A stretch of DNA of 64,000 nucleotides, taken from NCBI GenBank assembly GCA_023251255.1, contig JAHEZD010000002.1:1-64000 (forward strand), written 5' to 3'. Of this stretch, positions 1 to 64,000 are shown piece by piece. Source of the DNA: Chitinophagaceae bacterium (GTDB lineage: Bacteria; Bacteroidota; Bacteroidia; Chitinophagales; Chitinophagaceae). Position 1 is the first letter of the stretch, and each line of letters starts with the position of its first letter. A model generated the notes under the pieces. It was not told where the DNA came from. It saw only the letters and a program-made list of their open reading frames with translations, and made no database searches. A program made the position numbers and the translations under genes.

Positions 1-1
1 G

Positions 2-952
2 GGCCATATGATCATGAACTTTTCCGCCAATCTGCTGAACCTGGACAATGCGGCCACCCCATTTGGCATCAAGGCCATGGAAAGCCTGCAGGAAATCAAT
101 CCTGATAAGGCAAAGGCGTCCAATGCACAGATCATGTTCCTGTGCCTGCATGCATCGGGACTGACGTTGGTACCTGTAACGGTAATTGCGGCAAGGGCAT
201 CCGTTAAGGCGGGCAGCCCCACGGATATTTTCATCCCCTGCATGATTGCCACTTTTGCGGCCACCATTGCAGCTATGCTGATTGTTTCCTTCAAGCAGAA
301 GATCAGGATATTCCAGCCCGTGATCATTGCCTGGATCGGTGGTGCATCGGTGCTGATTGCTTTGTTGGTGATGTACCTTACCTCATTGAAGGGCGATGCC
401 ATGCAAACGTTCTCCGGCCTGCTGAGCAATGGCCTGATTTTGCTGATCTTTATATTGATCGTACTGGGGGGGCTGTACAAGAAGATAGATATTTTTGATG
501 CGTTTGTTCAGGGTGCAAAAGGTGGGTTCGAAACCAGCATCAAGATCATCCCCTACGTGGTGGGCATACTGGTGGCCATTAGCATGCTGCGTACCAGCGG
601 CAGTTTTGAGGTGCTGCTGAACGGCCTGCGCCATTTGTTTGGGGCCATCGGCTTTGATACGAGGTTTGTGGACGGACTGCCAACGGCACTGATGAAGCCA
701 TTGAGCGGGAGCGGTGCCCGGGGCATGATGTTCGATACCATGCGCACTTATGGACCGGATTCCTTTGCTGGAAGGCTGGCCTGCATTTTACAGGGTTCAT
801 CGGATACCACTTTCTATGTGGTGGCAGTTTACTTTGGGGCAGTGGGCATCAAGAATACCCGCTATTCCATCGGTACCATGCTGTTGGCGGACCTGGTGGG
901 CATTATTACGGCGATATTGCTGTGCTATATGTTTTTCGGTAAGGTAGCTTGA
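2..952 (+). CDS. SpmA/SpmB-type nucleoside-recognition (Gate) membrane protein, 5' end outside window
   Basis: Polytopic inner-membrane protein of the spore maturation A/B (Gate, nucleoside-recognition) family. In Bacteroidota the SpmA and SpmB halves are usually fused into one protein of roughly 400 residues. The frame is open to the left edge, so the true start lies upstream and only the last ~316 codons are visible. The SpmB half shows the PLSGSGARG signature near residue 231 of the visible part and a following GSSDTTFY motif, with alternating hydrophobic segments throughout. The substrate is unknown for non-sporulating bacteria; a transport or gating role is an inference from the family. 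The stop is TGA, followed by a long palindromic repeat. Confidence 0.8.
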   Translation, partial: GHMIMNFSANLLNLDNAATPFGIKAMESLQEINPDKAKASNAQIMFLCLHASGLTLVPVTVIAARASVKAGSPTDIFIPCMIATFAATIAAMLIVSFKQKIRIFQPVIIAWIGGASVLIALLVMYLTSLKGDAMQTFSGLLSNGLILLIFILIVLGGLYKKIDIFDAFVQGAKGGFETSIKIIPYVVGILVAISMLRTSGSFEVLLNGLRHLFGAIGFDTRFVDGLPTALMKPLSGSGARGMMFDTMRTYGPDSFAGRLACILQGSSDTTFYVVAVYFGAVGIKNTRYSIGTMLLADLVGIITAILLCYMFFGKVA

Positions 953-965
953 TGATTGTTTTTTA

Positions 966-1103
966 CTGACTATCGCATGAAGGAAAGCATGTCAGGTTGA
1001 GCCTGTCGAAACCGCTTTTAAGAAAGATTCCAGTCGCCAATACTTCGACTAAGCTCAGTATGACATCAAGAATTCCAAGTACTTTCCTTTATACGATAGT
1101 CAG
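966..1103. repeat. Nested long inverted repeat (MITE/REP-like hairpin)
   Basis: Outer arms of 22 bp (966-987 and 1082-1103) match at 20 of 22 positions after reverse complementing. Inside them sit inverted copies of the dispersed REP-like core (991-1010 and 1044-1064; core of the type CTTCGACAAGCTCAGGCTGA). The whole 138 bp could fold into one hairpin. It lies between the SpmAB-like gene and cysC, both on the plus strand, so it may also affect 3'-end formation. Confidence 0.75.
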
Positions 1104-1124
1104 ACATTTTTAATACGATTGACC

Positions 1125-1649
1125 ATGCCCATATTTCAACTCACGGGACTTTCAGGTGCAGGCAAAACTACCTTGGCCACACAGGTAGTGGAACTGCTGC
1201 GAGCTAAGGGCATGGCTGCTGAAATGATTGATGGCGATGTGTACCGCAAAACCATCTGCAAGGACCTGGGTTTCACCAAGGAGGACCGCTTGGAAAATAT
1301 CCGCAGGCTTGGTACAGTGGCAGGTGCGTTGAGCAAGGAAGGGAAAATTGTGCTGATTGCTGCCATCAGCCCGTTTCAGGAGGCCAGGTGGGAACTGGAG
1401 AGAAATTACCAAGCAAGAACAGTGTTCCTCCATTGCAGCCTCGAAGTGCTGCGGCAGCGTGACACGAAGGGCCTGTACAGGAAAGCTGCACTGCCCGAGG
1501 GACATCCGGACAAGGTGCAACTGCTGACGGGGGTGAGCGATGTGTACGAAGCACCCATAAACCCCCATTTGATGATTGATACAGGAAAGGAGCCTTTGAC
1601 TTTATCCGTGGCAAAGCTATTGGACTTTATTATTGGGGAGGTGCCGTAA
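1125..1649 (+). CDS. cysC: Adenylyl-sulfate kinase (APS kinase)
   Basis: Phosphorylates adenosine 5'-phosphosulfate to PAPS, the activated sulfate donor. The 174-residue protein carries the Walker A motif GLSGAGKTT at residues 8-16, the DGD motif near residue 37 and the R-x-x-N-I-R-R segment typical of CysC. An ATG at 1125 is chosen over the TTG at 1119 because it places the P-loop at the usual distance from the N terminus. No cysD/cysN sulfurylase genes are adjacent, so it stands alone here; PAPS could serve assimilation or sulfation of surface sugars. A palindromic element follows and separates it from the convergent cobB. Confidence 0.92.
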   Translation: MPIFQLTGLSGAGKTTLATQVVELLRAKGMAAEMIDGDVYRKTICKDLGFTKEDRLENIRRLGTVAGALSKEGKIVLIAAISPFQEARWELERNYQARTVFLHCSLEVLRQRDTKGLYRKAALPEGHPDKVQLLTGVSDVYEAPINPHLMIDTGKEPLTLSVAKLLDFIIGEVP

Positions 1650-1662
1650 CGTTCGGTTTTAG

Positions 1663-1827
1663 GTAATGACTCATTTTGAAATATTGTCAGAGCCTGTCCC
1701 GATTTTCATCGGGATTGAGCTCCGAATAGTCGGGATTTTCAACTTGTCGAAACCGACTTAGAATACGATGCAAAGTCGCCTTCGACAAGCTCAGGCTGAC
1801 AGCCGATTATTTAAAATGGGTCACTAC
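1663..1827. repeat. Second nested inverted repeat between convergent cysC and cobB
   Basis: The left arm beginning near 1663 (GTAATGACTCATTTTGAAAT) matches the reverse complement of the right end near 1827 at most positions. Inside, REP-like cores again face each other (about 1687-1755 against 1779-1802), with an extra small palindrome CCCGAT...ATCGGG at 1698-1713. Same architecture as 966-1103 but with different outer arms. The position between convergent genes fits a bidirectional terminator. Confidence 0.7.
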
Positions 1828-1833
1828 TCAGTT

Positions 1834-2526
1834 TTACTTATAAGCCTGCAGCAATTCCTTCAGTTCCTGCACACCTTCACCTGCACCCTTTTCAATCACG
1901 GTCAAATTATGGATGGACGATGTATAGGGAATCTTCTTGTCTATGATGAACTTAGGCACAGCAGCAGGGGCATAGTTCAGCAGGCCAGCAGCGGGGTACA
2001 CTTGCAGGGAGGTGCCCACTACCACAAAAATATCTGCCATGGCAGCCACCTGCGCAGCTATTTCTATCATGGGGACAGCTTCTTCAAACCACACGATGTT
2101 GGGCCGCAACTGGTGGCCCTGTTCATCCACATCGCCCACATGGATGTCACCGGTTATTTCATAAATAGTTTCCTCGTTCTGTACGCTCCGCATTTCAAAA
2201 ATCTGGCCGTGCAGGTGCATGATATTGCTGCTCCCGCCACGCTCGTGCAGGTCATCGATATTCTGCGTGATGATGGTTACATCAAAATCCCTTTCCAGCT
2301 CGGCCAGACCAATGTGTGCGGCATTTGGCCGGGCGGCTGCCACATCCTTCCTGCGCATGTTGTAGAAGTCCAGTACCATGGTAGGGTTGGCTGCGAAGCC
2401 CCGGGGTGTGGCCACTTCGTACACGTTATGGCCTTCCCATAAACCATCGGTATCACGGAAAGTTTTAAGTCCACTTTCTGCGCTAATGCCTGCACCTGTG
2501 AGTACAACGAGTTTCTTCTTTGTCAT
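1834..2526 (-). CDS. cobB: Sir2 family NAD-dependent protein deacylase
   Basis: NAD+-dependent lysine deacylase of the sirtuin family, 230 residues, cytoplasmic. Visible motifs in order: GAGISAESG (NAD binding), FRDTDGLW, an F-Y-N-M-R-R segment corresponding to the Tyr/Arg pair that reads acidic acyl groups in SIRT5/CobB-type enzymes, TQNIDDLHERGG, HLHG with the catalytic His, and the C-terminal VVGTSLQVYPAAGL. The region after HLHG has none of the four cysteines of the usual zinc ribbon. ATG start at 2526. It ends convergently toward cysC; 12 bases separate its start from the stop of the upstream DUF4349 gene on the same strand. Confidence 0.93.
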   Translation of the reverse strand: MTKKKLVVLTGAGISAESGLKTFRDTDGLWEGHNVYEVATPRGFAANPTMVLDFYNMRRKDVAAARPNAAHIGLAELERDFDVTIITQNIDDLHERGGSSNIMHLHGQIFEMRSVQNEETIYEITGDIHVGDVDEQGHQLRPNIVWFEEAVPMIEIAAQVAAMADIFVVVGTSLQVYPAAGLLNYAPAAVPKFIIDKKIPYTSSIHNLTVIEKGAGEGVQELKELLQAYK

Positions 2527-2538
2527 GAAATAAAGATA

Positions 2539-3456
2539 CTACACGGCGGTATCCTGTTTAATAGGTTGCTTGCTTTTATTCCATCTTTTTATGACCATCC
2601 AGCTAATTGCTGCCAGAAGGATCAGTGGCCATAGATTGGTTAGGAAGATAGCCAAATTGGCGATGGTACTTCCGCCGGATTTGAAAGCTTCCTTTAGTTT
2701 CGACAGGAAACCGGGTTCTTCCTCAACAGGCTTTGCACCACTGGTGTACTGTAAATATTTCAGGTGGATAGTGCTGTATGCTGCTTGGTGAACAAGGTAC
2801 TGCACCCTTCCCCCGGCAGCTTCCACTTCTTCTGTAATGCTGTTGATCTCATTCTGCACTTCAAGAATGTCTTTCATGTTCTTGGCCTGCTTCAGCAGCT
2901 CCATGTACTGCTGCCTTACCTGCTTCTTTGTTTCGATCCTGCCCTTGGTATCAATGACTTCACCAGTGACATCTTCTGTGGTAATTTTCTTTTCCAGCAG
3001 TTTGATGCCATCGCTGGAAAAGCTGTTCATCAGGTCTTCAAACCTGTCCACAGGAACCTTAATGGTGATGCTGTTCTGCGTGGCATCATTGGTTTGTGTT
3101 TGCTCTTCCTTGGAAATATAGGCACCATACGCTTTGAGGTTCTGGTGGATGTTTTTGTTGTAGGCATTGAAATCCTTCAGTTCAAGGCTTACGGTGGCAA
3201 TCTTGATGATCTTCTTGTCCCAATCGGGATTGGCCTTGGGCTCTTTTGATGGGGTATTGACACTTGGTTGTTGCTGGGCTTTTACTATGGAATCAAGATT
3301 TTCTTTCTGCTCTTCTTGCTTTTCCTCTACTTTGTCAAGTCCGGTTTTGATATCGGTTGCTGTTAGATCAGCAACTATTGCTTGGTGGGTTTTATTATGT
3401 TGGTTGCATGCGCCTAGTACCATGGCTAGGAAAGCCACGCAAAGAATCCTTTTCAT
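2539..3456 (-). CDS. DUF4349 domain lipoprotein with C-terminal membrane anchor
   Basis: Secreted lipoprotein of the DUF4349 family, 305 residues. The start is set at 3456 because it gives a clean lipoprotein signal (MKRILCVAFLAMVLGAC); a longer frame upstream does not look coding. After the lipid Cys comes a coiled-coil-like Glu/Lys/Gln-rich stretch, then the DUF4349 domain (IIKIATVSLELKDFNAY... to about residue 245), another helical region (TEDVTGEVIDTKGRIET...), and one hydrophobic segment (ANLAIFLTNLWPLILLAAISW) near the C terminus followed by positive residues. The function of the family is not established. It lies in line with cobB, with a 12-base gap. Confidence 0.85.
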   Translation of the reverse strand: MKRILCVAFLAMVLGACNQHNKTHQAIVADLTATDIKTGLDKVEEKQEEQKENLDSIVKAQQQPSVNTPSKEPKANPDWDKKIIKIATVSLELKDFNAYNKNIHQNLKAYGAYISKEEQTQTNDATQNSITIKVPVDRFEDLMNSFSSDGIKLLEKKITTEDVTGEVIDTKGRIETKKQVRQQYMELLKQAKNMKDILEVQNEINSITEEVEAAGGRVQYLVHQAAYSTIHLKYLQYTSGAKPVEEEPGFLSKLKEAFKSGGSTIANLAIFLTNLWPLILLAAISWMVIKRWNKSKQPIKQDTAV

Positions 3457-3642
3457 AAAAGTTGAGTTTAAATTGAGATGTATTTGCACAGGAATTCCAT
3501 AAGATTGGTTTCCTGCATTTGGTTTTCGTTCTACATACTTCAAATTGAGAATTCGTAACCCTCGAGCGCAGAGTCCTGCAGCGCTGCAAGGCTAGGCATA
3601 GAGACACTGCGTAGAAATAAGATGAAATTCCTTGTGGTGATT

Positions 3643-3670
3643 GCCTTCGACAAGCTCAGGCTGACAGCAT
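3643..3670 (+). repeat. Single copy of dispersed REP-like core
   Basis: One copy of the core CTTCGACAAGCTCAGGCTGA preceded by GC and followed by CAGCAT. No clear inverted partner is seen nearby, unlike the paired copies at 966-1103 and 1663-1827. It lies between the VWA gene and the DUF4349 gene. Confidence 0.7.
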
Positions 3671-3720
3671 TCTCCATAAGCTTTCGCTTCGCAGCATAAT
3701 AATACAATCAAATGTTCATG

Positions 3721-5292
3721 TTATTTGTTTTCCCTATCTAATGCAGCAGCCGTTTGAACCAGTTGCACAAACTCGGAGCGGTAGCCTTCAGTATCCTCTC
3801 CCTTGGATTGTTTGGCCAGTTCCATTACCTGCTTATAGGTGGATGATTGCTTGTAGGCAGAACCCCTTAGCAGCAAACCGAACTCGGCAACAGCAGCGGA
3901 AAAGCGGAAGTTATTGGAACTGCTTTCTATAGCTGCTGATATGGCAACGGGATGCACGATCAACTTGCTATCTTCTTCCTTGGGAAGTTTGTACCGCAGT
4001 TTAATGTTCATCATTTCGGTTCCCGATGCTGTGCGCACAGTAGTTGGATTTTGGTATTTCAACTTGTCCACCGGTTGGTCAAATTCGTTCTTCACGCCAA
4101 GAGGTATGATTTCGTACAGGGCGGTTACTGTATGCCCTTCGCCCAGTTCACCCGCATCCTTCTGGTCATTGTTGAAATCCCCAGCAGCCAGTAGCCTGTT
4201 TTCATAACCAATTAACCGGTAGGCCTGCACATAAGTGGGATTGAATTCTATTTGCAGCTTCACATCCTTGGCAATGGTGAACAGGGTGCTGCCAAATTCA
4301 TTGATCAATACTTTTCGGGCCTCGCTCATATTGTCTATATAGGCATGGTTGCCATTGCCCTTGTCTGCCAACTGCTGCATTTTATTGTCCTTGTAATTGC
4401 CCATGCCATAGCCAAGCACAGTTAGGTAAATGCCCGTGGCCCTTTGCTTTTCAATTAAACTAACCAATTCGTCGTCGCCCGATACGCCCACATTGAAATC
4501 CCCATCGGTACAGAGTATCACCCTGTTGTTGCCTTTGGACTTGAAGTTATCCAGTGCTGTTTTGTAGGCCAGTAGTATACCTTGACCACCTGCGGTGGAG
4601 CCGCCAGCACTCAGCGCATCTATGGCTTCCTTGATTTTTGTTTTGTTGCTTCCGTTGGTGGACGGCAGTACCAGGCCCGCATTGCCTGCATACACCACAA
4701 TGGCCACACGGTCCTCGTCCCTCAATTGTTCGGTGAGCATTTTGAGCGATGATTTCACTAGGGGAAGCTTGTTGGGCTCCTCCATGGAGCCTGATACATC
4801 TATCAGGAACACGAGGTTGCTGGCTGGCAGCGTCTCCTTTGGAATGCGCTTGCCCTGTAGGCCAATATGTACCAACTGGTGGCTCTTGTTCCAGGGGCAG
4901 GACCCCAGTTCCGTGTTCACACTGAAGGGTTCATTATTGGTTGGTTGCGGGTAGCTATAATCAAAATAGTTGATCATCTCCTCAATCCGCACTGCATCTT
5001 TTGGTGGCAGTTGCCCGCCCTGTATGAACCTCCGCACATTGCTGTAGGCTGCTTCGTCCACATCAATGGAAAAAGTGGAGAGCGCTTGCTTAATGGGGGA
5101 GATGAAACTGTTCTCCACGATCTTGCCATATTCCTCTGTATTGCTTTCTTGAAGGGACATGCTGTCCTTTGAAATGGATTGGCGATCTATTGCTGTGCTG
5201 AGTGCAGCCATTTCGCTGGTTGATTGGTTGCTGCAGGACACAAGGAGGTTAGTGATGGTGCATGCCACCATCAACCGTATTGTCTTTTTCAT
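3721..5292 (-). CDS. VWA domain lipoprotein, YfbK/DUF3520 type
   Basis: Cell-envelope lipoprotein of 523 residues with a von Willebrand factor A domain. The signal MKKTIRLMVACTITNLLVSC ends in a lipobox Cys at residue 20. An N-terminal von Willebrand-associated domain (DEAAYSNVRRFIQGGQLP) precedes the VWA domain, whose MIDAS motif DVSGSM begins near residue 165, with the supporting T and D positions (CTDGDFNVG). A C-terminal DUF3520-like region follows. The domains match the YfbK family of Gram-negative bacteria. The ATG at 5292 is preferred over a TTG six bases upstream because the signal peptide begins with MKK. Role unknown, probably protein binding at the envelope. Confidence 0.9.
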   Translation of the reverse strand: MKKTIRLMVACTITNLLVSCSNQSTSEMAALSTAIDRQSISKDSMSLQESNTEEYGKIVENSFISPIKQALSTFSIDVDEAAYSNVRRFIQGGQLPPKDAVRIEEMINYFDYSYPQPTNNEPFSVNTELGSCPWNKSHQLVHIGLQGKRIPKETLPASNLVFLIDVSGSMEEPNKLPLVKSSLKMLTEQLRDEDRVAIVVYAGNAGLVLPSTNGSNKTKIKEAIDALSAGGSTAGGQGILLAYKTALDNFKSKGNNRVILCTDGDFNVGVSGDDELVSLIEKQRATGIYLTVLGYGMGNYKDNKMQQLADKGNGNHAYIDNMSEARKVLINEFGSTLFTIAKDVKLQIEFNPTYVQAYRLIGYENRLLAAGDFNNDQKDAGELGEGHTVTALYEIIPLGVKNEFDQPVDKLKYQNPTTVRTASGTEMMNIKLRYKLPKEEDSKLIVHPVAISAAIESSSNNFRFSAAVAEFGLLLRGSAYKQSSTYKQVMELAKQSKGEDTEGYRSEFVQLVQTAAALDRENK

Positions 5293-5364
5293 AAACAAAA
5301 GTTGATTGAAATGTTTGGGAAGGATGGTTGGGGAGGAAGCAATCGTTAGAGTGGGGGAGCAGTG

Positions 5365-5772
5365 CTATTGTTTTTTCAAAACAATCAGCATGCTATCTTT
5401 TGCAAGGAATGAAACGGTACTATCGTTTTTGAAGTTAAGCTGGTAGGGCTTGAAGGCGGTGTCTTCTTGTATGAAGATTTCCTTATCTTTTTGGTAGTAC
5501 TTTTTGATGGCCGCATTTTTTGTTGGCAGTTCAGTGAAAGTGCTGTCGGCATTGAATTGTATGGCAATGGAATCCTTGTTATTCTTGGCCAGCGCATACA
5601 GAAAATAAGCTAGGGAACTGCTGTCCTTTCCTATTGGGTACAAAGAATCCACTTTCCATTTGCCAATAATGCTTGGCGTGGTATTATTGTTTTTGTTACT
5701 GAACCATTTACAGGAAGTGCATGTGATGATGAGTGCTGCAAGTGTGCATGCAGCAAGGGTTGTTTTTTTCAT
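5365..5772 (-). CDS. Small lipocalin-like lipoprotein
   Basis: 135-residue secreted lipoprotein. The start at 5772 gives MKKTTLAACTLAALIITCTSC with a lipobox Cys at residue 21; the longer frame to 5997 contributes an unlikely Phe-rich N terminus. The mature part starts near a G-K-W-K-V-D-S motif and has alternating polar/hydrophobic strands (IAIQFNADSTFTELP, VSFLAKDSMLIVLKK) as in small lipocalin-like proteins of Bacteroidota. No enzyme motif is visible. It lies 72 bases upstream of the VWA lipoprotein on the same strand, so they may be co-transcribed. Confidence 0.75.
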   Translation of the reverse strand: MKKTTLAACTLAALIITCTSCKWFSNKNNNTTPSIIGKWKVDSLYPIGKDSSSLAYFLYALAKNNKDSIAIQFNADSTFTELPTKNAAIKKYYQKDKEIFIQEDTAFKPYQLNFKNDSTVSFLAKDSMLIVLKKQ

Positions 5773-6010
5773 TTTGCAGAAATTTAATTTGTGAGGAATT
5801 AAAGTTTGCAGGCCTGCATGCATTGATACTGCAAGTGCATGAAAAGTAACCTTTGCTTTTTCGTTAATGATAATATAAAAGCAAAAAAATATCAATACCT
5901 GAAAACAATACTTGCATTGGGAAAACAAATTCCTTAGGAAGAAAAGATAGTGAAAAAAGAGTGGGGCTTTTAATTGCGCCTCTTTTTTAATAGGCAATCC
6001 CGTTCTTAAA

Positions 6011-6350
6011 GGGCTTCTTACTTTTTTGTCATTGCCACAAAAAAGTAAGGCAAAAAAAGGCTAGGACAACCCGAATGGCTCCGCCCGTTTGTCCGCCAGC
6101 ACTGCCCTAAGTGTAGCCCGCCGTGTTTTGTTGCTTGGAGGTTGAATTTTTCGGGTTGCTTGTGTGCATGTATGAATGGGGTTTATCTTCCAGCACTGCA
6201 CCCATTCCTTTTGATCCCGTGTCCCTACGGACGGGACAAATTCCGATTGCATCGAAACCGGAATGGCTGAGGTGCTTAGAAAATTCGTTCGTAAATGATG
6301 AAAAGGCAGCACTACTTATAGTGAGGAGCCGAATTTTGATACCGCTTTAA
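6011..6350. repeat. Dispersed-repeat-like element with hairpins, non-coding
   Basis: The 730-base gap between 5772 and 6504 holds no convincing gene. At 6017-6049 a perfect 13-bp stem (CTTACTTTTTTGT / ACAAAAAAGTAAG, 7-base loop) starts the element. At 6202-6266 a second nested palindrome has outer arms CCATTCC/GGAATGG around a GTCCC...GGGAC core. The reverse-strand frame between them (ending in RAEPFGLS) resembles the spurious frames seen in intergenic repeats of Bacteroidota and is not called. The rest, to 6503, is AT-rich with nothing recognised. Confidence 0.6.
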
Positions 6351-6503
6351 ATGCTTAGCAGGGCTTTTTAGTATTATCGGCAATGGTTTATTATATAAAT
6401 GCACAAAGGCTTTCAAGGAAGCCGGCCTCTTTTGCATTAGTGACACTATAAACTTTATCAACTTATTTACCTCACAACTTTATCTATGCTATCAGCTATT
6501 CAC

Positions 6504-6917
6504 CTACAACTTTGTTCCGCTCATTTCCATGATGATTTTCCATTCATCTTCTTTTACGGTACCTACAGATAGCCTTCCCAGTCTTACTAGGTCCATATTG
6601 GCCAGGCGTGGATTGGCTTTCATTTCGGCAAGGCCCACTGGCTTCTTCAATTTTTTGAAGGGCTTCAGGTCCACCACTACCCATGCATCTTCATCGGTGG
6701 TAGGGTCCTGGTAGGCTTCCTTCACCACTTTGGCCATGCCCACAATTTCCAGCCCCTCATTGCTGTGGTACCATAACACCAGGTCGCCTTTCTTCATGCC
6801 CCTGAGGTTGTTGCGTGCAGCGTAATTGCGCACACCGTCCCAGAATGTTTGACCATCCTTTTCAAACTGTTCCCAACTGTATTTGAATGGTTCACTTTTT
6901 ACAAGCCAGTAGTTCAT
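6504..6917 (-). CDS. EVE domain-containing protein
   Basis: 137-residue cytoplasmic EVE-domain protein, family usual length. Starts MNYWLVKSEPFKYSWEQF, followed by WDGVRNYAARNNLRGMKKGDLVLWYHS, both hallmarks of the EVE fold, which is related to PUA and YTH domains and binds modified bases. The aromatic residues expected in the base pocket (W in the opening motif, W in DGVRNY context, WYHS) are present. Substrate here is unknown; EVE proteins can act in modified-DNA recognition or RNA metabolism. It stands alone between two repeat-bearing intergenic regions. Confidence 0.93.
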   Translation of the reverse strand: MNYWLVKSEPFKYSWEQFEKDGQTFWDGVRNYAARNNLRGMKKGDLVLWYHSNEGLEIVGMAKVVKEAYQDPTTDEDAWVVVDLKPFKKLKKPVGLAEMKANPRLANMDLVRLGRLSVGTVKEDEWKIIMEMSGTKL

Positions 6918-6922
6918 AAGTG

Positions 6923-7066
6923 ATTATTTTGAATGTTGTATTTTAAATGTTGAATGTAAGAAGTTGAGAGATTATTTGAATGTTGTGTATTTGTTTTAAA
7001 TGGCGAAGCATATTAAATGTGGTTGCAAACTTCATTCAATATGCAGCATTTATCATTCAAAATAAT
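6923..7066. repeat. Palindromic intergenic element
   Basis: Perfect 13-bp outer arms ATTATTTTGAATG (6923-6935) and CATTCAAAATAAT (7054-7066), with continued imperfect complementarity inward (GTTGAATG-type units against CATTCAATATGCAGC). It fills the gap between the EVE gene and the upstream LldE-type gene on the same strand. Its sequence is unrelated to the REP-containing palindromes at the left of the window, but the design is alike. Confidence 0.7.
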
Positions 7067-7070
7067 AGCA

Positions 7071-7790
7071 TCACCATCCACTTGCCAGAACTTCTGCCAG
7101 GTGCAATGTCTTGATAGGGTTATGCTGGTGGCGTGCGCAGCCATCAATGTGCATGAGGCAGCTCATGTCGGTACTGATGAGGTACTCTGCACCTGTGGCG
7201 CTGGCATTGGTTATTTTCTGGTCGCCCATGGCAATGCTGATGGGTTCAAACTTCACGGCGAAAGTGCCGCCAAACCCGCAGCAGGTTTCCACGTCGTTCA
7301 TCTCCACCAGTTCCAGTCCCCTTACTTTGCTCAGTAGTTTCCTCGGCTCCTCTTTGATATGGCATTCACGCAGTCCGGCGCAGCTATCATGGTAGGTGGC
7401 CTTGCCTTCCAGTGTAGCACCAATATCATCTATGTTCAGCACTTTTACCAGGAACTCGCTGAATTCGAAGGTCCTTTCGGACAGGTTTTTTACTTCCTTG
7501 GCCATGGAGGAGTTCTCAAACAGTTTGCCGTAGTAGTTCCTTACAAAGCCCACGCAGCTTGCGCTGGGTGCCACCACATAATCGTTTCCACTGAAGTCGT
7601 CAATGAATTTCTTGCAAACATCTTTTGCCTCGCCCCAGAAGCCTGCATTGAAGGCGGGCTGGCCGCAGCAGGTCTGGTTGGCATTGTACCGCACGGTGCA
7701 GCCCACTTTCTCCAGTACTTTCACCATGCTGAAAGCCACATCGGGATAAAGCTGGTCAATGAAACAGGGTATGAAAATCTGTACGTTCAT
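7071..7790 (-). CDS. (Fe-S)-binding cysteine-rich protein, LldE/LutA type
   Basis: 239-residue protein made of two cysteine-rich CCG domains: C-x(n)-CCGQPAFNAGF near residue 40 and CCGFGGTFA near residue 170. This architecture matches LldE/LutA (YkgE), the iron-sulfur subunit of the LutABC/LldEFG L-lactate oxidation complex. Starts MNVQIFIPCFIDQLYP. The partner genes lutB and lutC are not adjacent in this window, so it is either an orphan subunit or its partners are elsewhere. Cytoplasmic, likely membrane-associated through the complex. Confidence 0.88.
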   Translation of the reverse strand: MNVQIFIPCFIDQLYPDVAFSMVKVLEKVGCTVRYNANQTCCGQPAFNAGFWGEAKDVCKKFIDDFSGNDYVVAPSASCVGFVRNYYGKLFENSSMAKEVKNLSERTFEFSEFLVKVLNIDDIGATLEGKATYHDSCAGLRECHIKEEPRKLLSKVRGLELVEMNDVETCCGFGGTFAVKFEPISIAMGDQKITNASATGAEYLISTDMSCLMHIDGCARHQHNPIKTLHLAEVLASGW

Positions 7791-7871
7791 TTTGTAATTT
7801 ACGTTAAGTGTTTCAGGTGAGCCATTAGGAAGTTCCTTGATAGGATATTACTAATGGGCATCTTCCTTAAA

Positions 7872-7899
7872 TGGCCTTCGACAAACTCAGGCTGACAGC
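7872..7899 (+). repeat. Single REP-like core copy
   Basis: Variant of the dispersed core (CCTTCGACAAACTCAGGCTG) followed by ACAGCAT, sharing this right flank with the copy at 3643-3670. It lies in the 270-base gap between the LldE-type gene and ribH; an open reverse-strand stretch without an ATG next to it is considered a remnant at best. Confidence 0.65.
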
Positions 7900-8060
7900 A
7901 TTCGCCTTGAATTGCTTCTTCGTAGAAATGGCATCATTCTCTTCAGCTTGTTGCTTTTCTACAGCTTGGCTGGCCGAATGCAGCAATGCAACTGCCTGGA
8001 ATGTGAACGCAGGATGTTCGTTGGTATCCGCAAATTATTTATTGGTGATTCTATTTATTG

Positions 8061-8540
8061 TTATTGCAGCTTCCTGTTCAGTACTATCATTTTAATAGCG
8101 GTGATAGCAGCTTCCTCGCCCTTGTGCCCGTGCTTGCCACCAATGCGTTCCATGGCCTGCTGTTCATCGTTCACTGTTAGCACACCAAATATAACAGGCA
8201 CATCCAGCATGAGGTTCAATTGCAGTACACCGTCCGTTACCAGTTTGCACACATAGTCAAAGTGTGGCGTATCGCCCTGTATCACGGTTCCCAAGGTAAT
8301 ATAGGCATCGGGCATTTGTTTGCTGTAGGCATAGTGCTGCTTTACGGCAAAGGGAATCTCCACTGCGCCGGGCACAGTAATGCTGCTGGTCCTGATGCCT
8401 GCTTCCTTGAAAATTTTCTTGGCGCCCGCTTCCAGTTTGTTCACGATGGCTGCGTTCCATTCTGTCTTCACAATAACTACAAAGGCATCCTTTGGTTGAG
8501 GGATGCCTTTGTGCAAAGTTGTATTTCCTTTTGTGGCCAT
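8061..8540 (-). CDS. ribH: 6,7-dimethyl-8-ribityllumazine synthase
   Basis: Penultimate step of riboflavin synthesis: condenses 5-amino-6-ribitylaminouracil with dihydroxybutanone phosphate. 159 residues, the usual length. Motifs: W-N-A-A-I-V-N-K-L, the PGAVEIP loop, GTVIQGDTPHFDYVC with the catalytic His, and PVIFGVLTVNDEQQAMER followed by the phosphate-binding GGKHGHKGEEAA. ATG start at 8540. Its start is three bases after the stop of the TPR gene, so both are probably on one transcript. The other riboflavin gene in the window is ribBA at 34952. Confidence 0.96.
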   Translation of the reverse strand: MATKGNTTLHKGIPQPKDAFVVIVKTEWNAAIVNKLEAGAKKIFKEAGIRTSSITVPGAVEIPFAVKQHYAYSKQMPDAYITLGTVIQGDTPHFDYVCKLVTDGVLQLNLMLDVPVIFGVLTVNDEQQAMERIGGKHGHKGEEAAITAIKMIVLNRKLQ

Positions 8541-8543
8541 AAC

Positions 8544-9230
8544 TTAGTTGATGCTGAAATCATTTTTTTCGTTGGGACTTAACTGGTAAATATATTTATC
8601 AGCTTCGAAACCCTTTTGTGTATTGGGATATTTGGCCTTGATTTCCCTGTAGATTTCCAAGGCTTCCTTGTTCTTGTTCATGGTTTGCAATAGTCCAGCA
8701 GCCAATGAAAGGTTTTCAGCAGAGTTGTCTGCATCATCCGTAAATGTGTTGCCCGCTTTTTTGTAGGCATCAACTGCTTCCTCTTTTTTGCCAGCTTCTG
8801 CGTAGGCATGTCCCAATGTAGTATAGGCTGCCATTTGCACGGGCTTCGAATCGGTGGAGAAATCTTTCAGGTACTTGATGGCATTGGTAAAGTCCTTCAA
8901 TTTCAAATAGCTCACACCTGCATAGTAATGCGCCAGATTGGCCGCTTTGGTGCCATCATAGTTCTTGATGATGTACAGGGCACCTTTATTAGCGCCATCA
9001 CCGTTCAGCACCAGGTTGGATGAATCCGCGCCGAAGAATTGCTGCACACCGTAAATGGCTTCGGCAGCTTTCAGTTCCTTGGGTTCCTTGATGAATTTGT
9101 TGTAAGCATACACGCCACCCACAATGATCACCACTGCAAAAAGGGCAATCAAAATGCTGCGCTGGTTCTTCTGCCAGAACCCCTGTGCCTGCATCAGCAT
9201 ATCTTTTTCTACTACTACTTGTTCGCTCAT
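8544..9230 (-). CDS. TPR-containing membrane-anchored protein, YfgM-like
   Basis: 228-residue protein with one N-terminal transmembrane segment (SILIALFAVVIIVGGVYAY, about residues 25-43) and tetratricopeptide repeats in the periplasmic part (AANLAHYYAGVSYLKL, AAYTTLGHAYAEAGKKEEAVDAYKKAG, ALEIYREIKAKYPNTQKG). This resembles the YfgM ancillary SecYEG translocon subunit family, though Bacteroidota homologues are not functionally proven. ATG at 9230. It is followed after three bases by ribH and preceded by pdhA after 80 bases, all reverse strand. Confidence 0.85.
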   Translation of the reverse strand: MSEQVVVEKDMLMQAQGFWQKNQRSILIALFAVVIIVGGVYAYNKFIKEPKELKAAEAIYGVQQFFGADSSNLVLNGDGANKGALYIIKNYDGTKAANLAHYYAGVSYLKLKDFTNAIKYLKDFSTDSKPVQMAAYTTLGHAYAEAGKKEEAVDAYKKAGNTFTDDADNSAENLSLAAGLLQTMNKNKEALEIYREIKAKYPNTQKGFEADKYIYQLSPNEKNDFSIN

Positions 9231-9310
9231 TATGTATTGTTTAATGTTTGGGTTTCAAAGCTTGAAATTGCGTGCTTCAAACTTTATGATGGATTTGCAA
9301 TCGTTCGTTA

Positions 9311-10306
9311 TCAATCAACTATAAATGGATAGTTGGCATCTATGTACACATCTTTCAGTACTTCGCTGTCATCGGGCCAAGGGCTTTCTTCTGCAAATTT
9401 AACGCTCTCTTCTACCACGGCACCAATCCTTGCATCAATGGCATCCAATTCTTCCTGGGTGGCAAAGCTGTTTTCAAGAATGGTCCTGGTTACTTTGATA
9501 ATGGGGTCCTGGCCCTTGTATTCTTCCACTTCGTCCTTGCTGCGGTATTTCTGCGGGTCACTGATGGAGTGCCCCTTGTAGCGGTAGGTCTTCATTTCCA
9601 GTAAAGTTGGTCCACCGCCTTCCCTTGCGCGTTTCACGGCACGGGCCACACCTTCATGCACGGCTTCGGCACTCATGCCATCAATCATGTCTGCTGGCAT
9701 TTCATAACCGTCGGCCAGTTTATAGATGTCCACTACGTTACTGGTACGCTCCACGGAAGTACCCATGGCGTAGTTGTTGTTCTCGCAAATAAAGATCACG
9801 GGCAGTTTCCACAGCATGGCCAGGTTGAACGATTCATGCAGCATGCCCTGCCTTGCGGCGCCATCGCCAAAATAGCAAAGCACCACATTATCGGTTCCCT
9901 TGTACTGCTCGGCAAAGGCCAAACCTGTACCGGTGCCTATTTGTGCGCCCACGATACCGTGACCGCCAAAAAAATAGTTTTTTACATCAAAAAAGTGCAT
10001 GCTGCCACCTTTTCCCTTGGCACAGCCCGTGGCCTTGCCATAAAGTTCGGCCATACAGGCATTGGCAGAAGTGCCTTTGGAAAGGGCCAGCCCATGGTCG
10101 CGGTAAGCGGTAATGAATGGATCTTCGTGCCTGGTAGCGGTCATGCAACCGGCGGCGATTGCTTCCTGACCAATATAGGCGTGGAAAAATCCACGGATTT
10201 TACCGGCCATTTTGTACATTTCTTCAGCCTTGAGTTCAAACTGGCGAATGAGCTGCATCAATTCGTACCAGTACATGTAAGTTTCCTTGGAAAATTTGGT
10301 TGCCAC
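9311..10306 (-). CDS. pdhA: Pyruvate dehydrogenase E1 component subunit alpha
   Basis: Thiamine-diphosphate-dependent E1 alpha chain that decarboxylates pyruvate in the pyruvate dehydrogenase complex. 331 residues. The TPP/Mg motif GDGAARQG...NN is present near residue 155-185, along with the E1-alpha opening YWYELMQLIRQFE, GFFHAYIGQEA and the phosphorylation-loop region YRYKGHSISDP. A GTG at 10306 (VATKFSKETYMYW) is chosen as start: it matches the expected N terminus of the family, and a promoter TATATTTG lies just upstream; the alternative is ATG at 10276. The E1 beta gene is not adjacent. Confidence 0.93.
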   Translation of the reverse strand: MATKFSKETYMYWYELMQLIRQFELKAEEMYKMAGKIRGFFHAYIGQEAIAAGCMTATRHEDPFITAYRDHGLALSKGTSANACMAELYGKATGCAKGKGGSMHFFDVKNYFFGGHGIVGAQIGTGTGLAFAEQYKGTDNVVLCYFGDGAARQGMLHESFNLAMLWKLPVIFICENNNYAMGTSVERTSNVVDIYKLADGYEMPADMIDGMSAEAVHEGVARAVKRAREGGGPTLLEMKTYRYKGHSISDPQKYRSKDEVEEYKGQDPIIKVTRTILENSFATQEELDAIDARIGAVVEESVKFAEESPWPDDSEVLKDVYIDANYPFIVD

Positions 10307-10326
10307 TTGCTCAAAATTTTGAGTGG

Positions 10327-10334
10327 CAAATATA
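10327..10334 (-). promoter_or_regulatory. pdhA promoter, Bacteroidota -7 element
   Basis: On the reverse strand TATATTTG matches TAnnTTTG. It ends 20 bases upstream of the GTG start of pdhA, so transcription would begin about 13-16 bases before the start codon. Confidence 0.6.
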
Positions 10335-10680
10335 GGGGTAAGTACCAAAACATCATTGATTTCTGATTTAGGATTGCTGATTTGGTGGAGGAAGGTTGAC
10401 TGGTTAATTCGCTAACTGGTGATTTATGGAGGAGGAAGTTTATCCCGATGTTTTATTGGGGAGGTTGATTAATGATTGGCGGGGACAGGGAGGATTGGGG
10501 TGGTGAGTAGCGGGGAAGATGAAATTTTTGATTGCTGGTTTGCGGAACAGAATAGGGCCCTGTGCAGTAAACCGATGGCAATGGTGCTGTATATGTGGAT
10601 AATGTGACCCACTTTTGGGCCTTTGCCGCATGCGCCAACCACTATATATGTTTCGGTACGGAGATTGACTGCTGGTACTT
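10335..10680. other. Intergenic, purine-rich low-complexity DNA
   Basis: No convincing gene is seen. The plus strand is G/A-rich with a GGTTGACTGGTTAATT...CTAACTGGTGA stretch near 10394-10421, whose relatives recur at about 11159-11181 on the other side of the response regulator. The overlapping reverse-strand frame (10440-10817) is a shadow. Confidence 0.5.
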
Positions 10681-11106
10681 ATGGATAGAGCTGCCCCAAA
10701 CATAGGCAATAATGAAAAGTGCATACTCATCGTGGATGAGGATAGGGATGACTGGGATACGTTCCGGGAAATATTTGGCATCATCCGCCCATCGCTCCTG
10801 CTGAAGTTTATACCCAATGGGAAGGATGCACTGCATTACCTGGTAACGGCCAAGGGCTATCCTGCCCTTATTATTAGCGATATCCATATACCCTGCATGA
10901 ACGGGTTCGAGTTCAGGCGTGCACTGCTGAACAATCAGCGGCTGCGCAATGCGGCCATTCCGTTTGTGTTCCTTACGCTGGCTTCAAGTATGATCAACAA
11001 AGTGGTATCACGGCAATTGCAGGTGACTGGTGTTTTTGAAAAAGCCAGTTCGTTCAGCAGGTTCAGGATGGTACTGGAAGGAATACTTGCCAGTTCGGGC
11101 ATGTAG
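10681..11106 (+). CDS. Single-domain response regulator receiver (CheY-like)
   Basis: 141-residue protein with only a receiver domain. Acidic pocket residues are at the VDEDRDD segment near residues 18-24, the phosphorylated Asp is D67 in IISDIHIPCMNG, the conserved Thr is in FVFLTLASS, and the Lys is in the FEKASS segment (KP replaced by KA). No output domain, so it acts through partner proteins. Its kinase is not adjacent. Flanked by low-complexity DNA on both sides, which isolates it from neighbouring operons. Confidence 0.88.
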   Translation: MDRAAPNIGNNEKCILIVDEDRDDWDTFREIFGIIRPSLLLKFIPNGKDALHYLVTAKGYPALIISDIHIPCMNGFEFRRALLNNQRLRNAAIPFVFLTLASSMINKVVSRQLQVTGVFEKASSFSRFRMVLEGILASSGM

Positions 11107-11326
11107 GCAGGCAAAGAGGTAGATGTTGGAAGTTAGTGGATAGGGGGGAGGAAGATTTATTGGTTAACTGGTTAATTGGTGGAGGAGAATCGCGGGGGAG
11201 GAAAGTGAATGGGTAACCGGTACCAGATAGAGGTGAGGATAGTATGGTATACTGGTAAAGACTGGGTGATGTATGGGCAAAGCTAGGTTGAAATATAGGG
11301 GGTAGCAGGGTAAGGTACGGGTGAGG

Positions 11327-11381
11327 GTCAGTATAACATCAGTATAAGGTCAGTATAGTGTCAGTATAATATCAGTACAAT
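11327..11381 (+). repeat. Five tandem 11-bp repeats
   Basis: Units at 11327, 11338, 11349, 11360 and 11371 with consensus RTCAGTATAAN; single-base changes distinguish copies (TATAAC, TATAAG, TATAGT, TATAAT, TACAAT). Eleven bases is about one helical turn, so each copy faces the same side of the DNA. Confidence 0.85.
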
Positions 11382-11552
11382 CTCCCTCCATTTTTTGTTT
11401 TACGGAGGGCTGGGTTGTGAAGCGGCGCAGGTTGAAGCAATTTAAGCTTTTGACCAGATTTGGCAAAATGGGGCTCCATTGGTGGGCTGCCAACTGCAAC
11501 TGATTGGTGTGACATGGTCGCCCCAAAATGGCCAGCGTAAATAATGTCCCCC

Positions 11553-11614
11553 AAAAATGTTACATGAAAATTTGTTACGTTTTAAAACGTAACAAATTTT
11601 CATGTAACATTTTT
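11553..11614. repeat. 62-bp perfect palindrome
   Basis: Left arm 11553-11583 is the exact reverse complement of 11584-11614 (31 bp each, no spacer); the centre is CGTTTTAAAACG and the ends are AAAAATGTTACATG / CATGTAACATTTTT. As RNA it would form a long AU-rich hairpin ending in U residues, so it could terminate transcription from the response regulator gene. Confidence 0.9.
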
Positions 11615-11756
11615 AACGGCCATCATGCTTGGGCAGAATTTGAGGGGAAACAGCAGGCCTTTTACTGAAGGTTGTTCTGTACGGGATGCTATGAAGACTG
11701 GGTTGGTACCCCAACTGTTGAAATTGAGATAGTCAGAAAAATACTAATTTCCCCGC

Positions 11757-12272
11757 ATGGAAATTACCGTTCGTATGGCCGTTAGGGAAGATGCCGCACT
11801 GGTAGCGGAATTGAGCAGGCAAACATTTTATGAAACCTACCATTTGCAGAACACGCAGGAAAATATGGAGCTGTTCCTGACCAATGTGTTCACTACAGCG
11901 GGTTTGATGGCGGAAGTGGGGGCGGAGGGCAATACTTTTTTTATTGCTTTTCATGGTAGTGAGGCGTTGGGCTATGTGCGTTTAAGGGAAAGCACAACAC
12001 CTGTGGAACTGGGGAATATGGCTGCCATTGAAATTCCACGAATTTATGTGCTGCAATCGGCCATTGGCAAGGGGGTGGGCAAACAATTGATGCTGCGGGC
12101 CATAGTATTTGCCCAAGAAAAAAACAAGCAGGTGATATGGTTGGGCGTTTGGGATAGGAACCAACGGGCCATTGATTTCTATACAAAATTTGGATTTGAG
12201 CGGTTTGGTGAGGATGAATTTATATTGGGTAGTGACGTACAAACGGATTGGCTGATGAAGCGGCCCCTATGA
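11757..12272 (+). CDS. GNAT family N-acetyltransferase
   Basis: 171-residue acyl-CoA-dependent N-acetyltransferase, cytoplasmic. The acetyl-CoA binding motif is seen as a variant Q-S-A-I-G-K-G-V-G-K-Q-L-M near residues 100-112, following strand IEIPRIYVL, with the typical C-terminal W-L-G-V-W-D-R-N-Q-R-A-I-D-F-Y-T-K-F-G-F segment. The N-terminal VRMAVREDAALVAEL is also typical. Substrate unknown. ATG at 11757. Its last six bases overlap the 3' end of the convergent SDR-like gene. Confidence 0.92.
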   Translation: MEITVRMAVREDAALVAELSRQTFYETYHLQNTQENMELFLTNVFTTAGLMAEVGAEGNTFFIAFHGSEALGYVRLRESTTPVELGNMAAIEIPRIYVLQSAIGKGVGKQLMLRAIVFAQEKNKQVIWLGVWDRNQRAIDFYTKFGFERFGEDEFILGSDVQTDWLMKRPL

Positions 12273-12905
12273 TTTACTGATGCCTACCCTGTGGTGCAGG
12301 AACTTGTTGACGTTGATTTCATTCAGCATAAAATCTGCAATATCACCAGCGGCCACTTCGCCTTTGTTGGGGGTTGGTGGATAATCTGCATTCACTATAT
12401 AATGATCGGTCCTATCTGCATCCAGAATATTGGGTGAGCAGACAAAGGTCCAGTCAAGGTCCGAGCCTTTTAAGTAGAGGTAGGCCATCAAATGTTCCAG
12501 GCCAACGGGTTTATAAGCTGGACTGTAACTAGGTGCATCAATCAGGTAAGTGCCATCGGCAGCACTTAGCACACCCAGTCCCCCCAAGGCTACAATCCTT
12601 TTTACGCCAGCTTTGTGCATTTGGGCAATGATGTTCTTGATGCCAAGGCTCCTGGTTTTATCACTTCCATCAAAAGCACCGCCCAAGGTGGAAATAATAG
12701 CCTCGCTTCCGGTAACTGCCTCCAGCACATCCTGCTCATCAAATACATGACCCTTGATGGCTTCGAATTTTTCGGTACGCAGGTCCTTGTCTATCAAGTT
12801 GTCCACGTTGCGCCCAAAGGCCCTTACGGTATGTCCATTGGCCAATGCTTGCAGCACTGCACGTTTGCCCACCTGACCGGTGGCGCCAAAGATGGTGATT
12901 GTCAT
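12267..12905 (-). CDS. NAD(P)-binding SDR-like (NmrA/YwnB-type) protein
   Basis: 212-residue Rossmann-fold protein opening with MTITIFGATGQVGKRAVLQAL, the GxxGxxG dinucleotide-binding loop of atypical SDR/NmrA-like proteins, followed by VRAFGRN and the VTGSEAIISTLG strand. It lacks an obvious YxxxK catalytic pair in the usual place, so it may bind rather than reduce, or act as a reductase with relaxed motifs. Six-base overlap with the GNAT gene. Its 5' region is a heptamer repeat array that begins 31 bases before the ATG and might alter expression if copy number changes. Confidence 0.87.
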   Translation of the reverse strand: MTITIFGATGQVGKRAVLQALANGHTVRAFGRNVDNLIDKDLRTEKFEAIKGHVFDEQDVLEAVTGSEAIISTLGGAFDGSDKTRSLGIKNIIAQMHKAGVKRIVALGGLGVLSAADGTYLIDAPSYSPAYKPVGLEHLMAYLYLKGSDLDWTFVCSPNILDADRTDHYIVNADYPPTPNKGEVAAGDIADFMLNEINVNKFLHHRVGISKS

Positions 12906-12936
12906 AAGTAAGTTTTTTTAAAGGTACAGAGAAGTA

Positions 12937-13083
12937 GTGAATGGTGAATGGTGAGTGGTGAATAGTGAATGGTGAATGGTGAGTGGTGAATAGTGAATGG
13001 TGAATAGTGAGTGGTGAGTAGGGAATGGTGAATGGTGAGTGGTGAATAGTGAATGGTGAATAGTGAGTGGTGAGTAGGGAGTG
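12937..13083. repeat. 21-unit heptamer array (GTGAATG-type) with 56-bp higher-order repeat
   Basis: Twenty-one consecutive 7-mers of the forms GTGAATG, GTGAGTG, GTGAATA, GTGAGTA and GGGARTG. Units 6-13 (12972-13027) are repeated by units 14-21 (13028-13083) with a single base difference, so a 56-bp block has been duplicated. No stop codon arises in several frames, which explains the long spurious frames crossing it. It lies just upstream of the reverse-strand SDR-like gene. The remaining DNA to 13264 shows no gene. Confidence 0.92.
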
Positions 13084-13264
13084 AGAGGGGAGTGAGGTAG
13101 CGAGTAGAAAGGCAGGGTGACGGAAAGTAGCGAGGGTTATAGGAATTATTTCGAGGGAATGGTTCCTTGGCCTGCCTATAGGGAGACAAGTATAACGAAT
13201 GGTATATTGCTCCATTAGCAATTAATAGGATGGGGAGACTTTACTGATTGAACTATAGGCAATT

Positions 13265-13600
13265 TCAGGACAGGGATACCTGTTCCGCAATTTCGTGCAT
13301 ATCGATACCGTTATGGCTTTCATCGTAGATGCACTGTCCATTTTTGATGACCAGCACTTGTGGGCTTTCGTGCTGAACCTGGAAGTCTTCTGCAATTTTT
13401 TGGGAAATGTTCCTATTGGCTATTAAATCGAGCAGGTGGAAATCCGCATCGGGGAAATCGGGCTCCCTATTCAGCCTGTTCAAGCTCATGGAACTGATGC
13501 TGCACCTGGTGCTGTGCTTGAATATAACTTGGGGCTTTATGCTGGATTCCATTTTGATCTGTTCCAGTTGCTCTGCTGTAGTAAGTGTATGCCAATTCAT
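13265..13600 (-). CDS. Bacillithiol system redox-active protein YtxJ-like
   Basis: 111-residue thioredoxin-like monothiol protein of the YtxJ (DUF2847) family, associated with bacillithiol metabolism. Visible: MNWHTLTTAEQLEQI at the start, the redox motif HSTRCSISSMSLNR with a single Cys, and the C-terminal HESPQVLVIKNGQCIYDESHNGI with the cis-Pro-like strand. The start at 13600 gives the family length; the longer frame runs back into the lipoprotein gene. It presumably reverses bacillithiol mixed disulfides. The small lipoprotein gene is 47 bases upstream on the same strand. Confidence 0.9.
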   Translation of the reverse strand: MNWHTLTTAEQLEQIKMESSIKPQVIFKHSTRCSISSMSLNRLNREPDFPDADFHLLDLIANRNISQKIAEDFQVQHESPQVLVIKNGQCIYDESHNGIDMHEIAEQVSLS

Positions 13601-13647
13601 GTCTTCTTCTGGAATAACGTAACTAACTATCAAAAAATAGGGTTGTA

Positions 13648-13776
13648 CTAACCCCTGAAATAGCGCGGGTTGGTGGTTGGACAACCTTTTCCAGCTCCAT
13701 TCCGCGTGGCGGCGCACGACGATAACAGCGTGGAAATGATTGAAATGAACAGTACAGCAACAAGTAGCTTTTTCAT
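13648..13776 (-). CDS. 42-residue small lipoprotein
   Basis: A short frame with ATG at 13776 encodes MKKLLVAVLFISIISTLLSSC then AATRNGAGKGCPTTNPRYFRG and a TAG stop. The first 21 residues are a textbook lipoprotein signal with lipobox LSSC. The mature part is only about 22 residues and ends near a G-C-P-x-x-N-P motif common in tiny Bacteroidota lipoproteins. It precedes ytxJ-like by 47 bases on the same strand. Function unknown. Confidence 0.72.
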   Translation of the reverse strand: MKKLLVAVLFISIISTLLSSCAATRNGAGKGCPTTNPRYFRG

Positions 13777-13926
13777 AGAAAATATTTGTTTAGTTATAAC
13801 GCTTTACTTTGCGATTTAGTACGAAGATATGTTTTTACGTCAAAATGTTGTCTTAAAAACGGTCTTCCTCATTGTCAGCAACAAGAATTGCTCCAATATT
13901 AAACCATTCAAAGAGATTGTTTTTAG

Positions 13927-15291
13927 ATGAAAGTCCATTTTATTTCCATAGGCGGCAGTGTGATGCACCAATTGGCCATTGCACTGAAAAGGAAGGGGTA
14001 TTTGGTTACGGGAACCGATGATGAAATTTTTGAGCCGGCCAAAACAAACCTGGCCAATGAGGGGCTGCTGCCACAACAGATTGGCTGGCAGCCGGACCTG
14101 ATAACTGCGGATATTGATGCGGTTATTTTGGGGATGCACGCCAAAGCAGATAACCCGGAAATTGAAAAGGCGAGGGAACTTGGCCTGCAGATTTATTCCT
14201 TTCCCGAATACATTTATAAGGAGAGCCTGCACAAGAAGCGGATTGTGGTGGGTGGCAGTCATGGCAAAACCACCACTACCAGTATGATCATGCATGTGCT
14301 GAGAAACCTGCAGCAGGATTTTGATTATTTGGTGGGGGCCAGGTTGGAAGGTTTTGACCAGAGCGTGAACATTACGGATGCGCCGGTGATTGTTTGTGAG
14401 GGGGATGAGTACCCGGCAAGTGTCATTGAGAAGCGGCCGAAATTCCATTTCCTTTTTCCGCATGTGGCCATACTCACCGGCATTGCCTGGGACCATATTA
14501 ATGTGTTCCCCACTTTTGATTTCTATTTGGAGCAGTTTGTAATTTTTATTCATAAAATTGAGCAGAACGGTTTGTTGATCTACAACGAATCGGACCATGT
14601 GCTGAAGGAACTGGTGGAAAACAATTGGAGGGAGGATATCCGCTACCAACCCTATTCTGTTCCCGAACATTCCATAGATGAGGGGAAAACAACGGTGACC
14701 ATTGACCATGCTAGGAGCGGACTGAAAGTATTTGGCAACCACAATTTGATGAACCTGAATGCTGCATACTATGCTTGCAAGGAACTGGGCATTACCGCTG
14801 CTGACTTTGTAAAAGCCATTGCCAATTTTACGGGTGCTGCCAAACGTTTGGAACTGATGGGCAGTAATGCCAGCACCAATGTATACCGTGATTTTGCTCA
14901 CGCACCCAGCAAGGTAAAAGCTACCATAGAAGCGGTGAAGCAGCAGTACCCCGACCGAAAGTTGGTTGCTGTGCTGGAACTGCACACTTTCAGCAGTTTG
15001 AACGAGGATTTTATGGGTGAATACAAGGGGGCCATGAACAAAGCGGATGCCGCCATTGTATTCTACTCCACACATGCGCTGGAACTGAAAAGGATGCCCC
15101 ACTTGCCCAAGGAAAAAGTGCTGCAAGGGTTTGCCAAGGAAGGGCTACTCGTAATGAACGATAAGGCGGAACTTTGGCAGTGGCTGCAGGAACAGGATTT
15201 CGGTAACAGTAATTTGGTGCTGATGAGCAGCGGCAATTATGATGGTTTGGACATGGTAGGCTTTGCGAAGGCGATTACGGAAAAGGCATAA
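13927..15291 (+). CDS. mpl: UDP-N-acetylmuramate:L-alanyl-gamma-D-glutamyl-meso-diaminopimelate ligase
   Basis: Murein-recycling ligase that attaches recovered tripeptide to UDP-MurNAc. 454 residues, family length. Opens MKVHFISIGGSVMHQLAIAL, then the ATP P-loop GGSHGKTTTTSM near residue 108, the EGDEYPASV metal-binding region, HPKFHFLFPHVAILTGIAWDHINVFPT and the C-terminal YRDFAHAPSKVKATIEAVK. These features match the Mpl subgroup of Mur ligases rather than MurC. ATG at 13927. The protein points to meso-DAP peptidoglycan and a recycling pathway. A long frame on the opposite strand is a shadow. Confidence 0.94.
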   Translation: MKVHFISIGGSVMHQLAIALKRKGYLVTGTDDEIFEPAKTNLANEGLLPQQIGWQPDLITADIDAVILGMHAKADNPEIEKARELGLQIYSFPEYIYKESLHKKRIVVGGSHGKTTTTSMIMHVLRNLQQDFDYLVGARLEGFDQSVNITDAPVIVCEGDEYPASVIEKRPKFHFLFPHVAILTGIAWDHINVFPTFDFYLEQFVIFIHKIEQNGLLIYNESDHVLKELVENNWREDIRYQPYSVPEHSIDEGKTTVTIDHARSGLKVFGNHNLMNLNAAYYACKELGITAADFVKAIANFTGAAKRLELMGSNASTNVYRDFAHAPSKVKATIEAVKQQYPDRKLVAVLELHTFSSLNEDFMGEYKGAMNKADAAIVFYSTHALELKRMPHLPKEKVLQGFAKEGLLVMNDKAELWQWLQEQDFGNSNLVLMSSGNYDGLDMVGFAKAITEKA

Positions 15292-15380
15292 TTGATGGAT
15301 AAAGAACTTAAAGTACAGGGGATGCATGCAACCGCAGCCAAATCTGTGTTACATTCGCCCACAATATAAATACCCCTCTA

Positions 15381-16151
15381 ATGAACTTGCAACTTACTAG
15401 ACCTATTGCTTTTATTGACCTTGAAACAACAGGCATCAATATTTCCACGGACAAAATTGTTGAAATAGCCATCGTGAAAATTTCACCTGATGGCAGCAAA
15501 CTGGTGAAGCGCAAGTTGATCAACCCGCAGATGCCCATTCCTGCAGGTTCAAGTGAAGTACATGGCATTACGGATGAAATGGTTAAGGATGCCCCCACTT
15601 TTAAACAGGCGGCCAACGAAATCAAACAGTTCATAGACAATTGTGACCTGGGCGGGTACAACAGCAACCGTTTTGACGTGCCCATGTTGATTGAGGAGTT
15701 TTTGAGGGCGGGTATTGAATTCAGTACAGATGGTAAGAAGATGATCGATGCACAGAAAATCTTCCACCAAATGGAACAGCGTACGCTGACTGCTGCCTAT
15801 AAATTCTATTGCGATAAGACACTGGAAGGTGCACATGGTGCGGAAGCCGATGCAACGGCCACTTGGGAGGTGCTGGATGCACAATTGGCCCGTTACCCAC
15901 AAATTGGCAATACGGTGGAAGCCATTGCAAAATTTACTGGTGAAGATGAGATTGTGGATTTTGCCCGCCGCTTTGTGAAGGAAAAAGGCATTGAGGTGTT
16001 CAATTTTGGTAAGCATAAGGGCAAGCCGGTAACGCAGGTGCTGAAAGAGGAGCCGCAATATTATGACTGGATGATGAAGGGTGACTTTGCCATGAACACC
16101 AAACAGAAGTTTACCGAAATACTTAACCGGACATTGTTAAAAAAGCAGTAA
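15381..16151 (+). CDS. DnaQ-like 3'-5' exonuclease with C-terminal DUF3820-like domain
   Basis: 256-residue exonuclease of the DEDD superfamily. Exo I is IDLETTGI with D13 and E15; Exo II lies in YNSNRFDVPML; Exo III is HGAEADATATWEVL with the conserved His and Asp (DEDDh type, as in Pol III epsilon and RNase T). After residue 205 there is an added F-N-F-G-K-H-K-G-K-P-V-T-Q-V segment of the DUF3820 kind, found in other exonucleases. It is not the usual proofreading subunit architecture; a role in repair or RNA trimming is possible. ATG at 15381, 89 bases after mpl. Confidence 0.9.
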   Translation: MNLQLTRPIAFIDLETTGINISTDKIVEIAIVKISPDGSKLVKRKLINPQMPIPAGSSEVHGITDEMVKDAPTFKQAANEIKQFIDNCDLGGYNSNRFDVPMLIEEFLRAGIEFSTDGKKMIDAQKIFHQMEQRTLTAAYKFYCDKTLEGAHGAEADATATWEVLDAQLARYPQIGNTVEAIAKFTGEDEIVDFARRFVKEKGIEVFNFGKHKGKPVTQVLKEEPQYYDWMMKGDFAMNTKQKFTEILNRTLLKKQ

Positions 16152-16168
16152 TCCACAGTTAATGTTTC

Positions 16169-16199
16169 CGATTGTTTACAATCTTGAATTAAACAATCG
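16169..16199 (+). terminator. Hairpin after exonuclease gene
   Basis: Perfect 10-bp stem CGATTGTTTA / TAAACAATCG with an 11-base loop, 18 bases after the stop at 16151, followed by a weak T-rich stretch (TTTAATT). Possible terminator, or an operator for the next gene. Confidence 0.45.
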
Positions 16200-16245
16200 T
16201 TTAATTGCCTTACTTTAGTTTTCTGAAAGATTTACCCCCTAGATT

Positions 16246-17043
16246 TTGGAAAAGATTGTCATAATACCAACCTACAATGAAAAGGAAAATATTGCCAATA
16301 TACTAAAAGCAATTTTTTCACTTAGCCAACATTACCACGTACTTGTAATAGACGATGGCAGTCCTGATGGCACGGCACAAATTGTGAAGGACCTGTTCAG
16401 TGTTTACCCCAGCCAGCTTTTTATTGAGGAACGAACGGGCAAGCTTGGCCTTGGCACGGCTTATATACACGGTTTTAAATGGTGCATCCAGAAAGGCTAC
16501 GAGTATATTTTTGAAATGGATGCAGATTTCTCGCACAATCCCAATGATTTGGAAAGGCTGTACAAGGCCTGTAAGGAAGATGGTGGTGATGTAGCTGTTG
16601 GAAGCCGCTATGTAAATGGCGGTAAGATTTTGAACTGGCCCATAGACCGTCACCTATATTCAAGGGGCGGTTCCCTCTATACAAGAATGATTACTTGGAT
16701 GCCTGTAAAAGACCCTACTGCGGGATTTGTTTGCTACAGGAAAAAAGTGCTTGAAACAATTAACTTGGATGCCATACATTTCGTAGGCTACGCTTTCCAG
16801 ATTGAAATGAAATTTGCTGCTTGGAAGCTGGGCTTCAAAATAAAGGAAGTGCCCATTGTATTCATAGATAGGCAAGCAGGTGCCAGCAAAATGAGCAAGG
16901 GAATCATTAAGGAAGGCGTGCTGGGCGTTCTCAAGATACAGTGGCAAAGCATGTTCAAGAACTACAATAAAGAAGTAAGAACAAAAGCCAAGTCAGAAGA
17001 TACATCTGTTGAAACTTCTGCAAGGTCTATTTCGCATCACTGA
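16246..17043 (+). CDS. Polyprenol monophosphomannose synthase-like GT2 glycosyltransferase
   Basis: 265-residue family 2 glycosyltransferase resembling dolichol/polyprenol-phosphate mannose synthase (DPM1). Motifs: PTYNEKENI at the start, IDDGSPDGT, the DAD metal motif in FEMDADFSHNP near residue 90, and VGSRYVNGGKILNWP. No C-terminal membrane domain, so it is the soluble DPM1 type; it would charge a lipid carrier with mannose or a related sugar. The only possible start is TTG at 16246, since a stop lies directly upstream (TAG at 16240) and the next ATG is well inside the catalytic domain. It overlaps the convergent VOC gene by 17 bases. Confidence 0.9.
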   Translation: MEKIVIIPTYNEKENIANILKAIFSLSQHYHVLVIDDGSPDGTAQIVKDLFSVYPSQLFIEERTGKLGLGTAYIHGFKWCIQKGYEYIFEMDADFSHNPNDLERLYKACKEDGGDVAVGSRYVNGGKILNWPIDRHLYSRGGSLYTRMITWMPVKDPTAGFVCYRKKVLETINLDAIHFVGYAFQIEMKFAAWKLGFKIKEVPIVFIDRQAGASKMSKGIIKEGVLGVLKIQWQSMFKNYNKEVRTKAKSEDTSVETSARSISHH

Positions 17044-17440
17044 TTTCAATCCAGTAACCATCCGGATCCAGGAAATATAGTTGCTTGAAGCCATCAGGCC
17101 TTATGGTGATGGCTGATTTTTCACCACGCACATTTTCATATTCAATTTTCTTTTTGGTAAGGGATGCTGCAAATGCATCCACTGAACTTACGGCGAAACA
17201 AGTATGCGTTTGTCTTTGCCTTTGTGGCGGTATTTCCGAACCTGAAATAATGTGCAACTGAATGCCTTTCCCAATGGAAAACCATACATGCTTCCCATCA
17301 TGAAAAGGTTCAGGAATCGTATCCAGACCAATAATTTCCTGATAAAAATTTGTACTAATGGCCAGGTCCTTTACATACAGTGCAATATGGTTGATGCTTG
17401 GTTTAACGGCTTGTTGGGCTTCAGATGAATGGGTAAGCAT
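17027..17440 (-). CDS. VOC (glyoxalase-like) family protein, probably exported
   Basis: Vicinal oxygen chelate domain: INHIALYVKDLAISTNFYQEIIGLDTIPEP, HVWFSIGKGIQLHII, HTCFAVSSVDAFAASL and LYFLDPDGYWIEISD, with metal-ligand positions H (NHIAL), H (HTCFA) and E (WIEI). The start is uncertain. The ATG at 17440 is the safest, but the sequence just upstream (KKPLFLVFILFT) would complete a signal peptide ending at SSEAQQ, so the real start could be a non-ATG codon near 17485 or ATG at 17533, the latter overlapping the divergent EamA gene. Substrate unknown. Confidence 0.82.
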   Translation of the reverse strand: MLTHSSEAQQAVKPSINHIALYVKDLAISTNFYQEIIGLDTIPEPFHDGKHVWFSIGKGIQLHIISGSEIPPQRQRQTHTCFAVSSVDAFAASLTKKKIEYENVRGEKSAITIRPDGFKQLYFLDPDGYWIEISDAK

Positions 17441-17504
17441 GGTGAATAGGATGAAAACTAAAAATAGTGGTTTTTTATTTGTAATGTAGCAACAATATTT
17501 GCCA

Positions 17505-18377
17505 ATGAAATCAGCACTGATCAAATTGCACATTGCCGTGTTCCTTTGGGGATTTACTGGTGTGCTTGGCAGGGCCATTGAACTGAATGAAGGGTTATTG
17601 GTCTGGTACAGGTTGCTCATAACGGTGATTTCGCTTTTGGTGCTAATGAAGTGGCAGGGTGTGCTCCAAAAAATTGCTTTCAGCACAGTGCTTCAATTGT
17701 TTGGTATCGGTGCTATCGTGGCATTGCATTGGGTATGTTTTTATGGAAGCATCAAATATGCCAATGTATCCATTGCCTTAATATGCCTATCGTCTGCCGG
17801 ACTGCTTTCGGCCTTGTTGGAGCCTTTGATGACCACCAAGAAAATGGTGCTGGTGGAAGTGCTGCTGGGACTGATTGGCATAGCGGGCATTTACCTTATT
17901 TTCCATTTTGATGCAAGTTACAGGACGGGGATTGTGATTGGTATTGCGAGTGCTATTTTCAGTGTTGTTTTTTCCATACTCAATAAAAAGATGGTTGCTG
18001 AAGTTGCTCCCAAAAGCATGATGCTATACGAACTTATGGGCGGCTTCCTGGTATTATCTATCCTGATGCCTTTGTACCTCCATTATTTTCCCACTACACG
18101 TATTTTGCCTTCGAACAAGGATTGGTTATGGTTGCTGCTGCTGAGTTGGGTGTGTACTGTGTATGCCATGGACCTATCACTGCAGGCATTGAAAAAGATT
18201 TCTGCCTTTACGCAGAACCTTACATTGAACCTGGAGCCTGTCTATGGTATATTGCTGGCCTTTTTTATTTATAACGAGAACAGGAACCTGAGCGGTAGTT
18301 TCTATATTGGCTTTGCTTTGATACTCCTTGCCGTAAGCTTGCAGATGCTCAGGGTGTTGAAATTAAAGAGGCATTAA
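17505..18377 (+). CDS. EamA family (DMT) transporter
   Basis: 290-residue inner-membrane transporter of the drug/metabolite superfamily with about ten hydrophobic segments arranged as two EamA repeats (first from AVFLWGFTGVLGRAIEL, second from GIVIGIASAIFSVVFSILNKKM). The C-terminal half has the typical LEPVYGILLAFFIYNE motif. ATG at 17505 is used; a TTG six bases earlier is possible. An imperfect -7 element AATATTTG ends three bases before the ATG. The substrate cannot be told; the family exports metabolites or amino acids. Its stop overlaps the convergent PAS gene by four bases. Confidence 0.9.
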   Translation: MKSALIKLHIAVFLWGFTGVLGRAIELNEGLLVWYRLLITVISLLVLMKWQGVLQKIAFSTVLQLFGIGAIVALHWVCFYGSIKYANVSIALICLSSAGLLSALLEPLMTTKKMVLVEVLLGLIGIAGIYLIFHFDASYRTGIVIGIASAIFSVVFSILNKKMVAEVAPKSMMLYELMGGFLVLSILMPLYLHYFPTTRILPSNKDWLWLLLLSWVCTVYAMDLSLQALKKISAFTQNLTLNLEPVYGILLAFFIYNENRNLSGSFYIGFALILLAVSLQMLRVLKLKRH

Positions 18378-19267
18378 CTGTCTCCATCAATGGGTTTTGT
18401 TTCGGAGACAATTTCCTTGATATAGTTATCCAGTTCCATGATGGATATTTTGAGGTGCTGTAGGAGTTCCTTCTGCTCATCAGCTAGGTTGCTTTCGTCG
18501 AACAACGGTATTAGCCCCAGGATATTAGCAACTGGTTTCCTGATCTTATGTGATTGGATCCAGGCAATTTTTTTCAATTGGGTATTCTGCTGCCTGATGG
18601 CTTCCTCAATCTCCTTGCGTTTAGTAATATCTGTTATGTTCATGGAAACGGCTTCTATAATGTCATCATCGTTTGATACCGGCTGCAGCTCAATAAAAAG
18701 CCAGATTAATTTCTTGCCCAATGTTGTTTTGAACAGGCGGAAATTTTCCACAAACTGTATTTTCTTGCCAGAAGAGGCAATGCCCAATGAAATGGTGAAA
18801 CTTTCCTTGGCAATTTCACTTACGTGACTGAAAATATCATCGCCAACAGCCAGGAATTCCTTGCCTGAAATATCAAGCATAAAAGTAGAAGCGGCCCTGT
18901 TAAAGGCCACGATCTTGTGGTCGAGGCTAACCAGTACATTAATATCGCTGCTGCTGTTGAAGATAGCATTCAATTTCTTATTGCTTTCTTTGAGGTCTTC
19001 TGTTTTCTGTTCAATTACTTGGCGTAACCTATTGCCATGCTTTAATTGTTTGTCTTCCTTTATGCCAATTAAGTAAAAAGTAAAGGCCAATAAGAAAGGC
19101 ACCGCATCAATAAGATAGTGAAAAGGGTACCTTGTGTGCAGGCCAGCAAGATTGGGGAAACTAAAAGCCATTTGGTGCGAATTCAAGCTATATGAATAAG
19201 CGACTATGGAAAGGCTGATTCCTATGCTTGCACCCAAAAGCAAGTATAAAATAGATATTTTGCGCAT
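18374..19267 (-). CDS. Membrane PAS protein with histidine-kinase-like dimerisation helix but no ATPase domain
   Basis: 297 residues. Two N-terminal transmembrane segments (about 5-27 and 52-68), a coiled-coil linker (VIEQKTEDLKESNKKLNAIF), one PAS domain (roughly 98-215), then KKIAWIQSHKIRKPVANILGL, a HisKA-like helix with His240. The protein ends about 57 residues later with no N, G1, F or G2 boxes, so it lacks the ATP-binding domain and cannot autophosphorylate alone. It may be phosphorylated by a partner kinase or act as a phosphotransfer or phosphatase module. Truncation by frameshift is not evident. Convergent four-base overlap with the EamA gene. Confidence 0.85.
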   Translation of the reverse strand: MRKISILYLLLGASIGISLSIVAYSYSLNSHQMAFSFPNLAGLHTRYPFHYLIDAVPFLLAFTFYLIGIKEDKQLKHGNRLRQVIEQKTEDLKESNKKLNAIFNSSSDINVLVSLDHKIVAFNRAASTFMLDISGKEFLAVGDDIFSHVSEIAKESFTISLGIASSGKKIQFVENFRLFKTTLGKKLIWLFIELQPVSNDDDIIEAVSMNITDITKRKEIEEAIRQQNTQLKKIAWIQSHKIRKPVANILGLIPLFDESNLADEQKELLQHLKISIMELDNYIKEIVSETKPIDGDS

Positions 19268-19357
19268 TGTTTAAGGCAGGTAAACATTTAATAAAGTAAC
19301 AAGATCGTTTTCGCGGGGTCAATAATTTTGTTCCAAACGGAAAGTAAGCTAAAAAAT

Positions 19358-19389
19358 TTTGCTCCGCAAATATTCAACCTATACATTTG
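19358..19389 (+). promoter_or_regulatory. Promoter of tRNA-Ala
   Basis: TTTG (19358-19361), 20-base spacer, TACATTTG (19382-19389): a near-perfect Bacteroidota sigma-A promoter. The mature tRNA starts 11 bases downstream. Confidence 0.8.
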
Positions 19390-19399
19390 CAATCCACAA

Positions 19400-19472
19400 G
19401 GGGGTTTAGCTCAGTTGGTAGAGCGTTTGCATGGCATGCAAAAGGTCAGCGGTTCGACCCCGCTAACCTCCA
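19400..19472 (+). tRNA. tRNA-Ala (anticodon GGC)
   Basis: 73-base cloverleaf. Acceptor GGGGGTT pairs with AACCTCC and includes the G3-U70 wobble pair that identifies tRNA-Ala. The anticodon stem TTTGC/GCAAA encloses loop ATGGCAT, giving anticodon GGC. The T arm contains GGTTCGACC. Discriminator base is A; the CCA end is not encoded. Confidence 0.97.
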
Positions 19473-19490
19473 CTTACTTCTCTTCTAGTT

Positions 19491-19673
19491 ATGGGGATAT
19501 TTAAACAACTCGCTGAATACCTCTACCTCAAAAAAAGGGACCCCAATGAACCGCATACACCATGGATAAAATACATGCATGGTATGAACAGGATTTCATT
19601 GCTGATGTTCATAGCTGCATTGATAGTTATCCTTTTTAAATTGGTGATACTTCCTTGGATAAGGAGCAAATAA
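19491..19673 (+). CDS. DUF6728 family small membrane protein
   Basis: 60-residue protein starting 18 bases after the tRNA. Basic, polar N terminus with LAEYLYLKKRDPNEPHTPW, a KYMHGMNRIS segment and one C-terminal transmembrane helix (LLMFIAALIVILFKLVILPW). This pattern fits the small DUF6728 family found across Bacteroidota. No function known. It may be transcribed from the tRNA promoter. Confidence 0.75.
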   Translation: MGIFKQLAEYLYLKKRDPNEPHTPWIKYMHGMNRISLLMFIAALIVILFKLVILPWIRSK

Positions 19674-19744
19674 TTTGGGTGGCTTAAGTAATTGTGCCCT
19701 TGTAGTGCATGGTCACGACAGCCAACACACTAAACATTGTATGC

Positions 19745-20908
19745 TTATTTGGCAATAAAACGGTGGATACTTGCAGCGGCTTTGGCAGAAGCATGGCCAC
19801 CGGCAGACAGGATGTTTTTCAATTGAATATAATCTTCCTTCAGCTTAGCAATCCTTGTTCCATCGTTTAGCAGTTCATTCAGTTCCTTCACGAGATTGAC
19901 CGGTGTGAGTTCATGTTGGATCAGTTCCTTCACTACGGGCCTATCCATGATCAGGTTCACCAACGAGATGAATTTTATTTTGATCAAACGTTTACCAATC
20001 TGGTAACTGATATTGCTGCTCTTGTAGCAAACTACTTCGGGCACGCCAAACAAGGCTGTCTCCAAGGTTGCAGTACCGCTAGTAACCAGCGCCGCTTTGC
20101 TTTTCATCAACAAATTGTAAGTATCGTTCCTTACAGATGAAACATTGGTATAAGCTGCGAGGAACGGTTCGTAAAAACTATCTTCCTGCCCCGGGGCCAT
20201 GGCCACCACAAATTGATAACCGGGAAATGATTTGGCCACCTCTAGCATGATTGGTAATTTTTTTATTATCTCCTGTTTGCGGCTGCCTGGTAATAATGCG
20301 ATGACGTTGCTTGATGAGTGGTGAATGGTGAGCGGTGAAATAGCAGGGCTTGCATCATCCTTGACCATTGACCATTCACTATTCACTGGTTCGCTTTTCT
20401 TTCTTTCAATTTCCTCCACCAATGGATGCCCAACATATTCCACCTCCCAGTTCCATTTATTTTTGTAATAATCTTTTTCAAAAGGAAGTATGCAGAGCAT
20501 TCTATCAATGTTCTGTTTCATTTTCTTTACGCGGTTTTCCTTCCATGCCCAAACCTGCGGGGAAATGTAATAGACAATTTTATAACCTTGCTGCTTGGCC
20601 CATTCAGCAATCCTCAAATTGAAACCGGGATAATCAATCAGCACCAGAACATCTGGGTTAAAAGCTGCAATATTTTCCTTGCAGAACTTAATATTCTTAA
20701 AAATGGTCGGCAGGTTTTTCACTACTTCTACAAAGCCCATAAAAGCTAATTCCCTGTAATGCTTTACCAATGTGGCTCCTGCTACTTGCATTAAATCACC
20801 ACCCCAGCAATGGATATTGGCTGATGTATCCAGTTTATGCAGTTCCTTGATCAAGTTGCTGCCATGTAAATCGCCACTAGCTTCCCCTGCAATAATGTAA
20901 TATTTCAT
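19745..20908 (-). CDS. lpxB: Lipid-A-disaccharide synthase with repeat-derived insert
   Basis: Joins UDP-diacylglucosamine and lipid X to form the lipid A disaccharide at the inner membrane. 387 residues. Family motifs: MKYYIIAGEASGDLHGSNLI at the start, CWGGDLMQVAGATLV, LIDYPGFNLRIAEWAK, YYISPQVWAWKENRVKKM, LLPGSRKQEI and VTSGTATLETALFGVPEVVCYK. Between the two lobes, residues about 174-199 are encoded by DNA of the heptamer repeat family (GTGAATAG... and TCACCATTCACC) and have no counterpart in normal LpxB; the frame and all motifs are kept. ATG at 20908. Confidence 0.94.
   Translation of the reverse strand: MKYYIIAGEASGDLHGSNLIKELHKLDTSANIHCWGGDLMQVAGATLVKHYRELAFMGFVEVVKNLPTIFKNIKFCKENIAAFNPDVLVLIDYPGFNLRIAEWAKQQGYKIVYYISPQVWAWKENRVKKMKQNIDRMLCILPFEKDYYKNKWNWEVEYVGHPLVEEIERKKSEPVNSEWSMVKDDASPAISPLTIHHSSSNVIALLPGSRKQEIIKKLPIMLEVAKSFPGYQFVVAMAPGQEDSFYEPFLAAYTNVSSVRNDTYNLLMKSKAALVTSGTATLETALFGVPEVVCYKSSNISYQIGKRLIKIKFISLVNLIMDRPVVKELIQHELTPVNLVKELNELLNDGTRIAKLKEDYIQLKNILSAGGHASAKAAASIHRFIAK
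20314..20389. repeat. Inverted heptamer repeat inside lpxB
   Basis: Plus strand GAGTGGTGAATGGTGAGCGG (20316-20335) faces CCATTGACCATTCACTATTC (20365-20384): related 7-mers in opposite orientation around a 29-base spacer. Same family as the array at 12937-13083. Its length keeps the lpxB reading frame open. Confidence 0.82.
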
Positions 20909-21002
20909 GCCTTAAATCCCTAAAGGGAAATTGATGAAGCTGCAAAATACAGCTTTGATGGCTATTGATGGAAATGTATGGATCCCGAACTTTTTTCTAA
21001 AT

Positions 21003-21067
21003 AACTAAAAAAATAGTTGTTCAACTAAAATATTAGTTTATATATTTGTTCAACTAAAAAAATAGTT
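21003..21067 (+). promoter_or_regulatory. Promoter with three BlaI-type operators
   Basis: Three palindromes AACTA-N6-TAGTT at 21003-21018, 21023-21038 and 21052-21067. The -7 element TATATTTG (21041-21048) lies between the second and third; TTG at 21017-21019 may serve as the upstream element. The last operator ends four bases before the ATG of the repressor gene. This is the layout of an autorepressed BlaI/MecI-type operon, with binding expected to cover both the promoter and the start site. Confidence 0.85.
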
Positions 21068-21071
21068 GAAG

Positions 21072-21434
21072 ATGAGCAAGCCTCTAACCAAAGCAGAAGA
21101 ACAAGTTATGCAGGGCCTATGGAAATTGGGTAATGCCTACTTGAAAGATATTATTGACGTGTTGCCAGAACCAAAGCCACATAGCAATACGGTGGCCACC
21201 ATTCTTAAGATTTTAATGGATAAGGAATATGTAGGCCATGAGGTACATGGCCGGGTGCACTATTACCATACTTTGGTTAGTAAGGAGGAATATTCATCCA
21301 GCAGCATAAGAACATTGGTTGATGGTTATTTTGAAGGGTCTTTTGCCGATGCGGTTTCTTTTATGGTAAAACAGAAAGACTTGAAGGTGAAGGACCTTGA
21401 ACTGTTGCTGCAACAAATCAAAACAAAAAAATAA
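21072..21434 (+). CDS. BlaI/MecI/CopY family transcriptional repressor
   Basis: 120-residue winged-helix repressor. Opens MSKPLTKAEEQVMQGLWKLGNAYLKDIIDVLPEPKPHSNTVATILKIL, with the recognition helix, followed by the wing VGHEVHGRVHYYHTLVSKEEY. The C-terminal part (VDGYFEGSFADAVSFMV) is the dimerisation helix region; the preceding segment would contain the site cut by the cognate M56 protease. ATG at 21072 rather than the TTG at 21066. Six bases separate it from the M56 gene, so the pair is one operon. Three operators upstream argue for autoregulation. Confidence 0.95.
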   Translation: MSKPLTKAEEQVMQGLWKLGNAYLKDIIDVLPEPKPHSNTVATILKILMDKEYVGHEVHGRVHYYHTLVSKEEYSSSSIRTLVDGYFEGSFADAVSFMVKQKDLKVKDLELLLQQIKTKK

Positions 21435-21440
21435 TCTGTC

Positions 21441-23618
21441 ATGCTAACTATTGCTTACTATTTTTTGCAGGTTGTATTGTGCAGCATCATCATGATGGGC
21501 TATTATTGGCTGATGCTGCGCAATAAGAAATTCCATCAGTACAACCGTTTTTATTTGCTTGGTGCTGCTTTGTTATCATGGTTCATTCCATTGATAAAAA
21601 TCAATGTGTCCAGACCAATAGAAGAAGCCCCTGCACAGTTAATAAACCTTGCAAGCATCGTTGCGGGCAATAATTCTGAAATTGAACAGCTTATTGTGCA
21701 AAAGGATTTTGCCATTAATTGGGATATGGTAATTATCAGCCTATATGGTTGCATCTGTACAATCTTCCTGTTTTCCATTGTTGCTGCTTTGCTCCGTGTA
21801 TACCATTTACTCAGGAAGCATTCCTGCAGAAGTCTGGGAGATGTTTATTTAATCATGACGGCCAATGTTAGGGGTACCCCATTTTCTTTTTTCCAATATA
21901 TTTTTTGGAACGAAGCTGTGGATATGCAAACACCTATAGGCCAGCAGATTATGCAGCATGAACTGGCACATGTGAGGGAGAAGCATAGCGTTGACAAATT
22001 GTTTATGCAAATAGTGATTATGTTCGGCTGGTTCAACCCATTTTTCTGGCTGCTTAAAAAGGAACTGAACCTGATCCATGAATTCATTGCCGATAAAAAG
22101 GCCGTTCAGGATGGGGATGCCTCTTCATTGGCGGCCATGTTGTTAACGGCTGCTTATCCAAACCAACAGTATTTATTAACCAATCCATTTTTCTTTTCAC
22201 CTATTAAACGACGGATCCTCATGCTTACAAAAACCAACAATCCAAGATTATCTTATGCAAGAAGGGTAGTAGTGCTGCCATTGCTTGCCGTAACAGTAAT
22301 GCTGTTTGCTTTCAGGAAGAAAGAAACAGCAAAAAACATTGCACCGTTAAACAAGGTTTATACGGTGGTGATTGACGCAGGACATGGCGGTAAGGACCTT
22401 GGCGCTACCGCTGCAGATGGCACGGCCGAAAAAGATTTGGCATTGCAACTCCTAAAAGCAGTAAAGAATGCCAATACAAACGATAAAATAAAACTGGTGT
22501 TTACAAGGGAAGAAGATGTATATCAAAGCCCTATCGACAAAGCAAAATTCGTGAATGGACAAAAAGCCGATTTATTTATTTCATTGCATATTAATTGGTC
22601 AGCACAAGCTTCTGAATTAGAACGGGGCTTTGAAATAAATGTTCCGGGAAAGCAGCTTTCAAAAGCTGCTATTGAGCAAAGCAATTTATTGGCAAAGCAT
22701 TTAGCCGGGACATTGTTTAAGGAATATCCATCTCAAGGCGTGCATATCCCTAAGAAAGGCATTTGGGTATTAACCAATAGTTATTGCCCATCTGTATTGA
22801 TTGAATGTGGCAATATTAATAATCCAAAAGACTTGGCTTTGTTGAAAGATGAAAAGCAAAGAAATAAAATGGCCGGGTTGATTTTGGAGGGGATTGGGAA
22901 CTATTTGGCAAACAGTAAAGACCTTGCTGAAATTAGTCTTGACCAGAAATCCATTAGCGATAGCTTAAGCAAAGAAGATTTTGATAGATATATGGCAATT
23001 GCAAAAAGTTGCCAAAAGGAAATCAAAACAAAGGAAGATAAAGCAATGCTTGTGATTGATGCAAGTAGGGTACCCCAAGATGAGCTAGGTGAAATGTATA
23101 AAAAAATGAACAACAGGCAAAAGGGATTAGCTGCCAAAGTTTTTATTGTTAAGAAAAACGAAGCTAGCTCAAATAAGGAAGGGTCGTTAAATAAGCGGTT
23201 GAACCTTTTGAAAAATGTAGGGGACGCATTTATGCTTTCACCTCTCAATAATGGCTACATAAAAGAGAGGTTTGGTAAGAATATAATATTGCAGCGAGCA
23301 AAATACCTTACAACAGTAACCAATGATGGTATTAAAATCTGTTCAAAAACAGATAACAATGTGAAGAGTATTACAAGTGGAACAGTGAGTTTTACTGGCA
23401 AGATATCGGATGAGCAAGTCGTAATTGTACGGTCAGATAACAAGTTTATCAGTTATTCTGGAATGAGCAGTACCAATTTGCAAAAGGGGCAAACTATTTC
23501 CGTGGGCACATCCATTGGCGAAGCTGGAAGCATGGATAATGAGAATTATGTATCCTTATTAGTAACAGATAATGCTGGCAAGTTTCTTAACCCTGAGAAC
23601 TTGTTTGCAATGAAATAA
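21441..23618 (+). CDS. BlaR1-like M56 protease fused to N-acetylmuramoyl-L-alanine amidase and LytM-like domain
   Basis: 725-residue fusion. N-terminal membrane part with several helices and the M56 zinc motif HELAH at about 173-177 (followed by VREKHSVD), a further helix near 274-291 (VVVLPLLAVTVMLFAF), then an exported region. There an Amidase_3 domain runs from about 307 to 490: VVIDAGHGGKDLG, GTAEKDLAL, FISLHIN and VLIECGN supply the H, E, H and E expected for zinc and catalysis. A basic linker follows, then a LytM/M23-like domain from about 610 (GTVSFTG, VVIVRSDNKFISYSGM, KGQTISVGTSIGEAG) without its zinc ligands. In BlaR1 the outer part senses beta-lactams; here it would cut or sense peptidoglycan. 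Directly after the BlaI gene. Confidence 0.9.
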   Translation: MLTIAYYFLQVVLCSIIMMGYYWLMLRNKKFHQYNRFYLLGAALLSWFIPLIKINVSRPIEEAPAQLINLASIVAGNNSEIEQLIVQKDFAINWDMVIISLYGCICTIFLFSIVAALLRVYHLLRKHSCRSLGDVYLIMTANVRGTPFSFFQYIFWNEAVDMQTPIGQQIMQHELAHVREKHSVDKLFMQIVIMFGWFNPFFWLLKKELNLIHEFIADKKAVQDGDASSLAAMLLTAAYPNQQYLLTNPFFFSPIKRRILMLTKTNNPRLSYARRVVVLPLLAVTVMLFAFRKKETAKNIAPLNKVYTVVIDAGHGGKDLGATAADGTAEKDLALQLLKAVKNANTNDKIKLVFTREEDVYQSPIDKAKFVNGQKADLFISLHINWSAQASELERGFEINVPGKQLSKAAIEQSNLLAKHLAGTLFKEYPSQGVHIPKKGIWVLTNSYCPSVLIECGNINNPKDLALLKDEKQRNKMAGLILEGIGNYLANSKDLAEISLDQKSISDSLSKEDFDRYMAIAKSCQKEIKTKEDKAMLVIDASRVPQDELGEMYKKMNNRQKGLAAKVFIVKKNEASSNKEGSLNKRLNLLKNVGDAFMLSPLNNGYIKERFGKNIILQRAKYLTTVTNDGIKICSKTDNNVKSITSGTVSFTGKISDEQVVIVRSDNKFISYSGMSSTNLQKGQTISVGTSIGEAGSMDNENYVSLLVTDNAGKFLNPENLFAMK

Positions 23619-23802
23619 CAAGAACTTGAAATAAAATCCTGGCAGGATTCAAAAATAGAGATGGGGCCAAAATAGGCTGCAACTAGCGCATAGTGGTTAC
23701 AGTAAATGCAAAATAGGGGCATCAATTCCACATTGCTTACTCCGCAATTAAAGGGATATCATTCCATAGGCGATTCTTCTTCAAAATCATATTGCTTACA
23801 AA

Positions 23803-26181
23803 TTGACTATAAAAAATAGACTGTTATTTCTATGCCTTTTATGTTTTGTTTGCAGTGCATTGCACTCGCAAACAAGACTAATTGGTCATATCGCCGATAG
23901 TACCAAGAAGCCTTTGCCTCTGGTCACTGTTTCATTGTTTCAGGATAATCGGTTTGTAGGGGCAACTGCATCTGATGAAGAAGGTGATTTTCAACTGGTA
24001 TTTGAATGTGAAAAGAATAAAGCCTATTCTGTTAGGTTCTCTTTGATTGGATACCTGTCTATTGATAAAAACGTCGGTTTATCTGATACCAGCCATGTTT
24101 ATAGTATTGTTCTGCTTCAGACCAGAACTGTTTTAAGCAATGTAACAGTAACAGCTAAAAAACCTTTGGTAACACGGAAAGCTGATCGGTATACCATTGA
24201 TGTTGAAAATAGTTTCCTGGCAAATGGGAATTCAGGCTTGGAGGTTTTGCAGAAGTCTCCCGGTATCTGGGTTGATAATAATGGTAGTATCCGTATAAAA
24301 GGAAGCCAGCCAGTCTTGGTGATGATCAATGATGTGGTACAGCGCATGGGTACCGAAGAGTTATCGGAATACCTGAAAACTTTAAAGTCAGAGGACATTA
24401 GTAAGATTGAAGTAATAGCGAACCCTCCTTCAGAATTTGAAGCATCCGGTACCGGTGGCCTTATCCATATTGTACTGAAAAAAGCAAGGAAAAATGGGTT
24501 GAATGCTTCTGCCAATGCTCAGTACCGTCAGCAAGCGGATAAACCTTATACAAGTATAGGTTCATCTTTGGACTATAAATTGACAAACCTTTATTTATTG
24601 GGGAGCGTTACACTTACCAAAGATGTGAGATCCATTTTTGCAACCACCTATATCAACTATCCCGACCTGAGTATTTATCGTAACCATGCTAATAGAAATG
24701 ATAATACCGATAGACAGCAATACAGAATTGGATTTGTTTATGATTTACATGCAAACCATTCCATTGGGCTGCAGTCTGTTTCAACATTTAATGACCAGAT
24801 ACAATCTTTCATTACCGATGGGTATCTGGAAAAAACTGCCCAGACAGTAGCAAGCACTTCCTATTCCAGTAAATCCAGGAATGTCCATTTCAACAGTATT
24901 ACCTTGAATTATTCTTGGAAAATGGACAGTATGGGTTCTGCATTGAAAATGATTGCTGATTATTCATCGAATGCAAAAAAGGAAAGCAATTATTTTTCAA
25001 CAGTTTATGTTGACCCATTGCAGAACATAACCTATAAAAACAATGCTCCTAATAGTACAAATGCTTATTCAATACAGGCAGATTATAACAAGGTGATGAA
25101 GCACAAAATGGAAATAAAGAACGGCATCAAATATATTTCCATCAAAAGGAACAATGAAATATGGAGAGAAAATCTAGCAAGCAATAATTGGGTAATGGAT
25201 TATGCACAGAGCAACCATTTTATTTACGATGAGGAAGTATTGATGTTTTATTCATCCATTGAAAAGAATATCAAACGAACAAACGTCAAAGTAGGGGTAA
25301 GGGGCGAAGAGACTTTTTCCAGAGGGAATTCCATTAGCTCCAATCAACAGTTCTCCAATCAGTATTTCGGTTTATTCCCTTCACTCTTTATTGCGCATAC
25401 TTTCAATGAATCGAGTGGTGATGCAGTTTACATAAATTATACAAGGCGTTTGCAAAGGCCCACACTTTTGCAATTGAATCCTGCCCGTTTGCAGTTTGAT
25501 AGCTATACTGCGCAAACTGGCAATCCCAATTTACAGCCACAATATTCACACAACGTACAAACGGGATACAATTTTTTGCGTGGGTACTCAATTGATATCT
25601 ATTTCGTAAGGATTGAAAATATGATTGGTTTATTGGCAAATCCGGGCAGCAATAACACAATTGAATACCAATCGGAAAATTTGAACAATAGCACAGAATA
25701 TGGATTGAATATCAATGCAGCCTTTAAGGTAATAAGAACGTGGTCATGTACCAATTCCTTTTCCTTGCAGCATTTATCCTACAGCATCAATGATTACCAT
25801 GTTAACCAAAGCACCTTTTCAATAAAATCAATCCATACGGCTGCCATCAGTAATGTAATGGATATAGATGCCATTGCTAACTATAGCTCATCTTATGTTA
25901 GCTCCAATTATGCTATTCCATCTATGGGTTCTTTAGATGTTGGCTTTGCCAAAAAAATGTGCAAGAATAGGGGAAGGATAAGATTGTATTTCTCCGATGT
26001 TTTTAATACGTTATGTGAAAGTGAAGTAACAGATTATAAGGGCACACATATTGATTTTTACCAGAAACGCCCGACAAGAACAGTAAGCCTTTCATTCAAT
26101 TACAGTTTTGTTACCGGTAAAAAATTCAGTAGCAAGAAGATTGAACAAAACAGCGACGAGAAAAACCGGATTGGAAATTAG
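23803..26181 (+). CDS. Outer-membrane beta-barrel protein (TonB-receptor-like, OMP_b-brl_3 type)
   Basis: 792 residues with signal peptide (LLFLCLLCFVCSALHSQ), a carboxypeptidase-regulatory-like domain (LIGHIADSTKKPLPLVTVSLF...), a plug-like domain (ADRYTIDVENSFLANGNSGLEVLQKSPGI; VLVMINDVVQRMGTEEL; IEVIANPPSEFEASGTGGLIHIVLKK), then a beta-barrel of about 550 residues ending in an aromatic-rich strand region. The start is TTG at 23803; no ATG, GTG or closer codon precedes the signal peptide. It follows the M56-amidase gene by 184 bases on the same strand and could be part of that regulon. A strong terminator follows. Confidence 0.88.
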   Translation: MTIKNRLLFLCLLCFVCSALHSQTRLIGHIADSTKKPLPLVTVSLFQDNRFVGATASDEEGDFQLVFECEKNKAYSVRFSLIGYLSIDKNVGLSDTSHVYSIVLLQTRTVLSNVTVTAKKPLVTRKADRYTIDVENSFLANGNSGLEVLQKSPGIWVDNNGSIRIKGSQPVLVMINDVVQRMGTEELSEYLKTLKSEDISKIEVIANPPSEFEASGTGGLIHIVLKKARKNGLNASANAQYRQQADKPYTSIGSSLDYKLTNLYLLGSVTLTKDVRSIFATTYINYPDLSIYRNHANRNDNTDRQQYRIGFVYDLHANHSIGLQSVSTFNDQIQSFITDGYLEKTAQTVASTSYSSKSRNVHFNSITLNYSWKMDSMGSALKMIADYSSNAKKESNYFSTVYVDPLQNITYKNNAPNSTNAYSIQADYNKVMKHKMEIKNGIKYISIKRNNEIWRENLASNNWVMDYAQSNHFIYDEEVLMFYSSIEKNIKRTNVKVGVRGEETFSRGNSISSNQQFSNQYFGLFPSLFIAHTFNESSGDAVYINYTRRLQRPTLLQLNPARLQFDSYTAQTGNPNLQPQYSHNVQTGYNFLRGYSIDIYFVRIENMIGLLANPGSNNTIEYQSENLNNSTEYGLNINAAFKVIRTWSCTNSFSLQHLSYSINDYHVNQSTFSIKSIHTAAISNVMDIDAIANYSSSYVSSNYAIPSMGSLDVGFAKKMCKNRGRIRLYFSDVFNTLCESEVTDYKGTHIDFYQKRPTRTVSLSFNYSFVTGKKFSSKKIEQNSDEKNRIGN

Positions 26182-26189
26182 GACACAAA

Positions 26190-26218
26190 AAAGCCTCATT
26201 GATTTTCAATGAGGCTTT
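26190..26218. terminator. Bidirectional terminator hairpin
   Basis: Perfect 13-bp stem AAAGCCTCATTGA / TCAATGAGGCTTT with a 3-base loop, preceded by A-run and followed by T residues, between the beta-barrel gene (+) and the YbdK-type gene (-). Confidence 0.9.
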
Positions 26219-26236
26219 ACATATGGCCAAGTATTA

Positions 26237-27346
26237 TTAAACTACTAGAAATTGATCATGTATGTAATCTGCGACACTTACCAAGTTGTTGGTTTCTTCG
26301 TACACTTTCAATTGCCTATCAGCGCCTGTACCATTCTCCATCATTTTGGTGATATAATTGATCATGTGACGGCTGCCCAGGTCATCAACTACATCATCCA
26401 CAAAATCGAGTAGCTCATAAATCAGTAAACGGGTGTTCACTTCGGATTCCTTACCAAAGTCTATCAGGCTACCATCAATGCCATAACGGCCAGCACGCCA
26501 TTTGTTTTCTGTAATCAGTGCACGTTGGTACATGATGAAGTTTAAATTCTGGTGGCGGAGCTTGTACAACTTTGCACAGATAGCTTGGAACAGTGCAGCA
26601 ATGGCGATGGTTTCGCTAACGGTCATTGGTACATCGCAAATGCGGAACTCCACTGTGTTGAAGAAGGGGTGTACCCGTAAGTCCCACCAAATCTTTTTGG
26701 CGTTGTCAATGCAGTTTGTTTTGATTAGCACATTTACATAACGTTCATAGGCCTCATAGCTTTCAAAATAATCAGGTATACCAGTACGTGGGAACTTGTC
26801 GAATACTTTTGTGCGGAAAGATTTATAGCCCGTTTTCCGCCCTTCCCAAAAGGGGGAATTGGTACTCAACGCATAAACGTGTGGAAGGAAATACCTTGCA
26901 CTATTGGCAATATGCATGGCCATATCATTGTTTTCCATGCCCACATGCACATGCAGGCCAAAGATTAAGTTGCTACGTGCTGCCTCTTGCAGTTCATTCA
27001 CTATTTGGCTGTAGCGGACATGGTCGGTAATCAACTGGCTTTCCCAATGGCTGAAGGGATGTGTACCACTTGCACCAACCCAAAGGCCAAGGTCGCCAGC
27101 AATTTGGGATATGGTGCCACGTAGCGTGGCCACATCTTTAAAAGCTTCATCCACATCGGCGCAGATATCTGTGCCAACCTCCACAACAGCTTGGTGCATT
27201 TCGGCCTTTACTTTATCCTTGATTAGTTTTTGGCCTTCATGCACAATCTTTTGCTCATGGCTCTTGAGCTCACGGGTCTGCGGGTCCATGACCATGTATT
27301 CTTCCTCCACACCTAGGGTAAAATGTCTGTAGCTTAGGTTTGCCAT
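26237..27346 (-). CDS. Carboxylate-amine ligase, YbdK/GCS2 family
   Basis: 369-residue ligase of the glutamate-cysteine ligase type 2 superfamily (COG2170). Visible: RHFTLGVEEEYMVMDPQTREL at the start, the metal-binding VEVGTDIC region, SGTHPFSHWESQ, FGLHVHVGMENNDMAMHIAN and STNSPFWEGRKTGYKSFR, and the WDLRVHPFFNTVEFRICD segment. It forms an amide bond using ATP; the natural substrates of YbdK-like enzymes are mostly unknown. Last gene of a reverse-strand operon with the secreted 545-residue protein (31-base gap) and an ATP-grasp ligase. Confidence 0.94.
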   Translation of the reverse strand: MANLSYRHFTLGVEEEYMVMDPQTRELKSHEQKIVHEGQKLIKDKVKAEMHQAVVEVGTDICADVDEAFKDVATLRGTISQIAGDLGLWVGASGTHPFSHWESQLITDHVRYSQIVNELQEAARSNLIFGLHVHVGMENNDMAMHIANSARYFLPHVYALSTNSPFWEGRKTGYKSFRTKVFDKFPRTGIPDYFESYEAYERYVNVLIKTNCIDNAKKIWWDLRVHPFFNTVEFRICDVPMTVSETIAIAALFQAICAKLYKLRHQNLNFIMYQRALITENKWRAGRYGIDGSLIDFGKESEVNTRLLIYELLDFVDDVVDDLGSRHMINYITKMMENGTGADRQLKVYEETNNLVSVADYIHDQFLVV

Positions 27347-27377
27347 ACTGGTTGTTTGTTTTGATTGTGAAAATGGA

Positions 27378-29015
27378 TTACTTTATAGTTAATATGCCAA
27401 CTTTGACACCGTATTTAAAAAGCCCCATATTCAATGCAAAAACGGAATAAGTATTTGTTTTCAAAAAATTGAACTGCATGTTGGTCATGTAACCATCATA
27501 ATCCCGGTGACTTAAAACAAAGTTGTTTTTTACAAAAATGCCTTTGGGATTTATTTCAGCCATCATTAGAGATGATTTCCTGGGATTGGTCATTTCTTCG
27601 GGCTTTTTGTTTATATCACGTGTTTGATTGTCTTCATGGTCGTTGTAAAGGATTAATAGTTTGTTATTGTATAAAACTGGTTCGAAGGAGCAGGCAATAA
27701 ATTTGTAGCTATAGTTGCGAAGCCTAGCACTCATGGAACTATAAGATGCCAACTGCTTTTTTGAAATTAAAGTAAACTGCGTTTTGGTTTTGTTCCCCGG
27801 AAAAAAAGTAGCTACCAAGATATCCCCCCAAGTTTCCCTGAAATTCTCGTTGTAAGCAATATCGTGATATTCAGAAATTAACCGAATACCTCCTTCTGGA
27901 AGGACACTGATAGAATATTTTATCTGGAAATCATTATCAAGACCAATCTCCTTACCCTTTTTTTTGCCCATGTCATCTATATCTGCTTGGTCAAGAACAG
28001 TTTGTGGGAAAGGTTCAAAAACTACAGGTGCACCAAATATTTTTTTCTTTTCATCAATGCTTGCTTTAAAAACGCCAACAATCCTTCCATCATGTTTTTC
28101 CTTGTATAGACCTATTATGCAAATTTTGTAGTTTTCATCGTAGGCAATAGTGCTTCCATGAATGAATTTACCTTCACTAGCAAAAGTGAAAATATCTTTT
28201 TCCTTCCCATTGATGATACACAGGTTGGTAGTGAAACTTGGTATCTTGCTACCGTCTTTTTTAATATAGTTACTTTCATAATCTTTTGAATAGAGATTGT
28301 AAGACAAGTAAATTTTTCCATTATTATCTACCGATGCGTCATTTAACCTTACTTTCTTGTATTGTTCACCAAAACTGTACTTCTGTTCGTTCATTAAAAT
28401 CATGTCTGAGTTGGCTACTACCAAAACCACTTCTTTATTTTCTTTTTTCTTGAGGTCCGGTTCGTAGGCAAAAAGCAGTTTTGTTGAGTCTGGGGAATAA
28501 TCAACTTGCAAGTCAGAGGCTTCGATACTATTGCTTTTGTCATAATCTCCCAATTGCAGGGTGGCTATATTTTTTGAAACTTCAGCAGTTAAGGTTTCTG
28601 TATTTAGCTTTTGGCAATCAATTGACATGCTAGCAGTAGCTTTGTCAATGCTATAGGAGAGAAGAAAGTAATTGGACTGCAGTTTTACCAAATCCAAAAA
28701 ACCTCTACTGCCTTTTCTCGGAAATTCAAAGTCAAGCTCTTTAATGGGTTCCAATTGCTTATTGAATTTCACCAGTTTTATACATGGGAAAATGTCAACC
28801 GCACCTATATAAATATCACCTTTTGCTGGAGGCATTCTAAAAGCGGTCAATAATTCTTGATTTGGCAATGCCATTGATGTTGCATAGATGCCACCTTTGG
28901 TGAAACCTGAAGTTGCTTTGATTTTGTCGCTCCAAGCAATGGATACTCGTTGTGTTGATGCCGTTGTTGTCATTGCACAGACAATAAAAAGCAGAATCAT
29001 TTTCTTAAATAGCAT
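27378..29015 (-). CDS. Secreted protein of unknown function, 545 residues
   Basis: Signal peptide MLFKKMILLFIVCAMTTTAS followed by a long beta-rich region. Repeated strand-like stretches with Asp/Ser turns and alternating hydrophobics (IDCQKLNTETLTAEV, LLFAYEPDLKKKENKEVVLVVAN, DASVDNNGKIYLSYNLYSKDYE) suggest a propeller-like fold, but no named family was recognised. No catalytic motif is evident. It sits between an ATP-grasp gene (28-base gap) and a GCS2-type ligase gene (31-base gap), all one strand, so it is likely co-expressed with them. Confidence 0.7.
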   Translation of the reverse strand: MLFKKMILLFIVCAMTTTASTQRVSIAWSDKIKATSGFTKGGIYATSMALPNQELLTAFRMPPAKGDIYIGAVDIFPCIKLVKFNKQLEPIKELDFEFPRKGSRGFLDLVKLQSNYFLLSYSIDKATASMSIDCQKLNTETLTAEVSKNIATLQLGDYDKSNSIEASDLQVDYSPDSTKLLFAYEPDLKKKENKEVVLVVANSDMILMNEQKYSFGEQYKKVRLNDASVDNNGKIYLSYNLYSKDYESNYIKKDGSKIPSFTTNLCIINGKEKDIFTFASEGKFIHGSTIAYDENYKICIIGLYKEKHDGRIVGVFKASIDEKKKIFGAPVVFEPFPQTVLDQADIDDMGKKKGKEIGLDNDFQIKYSISVLPEGGIRLISEYHDIAYNENFRETWGDILVATFFPGNKTKTQFTLISKKQLASYSSMSARLRNYSYKFIACSFEPVLYNNKLLILYNDHEDNQTRDINKKPEEMTNPRKSSLMMAEINPKGIFVKNNFVLSHRDYDGYMTNMQFNFLKTNTYSVFALNMGLFKYGVKVGILTIK

Positions 29016-29043
29016 CGAGACAGTCGGTTTAAGGATTTAAAAG

Positions 29044-30000
29044 CTATTTATACAATGCCTTTTTTGCAGCACTGTGTTGTATGTATTTGCCCCAAGTAAG
29101 GTTGTCCTTGCCCAGTTCAAAAGCCTGTGCTTTTTCAATGGCGAAGTTGGCAGCGGTTTCCACTACCCATGCAAAATTCTCTTCCCCAACACTGGTACGT
29201 TCTGCATCCGGTGCCGGGTTGCAGAAGTCAATGGCGTAAGGTACACCATCACGTAAAGCCAGTTCTACTGTATTGAAGTCATAGCCTAAATAATGGTTGA
29301 TGCGCAATACAATATCTTTCATCTCCTGCAATTTTTCGGGCGTTGGCTTAAAGTCTGCCACATAACGCAAATGGTGTGGGTTCCGTGGCTCATAAGGCAT
29401 GATAAGTACTTCCTTGCCACCAATGCAATAGCAGCGGTAGTATTCTTCAAAAATGATTTCCTCCTGCAGCAACATCACCAACTGTTTTGTTTCAGCATGT
29501 TTCTCAAAGAAGTCTTCAATGCTCTCCAATTTATAAACATTCTTCCAGCCACCACCAGCAAAAGGTTTCATATATGCGGGAAAACCTGTGTAGTTGAAGA
29601 TACCTTCCCAATCCAAGGGATATGCCAGATTGCTGAACGATTCATTGGAAGTATCATCCGGCAAGTCGCGGGACGGGAGTATCACTGTTTTAGGAACGGG
29701 CACATCAATTTTTGTGGCCAAGCAATTATTGAAGAACTTTTCATCGGCACTCCACCAAAATGGATTATTGATAACAGCTGTACCGCATAGAGCAGCGTTC
29801 TTCAAATAAGCACGATAGAAAGGAACATCCTGACTTATACGGTCTATGATAACCGCATATTCTGTGGGTTCACCTTGCATCACTTTATCAATCTTTACAG
29901 ATTCAGCAACAATGCCATCAATTTTCTTGCTGTTGACCCTTTCAATAAAGGCTTCGGGAAAACTTCTTTCTTTTCCATGCAGGATGCCAATTTTCTTCAT
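29044..30000 (-). CDS. ATP-grasp family ligase-like protein
   Basis: 318 residues. N-terminal preATP-grasp part (MKKIGILHGKERSFPEAFI, IDRISQDVPFYRAYLKNAALCG), then the ATP-grasp fold: VPVPKTVILPSRD, FPAYMKPFAGGGWKNVYKL with the ATP Lys and glycine loop, MLLQEEIIFEEYYRCYCIGG, and TVELALRDGVPYAIDFCNPAPDAE with the E...D...N metal ligands. Related to D-Ala-D-Ala ligase/RimK-like enzymes that ligate carboxylates to amines. First gene of the operon with the secreted protein and the GCS2-type ligase; two distinct ATP-dependent amide-forming enzymes in one operon point to a peptide-like product. Confidence 0.87.
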   Translation of the reverse strand: MKKIGILHGKERSFPEAFIERVNSKKIDGIVAESVKIDKVMQGEPTEYAVIIDRISQDVPFYRAYLKNAALCGTAVINNPFWWSADEKFFNNCLATKIDVPVPKTVILPSRDLPDDTSNESFSNLAYPLDWEGIFNYTGFPAYMKPFAGGGWKNVYKLESIEDFFEKHAETKQLVMLLQEEIIFEEYYRCYCIGGKEVLIMPYEPRNPHHLRYVADFKPTPEKLQEMKDIVLRINHYLGYDFNTVELALRDGVPYAIDFCNPAPDAERTSVGEENFAWVVETAANFAIEKAQAFELGKDNLTWGKYIQHSAAKKALYK

Positions 30001-30160
30001 AACTGTTGTTTTGATTTATAATGTTTAGTTGGTAGACGGCCTGTGCAGGAGCAGGTCTAGGTTTTCTCTAAGCACATCCGATTTCAATTTAAAGAAACTT
30101 GTTTAAATATCGTTCATTTTTACTTTATTAAATCTCCATTATTTTTTTGCTCCTTTGCCT

Positions 30161-30168
30161 TATTTTTG
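30161..30168 (+). promoter_or_regulatory. Promoter element close to start codon of esterase gene
   Basis: TATATTTTT-type element TATTTTTG matching TAnnTTTG, ending six bases before the ATG at 30175. A transcript starting there would have almost no leader. Confidence 0.55.
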
Positions 30169-30174
30169 AAAGAT

Positions 30175-30996
30175 ATGTCTGTAGAGAGAACCAATCCCGT
30201 TTCATCTGTTGTTGTTGAACAATTTATCATAACCTCTTTGTACCTTGAAAGGGATGTATTGATAGATGCTTACCTGCCAACAAATATTTCCAAGCCCGAA
30301 CAATTGAGTTTATTGCTCATTAATGATGGGCAGGACCTGCCAAAGATGCCTTTTGATGAAATACTTGATGAACTCTACACCAGCAATGAAATTGAACCGC
30401 TCATTTGTATAGGCATTCATTGTGGTCCAGAGAGGAAAAGGGAATACGGTACAGCCTATAGTGCTGACTATAAAGGCCTTGGCAATAAAGCTGGACTTTA
30501 TAATAAGTTCCTGTTTGATGAGCTTATGCCCTTCATCCGCAAACATTATAATGCCCCTTCATTTAAGGAGAAGTCCTTTGCGGGTTTTTCATTGGGGGCT
30601 TTGAGTGCATTGGATATTGCCTGGAACCATGCAAGTGAGTTTACTAAAGTGGGCATATTTAGTGGAAGCCTTTGGTGGAGAAGGAGAAGTTACGATGATG
30701 GGTATAATGATGAGATGGACCGATTGATGCACCTTCAAATTAGGACAGGCATTTTTTATCCATGGATGAAGTTTTTTATCCAATGTGGTGCAATGGACGA
30801 GACGGCTGATAGGAATAACAATGGTATCATAGATAGTATTGACGATGCCCTGGACTTGATTGTTGAGCTTAAAGCAAAAGGTTTTACCGATGAACATATC
30901 AAATACATTTTGCTGGAAGACGGAAGCCACGATGTACCGACATGGGGCAGGGCTTTCCCGGAATTTTTGAAATGGGGTTGGGCCACTGGAAAATAA
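30175..30996 (+). CDS. Alpha/beta hydrolase, putative esterase (enterochelin-esterase-like)
   Basis: 273 residues, esterase D/enterochelin esterase type. Strand-turn LLLINDGQDLPKM near residue 45, nucleophile elbow GFSLGAL with Ser near residue 144, the acid in the DDGYNDEMDR/IIDSIDDALD region, and the catalytic His in EDGSHDVPTW near residue 253. No signal peptide, so cytoplasmic. ATG at 30175 is used; a TTG nine bases earlier is part of the promoter match. Divergent from the ATP-grasp operon with 174 bases between starts, suggesting a shared regulatory region and a role in hydrolysing or releasing the product. Confidence 0.9.
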   Translation: MSVERTNPVSSVVVEQFIITSLYLERDVLIDAYLPTNISKPEQLSLLLINDGQDLPKMPFDEILDELYTSNEIEPLICIGIHCGPERKREYGTAYSADYKGLGNKAGLYNKFLFDELMPFIRKHYNAPSFKEKSFAGFSLGALSALDIAWNHASEFTKVGIFSGSLWWRRRSYDDGYNDEMDRLMHLQIRTGIFYPWMKFFIQCGAMDETADRNNNGIIDSIDDALDLIVELKAKGFTDEHIKYILLEDGSHDVPTWGRAFPEFLKWGWATGK

Positions 30997-31033
30997 AATT
31001 GAATAGATGTTGAAATAAATAAGTCGCATAACA

Positions 31034-31065
31034 AAGAGGGGCCTCGAAAATTTCGGGCCCCTCTT
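31034..31065. terminator. Hairpin terminator after esterase gene
   Basis: AAGAGGGGCC...GGCCCCTCTT stem with CGAAA/TTTCG inner pairs, followed by TTGTATTT. Thirty-seven bases downstream of the esterase stop. Confidence 0.85.
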
Positions 31066-31127
31066 GTATTTAATATTAAAAAAGATTGGGGACATTGTTT
31101 GCTGTTTTTTACAATGTCAATTTCCCG

Positions 31128-31185
31128 AATATTTTACAAATAAAGAAGCCCAGCGTTAACTGGGCTTCTTTATTTGTAAAATATT
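31128..31185. terminator. 26-bp perfect hairpin terminator
   Basis: Arms 31128-31153 and 31160-31185 are perfect reverse complements (core AAGAAGCCCAG / CTGGGCTTCTT, 6-base loop CGTTAA). It ends nine bases before the stop of the Oar-like gene on the reverse strand and would terminate that transcript, adding to the hairpin at 31034-31065 for the forward one. Confidence 0.9.
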
Positions 31186-31193
31186 TTGTAAGA

Positions 31194-34100
31194 TTAAAAG
31201 TTGAAACGTACACCCAATTGACTTATCCATCTTGCGGAATAAGCTGGTGTGGCACTAACGTTTAGATTTAAAGGAACAAAATTTGGATTGAACCTATATT
31301 GTGGAGTAAGGTTAGTAGCACTAACATATCCAGCAAATCCAATCGGAGCAACCTGGTCGAAACTAGCAAAATAGCTTCTGCCCCAATCCCTGTTCAAGAA
31401 GTTGGTAAAGTTGAACATATCATACGTTAATTGGAACTGGTAACGGTGACCAGCAACCTTGATATTGAAATCTTGCGTGATTTTCAAATCAACGTTATTG
31501 GTGAAAGGTAAACGTGATCCGTTCCTTTCTGCAAAATGTCCACGATTGTTATTCAAATAAGGTGTTTTTTGAATAAACTGTTCAAGCGCATCTTTCTGTT
31601 GTTGAGGTGTATAAGTAGTTGTACCAACAGTATTGCTTAAGAATGTCATTGCTTGAAGTTCGGTTGCTGTTGGAATGTATATCAAGTCATTTAAGCCAGT
31701 GGTGCCATCATCTCTAATTGCACTACCAGAAGAATAGGTATAGCTAATTGGGTTACCGCTTTGACCAGTATAAAAGAGTCCAACTGTTGTTGCCAAGGCC
31801 TTTTTAGCATAAGTGAATTTCTTGCTTAAAAATGCTGTTATCCTATGCCCTTGGCTAAAATCGGAAATATTGGTAGATAAACCATTCCTGCCATTAACAG
31901 ACTCTTCGTTCCTCCATTGACTAAGGTTTACGGAACTTGTAGCTTCATTAACAACTACTGAATTACCGTAGGCATAGCTCATATTGAAATTGAAACCAGT
32001 GTTGGTCCTTTTATCAATAGTGAAACTGAAATTGTAGGCAAAACCTTTAGGCTGTGTTGTATTGTTCGATACCAAAATAGCGTTATCATAAGGATTTGTA
32101 CCTGTTGATGTAATAGGAATATTGTTGGTACTTGTCCCTGTTACACCATATACGGTACGAGGACCGGCACCCAAGGAAACACCTACAGGTGGAAGGATAT
32201 TAATATTTGTATAGTATATCTCATTTATGTTTTTGCTAAACATTCCTTCAAAAGTCCCAGTCCAGCCATTTCCGAACTTCTTGTCAACCGCTAAGGAAGT
32301 TCTCCAAAGTTTAGGCATTTTGAAATCAGCAGAAATCAGGTTCAATGGTCCTTTTGTTAAACTAACACCAACACTACTTGCTGGCCAAATGCTTCCATTT
32401 ATGTTATTGGGATCCCACCTGAAGCGAATAAGGTTCAATGCGGTAGCAGGAGCTGTATATCCTCCTACAAATAGGCCATTGTTATTGTAGACGCCTCCAG
32501 GCCAAACCAACGGCATCCTACCAGAGAAGATACCGATACCTCCACGAACTGTGATGGATTCATCAGGAATTTTGTAGGTAAAGCCAAATCTGGGAGAGAT
32601 GGATAAAGGGATGTTTGGTTTTTGACCAGACCTTGCTCCCTTTAAGTCATAGTATTGCGCAAATTTCGGAAGGGCAATATCATTGGTGTAAGGATCCGCA
32701 GTAGGGGTGGAGAGGAACTTATATAAATCGCCCCTGATGCCAAAATTCAACGTCAAGTTATCACCTGTACGTATTTCATCAGTCCAGAATGCAGCACCTT
32801 TTCCAACCTTAAATTTAGCTGCTGCACCAGTATTGTCATTTAATTGGTTGTCTATAAGTGGGTAACCAACTTGGTAACTTGTTGGGGCAACATTATTTGC
32901 AATAAAGTTGGCCAAACCTGTAGTGGTAACAGCACTGCCCACATTATTATACCTGTAATTGCCAAAAGTATTTTGTATGAAAACATTGTAATCATCAAAA
33001 TATTCATAATCAACGCCCAATGTCATTGCATGTTTGCCCACATTGAATTTGAACGCATCTACTATGCCCAAGTTCTTTTGGGTCAACAAATTCTGTGTGC
33101 TGCTGTTGTCAGGTCCAATATTAAGTGTTCCGCCCGGTCCATCTTGAATAGCAATACGTGGAAATGGATTACCTGTAATGTTCCTATCGTCGTTTACATC
33201 GCTGTAGGTAATTAAAAGTTTATTACTTGAACTGCGGCCTACTACGGTTTTTAATTCAACTGAAACGGAATTGGTGGTACTGGGAAAATCTGGCCCACCA
33301 TTGCTGAAATTGATTGTTGAACTGGAACTTAAGGAAGGGCTGTTGGATACAGCTTTATTAAGCCTGTAACTAACGGACAATCTATTTTTCAAATTGATGT
33401 TCCAATCAATTTTTGCTGAAATCCTATCAACATTCAACGTTTTTTTTGTACTCAAAAAATCTCCTGGATCATATTTATAGGTATTCTTCAATACATCAAT
33501 TAGTGCCTGTATCCCGGCTACAGTTGTTGTGTTGCCTTTATAGGTACTGAAGTCAAAAGGTTGCGGCGTTTGGTCCCTTTGTTGTTCTACGCTAACAAAG
33601 TAGAAAACTTTGTTTTTTACAAATGCCCCACCAATTCTTGCACCATAAGTTTTGTTGGTGAAATCGGAGAATTTTGTCGCCAAAGATTTATCCCCATTCG
33701 GAGTCTTACCAGCAAGGTCCTGGTTGCGGTAAAAATAATATACAGAGCCTGATGTTTTGTTGGAACCACTCTTGGTAACAGCGTTGATGCCACCACCTGT
33801 GAAATTCCCTTGGGAAGCATCATAAGGAGAAATAACAACTTGAAATTGGTCTATGGCGTCTATGGAAATTGGCGCAGCACCTGTTTGGCCTCCATTGGTA
33901 CCTGAATTTGCTAGACCAAATACATCATTATTGATTGCACCGTCCACGTAGAATGAATTGTAACGGTTATTTTGCCCAGCAATTGAAACGGCACCTTCAT
34001 TGCCGCCAATCAATCTTGCTTGTGGCACAGTACGTAAATAATCGTAAATATTACGTCCTACACTTGGTAAGCCATTCATTTTATCAGCACCTATGGTTGT

Positions 34101-34511
34101 TGATGTACCGCCTTTACCGGAAAATTCCTCAGTTTTCTTGGTAGCGGTTACAGTAACCCCTGCAATATTCGTAGCCTTGGATGCCAAAGCAAAATCCACC
34201 TTGAAGCTTTCGCCAAGGTTCAAATAAATGTCTGTTTTCTTTTCTGTTGCAAAATTGATGAATGAAACTTCCACCGTATATGGACCACCCGGGTTCATAT
34301 TGTTAATGTCAAAACGGCCACCAGTGCGGCTTTGAACTTTGTAAACAGTTCCTGTAGGTTCATGGGTTGCAATAATGGTGGCACCTACCAAAACTTCGCC
34401 TGTATTGGTTTTTACACTACCACCAAGACCGCTCGTTGTGTTTTGTGCCATTGCAATTGCCGGCAGTAACAATACCGCCAAAACGAATTGTAAGATTTTT
34501 CTACTAAGCAT
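31194..34511 (-). CDS. Oar-like TonB-dependent outer-membrane receptor
   Basis: 1105 residues from ATG at 34511 (MLSRKILQFVLAVLLLPAIAMAQ signal peptide). A carboxypeptidase-regulatory domain (SGLGGSVKTNTGEVLVGATI), a plug (GGTSTTIGADKMNGLPSVGRNIYDYL; SFYVDGAINNDVFGL; SPYDASQGNFTGGGINAVTKSG) and a large barrel follow, with the DWNINLKNRLSVSYR turns and a C-terminal barrel region ending in RWISQLGVRFNF. This matches the Oar subfamily of TonB receptors. Ligand unknown; Oar-like proteins are implicated in adhesion, development or large-substrate uptake. A palindrome-rich region (34695-34822) lies in its 5' flank. Confidence 0.93.
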   Translation of the reverse strand: MLSRKILQFVLAVLLLPAIAMAQNTTSGLGGSVKTNTGEVLVGATIIATHEPTGTVYKVQSRTGGRFDINNMNPGGPYTVEVSFINFATEKKTDIYLNLGESFKVDFALASKATNIAGVTVTATKKTEEFSGKGGTSTTIGADKMNGLPSVGRNIYDYLRTVPQARLIGGNEGAVSIAGQNNRYNSFYVDGAINNDVFGLANSGTNGGQTGAAPISIDAIDQFQVVISPYDASQGNFTGGGINAVTKSGSNKTSGSVYYFYRNQDLAGKTPNGDKSLATKFSDFTNKTYGARIGGAFVKNKVFYFVSVEQQRDQTPQPFDFSTYKGNTTTVAGIQALIDVLKNTYKYDPGDFLSTKKTLNVDRISAKIDWNINLKNRLSVSYRLNKAVSNSPSLSSSSTINFSNGGPDFPSTTNSVSVELKTVVGRSSSNKLLITYSDVNDDRNITGNPFPRIAIQDGPGGTLNIGPDNSSTQNLLTQKNLGIVDAFKFNVGKHAMTLGVDYEYFDDYNVFIQNTFGNYRYNNVGSAVTTTGLANFIANNVAPTSYQVGYPLIDNQLNDNTGAAAKFKVGKGAAFWTDEIRTGDNLTLNFGIRGDLYKFLSTPTADPYTNDIALPKFAQYYDLKGARSGQKPNIPLSISPRFGFTYKIPDESITVRGGIGIFSGRMPLVWPGGVYNNNGLFVGGYTAPATALNLIRFRWDPNNINGSIWPASSVGVSLTKGPLNLISADFKMPKLWRTSLAVDKKFGNGWTGTFEGMFSKNINEIYYTNINILPPVGVSLGAGPRTVYGVTGTSTNNIPITSTGTNPYDNAILVSNNTTQPKGFAYNFSFTIDKRTNTGFNFNMSYAYGNSVVVNEATSSVNLSQWRNEESVNGRNGLSTNISDFSQGHRITAFLSKKFTYAKKALATTVGLFYTGQSGNPISYTYSSGSAIRDDGTTGLNDLIYIPTATELQAMTFLSNTVGTTTYTPQQQKDALEQFIQKTPYLNNNRGHFAERNGSRLPFTNNVDLKITQDFNIKVAGHRYQFQLTYDMFNFTNFLNRDWGRSYFASFDQVAPIGFAGYVSATNLTPQYRFNPNFVPLNLNVSATPAYSARWISQLGVRFNF

Positions 34512-34951
34512 AATGTTAATTTTTCGGTACAAAGAAAATGAATTATCTCTTTCCTCTGCCAACATAATGTTAACAAATTGAAAGTTATCAAGGGTTAAGG
34601 CTTATTAAATAGAAGTTGTTTAAACTTTTTGGAAAATTGCCTTGAGGGTAGCTTGTTCTCATTCATACTATGCGCATCTAGATTAAAATTCCGAGGTGGA
34701 ACAAAATCTTTGGAACATGTTAAGATGTTCCAATAAAAATGTTCCAAGACTTGTGGAACAAAAAAGTTGGACCATGCTGAAATGTTCCAGAAAAAATGTT
34801 CCAGTATAGATTTATGGAACATTGTAAGAGTTATGAGTTATTTGTTCAGCAAAATCGATACTTGGCCAAAGACTTACGAACAAAGGAAAACAAACAACAA
34901 TCAGTTTCCTGTTGCCTGCCCAATTGTACATTTGTACTTCAATAATATAGT
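34512..34951. other. Intergenic with TGGAACA half-sites between Oar-like gene and ribBA
   Basis: From about 34696 to 34821 there are eight copies of TGGAACA or its complement TGTTCCA, including a palindrome TTGGAACAT-N6-ATGTTCCAA at 34710-34733. No gene is called; the reverse frame through the repeats is a shadow. The ribBA promoter lies at 34927. Confidence 0.6.
34927..34934 (+). promoter_or_regulatory. ribBA promoter
   Basis: TACATTTG matching TAnnTTTG, ending 17 bases before the ATG; TTTC sits 19 bases upstream (34904-34907) as the -33 element. No FMN riboswitch fold was recognised in the short leader. Confidence 0.7.
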
Positions 34952-36157
34952 ATGTTAGACAACATTGCTTCAGCAATAGAGGATATCAAGAATGGTAAAA
35001 TGGTCATTGTAGTGGATGACGAAGACCGTGAAAATGAAGGTGACTGCATTGTGGCAGCGAGGTTTGCCACGCCAGAAATCATCAATTTCATGAGCAAGGA
35101 GTGCCGTGGCCTGATTTGCGTGGCACTCACTGAAGAAAGATGTGCCGAATTGGAACTGCAACCAATGGTCACTTCCAACACCTCATTGCACGAAACTGCA
35201 TTCACTGTTTCCATAGATTTGATCAGCCCAGAAACTTCTACAGGTATTTCTGCGCAGGACAGGTCAAAAACCGTAATGGCATTGGTGGACCCAACTATCC
35301 AGCCGTCCGATTTTGGTAGGCCTGGACATATATTTCCTTTAAAGGCGAAACCAGGCGGTGTTTTAAGAAGGACCGGCCACACAGAAGCTTCTGTTGATTT
35401 GCCAAGGCTTGCTGGTTTGGAACCTGCAGGTGTTTTGGTGGAAGTAATGAATGAAGATGGTACCATGGCAAGGCTTCCCCAATTAATGGAAATGGCAAAA
35501 AAGTTCAACCTTAAATTGATTTCCATAAAGGACTTGATAGAATATAGGCTTCAACAGGACAGTTTGATTGAAGAGATTGTCAGGGTTGATATGCCCACCA
35601 AATTCGGGCATTTTACTTTGGCTGCTTTTAAGGATAAATTAAATGGTGCGGAGCATTTGGCATTGATAAAAGGTGACTGGAAAAAAGATGAACCTGTACT
35701 TACAAGGGTTCATAGTAGTTGCTTCACCGGTGATATTTTGGGAAGTTTCCGCTGCGATTGTGGCGAGCAACTGGCCAAGGCCATGCAAATGGTGGATGCA
35801 GAAGGCAAGGGCCTCATACTCTACATGAACCAGGAAGGCAGGGGTATTGGCCTCCTCAATAAATTGAGGGCCTACAAACTACAGGAAGAAGGAATGGATA
35901 CCGTGGAAGCCAATTTGCACCTGGGTTTTGGTATGGACGAAAGGGATTATGGCGTTGGTGCCCAGATTCTGCGCCAGTTGAATGTTACCAAGCTTAGGCT
36001 CATGAGCAACAATCCACGCAAACGTGCAGCTCTAAAAGGATATGGTTTGGAAATTGTTGAGATTGTGCCCATTGAAATTGCTTCTAATCCGCATAATGAA
36101 AAGTACTTGGAAACAAAGAGGGATAAAATGGGCCATGAAATTTTAGGTATGCAATAG
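34952..36157 (+). CDS. ribBA: Bifunctional 3,4-dihydroxy-2-butanone-4-phosphate synthase / GTP cyclohydrolase II
   Basis: Starts both branches of riboflavin synthesis. 401 residues. N-terminal RibB domain: [22 protein letters not shown]-like and [17 protein letters not shown], ending in DLIEYR. C-terminal RibA domain from about residue 210: [24 protein letters not shown] with the three zinc cysteines, NQEGRGIGL (variant of the usual start, N for R/H), and [16 protein letters not shown]. Both halves appear intact. ATG at 34952 with a good promoter. ribH is 26 kb away in this window; the operon is otherwise monocistronic. Confidence 0.97.
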
Positions 36158-36182
36158 TTATTCATTGTTAGCTTTCCGCAAA

Positions 36183-36212
36183 CAACTGCATGAATGAATT
36201 GTTATGCAGTTG
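36183..36212. terminator. Hairpin between ribBA and DUF4407 gene
   Basis: Perfect 9-bp stem CAACTGCAT / ATGCAGTTG with a 12-base loop, 25 bases after the ribBA stop. A second stem TAAACGGC / GCCGTTTA lies at 36237-36272. Either or both may end the converging transcripts. Confidence 0.55.
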
Positions 36213-36385
36213 CCAATAGTCATTAAGATTCACTAGTAAACGGCAATTTTTACCAATAAAAGTAGCCGTTTATGGTTGCAACTTTATCAATGCAGCTAGC
36301 ATATAGCACATTCTGTTAACAATATGTTGTCCTAAATATTGGAAGACGATTGCAATCACTAGGGAAATATTTTGTGCCTGCAACG

Positions 36386-37585
36386 TCAATTTTCCTGTTT
36401 GGTTAGTATTCCATTTTTCACCTCGTTCCATATTCCATCAAAGCTTTTATTGTTTGCCGATTGCCATTGGGCAATAGATGCTTTCATTTTTTCATGGCGG
36501 CTTTCTTTGGCTTCGTCAAAAAATAATTGGATCAATTTTGTATCCTGTTCAAACGCCAACTGATTGTACAGTTGTTTCAGTTGTTGTTCCTTATCTATAT
36601 TGTCGGTTACAATCCTTTTCTCCATCTCTTCCCTTGCAGAAAGCTTGGCATCATAACTGCCAGAAGGCAATAATGTCTTGGCAATCACGGGCATCAGTTC
36701 TATCAGTACCAAAATAATCACCAATAACCAGTAGCGCATCTGCAAAGTAGCATTCGTTTTGATCAGGTTGTTCAGTGCTTCGATTCTTGTTAGGAACCCA
36801 TCATTTAACAGTGATTCAAATACCTGCTGTTCCTGCACTATGGAACCCTCCATGGCGTACAGCGAACTATCAATGGTTTTGATTTGCGGTAGCAATGTTG
36901 CGTTCAGCACTTGGTAATCGGCATCAAGTTTTTCATAACTGTTCTTTTTGGCTCTGGCAATGGCTTCAAGACCAATTTTCTTGCTCCCGCCTGTCCCATC
37001 GGTTTCCGCAATAAAACTTTGCCTAGCACCGCTCACCTCTTGGTAGCGGTCGGCCAATTGCTTTTGCAGTGCCCCTTTTTTGGCTAGCAGTTCATTTTTC
37101 GCAGCAGCATGCACTGCATCTTGTTGGGTGCGTTTTTCCTTCTTCTTCTGTTCGTTGTCCAGCGAAATTTGCAGGTGTACTTCCTTGTTGAACAGGTAAA
37201 GCAGTGCGGGCTGGGCCATAAATGTCCCAATGGTAATGGCCAATAGTCCCCTGAACAGTAGGGGAAGCAGCTTTTGTTTGTTCAGCTTATTGATGCCTTT
37301 GATCAGTGCCCTGTCTATGCTCAGTATAATACCGCCCATAAAAATACCTAGTACCATGGCTGCCACAATATTCGTTACCACCGTACTAAAAAAATACACC
37401 CAGGCCAATGTGGCAAACAGCCAGGTGCCCAGTACGCTCATGCCCACAATGGCATAGCGGTTTCTGTCTATCACAGAGTCCACCAAAAGTTCCTTTTCCG
37501 CCGTGGAGAGCCACCATAAAAATTTTGTCCATCCGTTGGCCACATAACTTTCCCTTTGAGAAAGCATCGGTACGCTTTGCTGCAT
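36386..37585 (-). CDS. DUF4407 domain membrane protein
   Basis: 399 residues from ATG at 37585 (MQQSVPMLSQRESYVANG); the longer frame upstream is not protein-like. Two to three closely spaced N-terminal helices (YAIVGMSVLGTWLFATLAWVYFF, VVTNIVAAMVLGIFMGGIILSI, LLPLLFRGLLAITIGTFMAQPALLYLF), a long coiled-coil rich in Lys/Glu/Gln, then another helix (YWLLVIILVLIELMPVIAKTLL) and a charged tail. This is the DUF4407 layout. Function unknown. Convergent with ribBA. Confidence 0.88.
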   Translation of the reverse strand: MQQSVPMLSQRESYVANGWTKFLWWLSTAEKELLVDSVIDRNRYAIVGMSVLGTWLFATLAWVYFFSTVVTNIVAAMVLGIFMGGIILSIDRALIKGINKLNKQKLLPLLFRGLLAITIGTFMAQPALLYLFNKEVHLQISLDNEQKKKEKRTQQDAVHAAAKNELLAKKGALQKQLADRYQEVSGARQSFIAETDGTGGSKKIGLEAIARAKKNSYEKLDADYQVLNATLLPQIKTIDSSLYAMEGSIVQEQQVFESLLNDGFLTRIEALNNLIKTNATLQMRYWLLVIILVLIELMPVIAKTLLPSGSYDAKLSAREEMEKRIVTDNIDKEQQLKQLYNQLAFEQDTKLIQLFFDEAKESRHEKMKASIAQWQSANNKSFDGIWNEVKNGILTKQEN

Positions 37586-37776
37586 AACATTGATTTTAAA
37601 AATAAAATGGTTGAAGCTGGACCTTGGTTGAAGCCGGAAGAATAGTAAAGAAACAGGGAAACCTCCGAAAAGACAAACTTGTTTTGCTATGGGAATGTGA
37701 ATGTTTGGAAGATACTTTATCGTTACCAACAATGAAGTGACAAAAGGGTTAGTTCATGTTCTCTACTCCTTCCTGT

Positions 37777-38151
37777 TCATTCTTCCTTTTCCATCTGCTC
37801 CTTCAGCAAATGGTATTTCTCCAGCAGTTCATAATATTTCTCCTTCCAAATGTCCCGCTGGCGTTCTGCCTCCTCACGTGTACTGGCATGCGATAGGGAA
37901 GTATAACTATTGGCTGTTTCGGCAACCTTGTTGCCTAGTAGGTCGGGAAAATCCTCCAGGAAATCATGGTGCAATACTTTGCCGTATTTCAGCAGGATAT
38001 CAAGTGGCAGTTCTGCATCTGTAATATGATTGTAATAGCTGGACCTACTGAAGCCCACTTTTTTCACAAGCTGTGTAATAGACAGGCCGCTTTCTGCTAC
38101 AATCTGTAACAGCAGTTCCCCACGATGGCTATATTTTTTCTTGCTTTTCAA
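37777..38151 (-). CDS. HTH protein with C-terminal coiled coil
   Basis: 124 residues. Helix-turn-helix near residues 12-45 (LLLQIVAESGLSITQLVKKVGFSRSSYYNHIT), followed by LPLDILLKYGKVLHHDF, and a C-terminal coiled coil (EEAERQRDIWKEKYYELLEKYHLLKEQMEKEE). The DNA-binding part resembles XRE/transposase-like HTH domains in small Bacteroidota regulators. The only start is TTG at 38151; no ATG precedes it in frame before an upstream stop. A palindrome at 38183-38217 (AATATTGAC / GTCAATATT) sits just upstream and could be its operator. Confidence 0.8.
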   Translation of the reverse strand: MKSKKKYSHRGELLLQIVAESGLSITQLVKKVGFSRSSYYNHITDAELPLDILLKYGKVLHHDFLEDFPDLLGNKVAETANSYTSLSHASTREEAERQRDIWKEKYYELLEKYHLLKEQMEKEE

Positions 38152-38768
38152 GGCTGTAAAGAAATGAACATAAATGTGGAAAAATATTGACTAAAAAAAT
38201 TAGTAATCGTCAATATTGTTCATAAATTTGTACAAACATGTTTATTTGCGCCTGTGTAAACATTGTCGCATAAAAGAAAATGGTTTGTAAGTTTTGCGAT
38301 TCTTCAATGGAATTATTTGAAGCATTCGCTTTGAGTCTTGTACTGGAACCTCGGAAATTTCAATGCCGCAAGACAATAAGTTGATGCCAACGTTTTTGAC
38401 GTAGGTCCCTTATTGTGGCATCCTGAAGGTTGTAGCACGTAAGTAGGGAGCTACGTCATTTTTTATTCCCTCCTTAAATAGGCTCCATTGTTAATTGACA
38501 ATTCTCTTGACCTTGGAAGCAAATGTATATATATCGGGATTATTATGGCATCAGGCATTTAATCAAATGCTGCATCGTGTACCGAAGGTTGTTTTATGCT
38601 ATATAGCTTATCGGTCATATACATATTTCTATTTCGGAATTTATATAACTTATAAAATAAGGGACCCTACCCGAATCGAAGTTTACGGTACAACGGCAAA
38701 AGGCAACATCAATACGTCTATATATCCAATCCAGCGTTTAGAAAGTCCACACATCTTAATCATTATTT
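38152..38768. other. 617-base non-coding region with palindrome, promoter and RNA-like structure
   Basis: Contains the inverted repeat AATATTGAC (38183-38191) / GTCAATATT (38209-38217) around ACTAA-N4-TTAGT, a plus-strand promoter-like TAAATTTG at 38223-38230, and a structured segment to about 38467. The stretch 38470-38768 is AT-rich with no gene; a 97-codon frame there looks random. Confidence 0.55.
38237..38467 (+). ncRNA. Candidate structured small RNA
   Basis: Follows TAAATTTG (38223-38230) and ends at a stem TGACGTAGGTCCCT (38397-38410) / AGGGAGCTACGTCA (38445-38458), 13 of 14 paired, then TTTTTTATT. An upstream hairpin GCGATTCTTCAAT...TTGAAGCATTCGC lies at about 38296-38330, and ACAATAAG (38373-38380) can pair with CTTATTGT (38409-38416), in competition with the terminal stem. 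No known RNA family was recognised. The evidence is promoter, folding and terminator only. Confidence 0.4.
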
Positions 38769-39347
38769 ATGGAAAAAAGAGAACTTAAGGCTAGGCATAG
38801 CAGTAGCCAATTCAGCATCCATTCCTTTTTCGACACGTATAGCTTGGCTGCAGCCATTGTGCAGGTGGAACAAAGCCTGGAAGCGGCTACTAATAATAGA
38901 CCATACAAAAAAGGCCCAGCTTATGATATGGTATACCTGTACACAAACTTGCAGGAACTTTATGTGCCTGTAATCATCGGCAAGGGAGCTTGTACTGTGA
39001 AACCAAAATGCAAGATAAAAGTAGGAAAGGAATATACTCAGCCCGATATGCAGCAATATCAGCACTTTGTTAGTAGAAGCCATTTCGCCAATGCCTGGAA
39101 CTGTTTCCCACGTCATCTCACCGCTCAGCAGTACCTAAACCCTAATAAGGCTATCAAGAAATTTTCTGCCTTCTTGTCCCAGCAGGAATGGGAACAGGTT
39201 TTCAAAGACATAATAAAGTATGCACTCAGCAATGAAGCAATGAGTGAAGAATACACGGCCTATGACATCCTGTGCATACGTATGCACATCTTGAGGTTTG
39301 TGGAAGCCTGCCATTTACTGCATGTACGGATAAGCCAAAACAAATAG
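38769..39347 (+). CDS. Unknown protein, 192 residues
   Basis: Soluble, basic protein with no signal peptide or membrane segment. Visible: an N-terminal SQFSIHSFFDTYSLAAAIVQVEQSLEAA helix, AYDMVYLYTNLQELYVPVIIGKG, then KFSAFLSQQEWEQVFKDIIKYALSNEAMSEEY and a C-terminal helix DILCIRMHILRFVEACHLLHV. No family was recognised. Ninety-five bases before the MNT-HEPN gene on the same strand, so the two may function together. Confidence 0.7.
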   Translation: MEKRELKARHSSSQFSIHSFFDTYSLAAAIVQVEQSLEAATNNRPYKKGPAYDMVYLYTNLQELYVPVIIGKGACTVKPKCKIKVGKEYTQPDMQQYQHFVSRSHFANAWNCFPRHLTAQQYLNPNKAIKKFSAFLSQQEWEQVFKDIIKYALSNEAMSEEYTAYDILCIRMHILRFVEACHLLHVRISQNK

Positions 39348-39442
39348 AAGAACAAGGGCCTAAATAATACGAACACATATTACCAATAACGAACTTATCC
39401 AAAAGGACTATATATTTTGGACAGGTAGCAAAATGCATTCGC

Positions 39443-40264
39443 ATGTACTATTTACTTACCGAAACCTTCAAATCCCAAGAATCCAAACTGGTTGCTCTTA
39501 TCAGAAAGGCAGCTCCAGTAGAAAGGATTTATATGCTCGGATCAACACTGCTCCAAAGAAGAACTGAAAGCATTTTTACACCTACTTCGCCAACATGTAG
39601 ATCAGTGGGCCATTATTGGCTGTTGGTACTTGTGGATAACGTTGGTAAATGCAATAGCCACCTACAAGACAAAATGGAAAACAGTTGCCGTTCATTGCTT
39701 CCTGTAACAATAATTGTGTTGGATATATCCACATTCGGCAATTGGTTGAAACAGGGCCACCGTTTTGCACAGACAGTAAAAGAAATAGCTGTATTGCTGT
39801 ATACCAGCAGTGATAGTCCATTCCAAAGTGTTGCTTATAGGCGCCAGGATAACAATAAGGAAGTCAATAATTTAAGCCATGCGCAATCCATTATTATCAT
39901 ACAGGAATTTATAGCGGGGGCGGAGCTTTATGATAAAAGGTCACAGTACCGCATGGCTGCCTTTATGCTGCACCAAGCTGCCGAACATGCGCTGCATGCT
40001 ATACTCAAAGTTGGTACCGGCTTGCATATCAATACCCACAACATAGATAAGCTTGTACGTTACTGTTCCATGGTAGCTGATAGGGTGAATGATTTTTTCC
40101 CACGGAACAGCCAAGTGAATAAAAGGCTTTTCCATTTGTTGCAGGAAGCATATATCGCCACCCGTTACAAGGAAAGCGACGGCATCACCAGTAACGATAT
40201 TAAGACATTGATGGATCGAATTAATGGCCTTTATCAAATGGCAGTTTCTATTACTACAGCATAA
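39443..40264 (+). CDS. Fused MNT-like/HEPN domain protein
   Basis: 273 residues. N-terminal half looks like a degenerate minimal nucleotidyltransferase: RIYMLGSTL in place of the GS motif, HYWLLVLVD strand without the DxD acids, LLPVTIIVLDISTFGNWLKQGHRFAQTV and IAVLLYTSS. C-terminal HEPN domain from about residue 150: FIAGAELYDKRSQYRMAAFMLHQAAEHALHAIL and ATRYKESDGI. The R-x4-6-H RNase motif is not evident, so a catalytic role is doubtful. MNT and HEPN are partners in toxin-antitoxin pairs; here they share one chain. ATG at 39443. Confidence 0.83.
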   Translation: MYYLLTETFKSQESKLVALIRKAAPVERIYMLGSTLLQRRTESIFTPTSPTCRSVGHYWLLVLVDNVGKCNSHLQDKMENSCRSLLPVTIIVLDISTFGNWLKQGHRFAQTVKEIAVLLYTSSDSPFQSVAYRRQDNNKEVNNLSHAQSIIIIQEFIAGAELYDKRSQYRMAAFMLHQAAEHALHAILKVGTGLHINTHNIDKLVRYCSMVADRVNDFFPRNSQVNKRLFHLLQEAYIATRYKESDGITSNDIKTLMDRINGLYQMAVSITTA

Positions 40265-40415
40265 TTGTACTAAAAAATAGGCAATGGGGTGGTGGCACCG
40301 TCCTGAGAATATTGAATCAACCCCATTCTAGTATAGTATGTTAAACGAAGGAACTTGATCCACTCCATTAAAACTGGCAATAGATAATTATCCTATTCCT
40401 CGCTAAGTGGTGTCT

Positions 40416-40423
40416 TAATTTTG
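40416..40423 (+). promoter_or_regulatory. Promoter of DUF5686 gene
   Basis: TAATTTTG matching TAnnTTTG, about 80 bases before the ATG at 40503. Gives a leader of roughly 70 bases. Confidence 0.55.
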
Positions 40424-40502
40424 GTACTTTTTCACGTTCATTTAGACTATATTGAAATGGATTGTAACTTCTCATTACTTACATTCGTTCCAACTACTGA
40501 TT

Positions 40503-42968
40503 ATGAGACCAACCTTTACTCTTTTACTGACATTGATTATTTCGGCAAATACTTTTGCCGCTACTGTATCCGGTAACGTTACCGAAAAAAATGGCAAGCT
40601 TTTGCCTTACGCTTCCGTCCTGATCAAGGGCACTGCCCAGGGCACCACTGCCAATAGCAAAGGGCATTACAGCCTGCAGTTGGGTACTGGGACCTATACG
40701 CTGGTATGCCAGCATGTAGGCCACCAATCAGTGGAGAAGAAGATTGTAGTAGGCAAGGAAGATGCAGTGCTGGATTTTGTGCTCGAAGAGCAACAGTACA
40801 ATATCACGGGCGTGGTGGTAAAAGCCGGCCGGGAAGATCCTGCTTATGAAATCATCAGGAATGCCATCAAAAAGAGACCCGTTTATTTGAAGGAAATCAA
40901 GAAGTTCCAATGCGAGGTTTATTTGAAGGGCCAGATGCAGTTGAGGGACTATCCCAAAAAGTTTTTTGGCGAGAAGGTCGATTTTGAAGATGGGGATACC
41001 AGCAAAAGGAAGATGCTTTTCTTGTCCGAATCCGTTGCAAGGTACTCGGTGGAGGAGCCCAATGAAAAGAAAGTGGAAGTGCTTTCCACTAGGGTCAGCG
41101 GCAATAGCGATGGTTTCGGTTTCAGCAATCCGCAGATTATTTCCTTCTACGAAAACATCATTACGGTTGGTAGGAACCTTAATCCACGTGGATTCATATC
41201 CCCCATCAGCAACAATGCGCTCAATTTTTATAAATACAAATTTGAAGGCACTTTCTTTGAAAACGGGAAGGAAATTAACCGCATCAAGGTCATTCCAAAA
41301 AGGAAGTACGAACCCCTGTTTACGGGTTACATCAATATCATTGAAGGGGAGTGGAGGATACACAGTGTGCAACTGACCATATTGAAGGAGCAGCAAATGC
41401 AGTTGCTGGATACCTTGAACATTGAACAAATCTATGTGCCGCTGAAAAATGTATGGGTCATAAAGCAGCAGGTTATCTATCCTGCGGGTAAAATTTTCAG
41501 TTTTGATTTCTTTGGTAGTTTTGTACAGGTGTACGACAAGTTTGATATTGAGCCAGCGTTCAAAAAGAAATTCTTCGATAATACTATCATCAAATTTTTT
41601 GATAGTAGCAACAAGAAAACAAAAGCCTATTGGGACAGTATCCGTCCAGTACCCCTACTTGACAATGAAGCAAAGGATTACAAAAAGAAGGACAGTCTGG
41701 AACAGGTGAGGAAGGACCCTAAATACTTGGATTCATTGGATAAAATAAGGAACAAGTTTAAGCTCACTGGTTTAATCTTATCAGGCAAAACCTTCAGTAA
41801 CCAAAAGAAGAAATCAAGTTTTACTATTGAGCCTTTATTGAGCACAATCAATTACAATACCGTTGAAGGCATAGTGACCAATTTTTCGCCTTCCTATTTC
41901 AAAAGTTTTGAAGGGAGGAAATCGCTTTATCTCAGTCCGGACATACGCTATGGTTTCAGTAACCATCACTTCAATGCACACTTAACGGGCAATTATAATT
42001 TCGGGAAGAAATATGCCAGCAGCATTTCCTTCTCAGGAGGCAAAAGGGTTTTCCAGTTCAACAATGCACAGCCTATTACCCCAAGGGACAATACCCTGTC
42101 AACGCTTGAATATGTACGCAACTACATGAAAATCTATGAAGCCTGGTTTGGGCGCATTGGTTATTCTGCTGCTGTGGGCAATGGCATCAATGTATATGGC
42201 AATTTCCAGTTCCAGGACAGGATGCCATTGGAAAATTTGCCGGATATGACCAAATGGAGAGGTTATGATAACCGGGAGTTCACACCCAATTATCCAACGG
42301 AGTTAACTGGCAGCAATTTCTTACGCCACCAAGCAGCCATATTGACCCTTGGAGCTTCTTGGAGACCAGGCACAAAATATATTGAACTGCCAGACAGGAA
42401 GATTGCATTGCGTTCCAAATACCCAACTTTCAATACCTCCGTTACACAGGGCATTAAAGACTTGTTGGGCAGTGATGTGGACTATACAAAATGGACCTTC
42501 TCCATCAGTGATAACCTGGATATGAAACTGGGTGGCCGTTTCAGCTACAGGGCTGCTATCGGTGGCTTCATTAACAAGAACAGTGTGTTCATTCCGGATT
42601 ACCAGCATTTTCAGGGAAACAAAACTGTGTTTGCAGCACCTTATTTAAGTAGTTTCCAATTAGCATCCTATTATCAATTAAGTACCACTGCACCGTTTTA
42701 CTCCACACTGAATGCGGAGTACCACCTAAACGGCCTCCTTACCAATAAAATTCCATTACTAAGAAAATGGAACTGGTTCTTTGTAGTTGGGGGCAATGGG
42801 TACTATGTAAACCAGTTCAACCACTACTACGAAGCAATGTTCTCCATAGAAAATATCTTCAAGATTATTAGGGTGGATTTTGTGCAGGGTTTTCAACAGT
42901 CCGGAAATACCACCAGTGGCATCAGGGTTTCGTTGCCAGGTTTCTTAAGCGGCAGACGTGAGGACTAA
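40503..42968 (+). CDS. DUF5686 protein with carboxypeptidase-regulatory domain
   Basis: 821 residues from ATG at 40503, with signal peptide MRPTFTLLLTLIISANTFA. The N-terminal carboxypeptidase-like regulatory domain (VSGNVTEKNGKLLPYASVLIKGTAQGT) spans about residues 20-105, then the DUF5686 region (YEIIRNAIKKRPVYLKEIKKFQCEVYLKGQMQL onward) and a C-terminal beta-barrel-like part (SNHHFNAHLTGNYNFGKKYASSISFSGGK; FFVVGGNGYYVNQFNHYYEAMFSIENI). Likely outer-membrane. Function unknown. Ends overlapping a convergent gene by 24 bases. A TTG at 40452 is rejected as start because it precedes the signal peptide with unlike sequence. Confidence 0.9.
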   Translation: MRPTFTLLLTLIISANTFAATVSGNVTEKNGKLLPYASVLIKGTAQGTTANSKGHYSLQLGTGTYTLVCQHVGHQSVEKKIVVGKEDAVLDFVLEEQQYNITGVVVKAGREDPAYEIIRNAIKKRPVYLKEIKKFQCEVYLKGQMQLRDYPKKFFGEKVDFEDGDTSKRKMLFLSESVARYSVEEPNEKKVEVLSTRVSGNSDGFGFSNPQIISFYENIITVGRNLNPRGFISPISNNALNFYKYKFEGTFFENGKEINRIKVIPKRKYEPLFTGYINIIEGEWRIHSVQLTILKEQQMQLLDTLNIEQIYVPLKNVWVIKQQVIYPAGKIFSFDFFGSFVQVYDKFDIEPAFKKKFFDNTIIKFFDSSNKKTKAYWDSIRPVPLLDNEAKDYKKKDSLEQVRKDPKYLDSLDKIRNKFKLTGLILSGKTFSNQKKKSSFTIEPLLSTINYNTVEGIVTNFSPSYFKSFEGRKSLYLSPDIRYGFSNHHFNAHLTGNYNFGKKYASSISFSGGKRVFQFNNAQPITPRDNTLSTLEYVRNYMKIYEAWFGRIGYSAAVGNGINVYGNFQFQDRMPLENLPDMTKWRGYDNREFTPNYPTELTGSNFLRHQAAILTLGASWRPGTKYIELPDRKIALRSKYPTFNTSVTQGIKDLLGSDVDYTKWTFSISDNLDMKLGGRFSYRAAIGGFINKNSVFIPDYQHFQGNKTVFAAPYLSSFQLASYYQLSTTAPFYSTLNAEYHLNGLLTNKIPLLRKWNWFFVVGGNGYYVNQFNHYYEAMFSIENIFKIIRVDFVQGFQQSGNTTSGIRVSLPGFLSGRRED

Positions 42969-43358
42969 CGGTTCAAGTTCGGACAGGCGGTTGAGGATTT
43001 TGTAGATGGTCTGGTCCTTGATCCTTGCAGGTAAATAGCCATCCACCAGTTTATCTGTCCAGATAATGTAGGTAAGGTGCTTCAACAGTTTTTCAATTGT
43101 AGTATTGACAAAAAGTTCAGGATTGCTGCTGTATTGATTGGCTTCCAAGTGAATGTTCATATAATCATTATCGGCCAGTTCATAGGAACAGAAAGTGTTT
43201 ACCAAAGTATCAATCACGTTACTGTAGCATACATTATCATTGGATACTGTAATGTTGATGCTGTTCACCCAGTTCAGGTTGCCATAAGCAAAATCATCCT
43301 TTAATGCACTGATTTTCTGGATGCCCTTGCGCTGCATATCCGTTATTGATATTTCCAT
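42945..43358 (-). CDS. Unknown protein, 137 residues
   Basis: Cytoplasmic protein with no recognised family. MEISITDMQRKGIQKISALKDDFAYGNLNWVNSINITVSNDN at the start, then VCYSNVIDTLVNTFCSYELADNDYMNIHLEANQYS and a C-terminal helix-rich part (TTIEKLLKHLTYIIWTDKLVDGYLPARIKDQTIYKILNRL). Mixed alpha/beta character suggests a real gene, supported by coding-like composition. ATG at 43358; a TTG three codons earlier is possible. It overlaps the 3' end of the DUF5686 gene by 24 bases. Confidence 0.7.
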   Translation of the reverse strand: MEISITDMQRKGIQKISALKDDFAYGNLNWVNSINITVSNDNVCYSNVIDTLVNTFCSYELADNDYMNIHLEANQYSSNPELFVNTTIEKLLKHLTYIIWTDKLVDGYLPARIKDQTIYKILNRLSELEPLVLTSAA

Positions 43359-43677
43359 AGTTTGCAATTGATAGCCTAAGCTAGTGCCATCTAAATGAAC
43401 ATAACTTTAAGGTTACCTATTTTATAGATATTTTAATTTGAATGCTTAAATAGACCTTAATTGTTAAGGGGTATTTATGCCTAATTGAATGATATCCGCG
43501 CATTTCACTGAAGCATACTGTGCGTTATCCAGATTTGCTGGTATGGTCAAGCAGATTGCAATCATTTGTATTCTCCCCCTTAGCACTTACTTTTGCAGCA
43601 GAAAATTTTGCCCGTCATGCAAACGGGTTCATTGTTCATTGGAACATTGGCTTTGCCGATGTCAGAAATTTTTAAAC
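43359..43677. other. 319-base intergenic with trhO promoter
   Basis: No gene found. A small CCTTAA-N3-TTAAGG hairpin lies near 43455-43469. The trhO promoter at 43565-43595 is the main feature. Confidence 0.5.
43565..43595 (+). promoter_or_regulatory. trhO promoter, full consensus
   Basis: TTTG (43565-43568), 19-base spacer, TACTTTTG (43588-43595): exact match to the Bacteroidota consensus TTTG-N19-TAnnTTTG. ATG at 43678, leaving a leader of about 75 bases. Confidence 0.75.
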
Positions 43678-44715
43678 ATGCCAGTACTGCACAACAAAGT
43701 CAGCAATGAAGAGCTGAAGCAAAAGTTAATGGGAGAAACCGCTCCACGTACCACCATTAGTTTTTATCAATATTTTCCCATTCAGAACCCGCAGCAGTTC
43801 AGGGATTTTCTCTACAGGAATTTGAATGCCTTGAAAGTATTCGGCAGGATCTATGTGGCCAAGGAGGGTATCAATGCACAAATAAGTGTGCCCAGCAACG
43901 ATTTTGAAACGCTCAGAATATTCCTGTATTCCATTGAACATTTAAACAGGCTTAGATTGAATGTTGCTGTGGATGATGATGGTAAGAGTTTCTGGGTGCT
44001 GAAAATAAAGGTCCGGGAAAAAGTGGTGGCTGATGGTATTGAAGACCCAAGCTTCAGCATGGAAAACAAGGGCCGTTATGTAAATGCAACGCAGATGAAT
44101 GAACTGCTGCAGGATGATAATACTGTGGTTATTGACATGCGTAACCATTATGAATTTGAAGTGGGGCATTTTGATAAGGCCATAGAAATCCCATCGGATA
44201 CTTTCCGTGAACAGTTGCCTATGGCTGTTGATATGATGAAGGGCAATGAACACAAGAATATCATTATGTACTGCACTGGCGGCATACGTTGCGAAAAGGC
44301 CAGTGCCTATATGCTGCATGAAGGGTTCAAGAATGTTTTCCATTTGGAAGGCGGCATTATTAACTATGCACAGCAGGTAAAACAGCAGGGACTAGAAAGC
44401 AAGTTCATCGGGAAGAACTTTGTGTTTGATAACAGGCTTGGTGAAAGGGTCACAGAAGATGTGATTGCCCATTGCCATCAATGTGGTAAGCCCTGTGATA
44501 CGCATACCAACTGCCAAAACAATGGCTGCCACTTGCTATTTATTCAATGCAGTGAATGTGCATCAACTTTCGATGGCTGCTGCAGTGTGGAATGCAAGGA
44601 AACTATTCACTTACCCGCTGAACGGCAAAAGGAAATACGCAAAGGTGTTGAGAACGGTGTGATGGTTTTCAATAAAAGTAAGTCTAGGTTGAGGCCAAGA
44701 TTGAATGAGAAATGA
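43678..44715 (+). CDS. trhO: tRNA uridine-34 hydroxylase (rhodanese-type)
   Basis: Oxygen-dependent hydroxylase of wobble uridine in tRNA (TrhO, formerly YceA). 345 residues from ATG at 43678; the longer frame upstream is untypical. Order: N-terminal [17 protein letters not shown] and [33 protein letters not shown], then the rhodanese domain with [26 protein letters not shown] and active-site loop [11 protein letters not shown] (Cys near residue 200). A C-terminal Cys-rich tail ([12 protein letters not shown]...[12 protein letters not shown]) is typical. Preceded by an excellent promoter. Confidence 0.95.
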
Positions 44716-44767
44716 TTTTGAACGGAGCCTGTTTGCTGATTCAATATGCCCATTTTAATTCAACACA

Positions 44768-45913
44768 TTATTTCGTTATCCATTTCAAGCAAACAGGATT
44801 GGGCACACTGATTTGGTGACCTGTAGCAGTGAGCAGGCCTGTTGTTGTATCCCTTTTAAAAACAACAATATTATCGGTGTCCTGATTAGCAACCAGAAGG
44901 AAATTCCCTGTAGGGTCGAGGGAAAAGTTCCTGGGCGTTTTGCCCATGGCAGATTGATGGCCAACCAAACTTAATTTGCCAGTTGTTTCATCAATGGAAA
45001 AAATGCCAATAGTATTGGACGTGCCACGGTTACTTGTGTACAGAAACCTGCCATCCGGCGAAACATGGATGTCAGCAGCTCCTGTAGGACCCTTGTAATC
45101 ATTGGGTACAGAGGAGATGGTTTGTATAAAAAGCATCTTCCCTTTTTCTTTTTTCAAAACGGATACAGCATTGCTTAACTCCTCAATAACATAAATGATT
45201 CCTTTTGTAGGATGAAAATCAATATGCCTTGGTCCAGCACCAGCAGCAGTTTCCACAAAAGGAGGGGCTCCTGGTGACAATTTCCCAGTTGCTTCATTGA
45301 AGTCGTAGCACATTATTTTATCTATGCCCAAATCCTGCACAAATAATTCCTTATTATCTGGAGAGAAAATAGTTGAATGTGCATGAGGCCCAGCTTGTCT
45401 TTTTTCATCTTTCCCTTTACCATAATCTTGGATTACCTGTGATGGTGTATCAAGCATTCCATTTTCCTTAATAGGCAATACGCAAGAGCTTCCATCTGCA
45501 TAATTGGCTGCAGTTAACCATTTGCCAGTTTTGTCTATGGCCACATAGCAAGGGTGCTTGCCACCAGAAGACTGTGTGCTTATCTCCTTCATGGCACCAT
45601 TCTTCTGGTTGAATGAAAATGCAGAAACACTACCTGTTGTGGTGAACCTTGTACTGTCTGCTTTCTCATTAACAGCATACACAAATTTTCCATTGGCAGC
45701 TATGGCCAAGTAAGATGGGTTGGATGTTCCCACTTTGTTCGCCAAGCTGCAGGAACCGTTGCCACTGTTGAAATTGTACACATAAATACCTTCACTTTTG
45801 CCGGAAGTGTATGTGCCAATCAATAAATAGTAATCTTTTGCATCCTGTGCAGATAAATGGAATGCAGAGGATGCAAGAATCAAGGCAAGTAGAAACCCTT
45901 TGTATATCTTCAT
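44768..45913 (-). CDS. Secreted lactonase family (6-phosphogluconolactonase/YbhE) beta-propeller
   Basis: 381 residues with signal peptide MKIYKGFLLALILASSAFHLSAQ. Seven-bladed propeller pattern with repeated motifs: YYLLIGTYTSGKSEGIYVYNFNSG at the start, GKHPCYVAIDKTGKWL, GPHAHSTIFSPDNKELFVQDLG, GAGPRHIDFHPTKG, GPTGAADIHVSPDGRFLYTSNRG and KTPRNFSLDPTGNFLLVANQDTD. It belongs to the lactonase (YbhE/Pgl) family, but export makes a periplasmic lactone or sugar role more likely than the pentose-phosphate step. Downstream of purC on the same strand; 15-base gap, so probably co-transcribed. Confidence 0.93.
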   Translation of the reverse strand: MKIYKGFLLALILASSAFHLSAQDAKDYYLLIGTYTSGKSEGIYVYNFNSGNGSCSLANKVGTSNPSYLAIAANGKFVYAVNEKADSTRFTTTGSVSAFSFNQKNGAMKEISTQSSGGKHPCYVAIDKTGKWLTAANYADGSSCVLPIKENGMLDTPSQVIQDYGKGKDEKRQAGPHAHSTIFSPDNKELFVQDLGIDKIMCYDFNEATGKLSPGAPPFVETAAGAGPRHIDFHPTKGIIYVIEELSNAVSVLKKEKGKMLFIQTISSVPNDYKGPTGAADIHVSPDGRFLYTSNRGTSNTIGIFSIDETTGKLSLVGHQSAMGKTPRNFSLDPTGNFLLVANQDTDNIVVFKRDTTTGLLTATGHQISVPNPVCLKWITK

Positions 45914-45928
45914 ATGGTTGTGTACTGG

Positions 45929-46855
45929 TTAACCTAAATTGTTCAATGCCTCAGTGCTTCTCCTGTATGTTTCCTCATCGCTCAGTTCTTCCGGAACAAA
46001 AGTTTTGCCAATCACTTTTTCGTAAAGTTCAATGTACCTTCTGGAAATGGTATCCACCCATGTATCGTCCATCAAAGGAACTATTTGCCCTTCTTTGCCC
46101 ATAAAATTCTTTGCAATCAACCATTCACGCACAAATTCTTTACTGAGCTGCTTCTGCCTTTCCCCAGCTAACTGCCTTTCTTCAAAACCATCTGCATAAA
46201 AATACCTGGAAGAGTCGGGCGTATGTATTTCGTCCATCAAATAAATCTCATCGCCAATTTTTCCGAATTCATATTTTGTATCCACTAGTATCAAGCCTTG
46301 TTTGGCAGCTATTTCTTTTCCCTTGGCAAATAATTGCAAAGCGTATTTTTCCAGGACTTCCCAATATGCTGCACTTACTAAATGCTGCGCTATGATTTCC
46401 TCCTTGCTGATGTCTTCATCATGTCCTTCTGAAGCCTTGGTACTTGGGGTAATAATGGGTGTGGGAAAATAGTCGTTCTCCTTCATTCTGTCTGGCATGG
46501 TAACACCACATAGGGTTCTTTTGCCTTCTGCGTAGGTTCTCCAAGCATGGCCAGTGAGGTTGCCCCTAACAACCATTTCAATTTTAAAAGGCTCGCATTT
46601 TTTTCCAATGGACACATTGGGTGCAGGAGAAGTAAGCAGCCAGTTGGGGCAAATGTTTTTTGTGGCATCCAGCATATATGCTGCAATTTGGTTGAGCACC
46701 TGGCCCTTGAATGGGATTGGCCTCGGAAGTATCACGTCAAAAGCTGAAATCCTATTGCTGGCCACCATCACCAATAAATTGTTTTCGAGGTAGTAGACAT
46801 CCCTTACTTTACCACTGTAGAAACCGGTTTGCTGCGGAAATTGAAATATTGCCAT
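45929..46855 (-). CDS. purC: Phosphoribosylaminoimidazole-succinocarboxamide synthase
   Basis: Purine biosynthesis step: joins CAIR with aspartate to give SAICAR, using ATP. 308 residues from ATG at 46855, of the longer SAICAR synthetase type. Motifs: [73 protein letters not shown] and [17 protein letters not shown]. All these are intact. On the reverse strand, TAATTTTG ends three bases before the ATG, suggesting a very short leader. The secreted lactonase gene follows after 15 bases. Confidence 0.96.
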
Positions 46856-46858
46856 GCC

Positions 46859-46866
46859 CAAAATTA
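46859..46866 (-). promoter_or_regulatory. purC promoter element, leaderless-type
   Basis: Reverse strand TAATTTTG matches TAnnTTTG and ends three bases before the purC ATG, so transcription would begin at or within a few bases of the start codon. Confidence 0.55.
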
Positions 46867-47004
46867 AGATGGCTGCATTGTTATAAATAAAATTGCCTCA
46901 CTGCTATCCAATATTTCTACTAACAGTTTGGGGAAAATAAAAATTTTGAATAACAAGCTAACAATCACTACTTTGCTATACAATTCAACAAAACTTGCCA
47001 CTTT

Positions 47005-49908
47005 ATGAGAAAGTTAAAACCCTTCTTCCTCGTGTTCTTTATTTGCCCGTTTGCGATAACGGCATTGGCCCAGCAAATAGTTACCGTATCTGGAAGCGTA
47101 AAAAACAGTAAGTCCAAAGAGCCGGTTTCTGCCGTATCAGTAACCATTAAAGGCTCCTCCTATGGTTCATTTACTGATGATAAAGGCGAGTTTAAGTTTA
47201 CAACCACGCATGCACTTCCTTTTACTTTGGTTATTTCTTCAGTTGGCTATGCCGATAAGGAAATAGCGGTAACTAGCAATAACCAAGTTATCGCTGTGGA
47301 TTTTGAAACAAAATTTTCCATGGGCGATGAGGTAGTTGTTGCGGCTTCAAGATTCGCGGAAAGAATCATAGAATCCCCGGTTTCAATTGAAAGAATGGGG
47401 CAGGCGGCCATAAAGAATGCAGCAGTGCCTAATTATTATGATGCGATTGCGAACTTCAAGGGTGTTGATTTGACAACATCCAGTATCAACTTCAGGACCT
47501 TAAGCACACGTGGGTTCAATGGAAGCGGCAACCTCCGCTTGAACCAATTGGTAGATGGTATGGATAACCAGGCACCTGCTTTGAACTTTGCAGTGGGCAG
47601 TATTATTGGTTTAAGTGAACTGGATGTTGACAATGTGGAACTTTTACAAGGGGCATCTTCTGCATTGTACGGTTCCGGAGGAATGAACGGTACATTATTG
47701 TTGAGCAGCAAAAGCCCATTTAAATACCAAGGATTAAGCTTTCAAATAAAGCAAGGCGTGAACCATGTTGATAGGGCACAGCGAAGTGCTGCCCCTTTTT
47801 ATGATTGGAGTTTCCGTTGGGGGAAGAAAATATCCGAAAAATTTGCGTTCAAATTATCTGGGCAGTTCACACAGGCGCAAGATTGGCAAGCTAGTGACAA
47901 TACTAATCTGTTAAGGAACAATGTACTGAGCAATACAAAAGATGGCGACAGGGTTTCGGATCCAAACTATGATGGCGTGAATGTTTACGGAGATGAGGTA
48001 AGTGCCAACATGCAGTACCTTGCCCGTTTAGGATTGCTGGCCGGCGGGTTAACACCAACCAACCCCGCATTTGTTGGATTGAACAGTATTGCGTCCTTGG
48101 GAATGACCTACGCTCAATCTGTAGCCTATATAACCACCAACGTACCAACACTTGTTCCCGCACTGTCTGCCTTTCCAACCGTATTTTCCCTGAACCGCGG
48201 TTATTATGCCCAAAGCGTTAGCCGTACAGGCTACAATGAGAAAGACCTTGCCAATTACGGTGCTTACAATGTGAAATTATCCGGTGGCCTTTATTATAAA
48301 ATCAATGACAAGGTCGAAGCATCCATTTTGGGTTATTGGGGACTTGGAACAACCATTTATACAGGTATTGACAGGTACAGTTTGAAAAATTTCAAAATGG
48401 GCCAGTACAAAGCGGAAGTAAAGGCGAAGAACTGGTTTGTTAGGGCTTATACGACCCAAGAAAATTCTGGCGATTCTTATGCAAACACGATTACTGCTGT
48501 TCAAATGGACAGGATGTGGAAAGATGATGGCACATGGTTTTCTCAATACCTTACTGCTTATACACAAACCATGTTAGGTACTGGTGGAAACACCGCATTG
48601 TCACACGCTACAGCAAGAACTGCGGCTGATGTTGGACGTTATGCACCGGGTTCCGATGCTTTCAAGACAGCTTTCAATGCAGTGACCAATACTTCCATTA
48701 CAAAGAGTGGCGGTTTGTTTGCGGACAAAAGTTCTTTGTACCATTTTGAAGGGCAATACAATTTTGCTGATAAAATAAAAGTAGTGGACATTATGGTAGG
48801 CGGTAGCTACAGGATTTACCACCTGAATTCAGGAGGGACCATCTTCGCAGACAATACGCCCGGTTTTGGAACTGGCAATGTGGATATCAAAGAATACGGT
48901 GGCTATGTTCAATTGGCAAAGAAATTCCTGAACGATGTACTTAAATTAACAGGTACAGTACGTTATGATAAGAATGAAAACTTTGATGGCAGATTTACGC
49001 CTAGGGTAACTGCTTCAATAAAAGTAGCAAAGGACAACAATATCCGTTTGTCTTACCAGACAGCTTACCGCTTCCCTTCTACACAGGACCAATGGATTAA
49101 TTTGAACAGTCCTAGTGCCATGTTGGTTGGTGCTTTACCCATATTCAATACTGTGTACAATTTTAGTGGGAACCCTATTTACACTGCAGAAAGTATTGCA
49201 GCGTATAGGGCGGCCTTTACTTCCAATGGCACCATCAACCCAACCTTGCTTGTAAAAGGTAGCTTCAATAATATCAAACCAGAATCTGTTCAGTCCTATG
49301 AAATTGGTTACAGGGGACTGGTTACCAAGAAATTGCTGATAGATGCCTATTACTATTACAGTTCATACAAGGATTTCCTTGGAAAAGTAGCAGTGGGAAG
49401 GGGCAACAATGGTGCTGCTAATTATGCAAGCGATTTGTTGAGCCCTACTTCAACAACCAACTACTCGTTTGCCTACAATACTACCGATCCAGTTAAGGCA
49501 ACCGGCTGGGGATTCAGTGCTGAATACCAATTGCCTGCTAACTTCTCCGTAAACGGAAATGTTTCTGGTGACCAATTGAAAGATGTACCAGCCAATGTGG
49601 TTTCTTTCTTCAATACACCTAAGCTCCGCTACAATTTCGGTCTGGGCAATACCAAGTTGTTCAACAGCAATTGGGGATTCAATTTAGTTTACAGGTGGCA
49701 GGATAAAGTAGATTGGCAAGGTACATTTGGCAGCGCCCAGATTCCTTCTTATGGTACCATGGACGGGCAGGTTAGCTACCGTTTCGTAAAGGAAAAAGGG
49801 GTTGTGAAATTTGGTGCCCAGAATCTTTGGAACAAATATTATAGAAGTGCATTCGGCAACCCACAAGTTGGTGGACTGTACTATGTAAGCTATGGTTTCA
49901 ACCTCTAA
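47005..49908 (+). CDS. TonB-dependent receptor with carboxypeptidase-regulatory domain
   Basis: 967 residues. Signal MRKLKPFFLVFFICPFAITALAQQ, a regulatory domain (VTVSGSVKNSKSKEPVSAVSVTIKG), a plug (VVVAASRFAERIIESPVSIERMGQAAIKNAAVPNYYDAIANFKGVD; RLNQLVDGMDNQAPALNFAVGSIIG; VELLQGASSALYGSGGMNGTLL), and a barrel ending in an F-N-L terminal aromatic strand. The plug strand LVDGMDNQ and the ELLQGASSALYGS segment are typical of TonB receptors. Ligand unknown; no SusD gene follows. A clean terminator lies 24 bases after the stop. Confidence 0.95.
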   Translation: MRKLKPFFLVFFICPFAITALAQQIVTVSGSVKNSKSKEPVSAVSVTIKGSSYGSFTDDKGEFKFTTTHALPFTLVISSVGYADKEIAVTSNNQVIAVDFETKFSMGDEVVVAASRFAERIIESPVSIERMGQAAIKNAAVPNYYDAIANFKGVDLTTSSINFRTLSTRGFNGSGNLRLNQLVDGMDNQAPALNFAVGSIIGLSELDVDNVELLQGASSALYGSGGMNGTLLLSSKSPFKYQGLSFQIKQGVNHVDRAQRSAAPFYDWSFRWGKKISEKFAFKLSGQFTQAQDWQASDNTNLLRNNVLSNTKDGDRVSDPNYDGVNVYGDEVSANMQYLARLGLLAGGLTPTNPAFVGLNSIASLGMTYAQSVAYITTNVPTLVPALSAFPTVFSLNRGYYAQSVSRTGYNEKDLANYGAYNVKLSGGLYYKINDKVEASILGYWGLGTTIYTGIDRYSLKNFKMGQYKAEVKAKNWFVRAYTTQENSGDSYANTITAVQMDRMWKDDGTWFSQYLTAYTQTMLGTGGNTALSHATARTAADVGRYAPGSDAFKTAFNAVTNTSITKSGGLFADKSSLYHFEGQYNFADKIKVVDIMVGGSYRIYHLNSGGTIFADNTPGFGTGNVDIKEYGGYVQLAKKFLNDVLKLTGTVRYDKNENFDGRFTPRVTASIKVAKDNNIRLSYQTAYRFPSTQDQWINLNSPSAMLVGALPIFNTVYNFSGNPIYTAESIAAYRAAFTSNGTINPTLLVKGSFNNIKPESVQSYEIGYRGLVTKKLLIDAYYYYSSYKDFLGKVAVGRGNNGAANYASDLLSPTSTTNYSFAYNTTDPVKATGWGFSAEYQLPANFSVNGNVSGDQLKDVPANVVSFFNTPKLRYNFGLGNTKLFNSNWGFNLVYRWQDKVDWQGTFGSAQIPSYGTMDGQVSYRFVKEKGVVKFGAQNLWNKYYRSAFGNPQVGGLYYVSYGFNL

Positions 49909-49931
49909 TAAATTTTTGAGAATGGATAGAG

Positions 49932-49958
49932 AATCCCTTCCATTTGGAGGGGATTTTT
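49932..49958 (+). terminator. Rho-independent terminator of TonB receptor gene
   Basis: Stem AATCCCTTCC / GGAGGGGATT with a 4-base loop and one G-U pair, running directly into TTTTT. Classical form. Confidence 0.9.
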
Positions 49959-50036
49959 ATTTGCAAGAACAATTTCCGTGAGTGCGGGGAGCGGAGTTAT
50001 CTTCCTAAAAGTAACTTAACGATAAACGATACCTAT

Positions 50037-50044
50037 TACTTTTG
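50037..50044 (+). promoter_or_regulatory. Promoter element four bases before start codon of Smr-domain gene
   Basis: TACTTTTG matches TAnnTTTG and ends four bases before the ATG at 50049. A leaderless transcript is expected if it is used. Confidence 0.55.
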
Positions 50045-50048
50045 CAAA

Positions 50049-51074
50049 ATGAAATACCAAGTTGGCGATGATATAATAGTGCTGCACAGCAATGAAGAAG
50101 GAAAAGTAGTGGAACTGATGAATGAAAAAATGGTGATGATCGAGGTTCGTGGTGTGAAGTTCCCTGCCTATATGGACCAGATTGACTTCCCCTATTTCTA
50201 CCGGTTCAGCAAGAAAAAAACGGTGGAGGAAAAAAAGCCGGCCAAAGTATTTATTGACGATATCCCAAGGGAGAAACCAAAGCCGAACAATGGTAAAGTA
50301 GCTGATGGTGTTTGGCTCTCATTTGTCCCGAAATTTGTGCTGGACGATTTCAATGACGAAGTAGTTGACTCATTGAAGATCCATCTGCTCAACAAAACTG
50401 GCAATGCTTTTAATTTTAGTTACCACCAACAGTTTTTAGGTGAAGATGCTTTTGTGCTGCAAAGTGAAGTGGCGGGCTTTCATGATTTTTACCTCCATGA
50501 TATCCCCTTTGCCTCGGTAAATGACAGTCCTTCTTTTTACATTGATTTTTCCTTGACCAATCCCGAAAAGAGGAAAGCCCCGCATTTCGAAACCTCATTG
50601 AAATTGAAACCAAAACAGGTTTTCCAGAAAATTGAGGAGATGAAGGAAAAAAACCAGCCAACCCTTTCCTACAAATTATTTGATACATACCCTGATAAAG
50701 TGGAGGAAGAAAAATTTGAACTTTCGGGCCTTGCAGCTAAAGGCTTCAAAGTATATGAAGCCAATAAAATACGTCAGAACCTTGAACCAGCAAGAACTGT
50801 GGTTGACCTGCATATAGAAAAGCTCACCAATGAATGGAAAGGGCTCAGCAATTTTGAAATACTCACCATTCAGTTGAAGGAATTTGAAAAATGGTTCGAC
50901 CTTGCCATAGCACATATACAGCCCAGCTTGATTGTGATACACGGTGTTGGAACTGGTAAGTTGAAAGATGAGATACATGAGATACTGAAAACAAAAAAGC
51001 AGGTACGTTATTTTGTGAACCAGTATGATGCAAGGTTTGGTTATGGTGCTACGGAGATATTTTTCCAGTATTAA
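50049..51074 (+). CDS. DUF2027 protein with C-terminal Smr domain
   Basis: 341 residues from ATG at 50049 (MKYQVGDDIIVLHSNEEGKVVELMNEKMVMIEVRGVKFPAYMDQIDFPYF); the longer frame upstream is not protein-like. The N-terminal part is the DUF2027 region; the linker is charged (VEEKKPAKVFIDDIPREKPK). The C-terminal Smr domain (about 245-341) has VVDLHIEKL, IVIHGVGTGKLKDEIHEIL and FGYGATEIFF, the DxH and HGxGxG motifs of MutS2/Smr nucleases. Possibly a nuclease or RNA-binding protein in rescue or recombination; no MutS2 ATPase present. Confidence 0.9.
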   Translation: MKYQVGDDIIVLHSNEEGKVVELMNEKMVMIEVRGVKFPAYMDQIDFPYFYRFSKKKTVEEKKPAKVFIDDIPREKPKPNNGKVADGVWLSFVPKFVLDDFNDEVVDSLKIHLLNKTGNAFNFSYHQQFLGEDAFVLQSEVAGFHDFYLHDIPFASVNDSPSFYIDFSLTNPEKRKAPHFETSLKLKPKQVFQKIEEMKEKNQPTLSYKLFDTYPDKVEEEKFELSGLAAKGFKVYEANKIRQNLEPARTVVDLHIEKLTNEWKGLSNFEILTIQLKEFEKWFDLAIAHIQPSLIVIHGVGTGKLKDEIHEILKTKKQVRYFVNQYDARFGYGATEIFFQY

Positions 51075-51111
51075 TATTGTTAATGCATGCTGGGTTAATC
51101 GAAGTAGGGCA

Positions 51112-51528
51112 TTATTGTTTCCTGTTCATTTTTATTTTTGGTGCAACCCCGTCAAACCTTACAGCTTCCTTCAATAATTTGATGATGGGCATTTCGTCTA
51201 TTTCTTCAGGTTCCATAAATATCTTGTAAAAAATCTGCTTGTTGGTTCCGTGCGTCAAGAAATGGTCTGCATCATTCAATTGGTTGCCGTACCAGAAGCC
51301 CAGCAGCACACCTTTTTTGATACCACCCCTTGGCACGGTTGATGGCCAGATGATGCAGATACCTTTTTTGCCATAAAAGAAAGGCACGTTGTACGATATT
51401 TTTTCCTTGCAATGGAGCGGCAGATTTTCCAATATGATCTGCCTCAGTACATCCACAATAATGCGTTCGTTTTCTGGAAGCATATCAAATAATTGTACAA
51501 GCGATTTTATTCTCGGAAAGCTGGCCAT
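51112..51528 (-). CDS. DUF1801 domain protein
   Basis: 138 residues from ATG at 51528 (MASFPRIKSLVQLFDMLPENERIIVDVLRQIILENLP); a TTG 36 bases earlier is possible but less likely. DUF1801 core seen in HCKEKISYNVPFFYGKKGICIIWPS, GIKKGVLLGFWYGNQLND and MPIIKLLKEAVRFDGVAPKIKM. Such proteins are small, cytoplasmic and of unknown function; some relate to the YdhG family. Convergent with the Smr gene. Confidence 0.85.
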   Translation of the reverse strand: MASFPRIKSLVQLFDMLPENERIIVDVLRQIILENLPLHCKEKISYNVPFFYGKKGICIIWPSTVPRGGIKKGVLLGFWYGNQLNDADHFLTHGTNKQIFYKIFMEPEEIDEMPIIKLLKEAVRFDGVAPKIKMNRKQ

Positions 51529-51771
51529 GTCATTGAAAATAGGATTTCCTTGGTAATGCCACAATAAAAACTCATTTATGGCTTCGTATGTAGTACAAAG
51601 TTTGCGGCCATCTATGGCGAATGAACGGGAACGGTTTGGCAGCAGGAAGATATACCTAAAAAAGTGTCAAATTAGATCCTGAGTTTGAAAATGACACATT
51701 TTCTGAAGGCCATATAGCGGAGCTTCCTTGATAGTCTCCCTAAAACAATCAATCGTTAACTGTTTTGCAGC

Positions 51772-51779
51772 TATTTTTG
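51772..51779 (+). promoter_or_regulatory. rnpB promoter element
   Basis: TATTTTTG matches TAnnTTTG and lies six bases before the first paired base of the rnpB P1 stem, the expected distance to the transcription start. Confidence 0.7.
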
Positions 51780-51783
51780 CTCA

Positions 51784-52149
51784 GCTACAAGCCCGGACCA
51801 TCGCTTTCAATTTATTGAATGAGGAAAGTCTGGACAGTATAGGGCAATCCACTGGTGAACAGCCAGGTCCCGTTACAACGGGAACAGAAAGTGCCACAGA
51901 AAATAACCGCCCCGATTTATTGGGGTAAGGGTGAAAATGTAGGGTAAGAGCCTACGATGTACAGTAGCAATATTGCACATGGGTAAACCTTGGGTACTGT
52001 AATGCCACGTATAGAAACCTTTGAAGGCGGCCCGTTTGAGTTTGCGCAAGCGAACAGGTTTCAGGGTAGGCAGCAGGACTGCAGTAGCAATGTTGCAGCT
52101 AGATAAATGATGGTCTAGAAACAAAATCCGGCTTATGAGGTTTGTAGTT
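51784..52149 (+). ncRNA. rnpB: RNase P RNA
   Basis: Catalytic RNA of ribonuclease P, bacterial type A. Signature segments in order: GAGGAAAGTCTGGAC (51821-51835), ACAGAAAGTGCCACAG, AAATAACCGCC, GGTAAGGGTGAAAATGTAGGG and AAGAGCCTAC, and near the 3' end AGATAAATGATGGTC and ACAAAATCCGGCTTAT. The P1 helix forms from CTACAAGCC (51785-51793) and GGTTTGTAG (52139-52147), followed by TTTTT. Exact ends are set from P1 and may be off by a few bases. Frames on the opposite strand in this region are shadows. Confidence 0.95.
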
Positions 52150-52246
52150 TTTATGTCATGTTGAGTTTTCCAAAACATTGCGGTATACTAACCAGTATAT
52201 TGCGTGCAGTTGGCAAATTCAATATGGCATATTTTTTTAGGCCGGC

Positions 52247-53002
52247 CTATTCATAAGAAGCAATGATCCCTTTTAAAGCGTTTAGCATCTGCAATTGTTG
52301 CTCCATGTGCCCTTCCTGGGCTTCGACATTGATATAAGGAATATGTTTCCTGCTGCAATAAATGGAGAGTGATCCCTCGTCGTTGAAGCCTTTTGCCTTT
52401 TGCAGCACCGCATTTATCTTTTGTTGCTTCAAATAGCTGAAGACTTTTTGCTCCGTGGTGTACACAAAATCATCGGCATCCATTTTTGTGTTCACGTAAA
52501 CATCGGCAGCATTAATGGCTTCGTTTCCCCCCTTGGTATAGCTCAATACAGAAAATTCATTGTTGGTATTGTTGTGCATGGCAATGATGAGTTTTGGATG
52601 CGCCATCAAAGCCAATATACTATCTGCAAATTTTTGTGTTTCCTTTTCTGCCTCGGTACTATAGGCTCCGTTTTTTTTAAGCGTATGTTTGATTCCTGCA
52701 GAAGTAAATATCCTGTTGGGGTCAACTTTATGGTGCATATTGTTGAAGCCGAAACTTACATAACGGACTTCGCCATGCAATAGCTGCAATAAACTGCCAC
52801 CCTGCTTTTGAAGGTATTCCGTTGCGGCCCCGATACTGGTGGTTTCGTTGGAATGGAGGTTAATAAAATAAATGCCCTCATGTGCCGGTGAAAAAAAAGT
52901 TTGGTGCAGTTGAAGGGAACTATCACCTAGTGTACAGGTTCTTATTGCTACTTGCGCAGCAGCCAATTTTACCAGCAGCAATAAAAAAAGTATTTTCGGC
53001 AT
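52247..53002 (-). CDS. Secreted protein, possible M14/AstE-like zinc hydrolase
   Basis: 251 residues. Signal peptide MPKILFLLLLVKLAAAQ. Visible: GIYFINLHSNETTSIGAA with H-S-N-E, a spacing like the HxxE zinc motif of M14/AstE enzymes; KLIIAMHNNTNNEFSV with a possible third His ligand; and YINVEAQEGHMEQQ with a possible catalytic Glu. No family was assigned with confidence, so a zinc carboxypeptidase or deacylase role is only inferred. It is convergent toward rnpB and stands alone. Confidence 0.68.
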   Translation of the reverse strand: MPKILFLLLLVKLAAAQVAIRTCTLGDSSLQLHQTFFSPAHEGIYFINLHSNETTSIGAATEYLQKQGGSLLQLLHGEVRYVSFGFNNMHHKVDPNRIFTSAGIKHTLKKNGAYSTEAEKETQKFADSILALMAHPKLIIAMHNNTNNEFSVLSYTKGGNEAINAADVYVNTKMDADDFVYTTEQKVFSYLKQQKINAVLQKAKGFNDEGSLSIYCSRKHIPYINVEAQEGHMEQQLQMLNALKGIIASYE

Positions 53003-53277
53003 GGGGTGAAGATAGCGAAGTCCATAAAATGTGCAATGGACAAGCTTGGAGCAAATAGTGTTGCAGTAATTACCCGGCTGGTCAGTTTTACCGATTGTAT
53101 AAAGTCAATAAGGTATTGATATAGCCGTAAAGGAAATTGGCCGCTTAAAATGAGACCGGGAGAAATGTGCCAAAAAAATAATCGATTTTTAAAATGACAC
53201 CTTTTTTAAAGGTGGAAAGTCTGGAGGTTTTCAAGGGGCCTAGCACTAATCATACTAATTGAGAATGAAAAAATAAC

Positions 53278-53688
53278 ATGACCAAAAATCAATTGCTTCA
53301 AGAACTTCAACGTGAAACTTATGTAATGTTAAAGCCTTCTGCTTTGCATGGCATTGGTGTGTTTGCTATACGTGATATCCCAAAAGGCTGCCGCAATATG
53401 TTTTCCAAAGGGGTGGGTGAATGGATAAGAGTTCCCCGAACGGAAATAGATGCCTTGCCACAGTATTCAAAGGATTTGGTGGAGAATTTCTGTTTGTACG
53501 ACGAAGAAAATTATTTCATTCCGGACTATGGTTTCAAGCTGATGGACCTAGTAGTGTACTTGAACCATTCGGACAGTCCCAATATTGTTTCCATCAACGA
53601 AGGGGAATATTTTGAAGCCATCCGTGAGATAAAAACAGGGGAGGAGCTATTGGTGGATTATGGAGAACTGGTGGATGGTAAGGAATAA
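53278..53688 (+). CDS. Small SET domain protein-lysine methyltransferase-like protein
   Basis: 136 residues, SET domain only. Motifs: SALHGIGVFAIRDIPKG (SAM-binding loop), then a region with FSKGVGEWIRVPRTEID, DLVVYLNHSDSPNIVSINEGEYFEAI (the NH motif) and IKTGEELLVDYGEL (terminal Tyr). These are the key SET elements, so a protein or small-molecule lysine methyltransferase is plausible, but targets are unknown in bacteria. ATG at 53278. The transporter gene follows after 40 bases. Confidence 0.9.
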   Translation: MTKNQLLQELQRETYVMLKPSALHGIGVFAIRDIPKGCRNMFSKGVGEWIRVPRTEIDALPQYSKDLVENFCLYDEENYFIPDYGFKLMDLVVYLNHSDSPNIVSINEGEYFEAIREIKTGEELLVDYGELVDGKE

Positions 53689-53728
53689 ACAGGCTCCGGG
53701 ATAAGGATTTAAAACGATATTGCAGTAC

Positions 53729-55066
53729 ATGCGAAAAGCGCCGCTTCCATTTTCCAAACAGGTTACCTATGCCTTTGGCATGATGGGCTGGAGCATCATG
53801 ATCAACCTTATTAGTGTAATCCTGGTTTACTTGTATGCACCACCTATTGGTAGCGGTTTCCCCTTGTTCATCACCCAAGCAGTCCTGTTCGGGCTTTTCA
53901 ACACGATTGCCATCATCACAGCAAGTGGAAGGCTGATAGATGCTGTATGTGACCCATTGATTGCACAGTTCAGCGACAGCAGCAAAAATCCCAAAGGCAG
54001 GAGAACACCTTTCATGAAATGGGCCATTATTCCTTCACTGGTTTTTTGTTCATTGATTTTTCATCCATTACACCAATACCAGAGCAATGTGAATGTTGTA
54101 TGGCTTGCATTGATGCTGGTGGGCTTTTATATTTCCTCCACTTCGTACATCATTCCCTACAATGCCTTGCTTCCGGAGCTGGCACATGGCTCTGCGGAAA
54201 AAGTAAAACTGGCCACCTGGCAATCTGTTGGCTATGTAGTGGGTATTGGCGTGGCTTCCAACGCTTTCAATATTACTGGTGTGTTGCAACATGGCCTGCA
54301 CCTTTCATCAAGGTTGGCAGCTTTGCAATTAACTGTTGCCTTGTTGTCATTATTTGCTGCCATGTGCATGGCCATTGCTGCTTTTGGCATCGATGAAAAG
54401 AAATATTCCCATAGCGTTCCGAGCGCTGTGCCCTTAAAGCAAGCATTGAAACAAACACTGTCCAACAGGAATTTCATCTATTTTATTGTGGCCGATTTTT
54501 CCTACTTTATTGCAGTAACCATCATCACTTCTGGGATACTGTATTTTTTAAGTGTGCTGCTGCAGCTTCCTGAAGCCATGGGCAATAAGCTGATGATAAC
54601 AATGGTACTAGTGTCCTTCTTCTTTTATCCAATCGTGAATTATTTATCGGGCAGAATTGGAAAGAAAAAAATCGTCATCGTTTCCTTGCTGATCCTGTCA
54701 GCCGTATTTGCAGGTATTTATTTTCTGGGCAAGGTAAACATGGACCCAGCAACGCAGATTTATCTATTGATCATCATTGCAGCCATTCCTGTGGCATCAT
54801 TGAACATTCTGCCCAACGCCATCCTTTCCGAAATAATTGAAGAAGACAGCCAACAAACGGGCAGCAAGAAGGAAGCCATCTATTTTGCTGTGCGGTATTT
54901 CTTCGTGAAGATTGCCCAAACAGTGGGCATTGCATTGTTTGCCATGTTCCTGATTTATGGCAAGGATGTGCACCATGATTTCGGGGTGCGGTTAAACGGC
55001 ATCCTTGGGTTTGCGCTTTGTGTAATGGCCGCTATTGTTTTTTCGAGGTTCAAAGAGAAAAGATGA
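53729..55066 (+). CDS. GPH/MFS-type sugar:cation symporter
   Basis: 445 residues, about 12 transmembrane helices. Opens with a polar MRKAPLPFSKQVTYAFGMMGWSIMINLISVILVYLY, then GRLIDAVCDPLIAQFSDSSKNPKGRRTPFMKW, the signature DP-x-IGxxSDR-like loop of the glycoside-pentoside-hexuronide family. Later GMGNKLMITMVLVS and SLNILPNAILSEIIEEDSQQTGSKKEAIYFAVRYFFVKIAQ continue it. Likely imports a sugar or oligosaccharide with a cation. ATG at 53729; a TTG nine bases earlier is possible. Follows the SET gene by 40 bases. Confidence 0.93.
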   Translation: MRKAPLPFSKQVTYAFGMMGWSIMINLISVILVYLYAPPIGSGFPLFITQAVLFGLFNTIAIITASGRLIDAVCDPLIAQFSDSSKNPKGRRTPFMKWAIIPSLVFCSLIFHPLHQYQSNVNVVWLALMLVGFYISSTSYIIPYNALLPELAHGSAEKVKLATWQSVGYVVGIGVASNAFNITGVLQHGLHLSSRLAALQLTVALLSLFAAMCMAIAAFGIDEKKYSHSVPSAVPLKQALKQTLSNRNFIYFIVADFSYFIAVTIITSGILYFLSVLLQLPEAMGNKLMITMVLVSFFFYPIVNYLSGRIGKKKIVIVSLLILSAVFAGIYFLGKVNMDPATQIYLLIIIAAIPVASLNILPNAILSEIIEEDSQQTGSKKEAIYFAVRYFFVKIAQTVGIALFAMFLIYGKDVHHDFGVRLNGILGFALCVMAAIVFSRFKEKR

Positions 55067-55406
55067 TTTGTTTGACGGGGACGCTTTCCATCAACGTTGG
55101 TAGAAGCACAAATCGTCCCTACGGAACGAACAGCACCGTATCTAGCCATTTCAGCTACCCATATAATATCCCGATGGGACGAATAAATTCCATCATTGCT
55201 GGTCAACAGTGTATGTTTCATGGGAACGTTTTGTGCAGTCGCATTTCCCGGGTTATTTTCCAATAATGTATAACATGAAAATAGGTGTTGCTGTTTTTCC
55301 AAAACGTCGCAGCGGCATTAGCTTAATATATTGGCCATGTTGAAGGCGCCTGCCACTGACAGCACCTTCAACATGGCCTTATCATATTCTAATTCTAGAC
55401 AGTCTC
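55067..55406. other. Intergenic with REP-like pieces and terminator
   Basis: No gene. From 55077 to about 55215 there are REP-like fragments (ATCGTCCCTACGG near 55109; CCGATGGGACGAA near 55172) resembling a piece of the element at 6202-6266. The terminator at 55333-55378 follows. Confidence 0.5.
55333..55378 (-). terminator. Terminator after desaturase gene
   Basis: Perfect 14-bp stem GGCCATGTTGAAGG / CCTTCAACATGGCC with an 18-base loop that itself has a 3-bp CTG/CAG stem. Read on the reverse strand it ends near AATATATT. Located 28 bases past the desaturase stop. Confidence 0.7.
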
Positions 55407-56132
55407 TTATTTTTTCAGGTGGATAATCTTCACCTTATTCAGGAATAGAATAACGGGGTAGGTAGGGTCAAATTCGTACCATTTTTTTGCGAAGTTGATG
55501 CTATTGGGGCTTTTGTGGTGGTTGTTCTGCATCAGTTCGCCCATGAGGAAGATATCAATGGGCATGGTATTCTTGCTGTGGTCATGGTTCTCAAAATTGG
55601 AGTAACCGTATTTATGACCGCACCAGTTTACAATGGCCCCATGAACAGGCCCCATGAAAAAATGGATGGGCAGCAAAAGGAACATCCACCATTGCGTGGC
55701 AAAAAAGCAATAAAAAGTTACATAGCCTGCGCCAAATAAAATCCGCACTACCCATGAATCGCTCACTTTGTCCATGAACTTCCATTCAGGATAATTGCCA
55801 CGGAACGCTTTCTCCGGTTCCAAATTATATTTTGCATAGCCCAAATAGATTTCTTTGGTACGCATGGTCATATGCCATACATCCTTGAAGAAATGCGGTG
55901 AGTGTGGGTCCTTTTCCGTATCGCTATAAGCATGGTGCATCCGGTGCATGATGGCATAGGCCCTGGGGTTCAGGAATGATGCACCTTGCACCATAATCGT
56001 GAAACCATAAAAGAAGCGCTCCCAAAATTTGTTCATGGAAAACATTTTATGCGATGCATACCTGTGCAGGAAAAATGTTTGGCAAAAAAGCGAAAGGAAC
56101 CAATGGACCAAAAAGAAAATCAATACTGCCAT
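55407..56132 (-). CDS. Acyl-CoA/acyl-lipid desaturase
   Basis: Di-iron fatty-acid desaturase, 241 residues with hydrophobic segments. Three His boxes are visible: HRYASH near residue 23, HRMHHAYSD near residue 62, and a C-terminal HDHSKN/NNHHKSPN pair near residues 184-206. These match membrane delta-9-type desaturases that introduce double bases into acyl chains, so it affects membrane fluidity. ATG at 56132; the frame continues upstream without ATG to a stop, so no longer start exists except non-ATG codons. Transcribed divergently from the sensor kinase. Confidence 0.9.
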   Translation of the reverse strand: MAVLIFFLVHWFLSLFCQTFFLHRYASHKMFSMNKFWERFFYGFTIMVQGASFLNPRAYAIMHRMHHAYSDTEKDPHSPHFFKDVWHMTMRTKEIYLGYAKYNLEPEKAFRGNYPEWKFMDKVSDSWVVRILFGAGYVTFYCFFATQWWMFLLLPIHFFMGPVHGAIVNWCGHKYGYSNFENHDHSKNTMPIDIFLMGELMQNNHHKSPNSINFAKKWYEFDPTYPVILFLNKVKIIHLKK

Positions 56133-56431
56133 AATAAACCAACTGTTGAAGTAGTTACGAGAAAAAATGTGTGCAAAGATGCCGGAAAAGGCATTACAAG
56201 CAGTTTACTATTGCTGGGAAGCAATTTCTGCATTAATAGGGAAGATGGTCAGGGGGATTTTTGTGGGAAGTGTTCAACAGTGCGTCGAATGAATCCACCT
56301 CTTCTGAGACTATAAATCAAACCTCAGATTAAAGTAAAACAAAAATTGGACAATCCTTTCCTCCTCTGCCGCTTCAATGCCCAATATGGCTGCTTTATCC
56401 CGTTTCCGATTACCGTCAATAATAAAGCAAA
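56133..56431. other. Intergenic between desaturase and sensor kinase
   Basis: No gene found. The desaturase frame extends about 25 codons upstream without ATG. A weak reverse-strand -7-like CATCTTTG is near 56174-56181. The kinase promoter follows at 56432. Confidence 0.45.
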
Positions 56432-56439
56432 TACTTTTG
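56432..56439 (+). promoter_or_regulatory. Promoter element of sensor kinase gene
   Basis: TACTTTTG matches TAnnTTTG and ends five bases before the ATG at 56445. Suggests a leaderless or near-leaderless transcript. Confidence 0.55.
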
Positions 56440-56444
56440 TATGT

Positions 56445-57479
56445 ATGGCAAGACTCCTTCCAATCAAGAACCTGGTCAAACTAAATTGGACAATATCATT
56501 CATGACATCCATTTTAGTGGTTATTTTTTTTGTGGCCATTACGCATGATTTGCCGGATGCAGCCATTCGTTTCCTGCAAACTTTTTTGTTTATGTGCATG
56601 ACCAGCTTTTGCAATCTGGTCTTTTTGATCAGGTTCTCAAAAGGGAAACGTGATTCGGACAGGTATTCAAAGATTAAATTCTGCTTGTGCAGCTACTTCT
56701 GTTCGGTTATCATTTGGATCCTGGCCAGGACCTTGTATTCTGCCCTGACCGGTCTACAGTGGGAAGGGGAGGGAAGCCATGTTTACCGGGCCTATATGCT
56801 AGCAGTGCTTGCCGTTTGGGTGCTCAACACATTTATCCTCATTCTGCAGCAACTCGTTGTTCTCCAGCACAGGAAAGCACAAAGTGAAATTGAGAACCTG
56901 CAGCTGCAAACCAGTATGAGCGAAACTGCCAACCTGTTATTGCGGCAGCAGGTCCATCCACATTTTTTGTTCAACGCATTGAACACCATTAAGTCCCTTT
57001 ATAAAAAAGACCTTCAGCAAGGGGAGGATTACTTGGTACACTTGGCAAACTTTTTAAGGGTATCCATTTCAAACTATACCACGGAGACCACTTTAATAAG
57101 GAACGAGATGGAGTTTTGCATGGATTACCTGCAGATGCAGAAAATACGTTTTGGTGATGCGCTGGGTTACTCAATTGCCATTCCTGAACAAATATGCCAA
57201 ACCAAGTACCTGCCTTTTTTTTCCTTGCAGCCTTTGATTGAAAATGCACTGAAACATAATGAACTTACCGAAGAGCGGCCTATATTGATTACCATTAAAG
57301 AAGAAAATGGCTACCTGCTTGTCTCCAATAATTTGCAGTTAAGGGGCTACAAGGAAATTTCTACTGGTCAGGGCTTACCGAATTTGACCGAACGTTACCG
57401 CTTATTGGGTGCAGAAGAAATTGTCATTAGGTCAGATAATTACTTTTTTACCGTGAGCATAAAAATACTGGATAAATGA
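56445..57479 (+). CDS. Sensor histidine kinase, LytS/YehU type
   Basis: 344 residues from ATG at 56445 (MARLLPIKNLVKLNWTISFM); the TTG 99 bases upstream gives a poor N terminus. Four transmembrane segments in the first ~160 residues (e.g. ILVVIFFVAITHDLP, TFLFMCMTSFCNLVFLI, FCSVIIWILARTLYSAL, MLAVLAVWVLNTFILILQQLVVL), a coiled coil (HRKAQSEIENLQLQTSMSE), then LLRQQVHPHFLFNALNTIKSL with the phosphorylated His, and an HATPase with LQPLIENALKH and GQGLPNLTERY. It overlaps its response regulator by four bases. Confidence 0.95.
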   Translation: MARLLPIKNLVKLNWTISFMTSILVVIFFVAITHDLPDAAIRFLQTFLFMCMTSFCNLVFLIRFSKGKRDSDRYSKIKFCLCSYFCSVIIWILARTLYSALTGLQWEGEGSHVYRAYMLAVLAVWVLNTFILILQQLVVLQHRKAQSEIENLQLQTSMSETANLLLRQQVHPHFLFNALNTIKSLYKKDLQQGEDYLVHLANFLRVSISNYTTETTLIRNEMEFCMDYLQMQKIRFGDALGYSIAIPEQICQTKYLPFFSLQPLIENALKHNELTEERPILITIKEENGYLLVSNNLQLRGYKEISTGQGLPNLTERYRLLGAEEIVIRSDNYFFTVSIKILDK

Positions 57480-58243
57480 AAGTAGTTATTATAGAAGATG
57501 AACGGCTAACTGCCGAGGACCTGATCCAGACCATCAGGCAAGTGGACCCCACTTTGGAAATTGTGGCAACAGTGAAATCAGTAAATGAGGGGCTGACCTA
57601 TTTCAGATCCAATCCTTCACCGGATCTAATATTTAGTGACATACAATTGGGCGATGGGCTCAGTTTCGAAATCTTGAACAATCTACATGTACCGGTAATA
57701 TTTTGCACTGCTTATGATGAGTATGCATTGAATGCATTCAAGGTAAATGGTATAGATTATATATTGAAGCCTTTTACAACAGCATCCGTTAAGGCAGCAT
57801 TGCAGAAATTCAAGAACCTTACCCAAGTCAAGCAGGATGAAATAACAAGGCAGCATGAATCCATCAAGCGCTTGTTCCTGGATTCAAGAGCAACAAAAGT
57901 TTCCTCCTTGCTGATACATTTCAAGGATACCATATTCCCCGTAAAAATTGAGGAAATTGCATTGTTCCGCTTGGAGAATGATATTGTCTATTTATTGACA
58001 TTTGATAAAACAACTCATTACCCCAATAAAAGCCTCGAGGAATTGGAAGATATTGTTGGTGATCGTTTTTTCAGGGTCAACCGTCAATACTTGATTAATA
58101 GGAAGGCCATTATCAATGCATCCAGTTTGTTTTCCAGGAAACTGTCCCTCAGTGTTTCTGTTCCTGTAAAGGAAAGCATTACCATTAGTAGGGAAAAATC
58201 CTCCCTTTTCCTTAAATGGCTATCAGGAGAAACAATTCTTTAA
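57476..58243 (+). CDS. LytTR family response regulator
   Basis: 255 residues. Receiver domain: MKVVIIEDERLTAEDL with acidic residues, phosphorylated Asp in DLIFSDIQLGDGLS (near residue 57), conserved Thr in VIFCTAYDEYALNAFKVNGIDYILKPF with the Lys. The C-terminal LytTR DNA-binding domain runs from about 150: VKIEEIALFRLENDIVYLLTF, YPNKSLEELEDIVGDRFFRVNRQYLINRKAI. ATG overlaps the kinase stop (ATGA). A classic two-gene pair. Likely regulates the outer-membrane-like gene downstream or surface genes elsewhere. Confidence 0.96.
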   Translation: MKVVIIEDERLTAEDLIQTIRQVDPTLEIVATVKSVNEGLTYFRSNPSPDLIFSDIQLGDGLSFEILNNLHVPVIFCTAYDEYALNAFKVNGIDYILKPFTTASVKAALQKFKNLTQVKQDEITRQHESIKRLFLDSRATKVSSLLIHFKDTIFPVKIEEIALFRLENDIVYLLTFDKTTHYPNKSLEELEDIVGDRFFRVNRQYLINRKAIINASSLFSRKLSLSVSVPVKESITISREKSSLFLKWLSGETIL

Positions 58244-58480
58244 GGGCCATACACTTTCAAATAGCTTGGCTGCTGAAAGCAGCAATTACTCTATATGGTA
58301 AAAGCGGTGTTCACCATATCAGGAATTTGACGCCTCAGTCCCTATTTTGCCTGCTTCGGCCCCAAACCTGGTGCCTATCCGATTTCCAATCTTCAATTTT
58401 GGTTTTCGGAAATCGCCATCTATCCTAATAGGAACATGGGGAACACACCGAACTATTCACAATTTCATCTTATACATGTT

Positions 58481-59485
58481 ATGGGCAAAATCAATTTAAC
58501 GGTCCTTTCTTTATTTGTTTTGAGCTGTGCAGGTGCACAGTCAGTAAAAAAGAGCAATATGGATTCCATTAGGGATGCCCTAATGGACGAAGCTGCTTTG
58601 AAGTTTCCACGTATCCGCCAATTCAGTATTTCACATGAAGAAGCATCTGTTGGCAACATACGCTCCGAACTCCATGGCAATGATTTTTTTAAGGGCAAAT
58701 TGCGCTCATCAAAAACAACCGTTAACCTGAATGTGCCTGTAGTGGAGAAGGGAAAAAATATTATCATGGCCAGCTTTGGTGCCATGCAGCAGCATTTTAG
58801 CCTGGACGAAGTAGTGAACTACAATTTGCCCTATACAGTGACCAATGCCAATGAGGACATGACAACATTCAGCACAGGCATAAGCTATATCCGTCATGAT
58901 TCCTTGTTCGGTTTGCCTGCAACTTTTAACGTAAGTGTTGCAGGATTGTTCAACCAGTCCTTTTCCAGACAACGCTTCACTTATAGTGGCCTGGTTTCCT
59001 TTACATTTTTACGCAATAGGAATTCTTCCTTAATGGGAGGGCTGGTGGTTATCAAGGATCCTTCTTCCCCCGTGCCTGTTTTTCTTTTCTTGAGTTATTA
59101 CCATAAGTTCCAATCGCTTGGCATGGAACTGATGGTGGATATACCTTCACGGATAGCTATAAGAAAGGAATTGAACCACAAAACCTCCCTCACTGCATTC
59201 GGTGATCTGGTCGGTAGCAATTCCTTCCTTGATATTAACAATGCCACTTTGCCACAGCAGGCAGTCTATTCTTCACTAAGCATTAAATCGGGCCTGCTCC
59301 TTGAATACAGGGTTGCCAAAAAAGTTGTACTGAGTTGCAGTGGTGGGCTGCAATCCACGGTCACTTCAAAGCTGGTGGAACGCGGCGAAAAATCAAGCAA
59401 CTATTTTATTAAGAACAATAATGGTACGGTGCCCTATGTGCAAGTGGGTGTTTCCTTGTTGCCGTTTTGGAAGCTGTTCAAATAG
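58481..59485 (+). CDS. Outer-membrane beta-barrel-like protein, unknown
   Basis: 334 residues from ATG at 58481, with signal peptide MGKINLTVLSLFVLSCAGAQ; a longer frame begins at 58436. The mature part has many amphipathic strands with Phe/Tyr (NIIMASFGAMQQHFSL, MTTFSTGISYIRHDSLFGLP, LVSFTFLRNRNSSLMGGLVVI, PVFLFLSYYHKFQSLGMELMVDIPS, VPYVQVGVSLLPFWKLFK) and ends in an aromatic strand, as in outer-membrane barrels. No family assigned. 237 bases downstream of the LytTR gene on the same strand; it may be its target. Confidence 0.72.
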   Translation: MGKINLTVLSLFVLSCAGAQSVKKSNMDSIRDALMDEAALKFPRIRQFSISHEEASVGNIRSELHGNDFFKGKLRSSKTTVNLNVPVVEKGKNIIMASFGAMQQHFSLDEVVNYNLPYTVTNANEDMTTFSTGISYIRHDSLFGLPATFNVSVAGLFNQSFSRQRFTYSGLVSFTFLRNRNSSLMGGLVVIKDPSSPVPVFLFLSYYHKFQSLGMELMVDIPSRIAIRKELNHKTSLTAFGDLVGSNSFLDINNATLPQQAVYSSLSIKSGLLLEYRVAKKVVLSCSGGLQSTVTSKLVERGEKSSNYFIKNNNGTVPYVQVGVSLLPFWKLFK

Positions 59486-59551
59486 TTGCTATTTCAGTGT
59501 AGAATCGGCAGTAGTGCCATAGCATCAATATCCAACCATAAATATTTCACC

Positions 59552-59929
59552 ATGAAATGGTATCTCGCTAAAATAGTTTTCCGCATTGTTTGCGGCAATG
59601 GCAACCATACACCGCAGTTTGACGAGCAGTTCCGGTTGCTCTCAGCAGAAAATGCAGCGCTCGCTTTTATAAAAGCGGTAAACAAGGGCAATGAAAGCGA
59701 AGAACGTTTTTATAATATCCACAAGCAGGTAGTACAATGGAAATTCCTGGATGTACCTGAAATCATTTTGATCAATGAAATGGTAGATGGCACAGAAATC
59801 TATTCATCCATTAAGGAATCCGATGATGCGGCAGATTATGAATGGAATATCCATGCAAGAGCAGAAATATTGAAAAAGAAATGTGAAGCGATGCTTGAAT
59901 CGCTTGGTTCGCCACTTGTTGCGGAATGA
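59552..59929 (+). CDS. DUF4288 domain protein
   Basis: 125 residues from ATG at 59552. DUF4288 pattern: MKWYLAKIVFRIVCGNG, FDEQFRLLSAENAALAFIKAVNKGNE, WKFLDVPEIILINEMVDGTEIYSSIKE. Small cytoplasmic protein of unknown function. Ends before a terminator shared with the converging tRNA-Leu. Confidence 0.87.
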   Translation: MKWYLAKIVFRIVCGNGNHTPQFDEQFRLLSAENAALAFIKAVNKGNESEERFYNIHKQVVQWKFLDVPEIILINEMVDGTEIYSSIKESDDAADYEWNIHARAEILKKKCEAMLESLGSPLVAE

Positions 59930-59991
59930 CCATTGATAAAGATGGAGGTTGCGGAACCTGTAATATAAAGGTGAATGAAAAAACTGGAGCA

Positions 59992-60026
59992 AAAAGATCC
60001 CCAAGCAAATTACTTGGGGATCTTTT
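59992..60026. terminator. Terminator shared by DUF4288 gene and tRNA-Leu
   Basis: Perfect 14-bp stem AAAAGATCCCCAAG / CTTGGGGATCTTTT with 7-base loop, A-run and T-run on both sides, so it works in both directions. Confidence 0.92.
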
Positions 60027-60027
60027 G

Positions 60028-60111
60028 TGCCCACGACTGGATTCGAACCAGCACACCCTTTCGAGTACCACCACCTCAAGGTGGCTTGTCTACCAATTTC
60101 AACACATGGGC
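60028..60111 (-). tRNA. tRNA-Leu (anticodon GAG)
   Basis: 84-base class II tRNA with long variable arm. Acceptor GCCCATG pairs with CGTGGGC; anticodon stem CCACC/GGTGG encloses loop TTGAGGT, giving GAG. The T arm is GGTTCGAATCC. Discriminator A; CCA not encoded. Confidence 0.93.
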
Positions 60112-60123
60112 CCCGATGGATTG

Positions 60124-60154
60124 CAAAAATAGGCGTTGGGGGCAAATAACGAAA
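60124..60154 (-). promoter_or_regulatory. tRNA-Leu promoter
   Basis: On the reverse strand TTTC (60151-60154), 19-base spacer, TATTTTTG (60124-60131), then 12 bases to the tRNA 5' end. Confidence 0.72.
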
Positions 60155-60253
60155 TAATTTAAACATGATAGCGGCCCAGCTTCGGCAGATGGGATTTGTC
60201 AACCTGAGTAATCAATTGCTGCTTGCAAATGGCACCCTTCCATTTGCCCCAAT

Positions 60254-61855
60254 TTATCCATTGTACATCTCCATCTGCAGCCTGGTTTCCTCAAGGTCCA
60301 GTTCACGCTCAATCTTGCGCAATATTTCTTCGCTGGCTTGGCCCTTGCGGTGCAATTGTTCCAATGATTTCCGTTCAACGCCAATCAGGTCTATCTGCAA
60401 TTGTGTGAACTGGTTGAAGATATTGCCCGCCAATGTTTGACCATTGCCAAAATAATTGGCAGGCAGGTCTGTTCTTTGCAAGCGGTTGTACTTTACCTCG
60501 TACTTGCTTTTGATATTGTGCAGGAGCTCGCCCTGCAATAGCGAAAGGTTCTCTTCAATATGGTTAATGGTATTGGTGACCACATTTGTACGCACTTCAT
60601 ATTCTTCGGATGCAATGGAATAAGGTTTCAGTTTCATTTTATGGATGACCCAGGGCAGGGATAGCCCCAGTACCACAAGGGTGGACAGGATCACACAAAA
60701 AGAAAGGTAGACAATCAGGTTCCTGTGTGGGAATGCCGATCCATCGGGCAAAGTAAGTGGCAATGCCATGGCCGCTGCCATGGAAACCACGCCACGCATG
60801 CCGGCCCATCCAAATACTACCAGGTTGCGTTTGTCGAACCTTTCCTTTTCCCTTATCCGCTTGCTTAGATAGCGTGGTATCAGGGCAGCAGGCACCACCC
60901 AGATAAACCTTACCAGTATCACTACAAAACTGGTTACCAGTCCATAGACAATCAATGAACCAGTGGAATAGTCGCTGATGCCGGCGATGATGCTGCGCAA
61001 CTGCAGACCGATCAGCACAAAGATGAGCCCGTTCAAAATGAATATCACCACTTCCCAAACAGAGTAGATCATGATGCGGCTTTGGTGGGTAAATATCTCA
61101 CCTGATTGGAAGGAAAGGTACAGGCCCGTAGCAACAACTGCCAGTACGCCCGAGCAATGGAAATACTCGGCCAATAAGTAGGACGCAAACGGGGTGAGGA
61201 AAGTAAACGTAGCTTCCACAATGGGGTCGCAAACAAATTTCTTGTGCACCAGGTACATGATATAACCAATGGCCACACCAATGGCTGCTCCTGCTGTGGC
61301 CACAATGAAAAAGTTCATGCCAGCCTGCCATAACATGAAGTTGCCAGCAGTAATGGCGGTAAGTGCATATTTGTAAGCTACCAGTCCACTGGCATCATTC
61401 ACCAGGCTTTCCCCTTCCAATATGGTAATCATGCGCGGATCAAGGCCCAATCCCTTGGTGATGGAAGTAGCAGCTACCGCATCGGGCGGGGATACAATGG
61501 CGCCTATTAAAAAGGCAGCGGGCCAGCTTATGTCCGGTATCAGCCAATGTGCAGCAAGGGCCACCAGCACCGTGGTGAAGATTACCAGCCCAACTGCCGC
61601 AAGGCCAATGGGACGTAGGTTGGCCTTGAAATCGTGCCAACTGGTGTTCCAAGCTGCCGCATATAACAGTGGTGGCAGGAAAATAATGAATACCACATCG
61701 GGGCTTAGCGCAATAACGGGCAGCCCCGGTATGATGCTGATGCAAACACCACAAAGTACCAAGGCAATGGGCAGGGGAAATCTGTATTTATTGCTCAGTA
61801 TGCCAATGAAGGCAACACCGAACAGCAGCATGATGATGATAGCGGTATTCTCCAT
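60254..61855 (-). CDS. Na+/H+ antiporter, CPA1/NhaP-like
   Basis: 533 residues, about 11-12 transmembrane helices. The helix with the conserved acids is seen in AFLIGAIVSPPDAVAATSI (near residue 115-135, P-D), and EGESLVNDASGLV near residue 150 carries the ND pair typical of CPA1. A cytoplasmic C-terminal tail of about 110 residues follows (NHIEENLSLLQGELLHNIKSKYEVKYNR...), likely regulatory, with a coiled-coil region. Exchanges Na+ or K+ for H+. ATG at 61855. Confidence 0.92.
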   Translation of the reverse strand: MENTAIIIMLLFGVAFIGILSNKYRFPLPIALVLCGVCISIIPGLPVIALSPDVVFIIFLPPLLYAAAWNTSWHDFKANLRPIGLAAVGLVIFTTVLVALAAHWLIPDISWPAAFLIGAIVSPPDAVAATSITKGLGLDPRMITILEGESLVNDASGLVAYKYALTAITAGNFMLWQAGMNFFIVATAGAAIGVAIGYIMYLVHKKFVCDPIVEATFTFLTPFASYLLAEYFHCSGVLAVVATGLYLSFQSGEIFTHQSRIMIYSVWEVVIFILNGLIFVLIGLQLRSIIAGISDYSTGSLIVYGLVTSFVVILVRFIWVVPAALIPRYLSKRIREKERFDKRNLVVFGWAGMRGVVSMAAAMALPLTLPDGSAFPHRNLIVYLSFCVILSTLVVLGLSLPWVIHKMKLKPYSIASEEYEVRTNVVTNTINHIEENLSLLQGELLHNIKSKYEVKYNRLQRTDLPANYFGNGQTLAGNIFNQFTQLQIDLIGVERKSLEQLHRKGQASEEILRKIERELDLEETRLQMEMYNG

Positions 61856-62566
61856 ACCCGTAAAAATAAGTAAATAAGATGGTGGCCTAAATGCTTGGGG
61901 TTATGCAGCCATCAATTTTCCCAGTTTATCCATTTCATAAGCTCTCAAAAGCCCTGGAAGATGTCACAGGAGCCTGCCTTTGCTTGCCGGCAGGCTTGTC
62001 GAAATGTGTTTTAAACGGAATCTCCATCTAAAATTGCTTCGGCAGGCTCAGCCTGACATTCACTTTGGCTTTTAGATAAACCCTAGGTTGTATGTATTGG
62101 CCGGCGGAACCCCAGTCGGATGAGATAGGAACCCTGACGATGGTTCGGGATTGGCCAGCCGTTGATAAAAGGGGGATACTTGCCGGAAAAATCTCCGTTC
62201 GGTGGTCTCCCTCCTTGATAATGCTTCCGTACAAATCAGTTTAACAAGAAAACTTATGGGTAAAATTACTGAACCGTAATAGTATTTTCCATTACGCAAA
62301 CGATATCGGCAACGATTGCAATAAAAAAAACATAAAGGGGCTTGCAAAAAAAGCCACCACTTTCTACTTTGTTGTCAACGATTGTTTGCATCCTGTTTAT
62401 GGACCAATAACTTCTCCTGTTTGCTAACAGGTCAGTAAGTTGATTCTTCTATAATTGAGTTGCAATACATCTTCCCGCACGCACCCCGCTTTGTTCCTGT
62501 TAAGAAGTAAATGGCATTCAACTAATGCCACTAGGCCATGTATTGTATAACCTAAAATAAAACACA
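61856..62566. other. 711-base intergenic region before pectate lyase gene
   Basis: Contains the palindromic element at 61944-62077. Beyond it, to 62566, no gene or clear promoter is seen; a reverse frame at 62072-62347 looks random. Confidence 0.5.
61944..62077. repeat. Third nested inverted repeat with REP-like core
   Basis: Outer arms CTCAAAAGCC... (from 61944) and ...GGCTTTTAGA (to 62077) match each other as inverse complements with a few mismatches; inside, the core GCCTGCC/GGCAGGC and AGGCTCAGCCTGACA (62044-62058) face the copy at 61963-61979. A small palindrome GCCTGCC...GGCAGGC lies at 61972-61994. Confidence 0.72.
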
Positions 62567-64000
62567 ATGAAACAAACACGACAACGATTATTTGCCATTT
62601 GCCTCATGCTTTCTTCTTGCTTTATTACAGCAGTATCACAGGGCCAATGCTCCCTAGTAGGATGGGCCAGCCAAAATGGGGGCGTAACAGGTGGAGGCAC
62701 GGCAACACCAACGGTTGTAAGCAATTACACCGATTTCAAGAATGCAGTTACTTCTACCACTGTAAAAGTGGTTTACGTTTCAGGAACCATTACCGTTCCT
62801 GCTGCTGGCAGGATCAGTTTCCAGGACCAAACTGGCAAGACCATTTACGGAATGCCGGGTGCAAGGCTGGTTTCCAGCGACCTTACAGCTTCTGGTTCGG
62901 GCATACTCTATGTGAAACGATGTACAAATATCATTATCAGGAACCTGACGTTTGAAGGCCCAGGGGCCTATGATACGGATGGCAATGATAATATGACCAT
63001 TGATGACTGTACGAATATCTGGGTGGACCATTGCGATTTTCAGGATGCAGTGGATGGCAACTTGGACATCAAGAACCAAACGGATTATGTATCCATTACT
63101 TGGTGCAGGTTTATTTATTTGAAACCACCTATTCCAGGAGGTTCCGGTGGTGCCGATGACCATAGGTTTTCCAATTTGTTTGGTTCAAGTGATGGAGCTA
63201 CGAGTGATAGGGGCAAACTACGTATCACCATGGCCAATTGCTGGTGGGCACAGGGATGCAAGGAACGTATGCCAAGGGTAAGGTTTGGTAAAGTGCATAT
63301 TGTAAACGACTATTTCAGTTGCACGGGCAACAACCATTGCATTCGTGCAGGATTTGAAGCAGACCTGCGTGTGGAGAGCAATTATTTTGATGGTGTGAAC
63401 CTGCCCATTGACCTCTTCAATAACGACTTCACAGCAGTGAGCTCATTGAACAATACATTTGTGGGCACCAGTGGAAATACTGCTGGCAGTGGCACTGCTT
63501 TTACACCTCCCTATTCCATGACCATTACACCTTCAGCCAATGTAAAAGCACTGGTAATGGCCAGTGCTGGTGCCACATTAAGCAGTCCTGACTGCGGGGG
63601 CACTACCACTTTTACATTGACCACAGCAGCATCGCCCACAGCAGGGGGCTCGGTATCTGGTGGGGGTTCCTATTCATCAGGTTCCACTGCAACTGTTACT
63701 GCCACACCAGCATCTGGTTATACATTCACCGGGTGGAGTGGTGCAGCTTCCGGAACAACAAACCCCATTACCATTACCATGGATGCGAACAAATCAGTGA
63801 CTGCTAATTTCACAGCAGTTACGACGTTTACATTAACCACCACAGCATCGCCCACAGCAGGTGGTTCTGTAAGTGGTGGCGGCACTTATGCATCAGGTTC
63901 CAATGCTACGGTTACCGCAACAGCTAATTCTGGCTACACATTTACAGGATGGAGTGGGGCAGCAACAGGCACAACCAATCCTATCACCATTGCCATGACG
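62567..64000 (+). CDS. Pectate lyase (PL1-like) with InlB-like C-terminal repeats, 3' end outside window
   Basis: 478 codons visible, open to the right edge. Signal peptide MKQTRQRLFAICLMLSSCFI... to SQGQ; then a right-handed beta-helix of polysaccharide lyase family 1: IYGMPGARLVSS, NIIIRNLTFEGPGAYDTDGNDNMTI, WVDHCDFQDAVDGNLDIKNQTDYVSITWCRF with the Ca-binding acids, and KERMPRVRFGKVHIVNDYF with the conserved Arg. From about residue 345 come Ser/Thr/Gly-rich tandem repeats of ~65-70 residues (FTLTTxASPTAGGSVSGGG, GYTFTGWSGAA), like the divergent InlB B-repeat (Flg_new type). Degrades pectin outside the cell. Two repeats are visible. Confidence 0.93.
   Translation, partial: MKQTRQRLFAICLMLSSCFITAVSQGQCSLVGWASQNGGVTGGGTATPTVVSNYTDFKNAVTSTTVKVVYVSGTITVPAAGRISFQDQTGKTIYGMPGARLVSSDLTASGSGILYVKRCTNIIIRNLTFEGPGAYDTDGNDNMTIDDCTNIWVDHCDFQDAVDGNLDIKNQTDYVSITWCRFIYLKPPIPGGSGGADDHRFSNLFGSSDGATSDRGKLRITMANCWWAQGCKERMPRVRFGKVHIVNDYFSCTGNNHCIRAGFEADLRVESNYFDGVNLPIDLFNNDFTAVSSLNNTFVGTSGNTAGSGTAFTPPYSMTITPSANVKALVMASAGATLSSPDCGGTTTFTLTTAASPTAGGSVSGGGSYSSGSTATVTATPASGYTFTGWSGAASGTTNPITITMDANKSVTANFTAVTTFTLTTTASPTAGGSVSGGGTYASGSNATVTATANSGYTFTGWSGAATGTTNPITIAMT

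Follow-up and report, generated by a model that had tools for sequence, protein, structure and literature searches.

In the window, by which we mean the whole stretch of 64,000 nucleotides analysed, a gene for a BlaI-type repressor is followed by one for a protein that we read as a BlaR1-type receptor in which the position of the exported sensor is occupied by an active-looking peptidoglycan amidase, such that engagement of the wall would lead to derepression of the operon. We regard this reading as quite plausible, if somewhat short of probable. The system is a variation on BlaR1/BlaI signalling without described counterpart in the literature searched: no description of an M56-amidase receptor was found there, most subscription papers lying outside the reach of that search. 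As judged from protein sequences, the unit that recurs among relatives is BlaI together with an M56-amidase fusion, and the LytM tail of the window protein does not appear to belong to this core.

The repressor gene, the M56-Amidase_3-LytM gene, and the beta-barrel gene described in the first-pass annotation are all found where it had placed them, both as open reading frames and by their Pfam matches (Table 1). A frameshift splitting the receptor into two genes is excluded, the whole coding region being a single open frame. The blaI gene starts at the ATG at 21072, and the list of open reading frames opens the same frame at a TTG at 21066. Its product has the Penicillinase_R domain (PF03965, above cut-off), and its residues 5-113 match MecI (1okr, E 5.3e-6). 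The range covered by the first-pass annotation opens at the blaI ATG, so it misses the operators at 21004-21066. The source genome (6.1 Mb in 188 contigs) contains one further M56 protein above the cut-off, L001, which is without an amidase.

Table 1. Features of the blaI-receptor locus and its surroundings in the window
Feature	Position	Strand	Evidence
lpxB	19745..20908	-	PF02684 306.2 bits; divergent, intergenic region holds the operators
Operator 1, AACTA-N6-TAGTT	21003..21018	.	exact ACTAN6TAGT at 21004-21017
Promoter-like site TTG-N21-TATATTTG	21017..21048	+	pattern match
Operator 2, within promoter-like site	21023..21038	.	exact match 21024-21037
Operator 3, directly before blaI start	21052..21067	.	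exact match 21053-21066
blaI (BlaI/MecI-type repressor, 120 aa)	21072..21434	+	PF03965 98.5 bits, cut-off 22.6
M56-amidase-linker-LytM receptor, 725 aa	21441..23618	+	one open frame
M56/BlaR1-type membrane zinc protease, residues 1-297	21441..22331	+	PF05569 40.9 bits, cut-off 31
Amidase_3 domain, residues 304-494	22350..22922	+	PF01520 131.9 bits, cut-off 27
Linker, residues 495-624	22923..23312	+	partly common to L053, phmmer E 4e-11
Degenerate EnvC-like LytM (M23) tail, residues 625-725	23313..23615	+	PF01551 40.4 bits, cut-off 28.7
OMP_b-brl_3 outer-membrane beta-barrel protein, 792 aa	23803..26181	+	PF14905 282.4 bits

By comparison, the M56 part is a membrane zinc protease of the BlaR1 type and carries the two catalytic motifs, HELAH at residues 173-177 and then E214-x3-D218. 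The residues H173, E174, H177, and E214 are kept in all 85 proteins compared, and D218 is invariant across a 38-row alignment. The predicted model of the receptor (mean pLDDT 68.8, pTM 0.44) is good at residues 91-240 and 301-490 and poor at 55-90, at 241-300, and from 570 on. By sequence, the M56 part has no match among solved structures at E 1, and it was fold comparison alone that gave BlaR1: residues 4-253 of the model match S. aureus BlaR1 8exs with Z 16.0 and an rmsd of 4.8 (214 aligned residues, 14% identity), and the five BlaR1 cryo-EM entries matched by the M56 model (8exp, 8exq, 8exr, 8exs, and 8ext) have Z between 13.7 and 16.0. The earlier suggestion of a BlaR1-like protease adjoining BlaI, in which an amidase replaces the sensor, is thus borne out by Pfam and by the fold match of the model.

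With the BlaR1/BlaI and MecR1/MecI systems of S. aureus and B. licheniformis, the locus shares the M56 motifs, given for BlaR1 as HExxH and ExxxD (PMC9834060), the receptor fold over residues 4-253, a C-terminal domain derived from an enzyme, an adjacent BlaI-type repressor, and dyads at the promoter. It differs from them in having an Amidase_3 domain with catalytic residues instead of a beta-lactamase-like sensor, in the A+T-rich core of its operator, and in its predicted regulon, which is confined to its own operon, where no beta-lactamase gene is found. A search of the receptor in Pfam at E up to 1 gave no transpeptidase or beta-lactamase family, and the NCBIfam model blaR1_generic covers residues 168-230 only (23.6 bits against a cut-off of 400). 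The predicted exported part consists of Amidase_3 and M23 and not of a beta-lactam-binding sensor. Because the protein has no such sensor, we do not class it as BlaR1, despite its BlaR1-like chassis.

The topology of BlaR1 is Nout-Cout, with the sensor outside and the active site towards the cytoplasm (PMC9834060). The window receptor has hydrophobic segments at residues 1-19, 39-57, 96-114, 187-205, and 273-291, and export of its amidase follows if segment 187-205 does not cross the membrane, as in the BlaR1-like fold. The match to this fold stops at residue 253, short of the last helix (pLDDT 45-61). Charge does not settle the matter, because three K/R precede the last helix and five follow it. 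Taken together, homology and the hydrophobic segments indicate that the amidase is likely exported, and a cytoplasmic amidase, against which the first-pass annotation had warned, is unlikely.

The four key residues of the amidase, H315, E330, H383, and E455, are all present, as had been reported. The same zinc and catalytic set (H-E-H-E) is complete in 70 of the 75 fused amidases compared, the last catalytic position being changed, by alignment, in four (L039, L100, L101, and L103) and cut off in one (L090). The amidase model closely matches the C. difficile amidase 4rn7 (Z 29.8, rmsd 1.4, 181 aligned) and also CwlV (1jwq, Z 26.8). With its residues and its modelled fold intact, the window amidase looks active. 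In sequence, the fused domain aligns over its full length with these two amidases, which are uninserted like that of the window and, unlike it, have no protease tether; its match to AmiA/AmiC ends near query residue 86-90. The second zinc His is separated from the catalytic Glu by 72 residues in the window and by 68-82 residues in 74 fused amidases, and in the genome's own free amidases that were read the spacing is 150 in the AmiA-like L135 and 62 in L134. The regulatory insertion with blocking and interaction helices is absent from the window amidase (72 residues vs. 150 in L135).

The fusion of M56 and amidase recurs in the window's family, environmental bacteria that we take to be Chitinophagaceae. 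Among named genomes, the best 80 of 495 relatives were kept, many of them from Sediminibacterium, Ferruginibacter, and further Chitinophagaceae, and matches spanning both domains occur in 70 of these 80 loci. In the comparison set of 85 proteins (the 80 loci, the window, and four more), 75 have Amidase_3 behind M56. Of the 294 family genomes, at least 81 contain a match across both parts, a lower bound counted by hand from the matches listed down to about E 4e-94 that run from position 10 or earlier to position 400 or later of 489; one of the 81, G233, has two in-frame stops. In a sample of 395 genomes of the phylum, G634 is the only spanning match outside the family among the matches listed, which extend to about E 3e-44. 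Within the genus of the window, the fusion is found in three of ten genomes (G000, G001, and G002, the last, Chitinophagaceae bacterium UBA1930, being the same record as locus L053, just as G016 is the same record as L126).

The modules behind the amidase vary. Among the 75 fusions there are 31 with plug and TonB_C, 17 with plug, 5 with TonB_C, several smaller classes, and 15 with no recognised tail, these last including proteins cut by a contig end; the plug segments of L036 and L210 exceed the cut-off of the SusC/RagA signature. A LytM tail is found in two fusions, the window and L093, the remaining 73 giving no LytM match. Of the three-part architecture put forward in the first-pass annotation, the M56-amidase part is common in the domain search and the full M56-amidase-LytM order rare. 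In one review, M23 proteins that combine this domain with a second catalytic one, for which amidase and M56 are given among the examples, make up less than 1% of the hits (PMC9662197). Other M56 receptors of Bacteroidota, which end in plug and TonB_C modules (e.g., G013, G018, G023, G024, and G032), have the M56 type, the BlaI neighbour, and the tandem operator of the window system, but their exported part is without an amidase.

BlaI-type control of the locus, as first proposed, agrees with the presence of candidate operators, ACTA-N6-TAGT, upstream of blaI in all 75 regions examined, which are those of the window and of 74 of the 80 loci (six were dropped because BlaI was not called in the vicinity or the DNA was too short). 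These regions contain two copies in 50 cases, three in 24, and one in a single case, and 82 of the 98 gaps between operators follow a 20-base period. Half-site spacings of N4, N5, N7, or N8 give one match altogether in the same regions, and 168 of the 177 motif matches in the 74 loci fall within blaI upstream regions. An operator is enclosed by TTG-N17-25-TAnnTTTG in 35 of the 75 regions, against a TAnnTTTG background of 0.43 per kb. The promoter-like site of the window, TTG-N21-TATATTTG, resembles the Bacteroidota-type promoter consensus.

Within the window, the three exact operator matches stand together, and the pattern with one mismatch is not enriched (22 matches against 15.5 expected, 8 of 100 shuffles being as high). 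Nor are single sites enriched in the whole genome, with 48 of them in 6.1 Mb and 286 for the reversed control, and the 3,840 bases of the second M56 locus (L001) contain no ACTAN6TAGT. The sole operator cluster of the genome is the blaI-receptor promoter; hence the predicted output is the operon itself. Across the family, the tandem 20-base operator has 73 matches in 64 of 147 genomes, and its reversed control occurs in one genome. Among the 30 tandem-operator loci listed from the 73, all lie directly before blaI with the exception of L180 and L209. Nine tandem-operator places, including those of these two loci, were read as apparent exceptions. In L212 and L215 the tandem operator is in fact followed by blaI; a MacB/FtsX-type permease gene separates it from blaI-M56-amidase in L210 and L211, and a TPR gene separates it from blaI in L214. 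No BlaI gene lies in the stretch fetched for the operator pairs of L213 (close to a thiolase gene), L216, L217, and L218. In most cases, then, the operon is its own output, to which some genomes add further genes or targets.

In the mechanism that we favour, the amidase, outside the cell, would engage the wall close to the inner membrane, and this engagement would shift the M56 protease into an active state. The active protease would cut BlaI and so lift the repression of blaI and the receptor gene (in the window, transcription might also run on into the beta-barrel gene), and derepression would yield more membrane-tethered amidase. We infer operator binding and cleavage of BlaI, export and activity of the amidase, and sensing by it from the comparisons above. 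The prediction is of a self-regulated, membrane-tethered amidase receptor that, in this genome, controls its own operon alone.

A serious competitor, which we consider a real if lesser possibility, takes the amidase as the regulated output, tethered to the inner membrane, with the signal entering through the M56 membrane part or, in other members, through plug/TonB-like tails. Such tails are carried by near M56 relatives that have no amidase, and the amidase has been gained or lost repeatedly: on an M56 tree of 99 proteins, made by a quick method and with some long branches, its presence requires 12 changes, 7 of them forced by well-supported branches. Moreover, a separate gene can replace the fused domain. 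The set L053-L132 has ten loci without a fused amidase, of which three are truncated at a contig end, and in four of the ten (L113, L119, L121, and L129) a co-directional Amidase_3 gene lies about 60-110 bases behind the receptor; no separate amidase gene is found behind the receptor in L115, L120, and L123. A second amidase open reading frame is absent from the fetched DNA of every amidase-fused locus of this set. The changes on the tree and this distribution of fused and separate amidases speak for the favoured reading as well. Among loci with at least 1.2 kb behind the receptor, a separate amidase is present in 3 of 6 amidase-less and in 0 of 60 fused loci, these rows being related and L119, with 1.1 kb, being left out. 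With Pfam spans of 254-255 residues, the separate amidases are of the inserted type. Another 14 amidase-less loci have an amidase open reading frame in L044 only, where it stands before blaI, a point against the favoured reading. Against an amidase that is output only, the fused domain occupies the BlaR1 sensor position, and neither plug nor TonB was matched in the window protein. The window amidase begins about 15 residues past the last hydrophobic segment, and the linker between M56 and amidase is short in 47 of the 75 fusions (12-19 residues, 15 in the window), but the case for tight coupling is weakened by the other 28, in which it has 40-58 residues.

It is also conceivable, though unlikely, that the receptor makes its own signal, with stem peptides freed by the amidase from the wall near the inner membrane being taken up and trimmed and then releasing BlaI. 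B. licheniformis BlaI offers a precedent, being released from its operator in vitro by gamma-D-Glu-mDAP (PMC3305447). If this were true, a single protein would combine wall hydrolase and receptor protease with a repressor switch and act as a self-reporting gauge of the wall within the membrane's reach.

Control of the amidase in cis by the LytM tail, analogous to the action of EnvC or NlpD in trans, is quite unlikely. The tail is indeed nearest to EnvC-type domains, with 33% identity to the genome's own EnvC-like L133_5. It is without zinc ligands, as noted before: judged by eye in an alignment with EnvC-type domains, it has lost the M23 ligand positions. Such a tail occurs in two amidase-bearing receptors, that of the window and that of L093, whose grouping as one clade is rejected (p-AU 5.9e-76, with 28 of the 85 proteins). 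Between the two, the LytM parts share 27% identity, compared with up to 33 and 34% for EnvC-type domains. A tree of the two tails among EnvC domains gave no resolved origin; because three rows of its set (L133_2, L175_1, and L178_1) were weak matches outside the LytM part, the LytM comparison is based on identities only. Two independent gains are the simplest account, although one old gain followed by many losses is also conceivable. In 394 family genomes, no other listed match to an amidase-LytM profile passes position 288 of 435, although a tail behind a long divergent linker could escape this profile. In the models, the linker has pLDDT 52-72 at residues 501-570 and lower values beyond, and the tail stays below 50 in two structure predictions, too poor for docking.

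AmiA and AmiB are opened by EnvC via a regulatory domain whose two helices, one for blocking and one for interaction, span residues 151-194 in AmiA (PMC10268282). The window shares with the FtsEX-EnvC-AmiA/AmiB system an amidase and an EnvC-type degenerate LytM domain, but holds both in one polypeptide with a protease, its amidase is without the regulatory insertion, and its LytM tail is rare. Since the fused amidase lacks the helices on which EnvC acts, cis activation by the EnvC route is unlikely, as far as sequence can tell. The missing insertion and the 73 of 75 fusions with no LytM match thus speak against the control in cis suggested by the first-pass annotation, and for these two reasons it is not our leading model. 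The tail is better seen as a rare accessory, perhaps binding the wall or partner proteins.

The same annotation had suggested that the beta-barrel gene might be the regulated output, which we consider very unlikely. The gene is co-directional with the receptor gene and 184 bases behind it, and no TAnnTTTG was seen on the + strand at 23400-23900, so read-through is possible, as is co-transcription with the receptor operon. Only L053, a close relative, has a related barrel gene behind the receptor, at a distance of about 70 bases. In contrast, the gene next to the receptor is on the opposite strand in 49 of 66 loci, and of eight co-directional next genes run in Pfam, that of L081 has OMP_b-brl_3, the only case besides L053. 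Finally, a chance fusion or an assembly error has a negligible probability, being refuted by the recurrence of spanning matches in the family genomes and named-record loci counted above.

The protease chassis familiar from the antibiotic receptor BlaR1 here bears a wall enzyme and appears mainly to control itself. A wall-sensing use of the BlaR1 chassis thereby becomes testable, the operator is defined, and the natural sets in which the amidase is fused, separate, or absent offer a route to the coupling between exported domain and M56 protease. A divergent lpxB gene is found no more than 1 kb from blaI in 39 of the 74 loci, and lpxB is a possible additional target of BlaI.

The three operator copies of the window all lie within 20909-21071, the single intergenic region between the diverging lpxB and blaI. 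Because this region is shared, and because lpxB is divergent in 39 of 74 loci, lpxB might be an additional gene responding to BlaI. At two fetched loci, BlaI-type operators precede a MacB/FtsX-type permease gene, which is followed by blaI and the M56-amidase gene (see table). Tandem operator-like pairs are found in three further loci, where the stretches fetched contain no BlaI gene; these pairs may be further targets or chance occurrences.

The exported tails of many M56 receptors consist of SusC-type plug segments and TonB_C domains, as though pieces of outer-membrane transport had been incorporated into a signalling protease. The receptor tail at locus L127 (8001-10940) has weak matches, below Pfam cut-offs, to the third and fourth domains of GldM. 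Four amidase-less receptors have a separate Amidase_3 gene directly behind them; at L044, whose M56 receptor also lacks an amidase, the separate amidase gene (7550-8365) lies immediately in front of blaI and the receptor. In the window's genome, two EnvC-like genes whose LytM domains are degenerate stand in tandem (L133, 2187-5127), and the window itself contains a second large outer-membrane beta-barrel gene (31194-34565; OMP_b-brl_4, 1123 aa).

Coordinates of features in the fetched loci
Locus	Positions	Feature
L210	2494-7650	BlaI-type operators and MacB/FtsX-type permease gene ahead of blaI/M56-amidase gene
L211	2472-7309	Same arrangement as L210:2494-7650
L036	8359-11010	M56 receptor, plug/TonB_C-type tail group
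L210	5458-7650	M56 receptor, plug/TonB_C-type tail group
L054	4569-7166	M56 receptor, plug/TonB_C-type tail group
L216	1459-1492	Tandem operator-like pair
L217	1969-2002	Tandem operator-like pair
L218	1622-1655	Tandem operator-like pair
L113	10647-11627	Separate Amidase_3 gene
L119	10266-11180	Separate Amidase_3 gene
L121	3625-4575	Separate Amidase_3 gene
L129	10472-11407	Separate Amidase_3 gene
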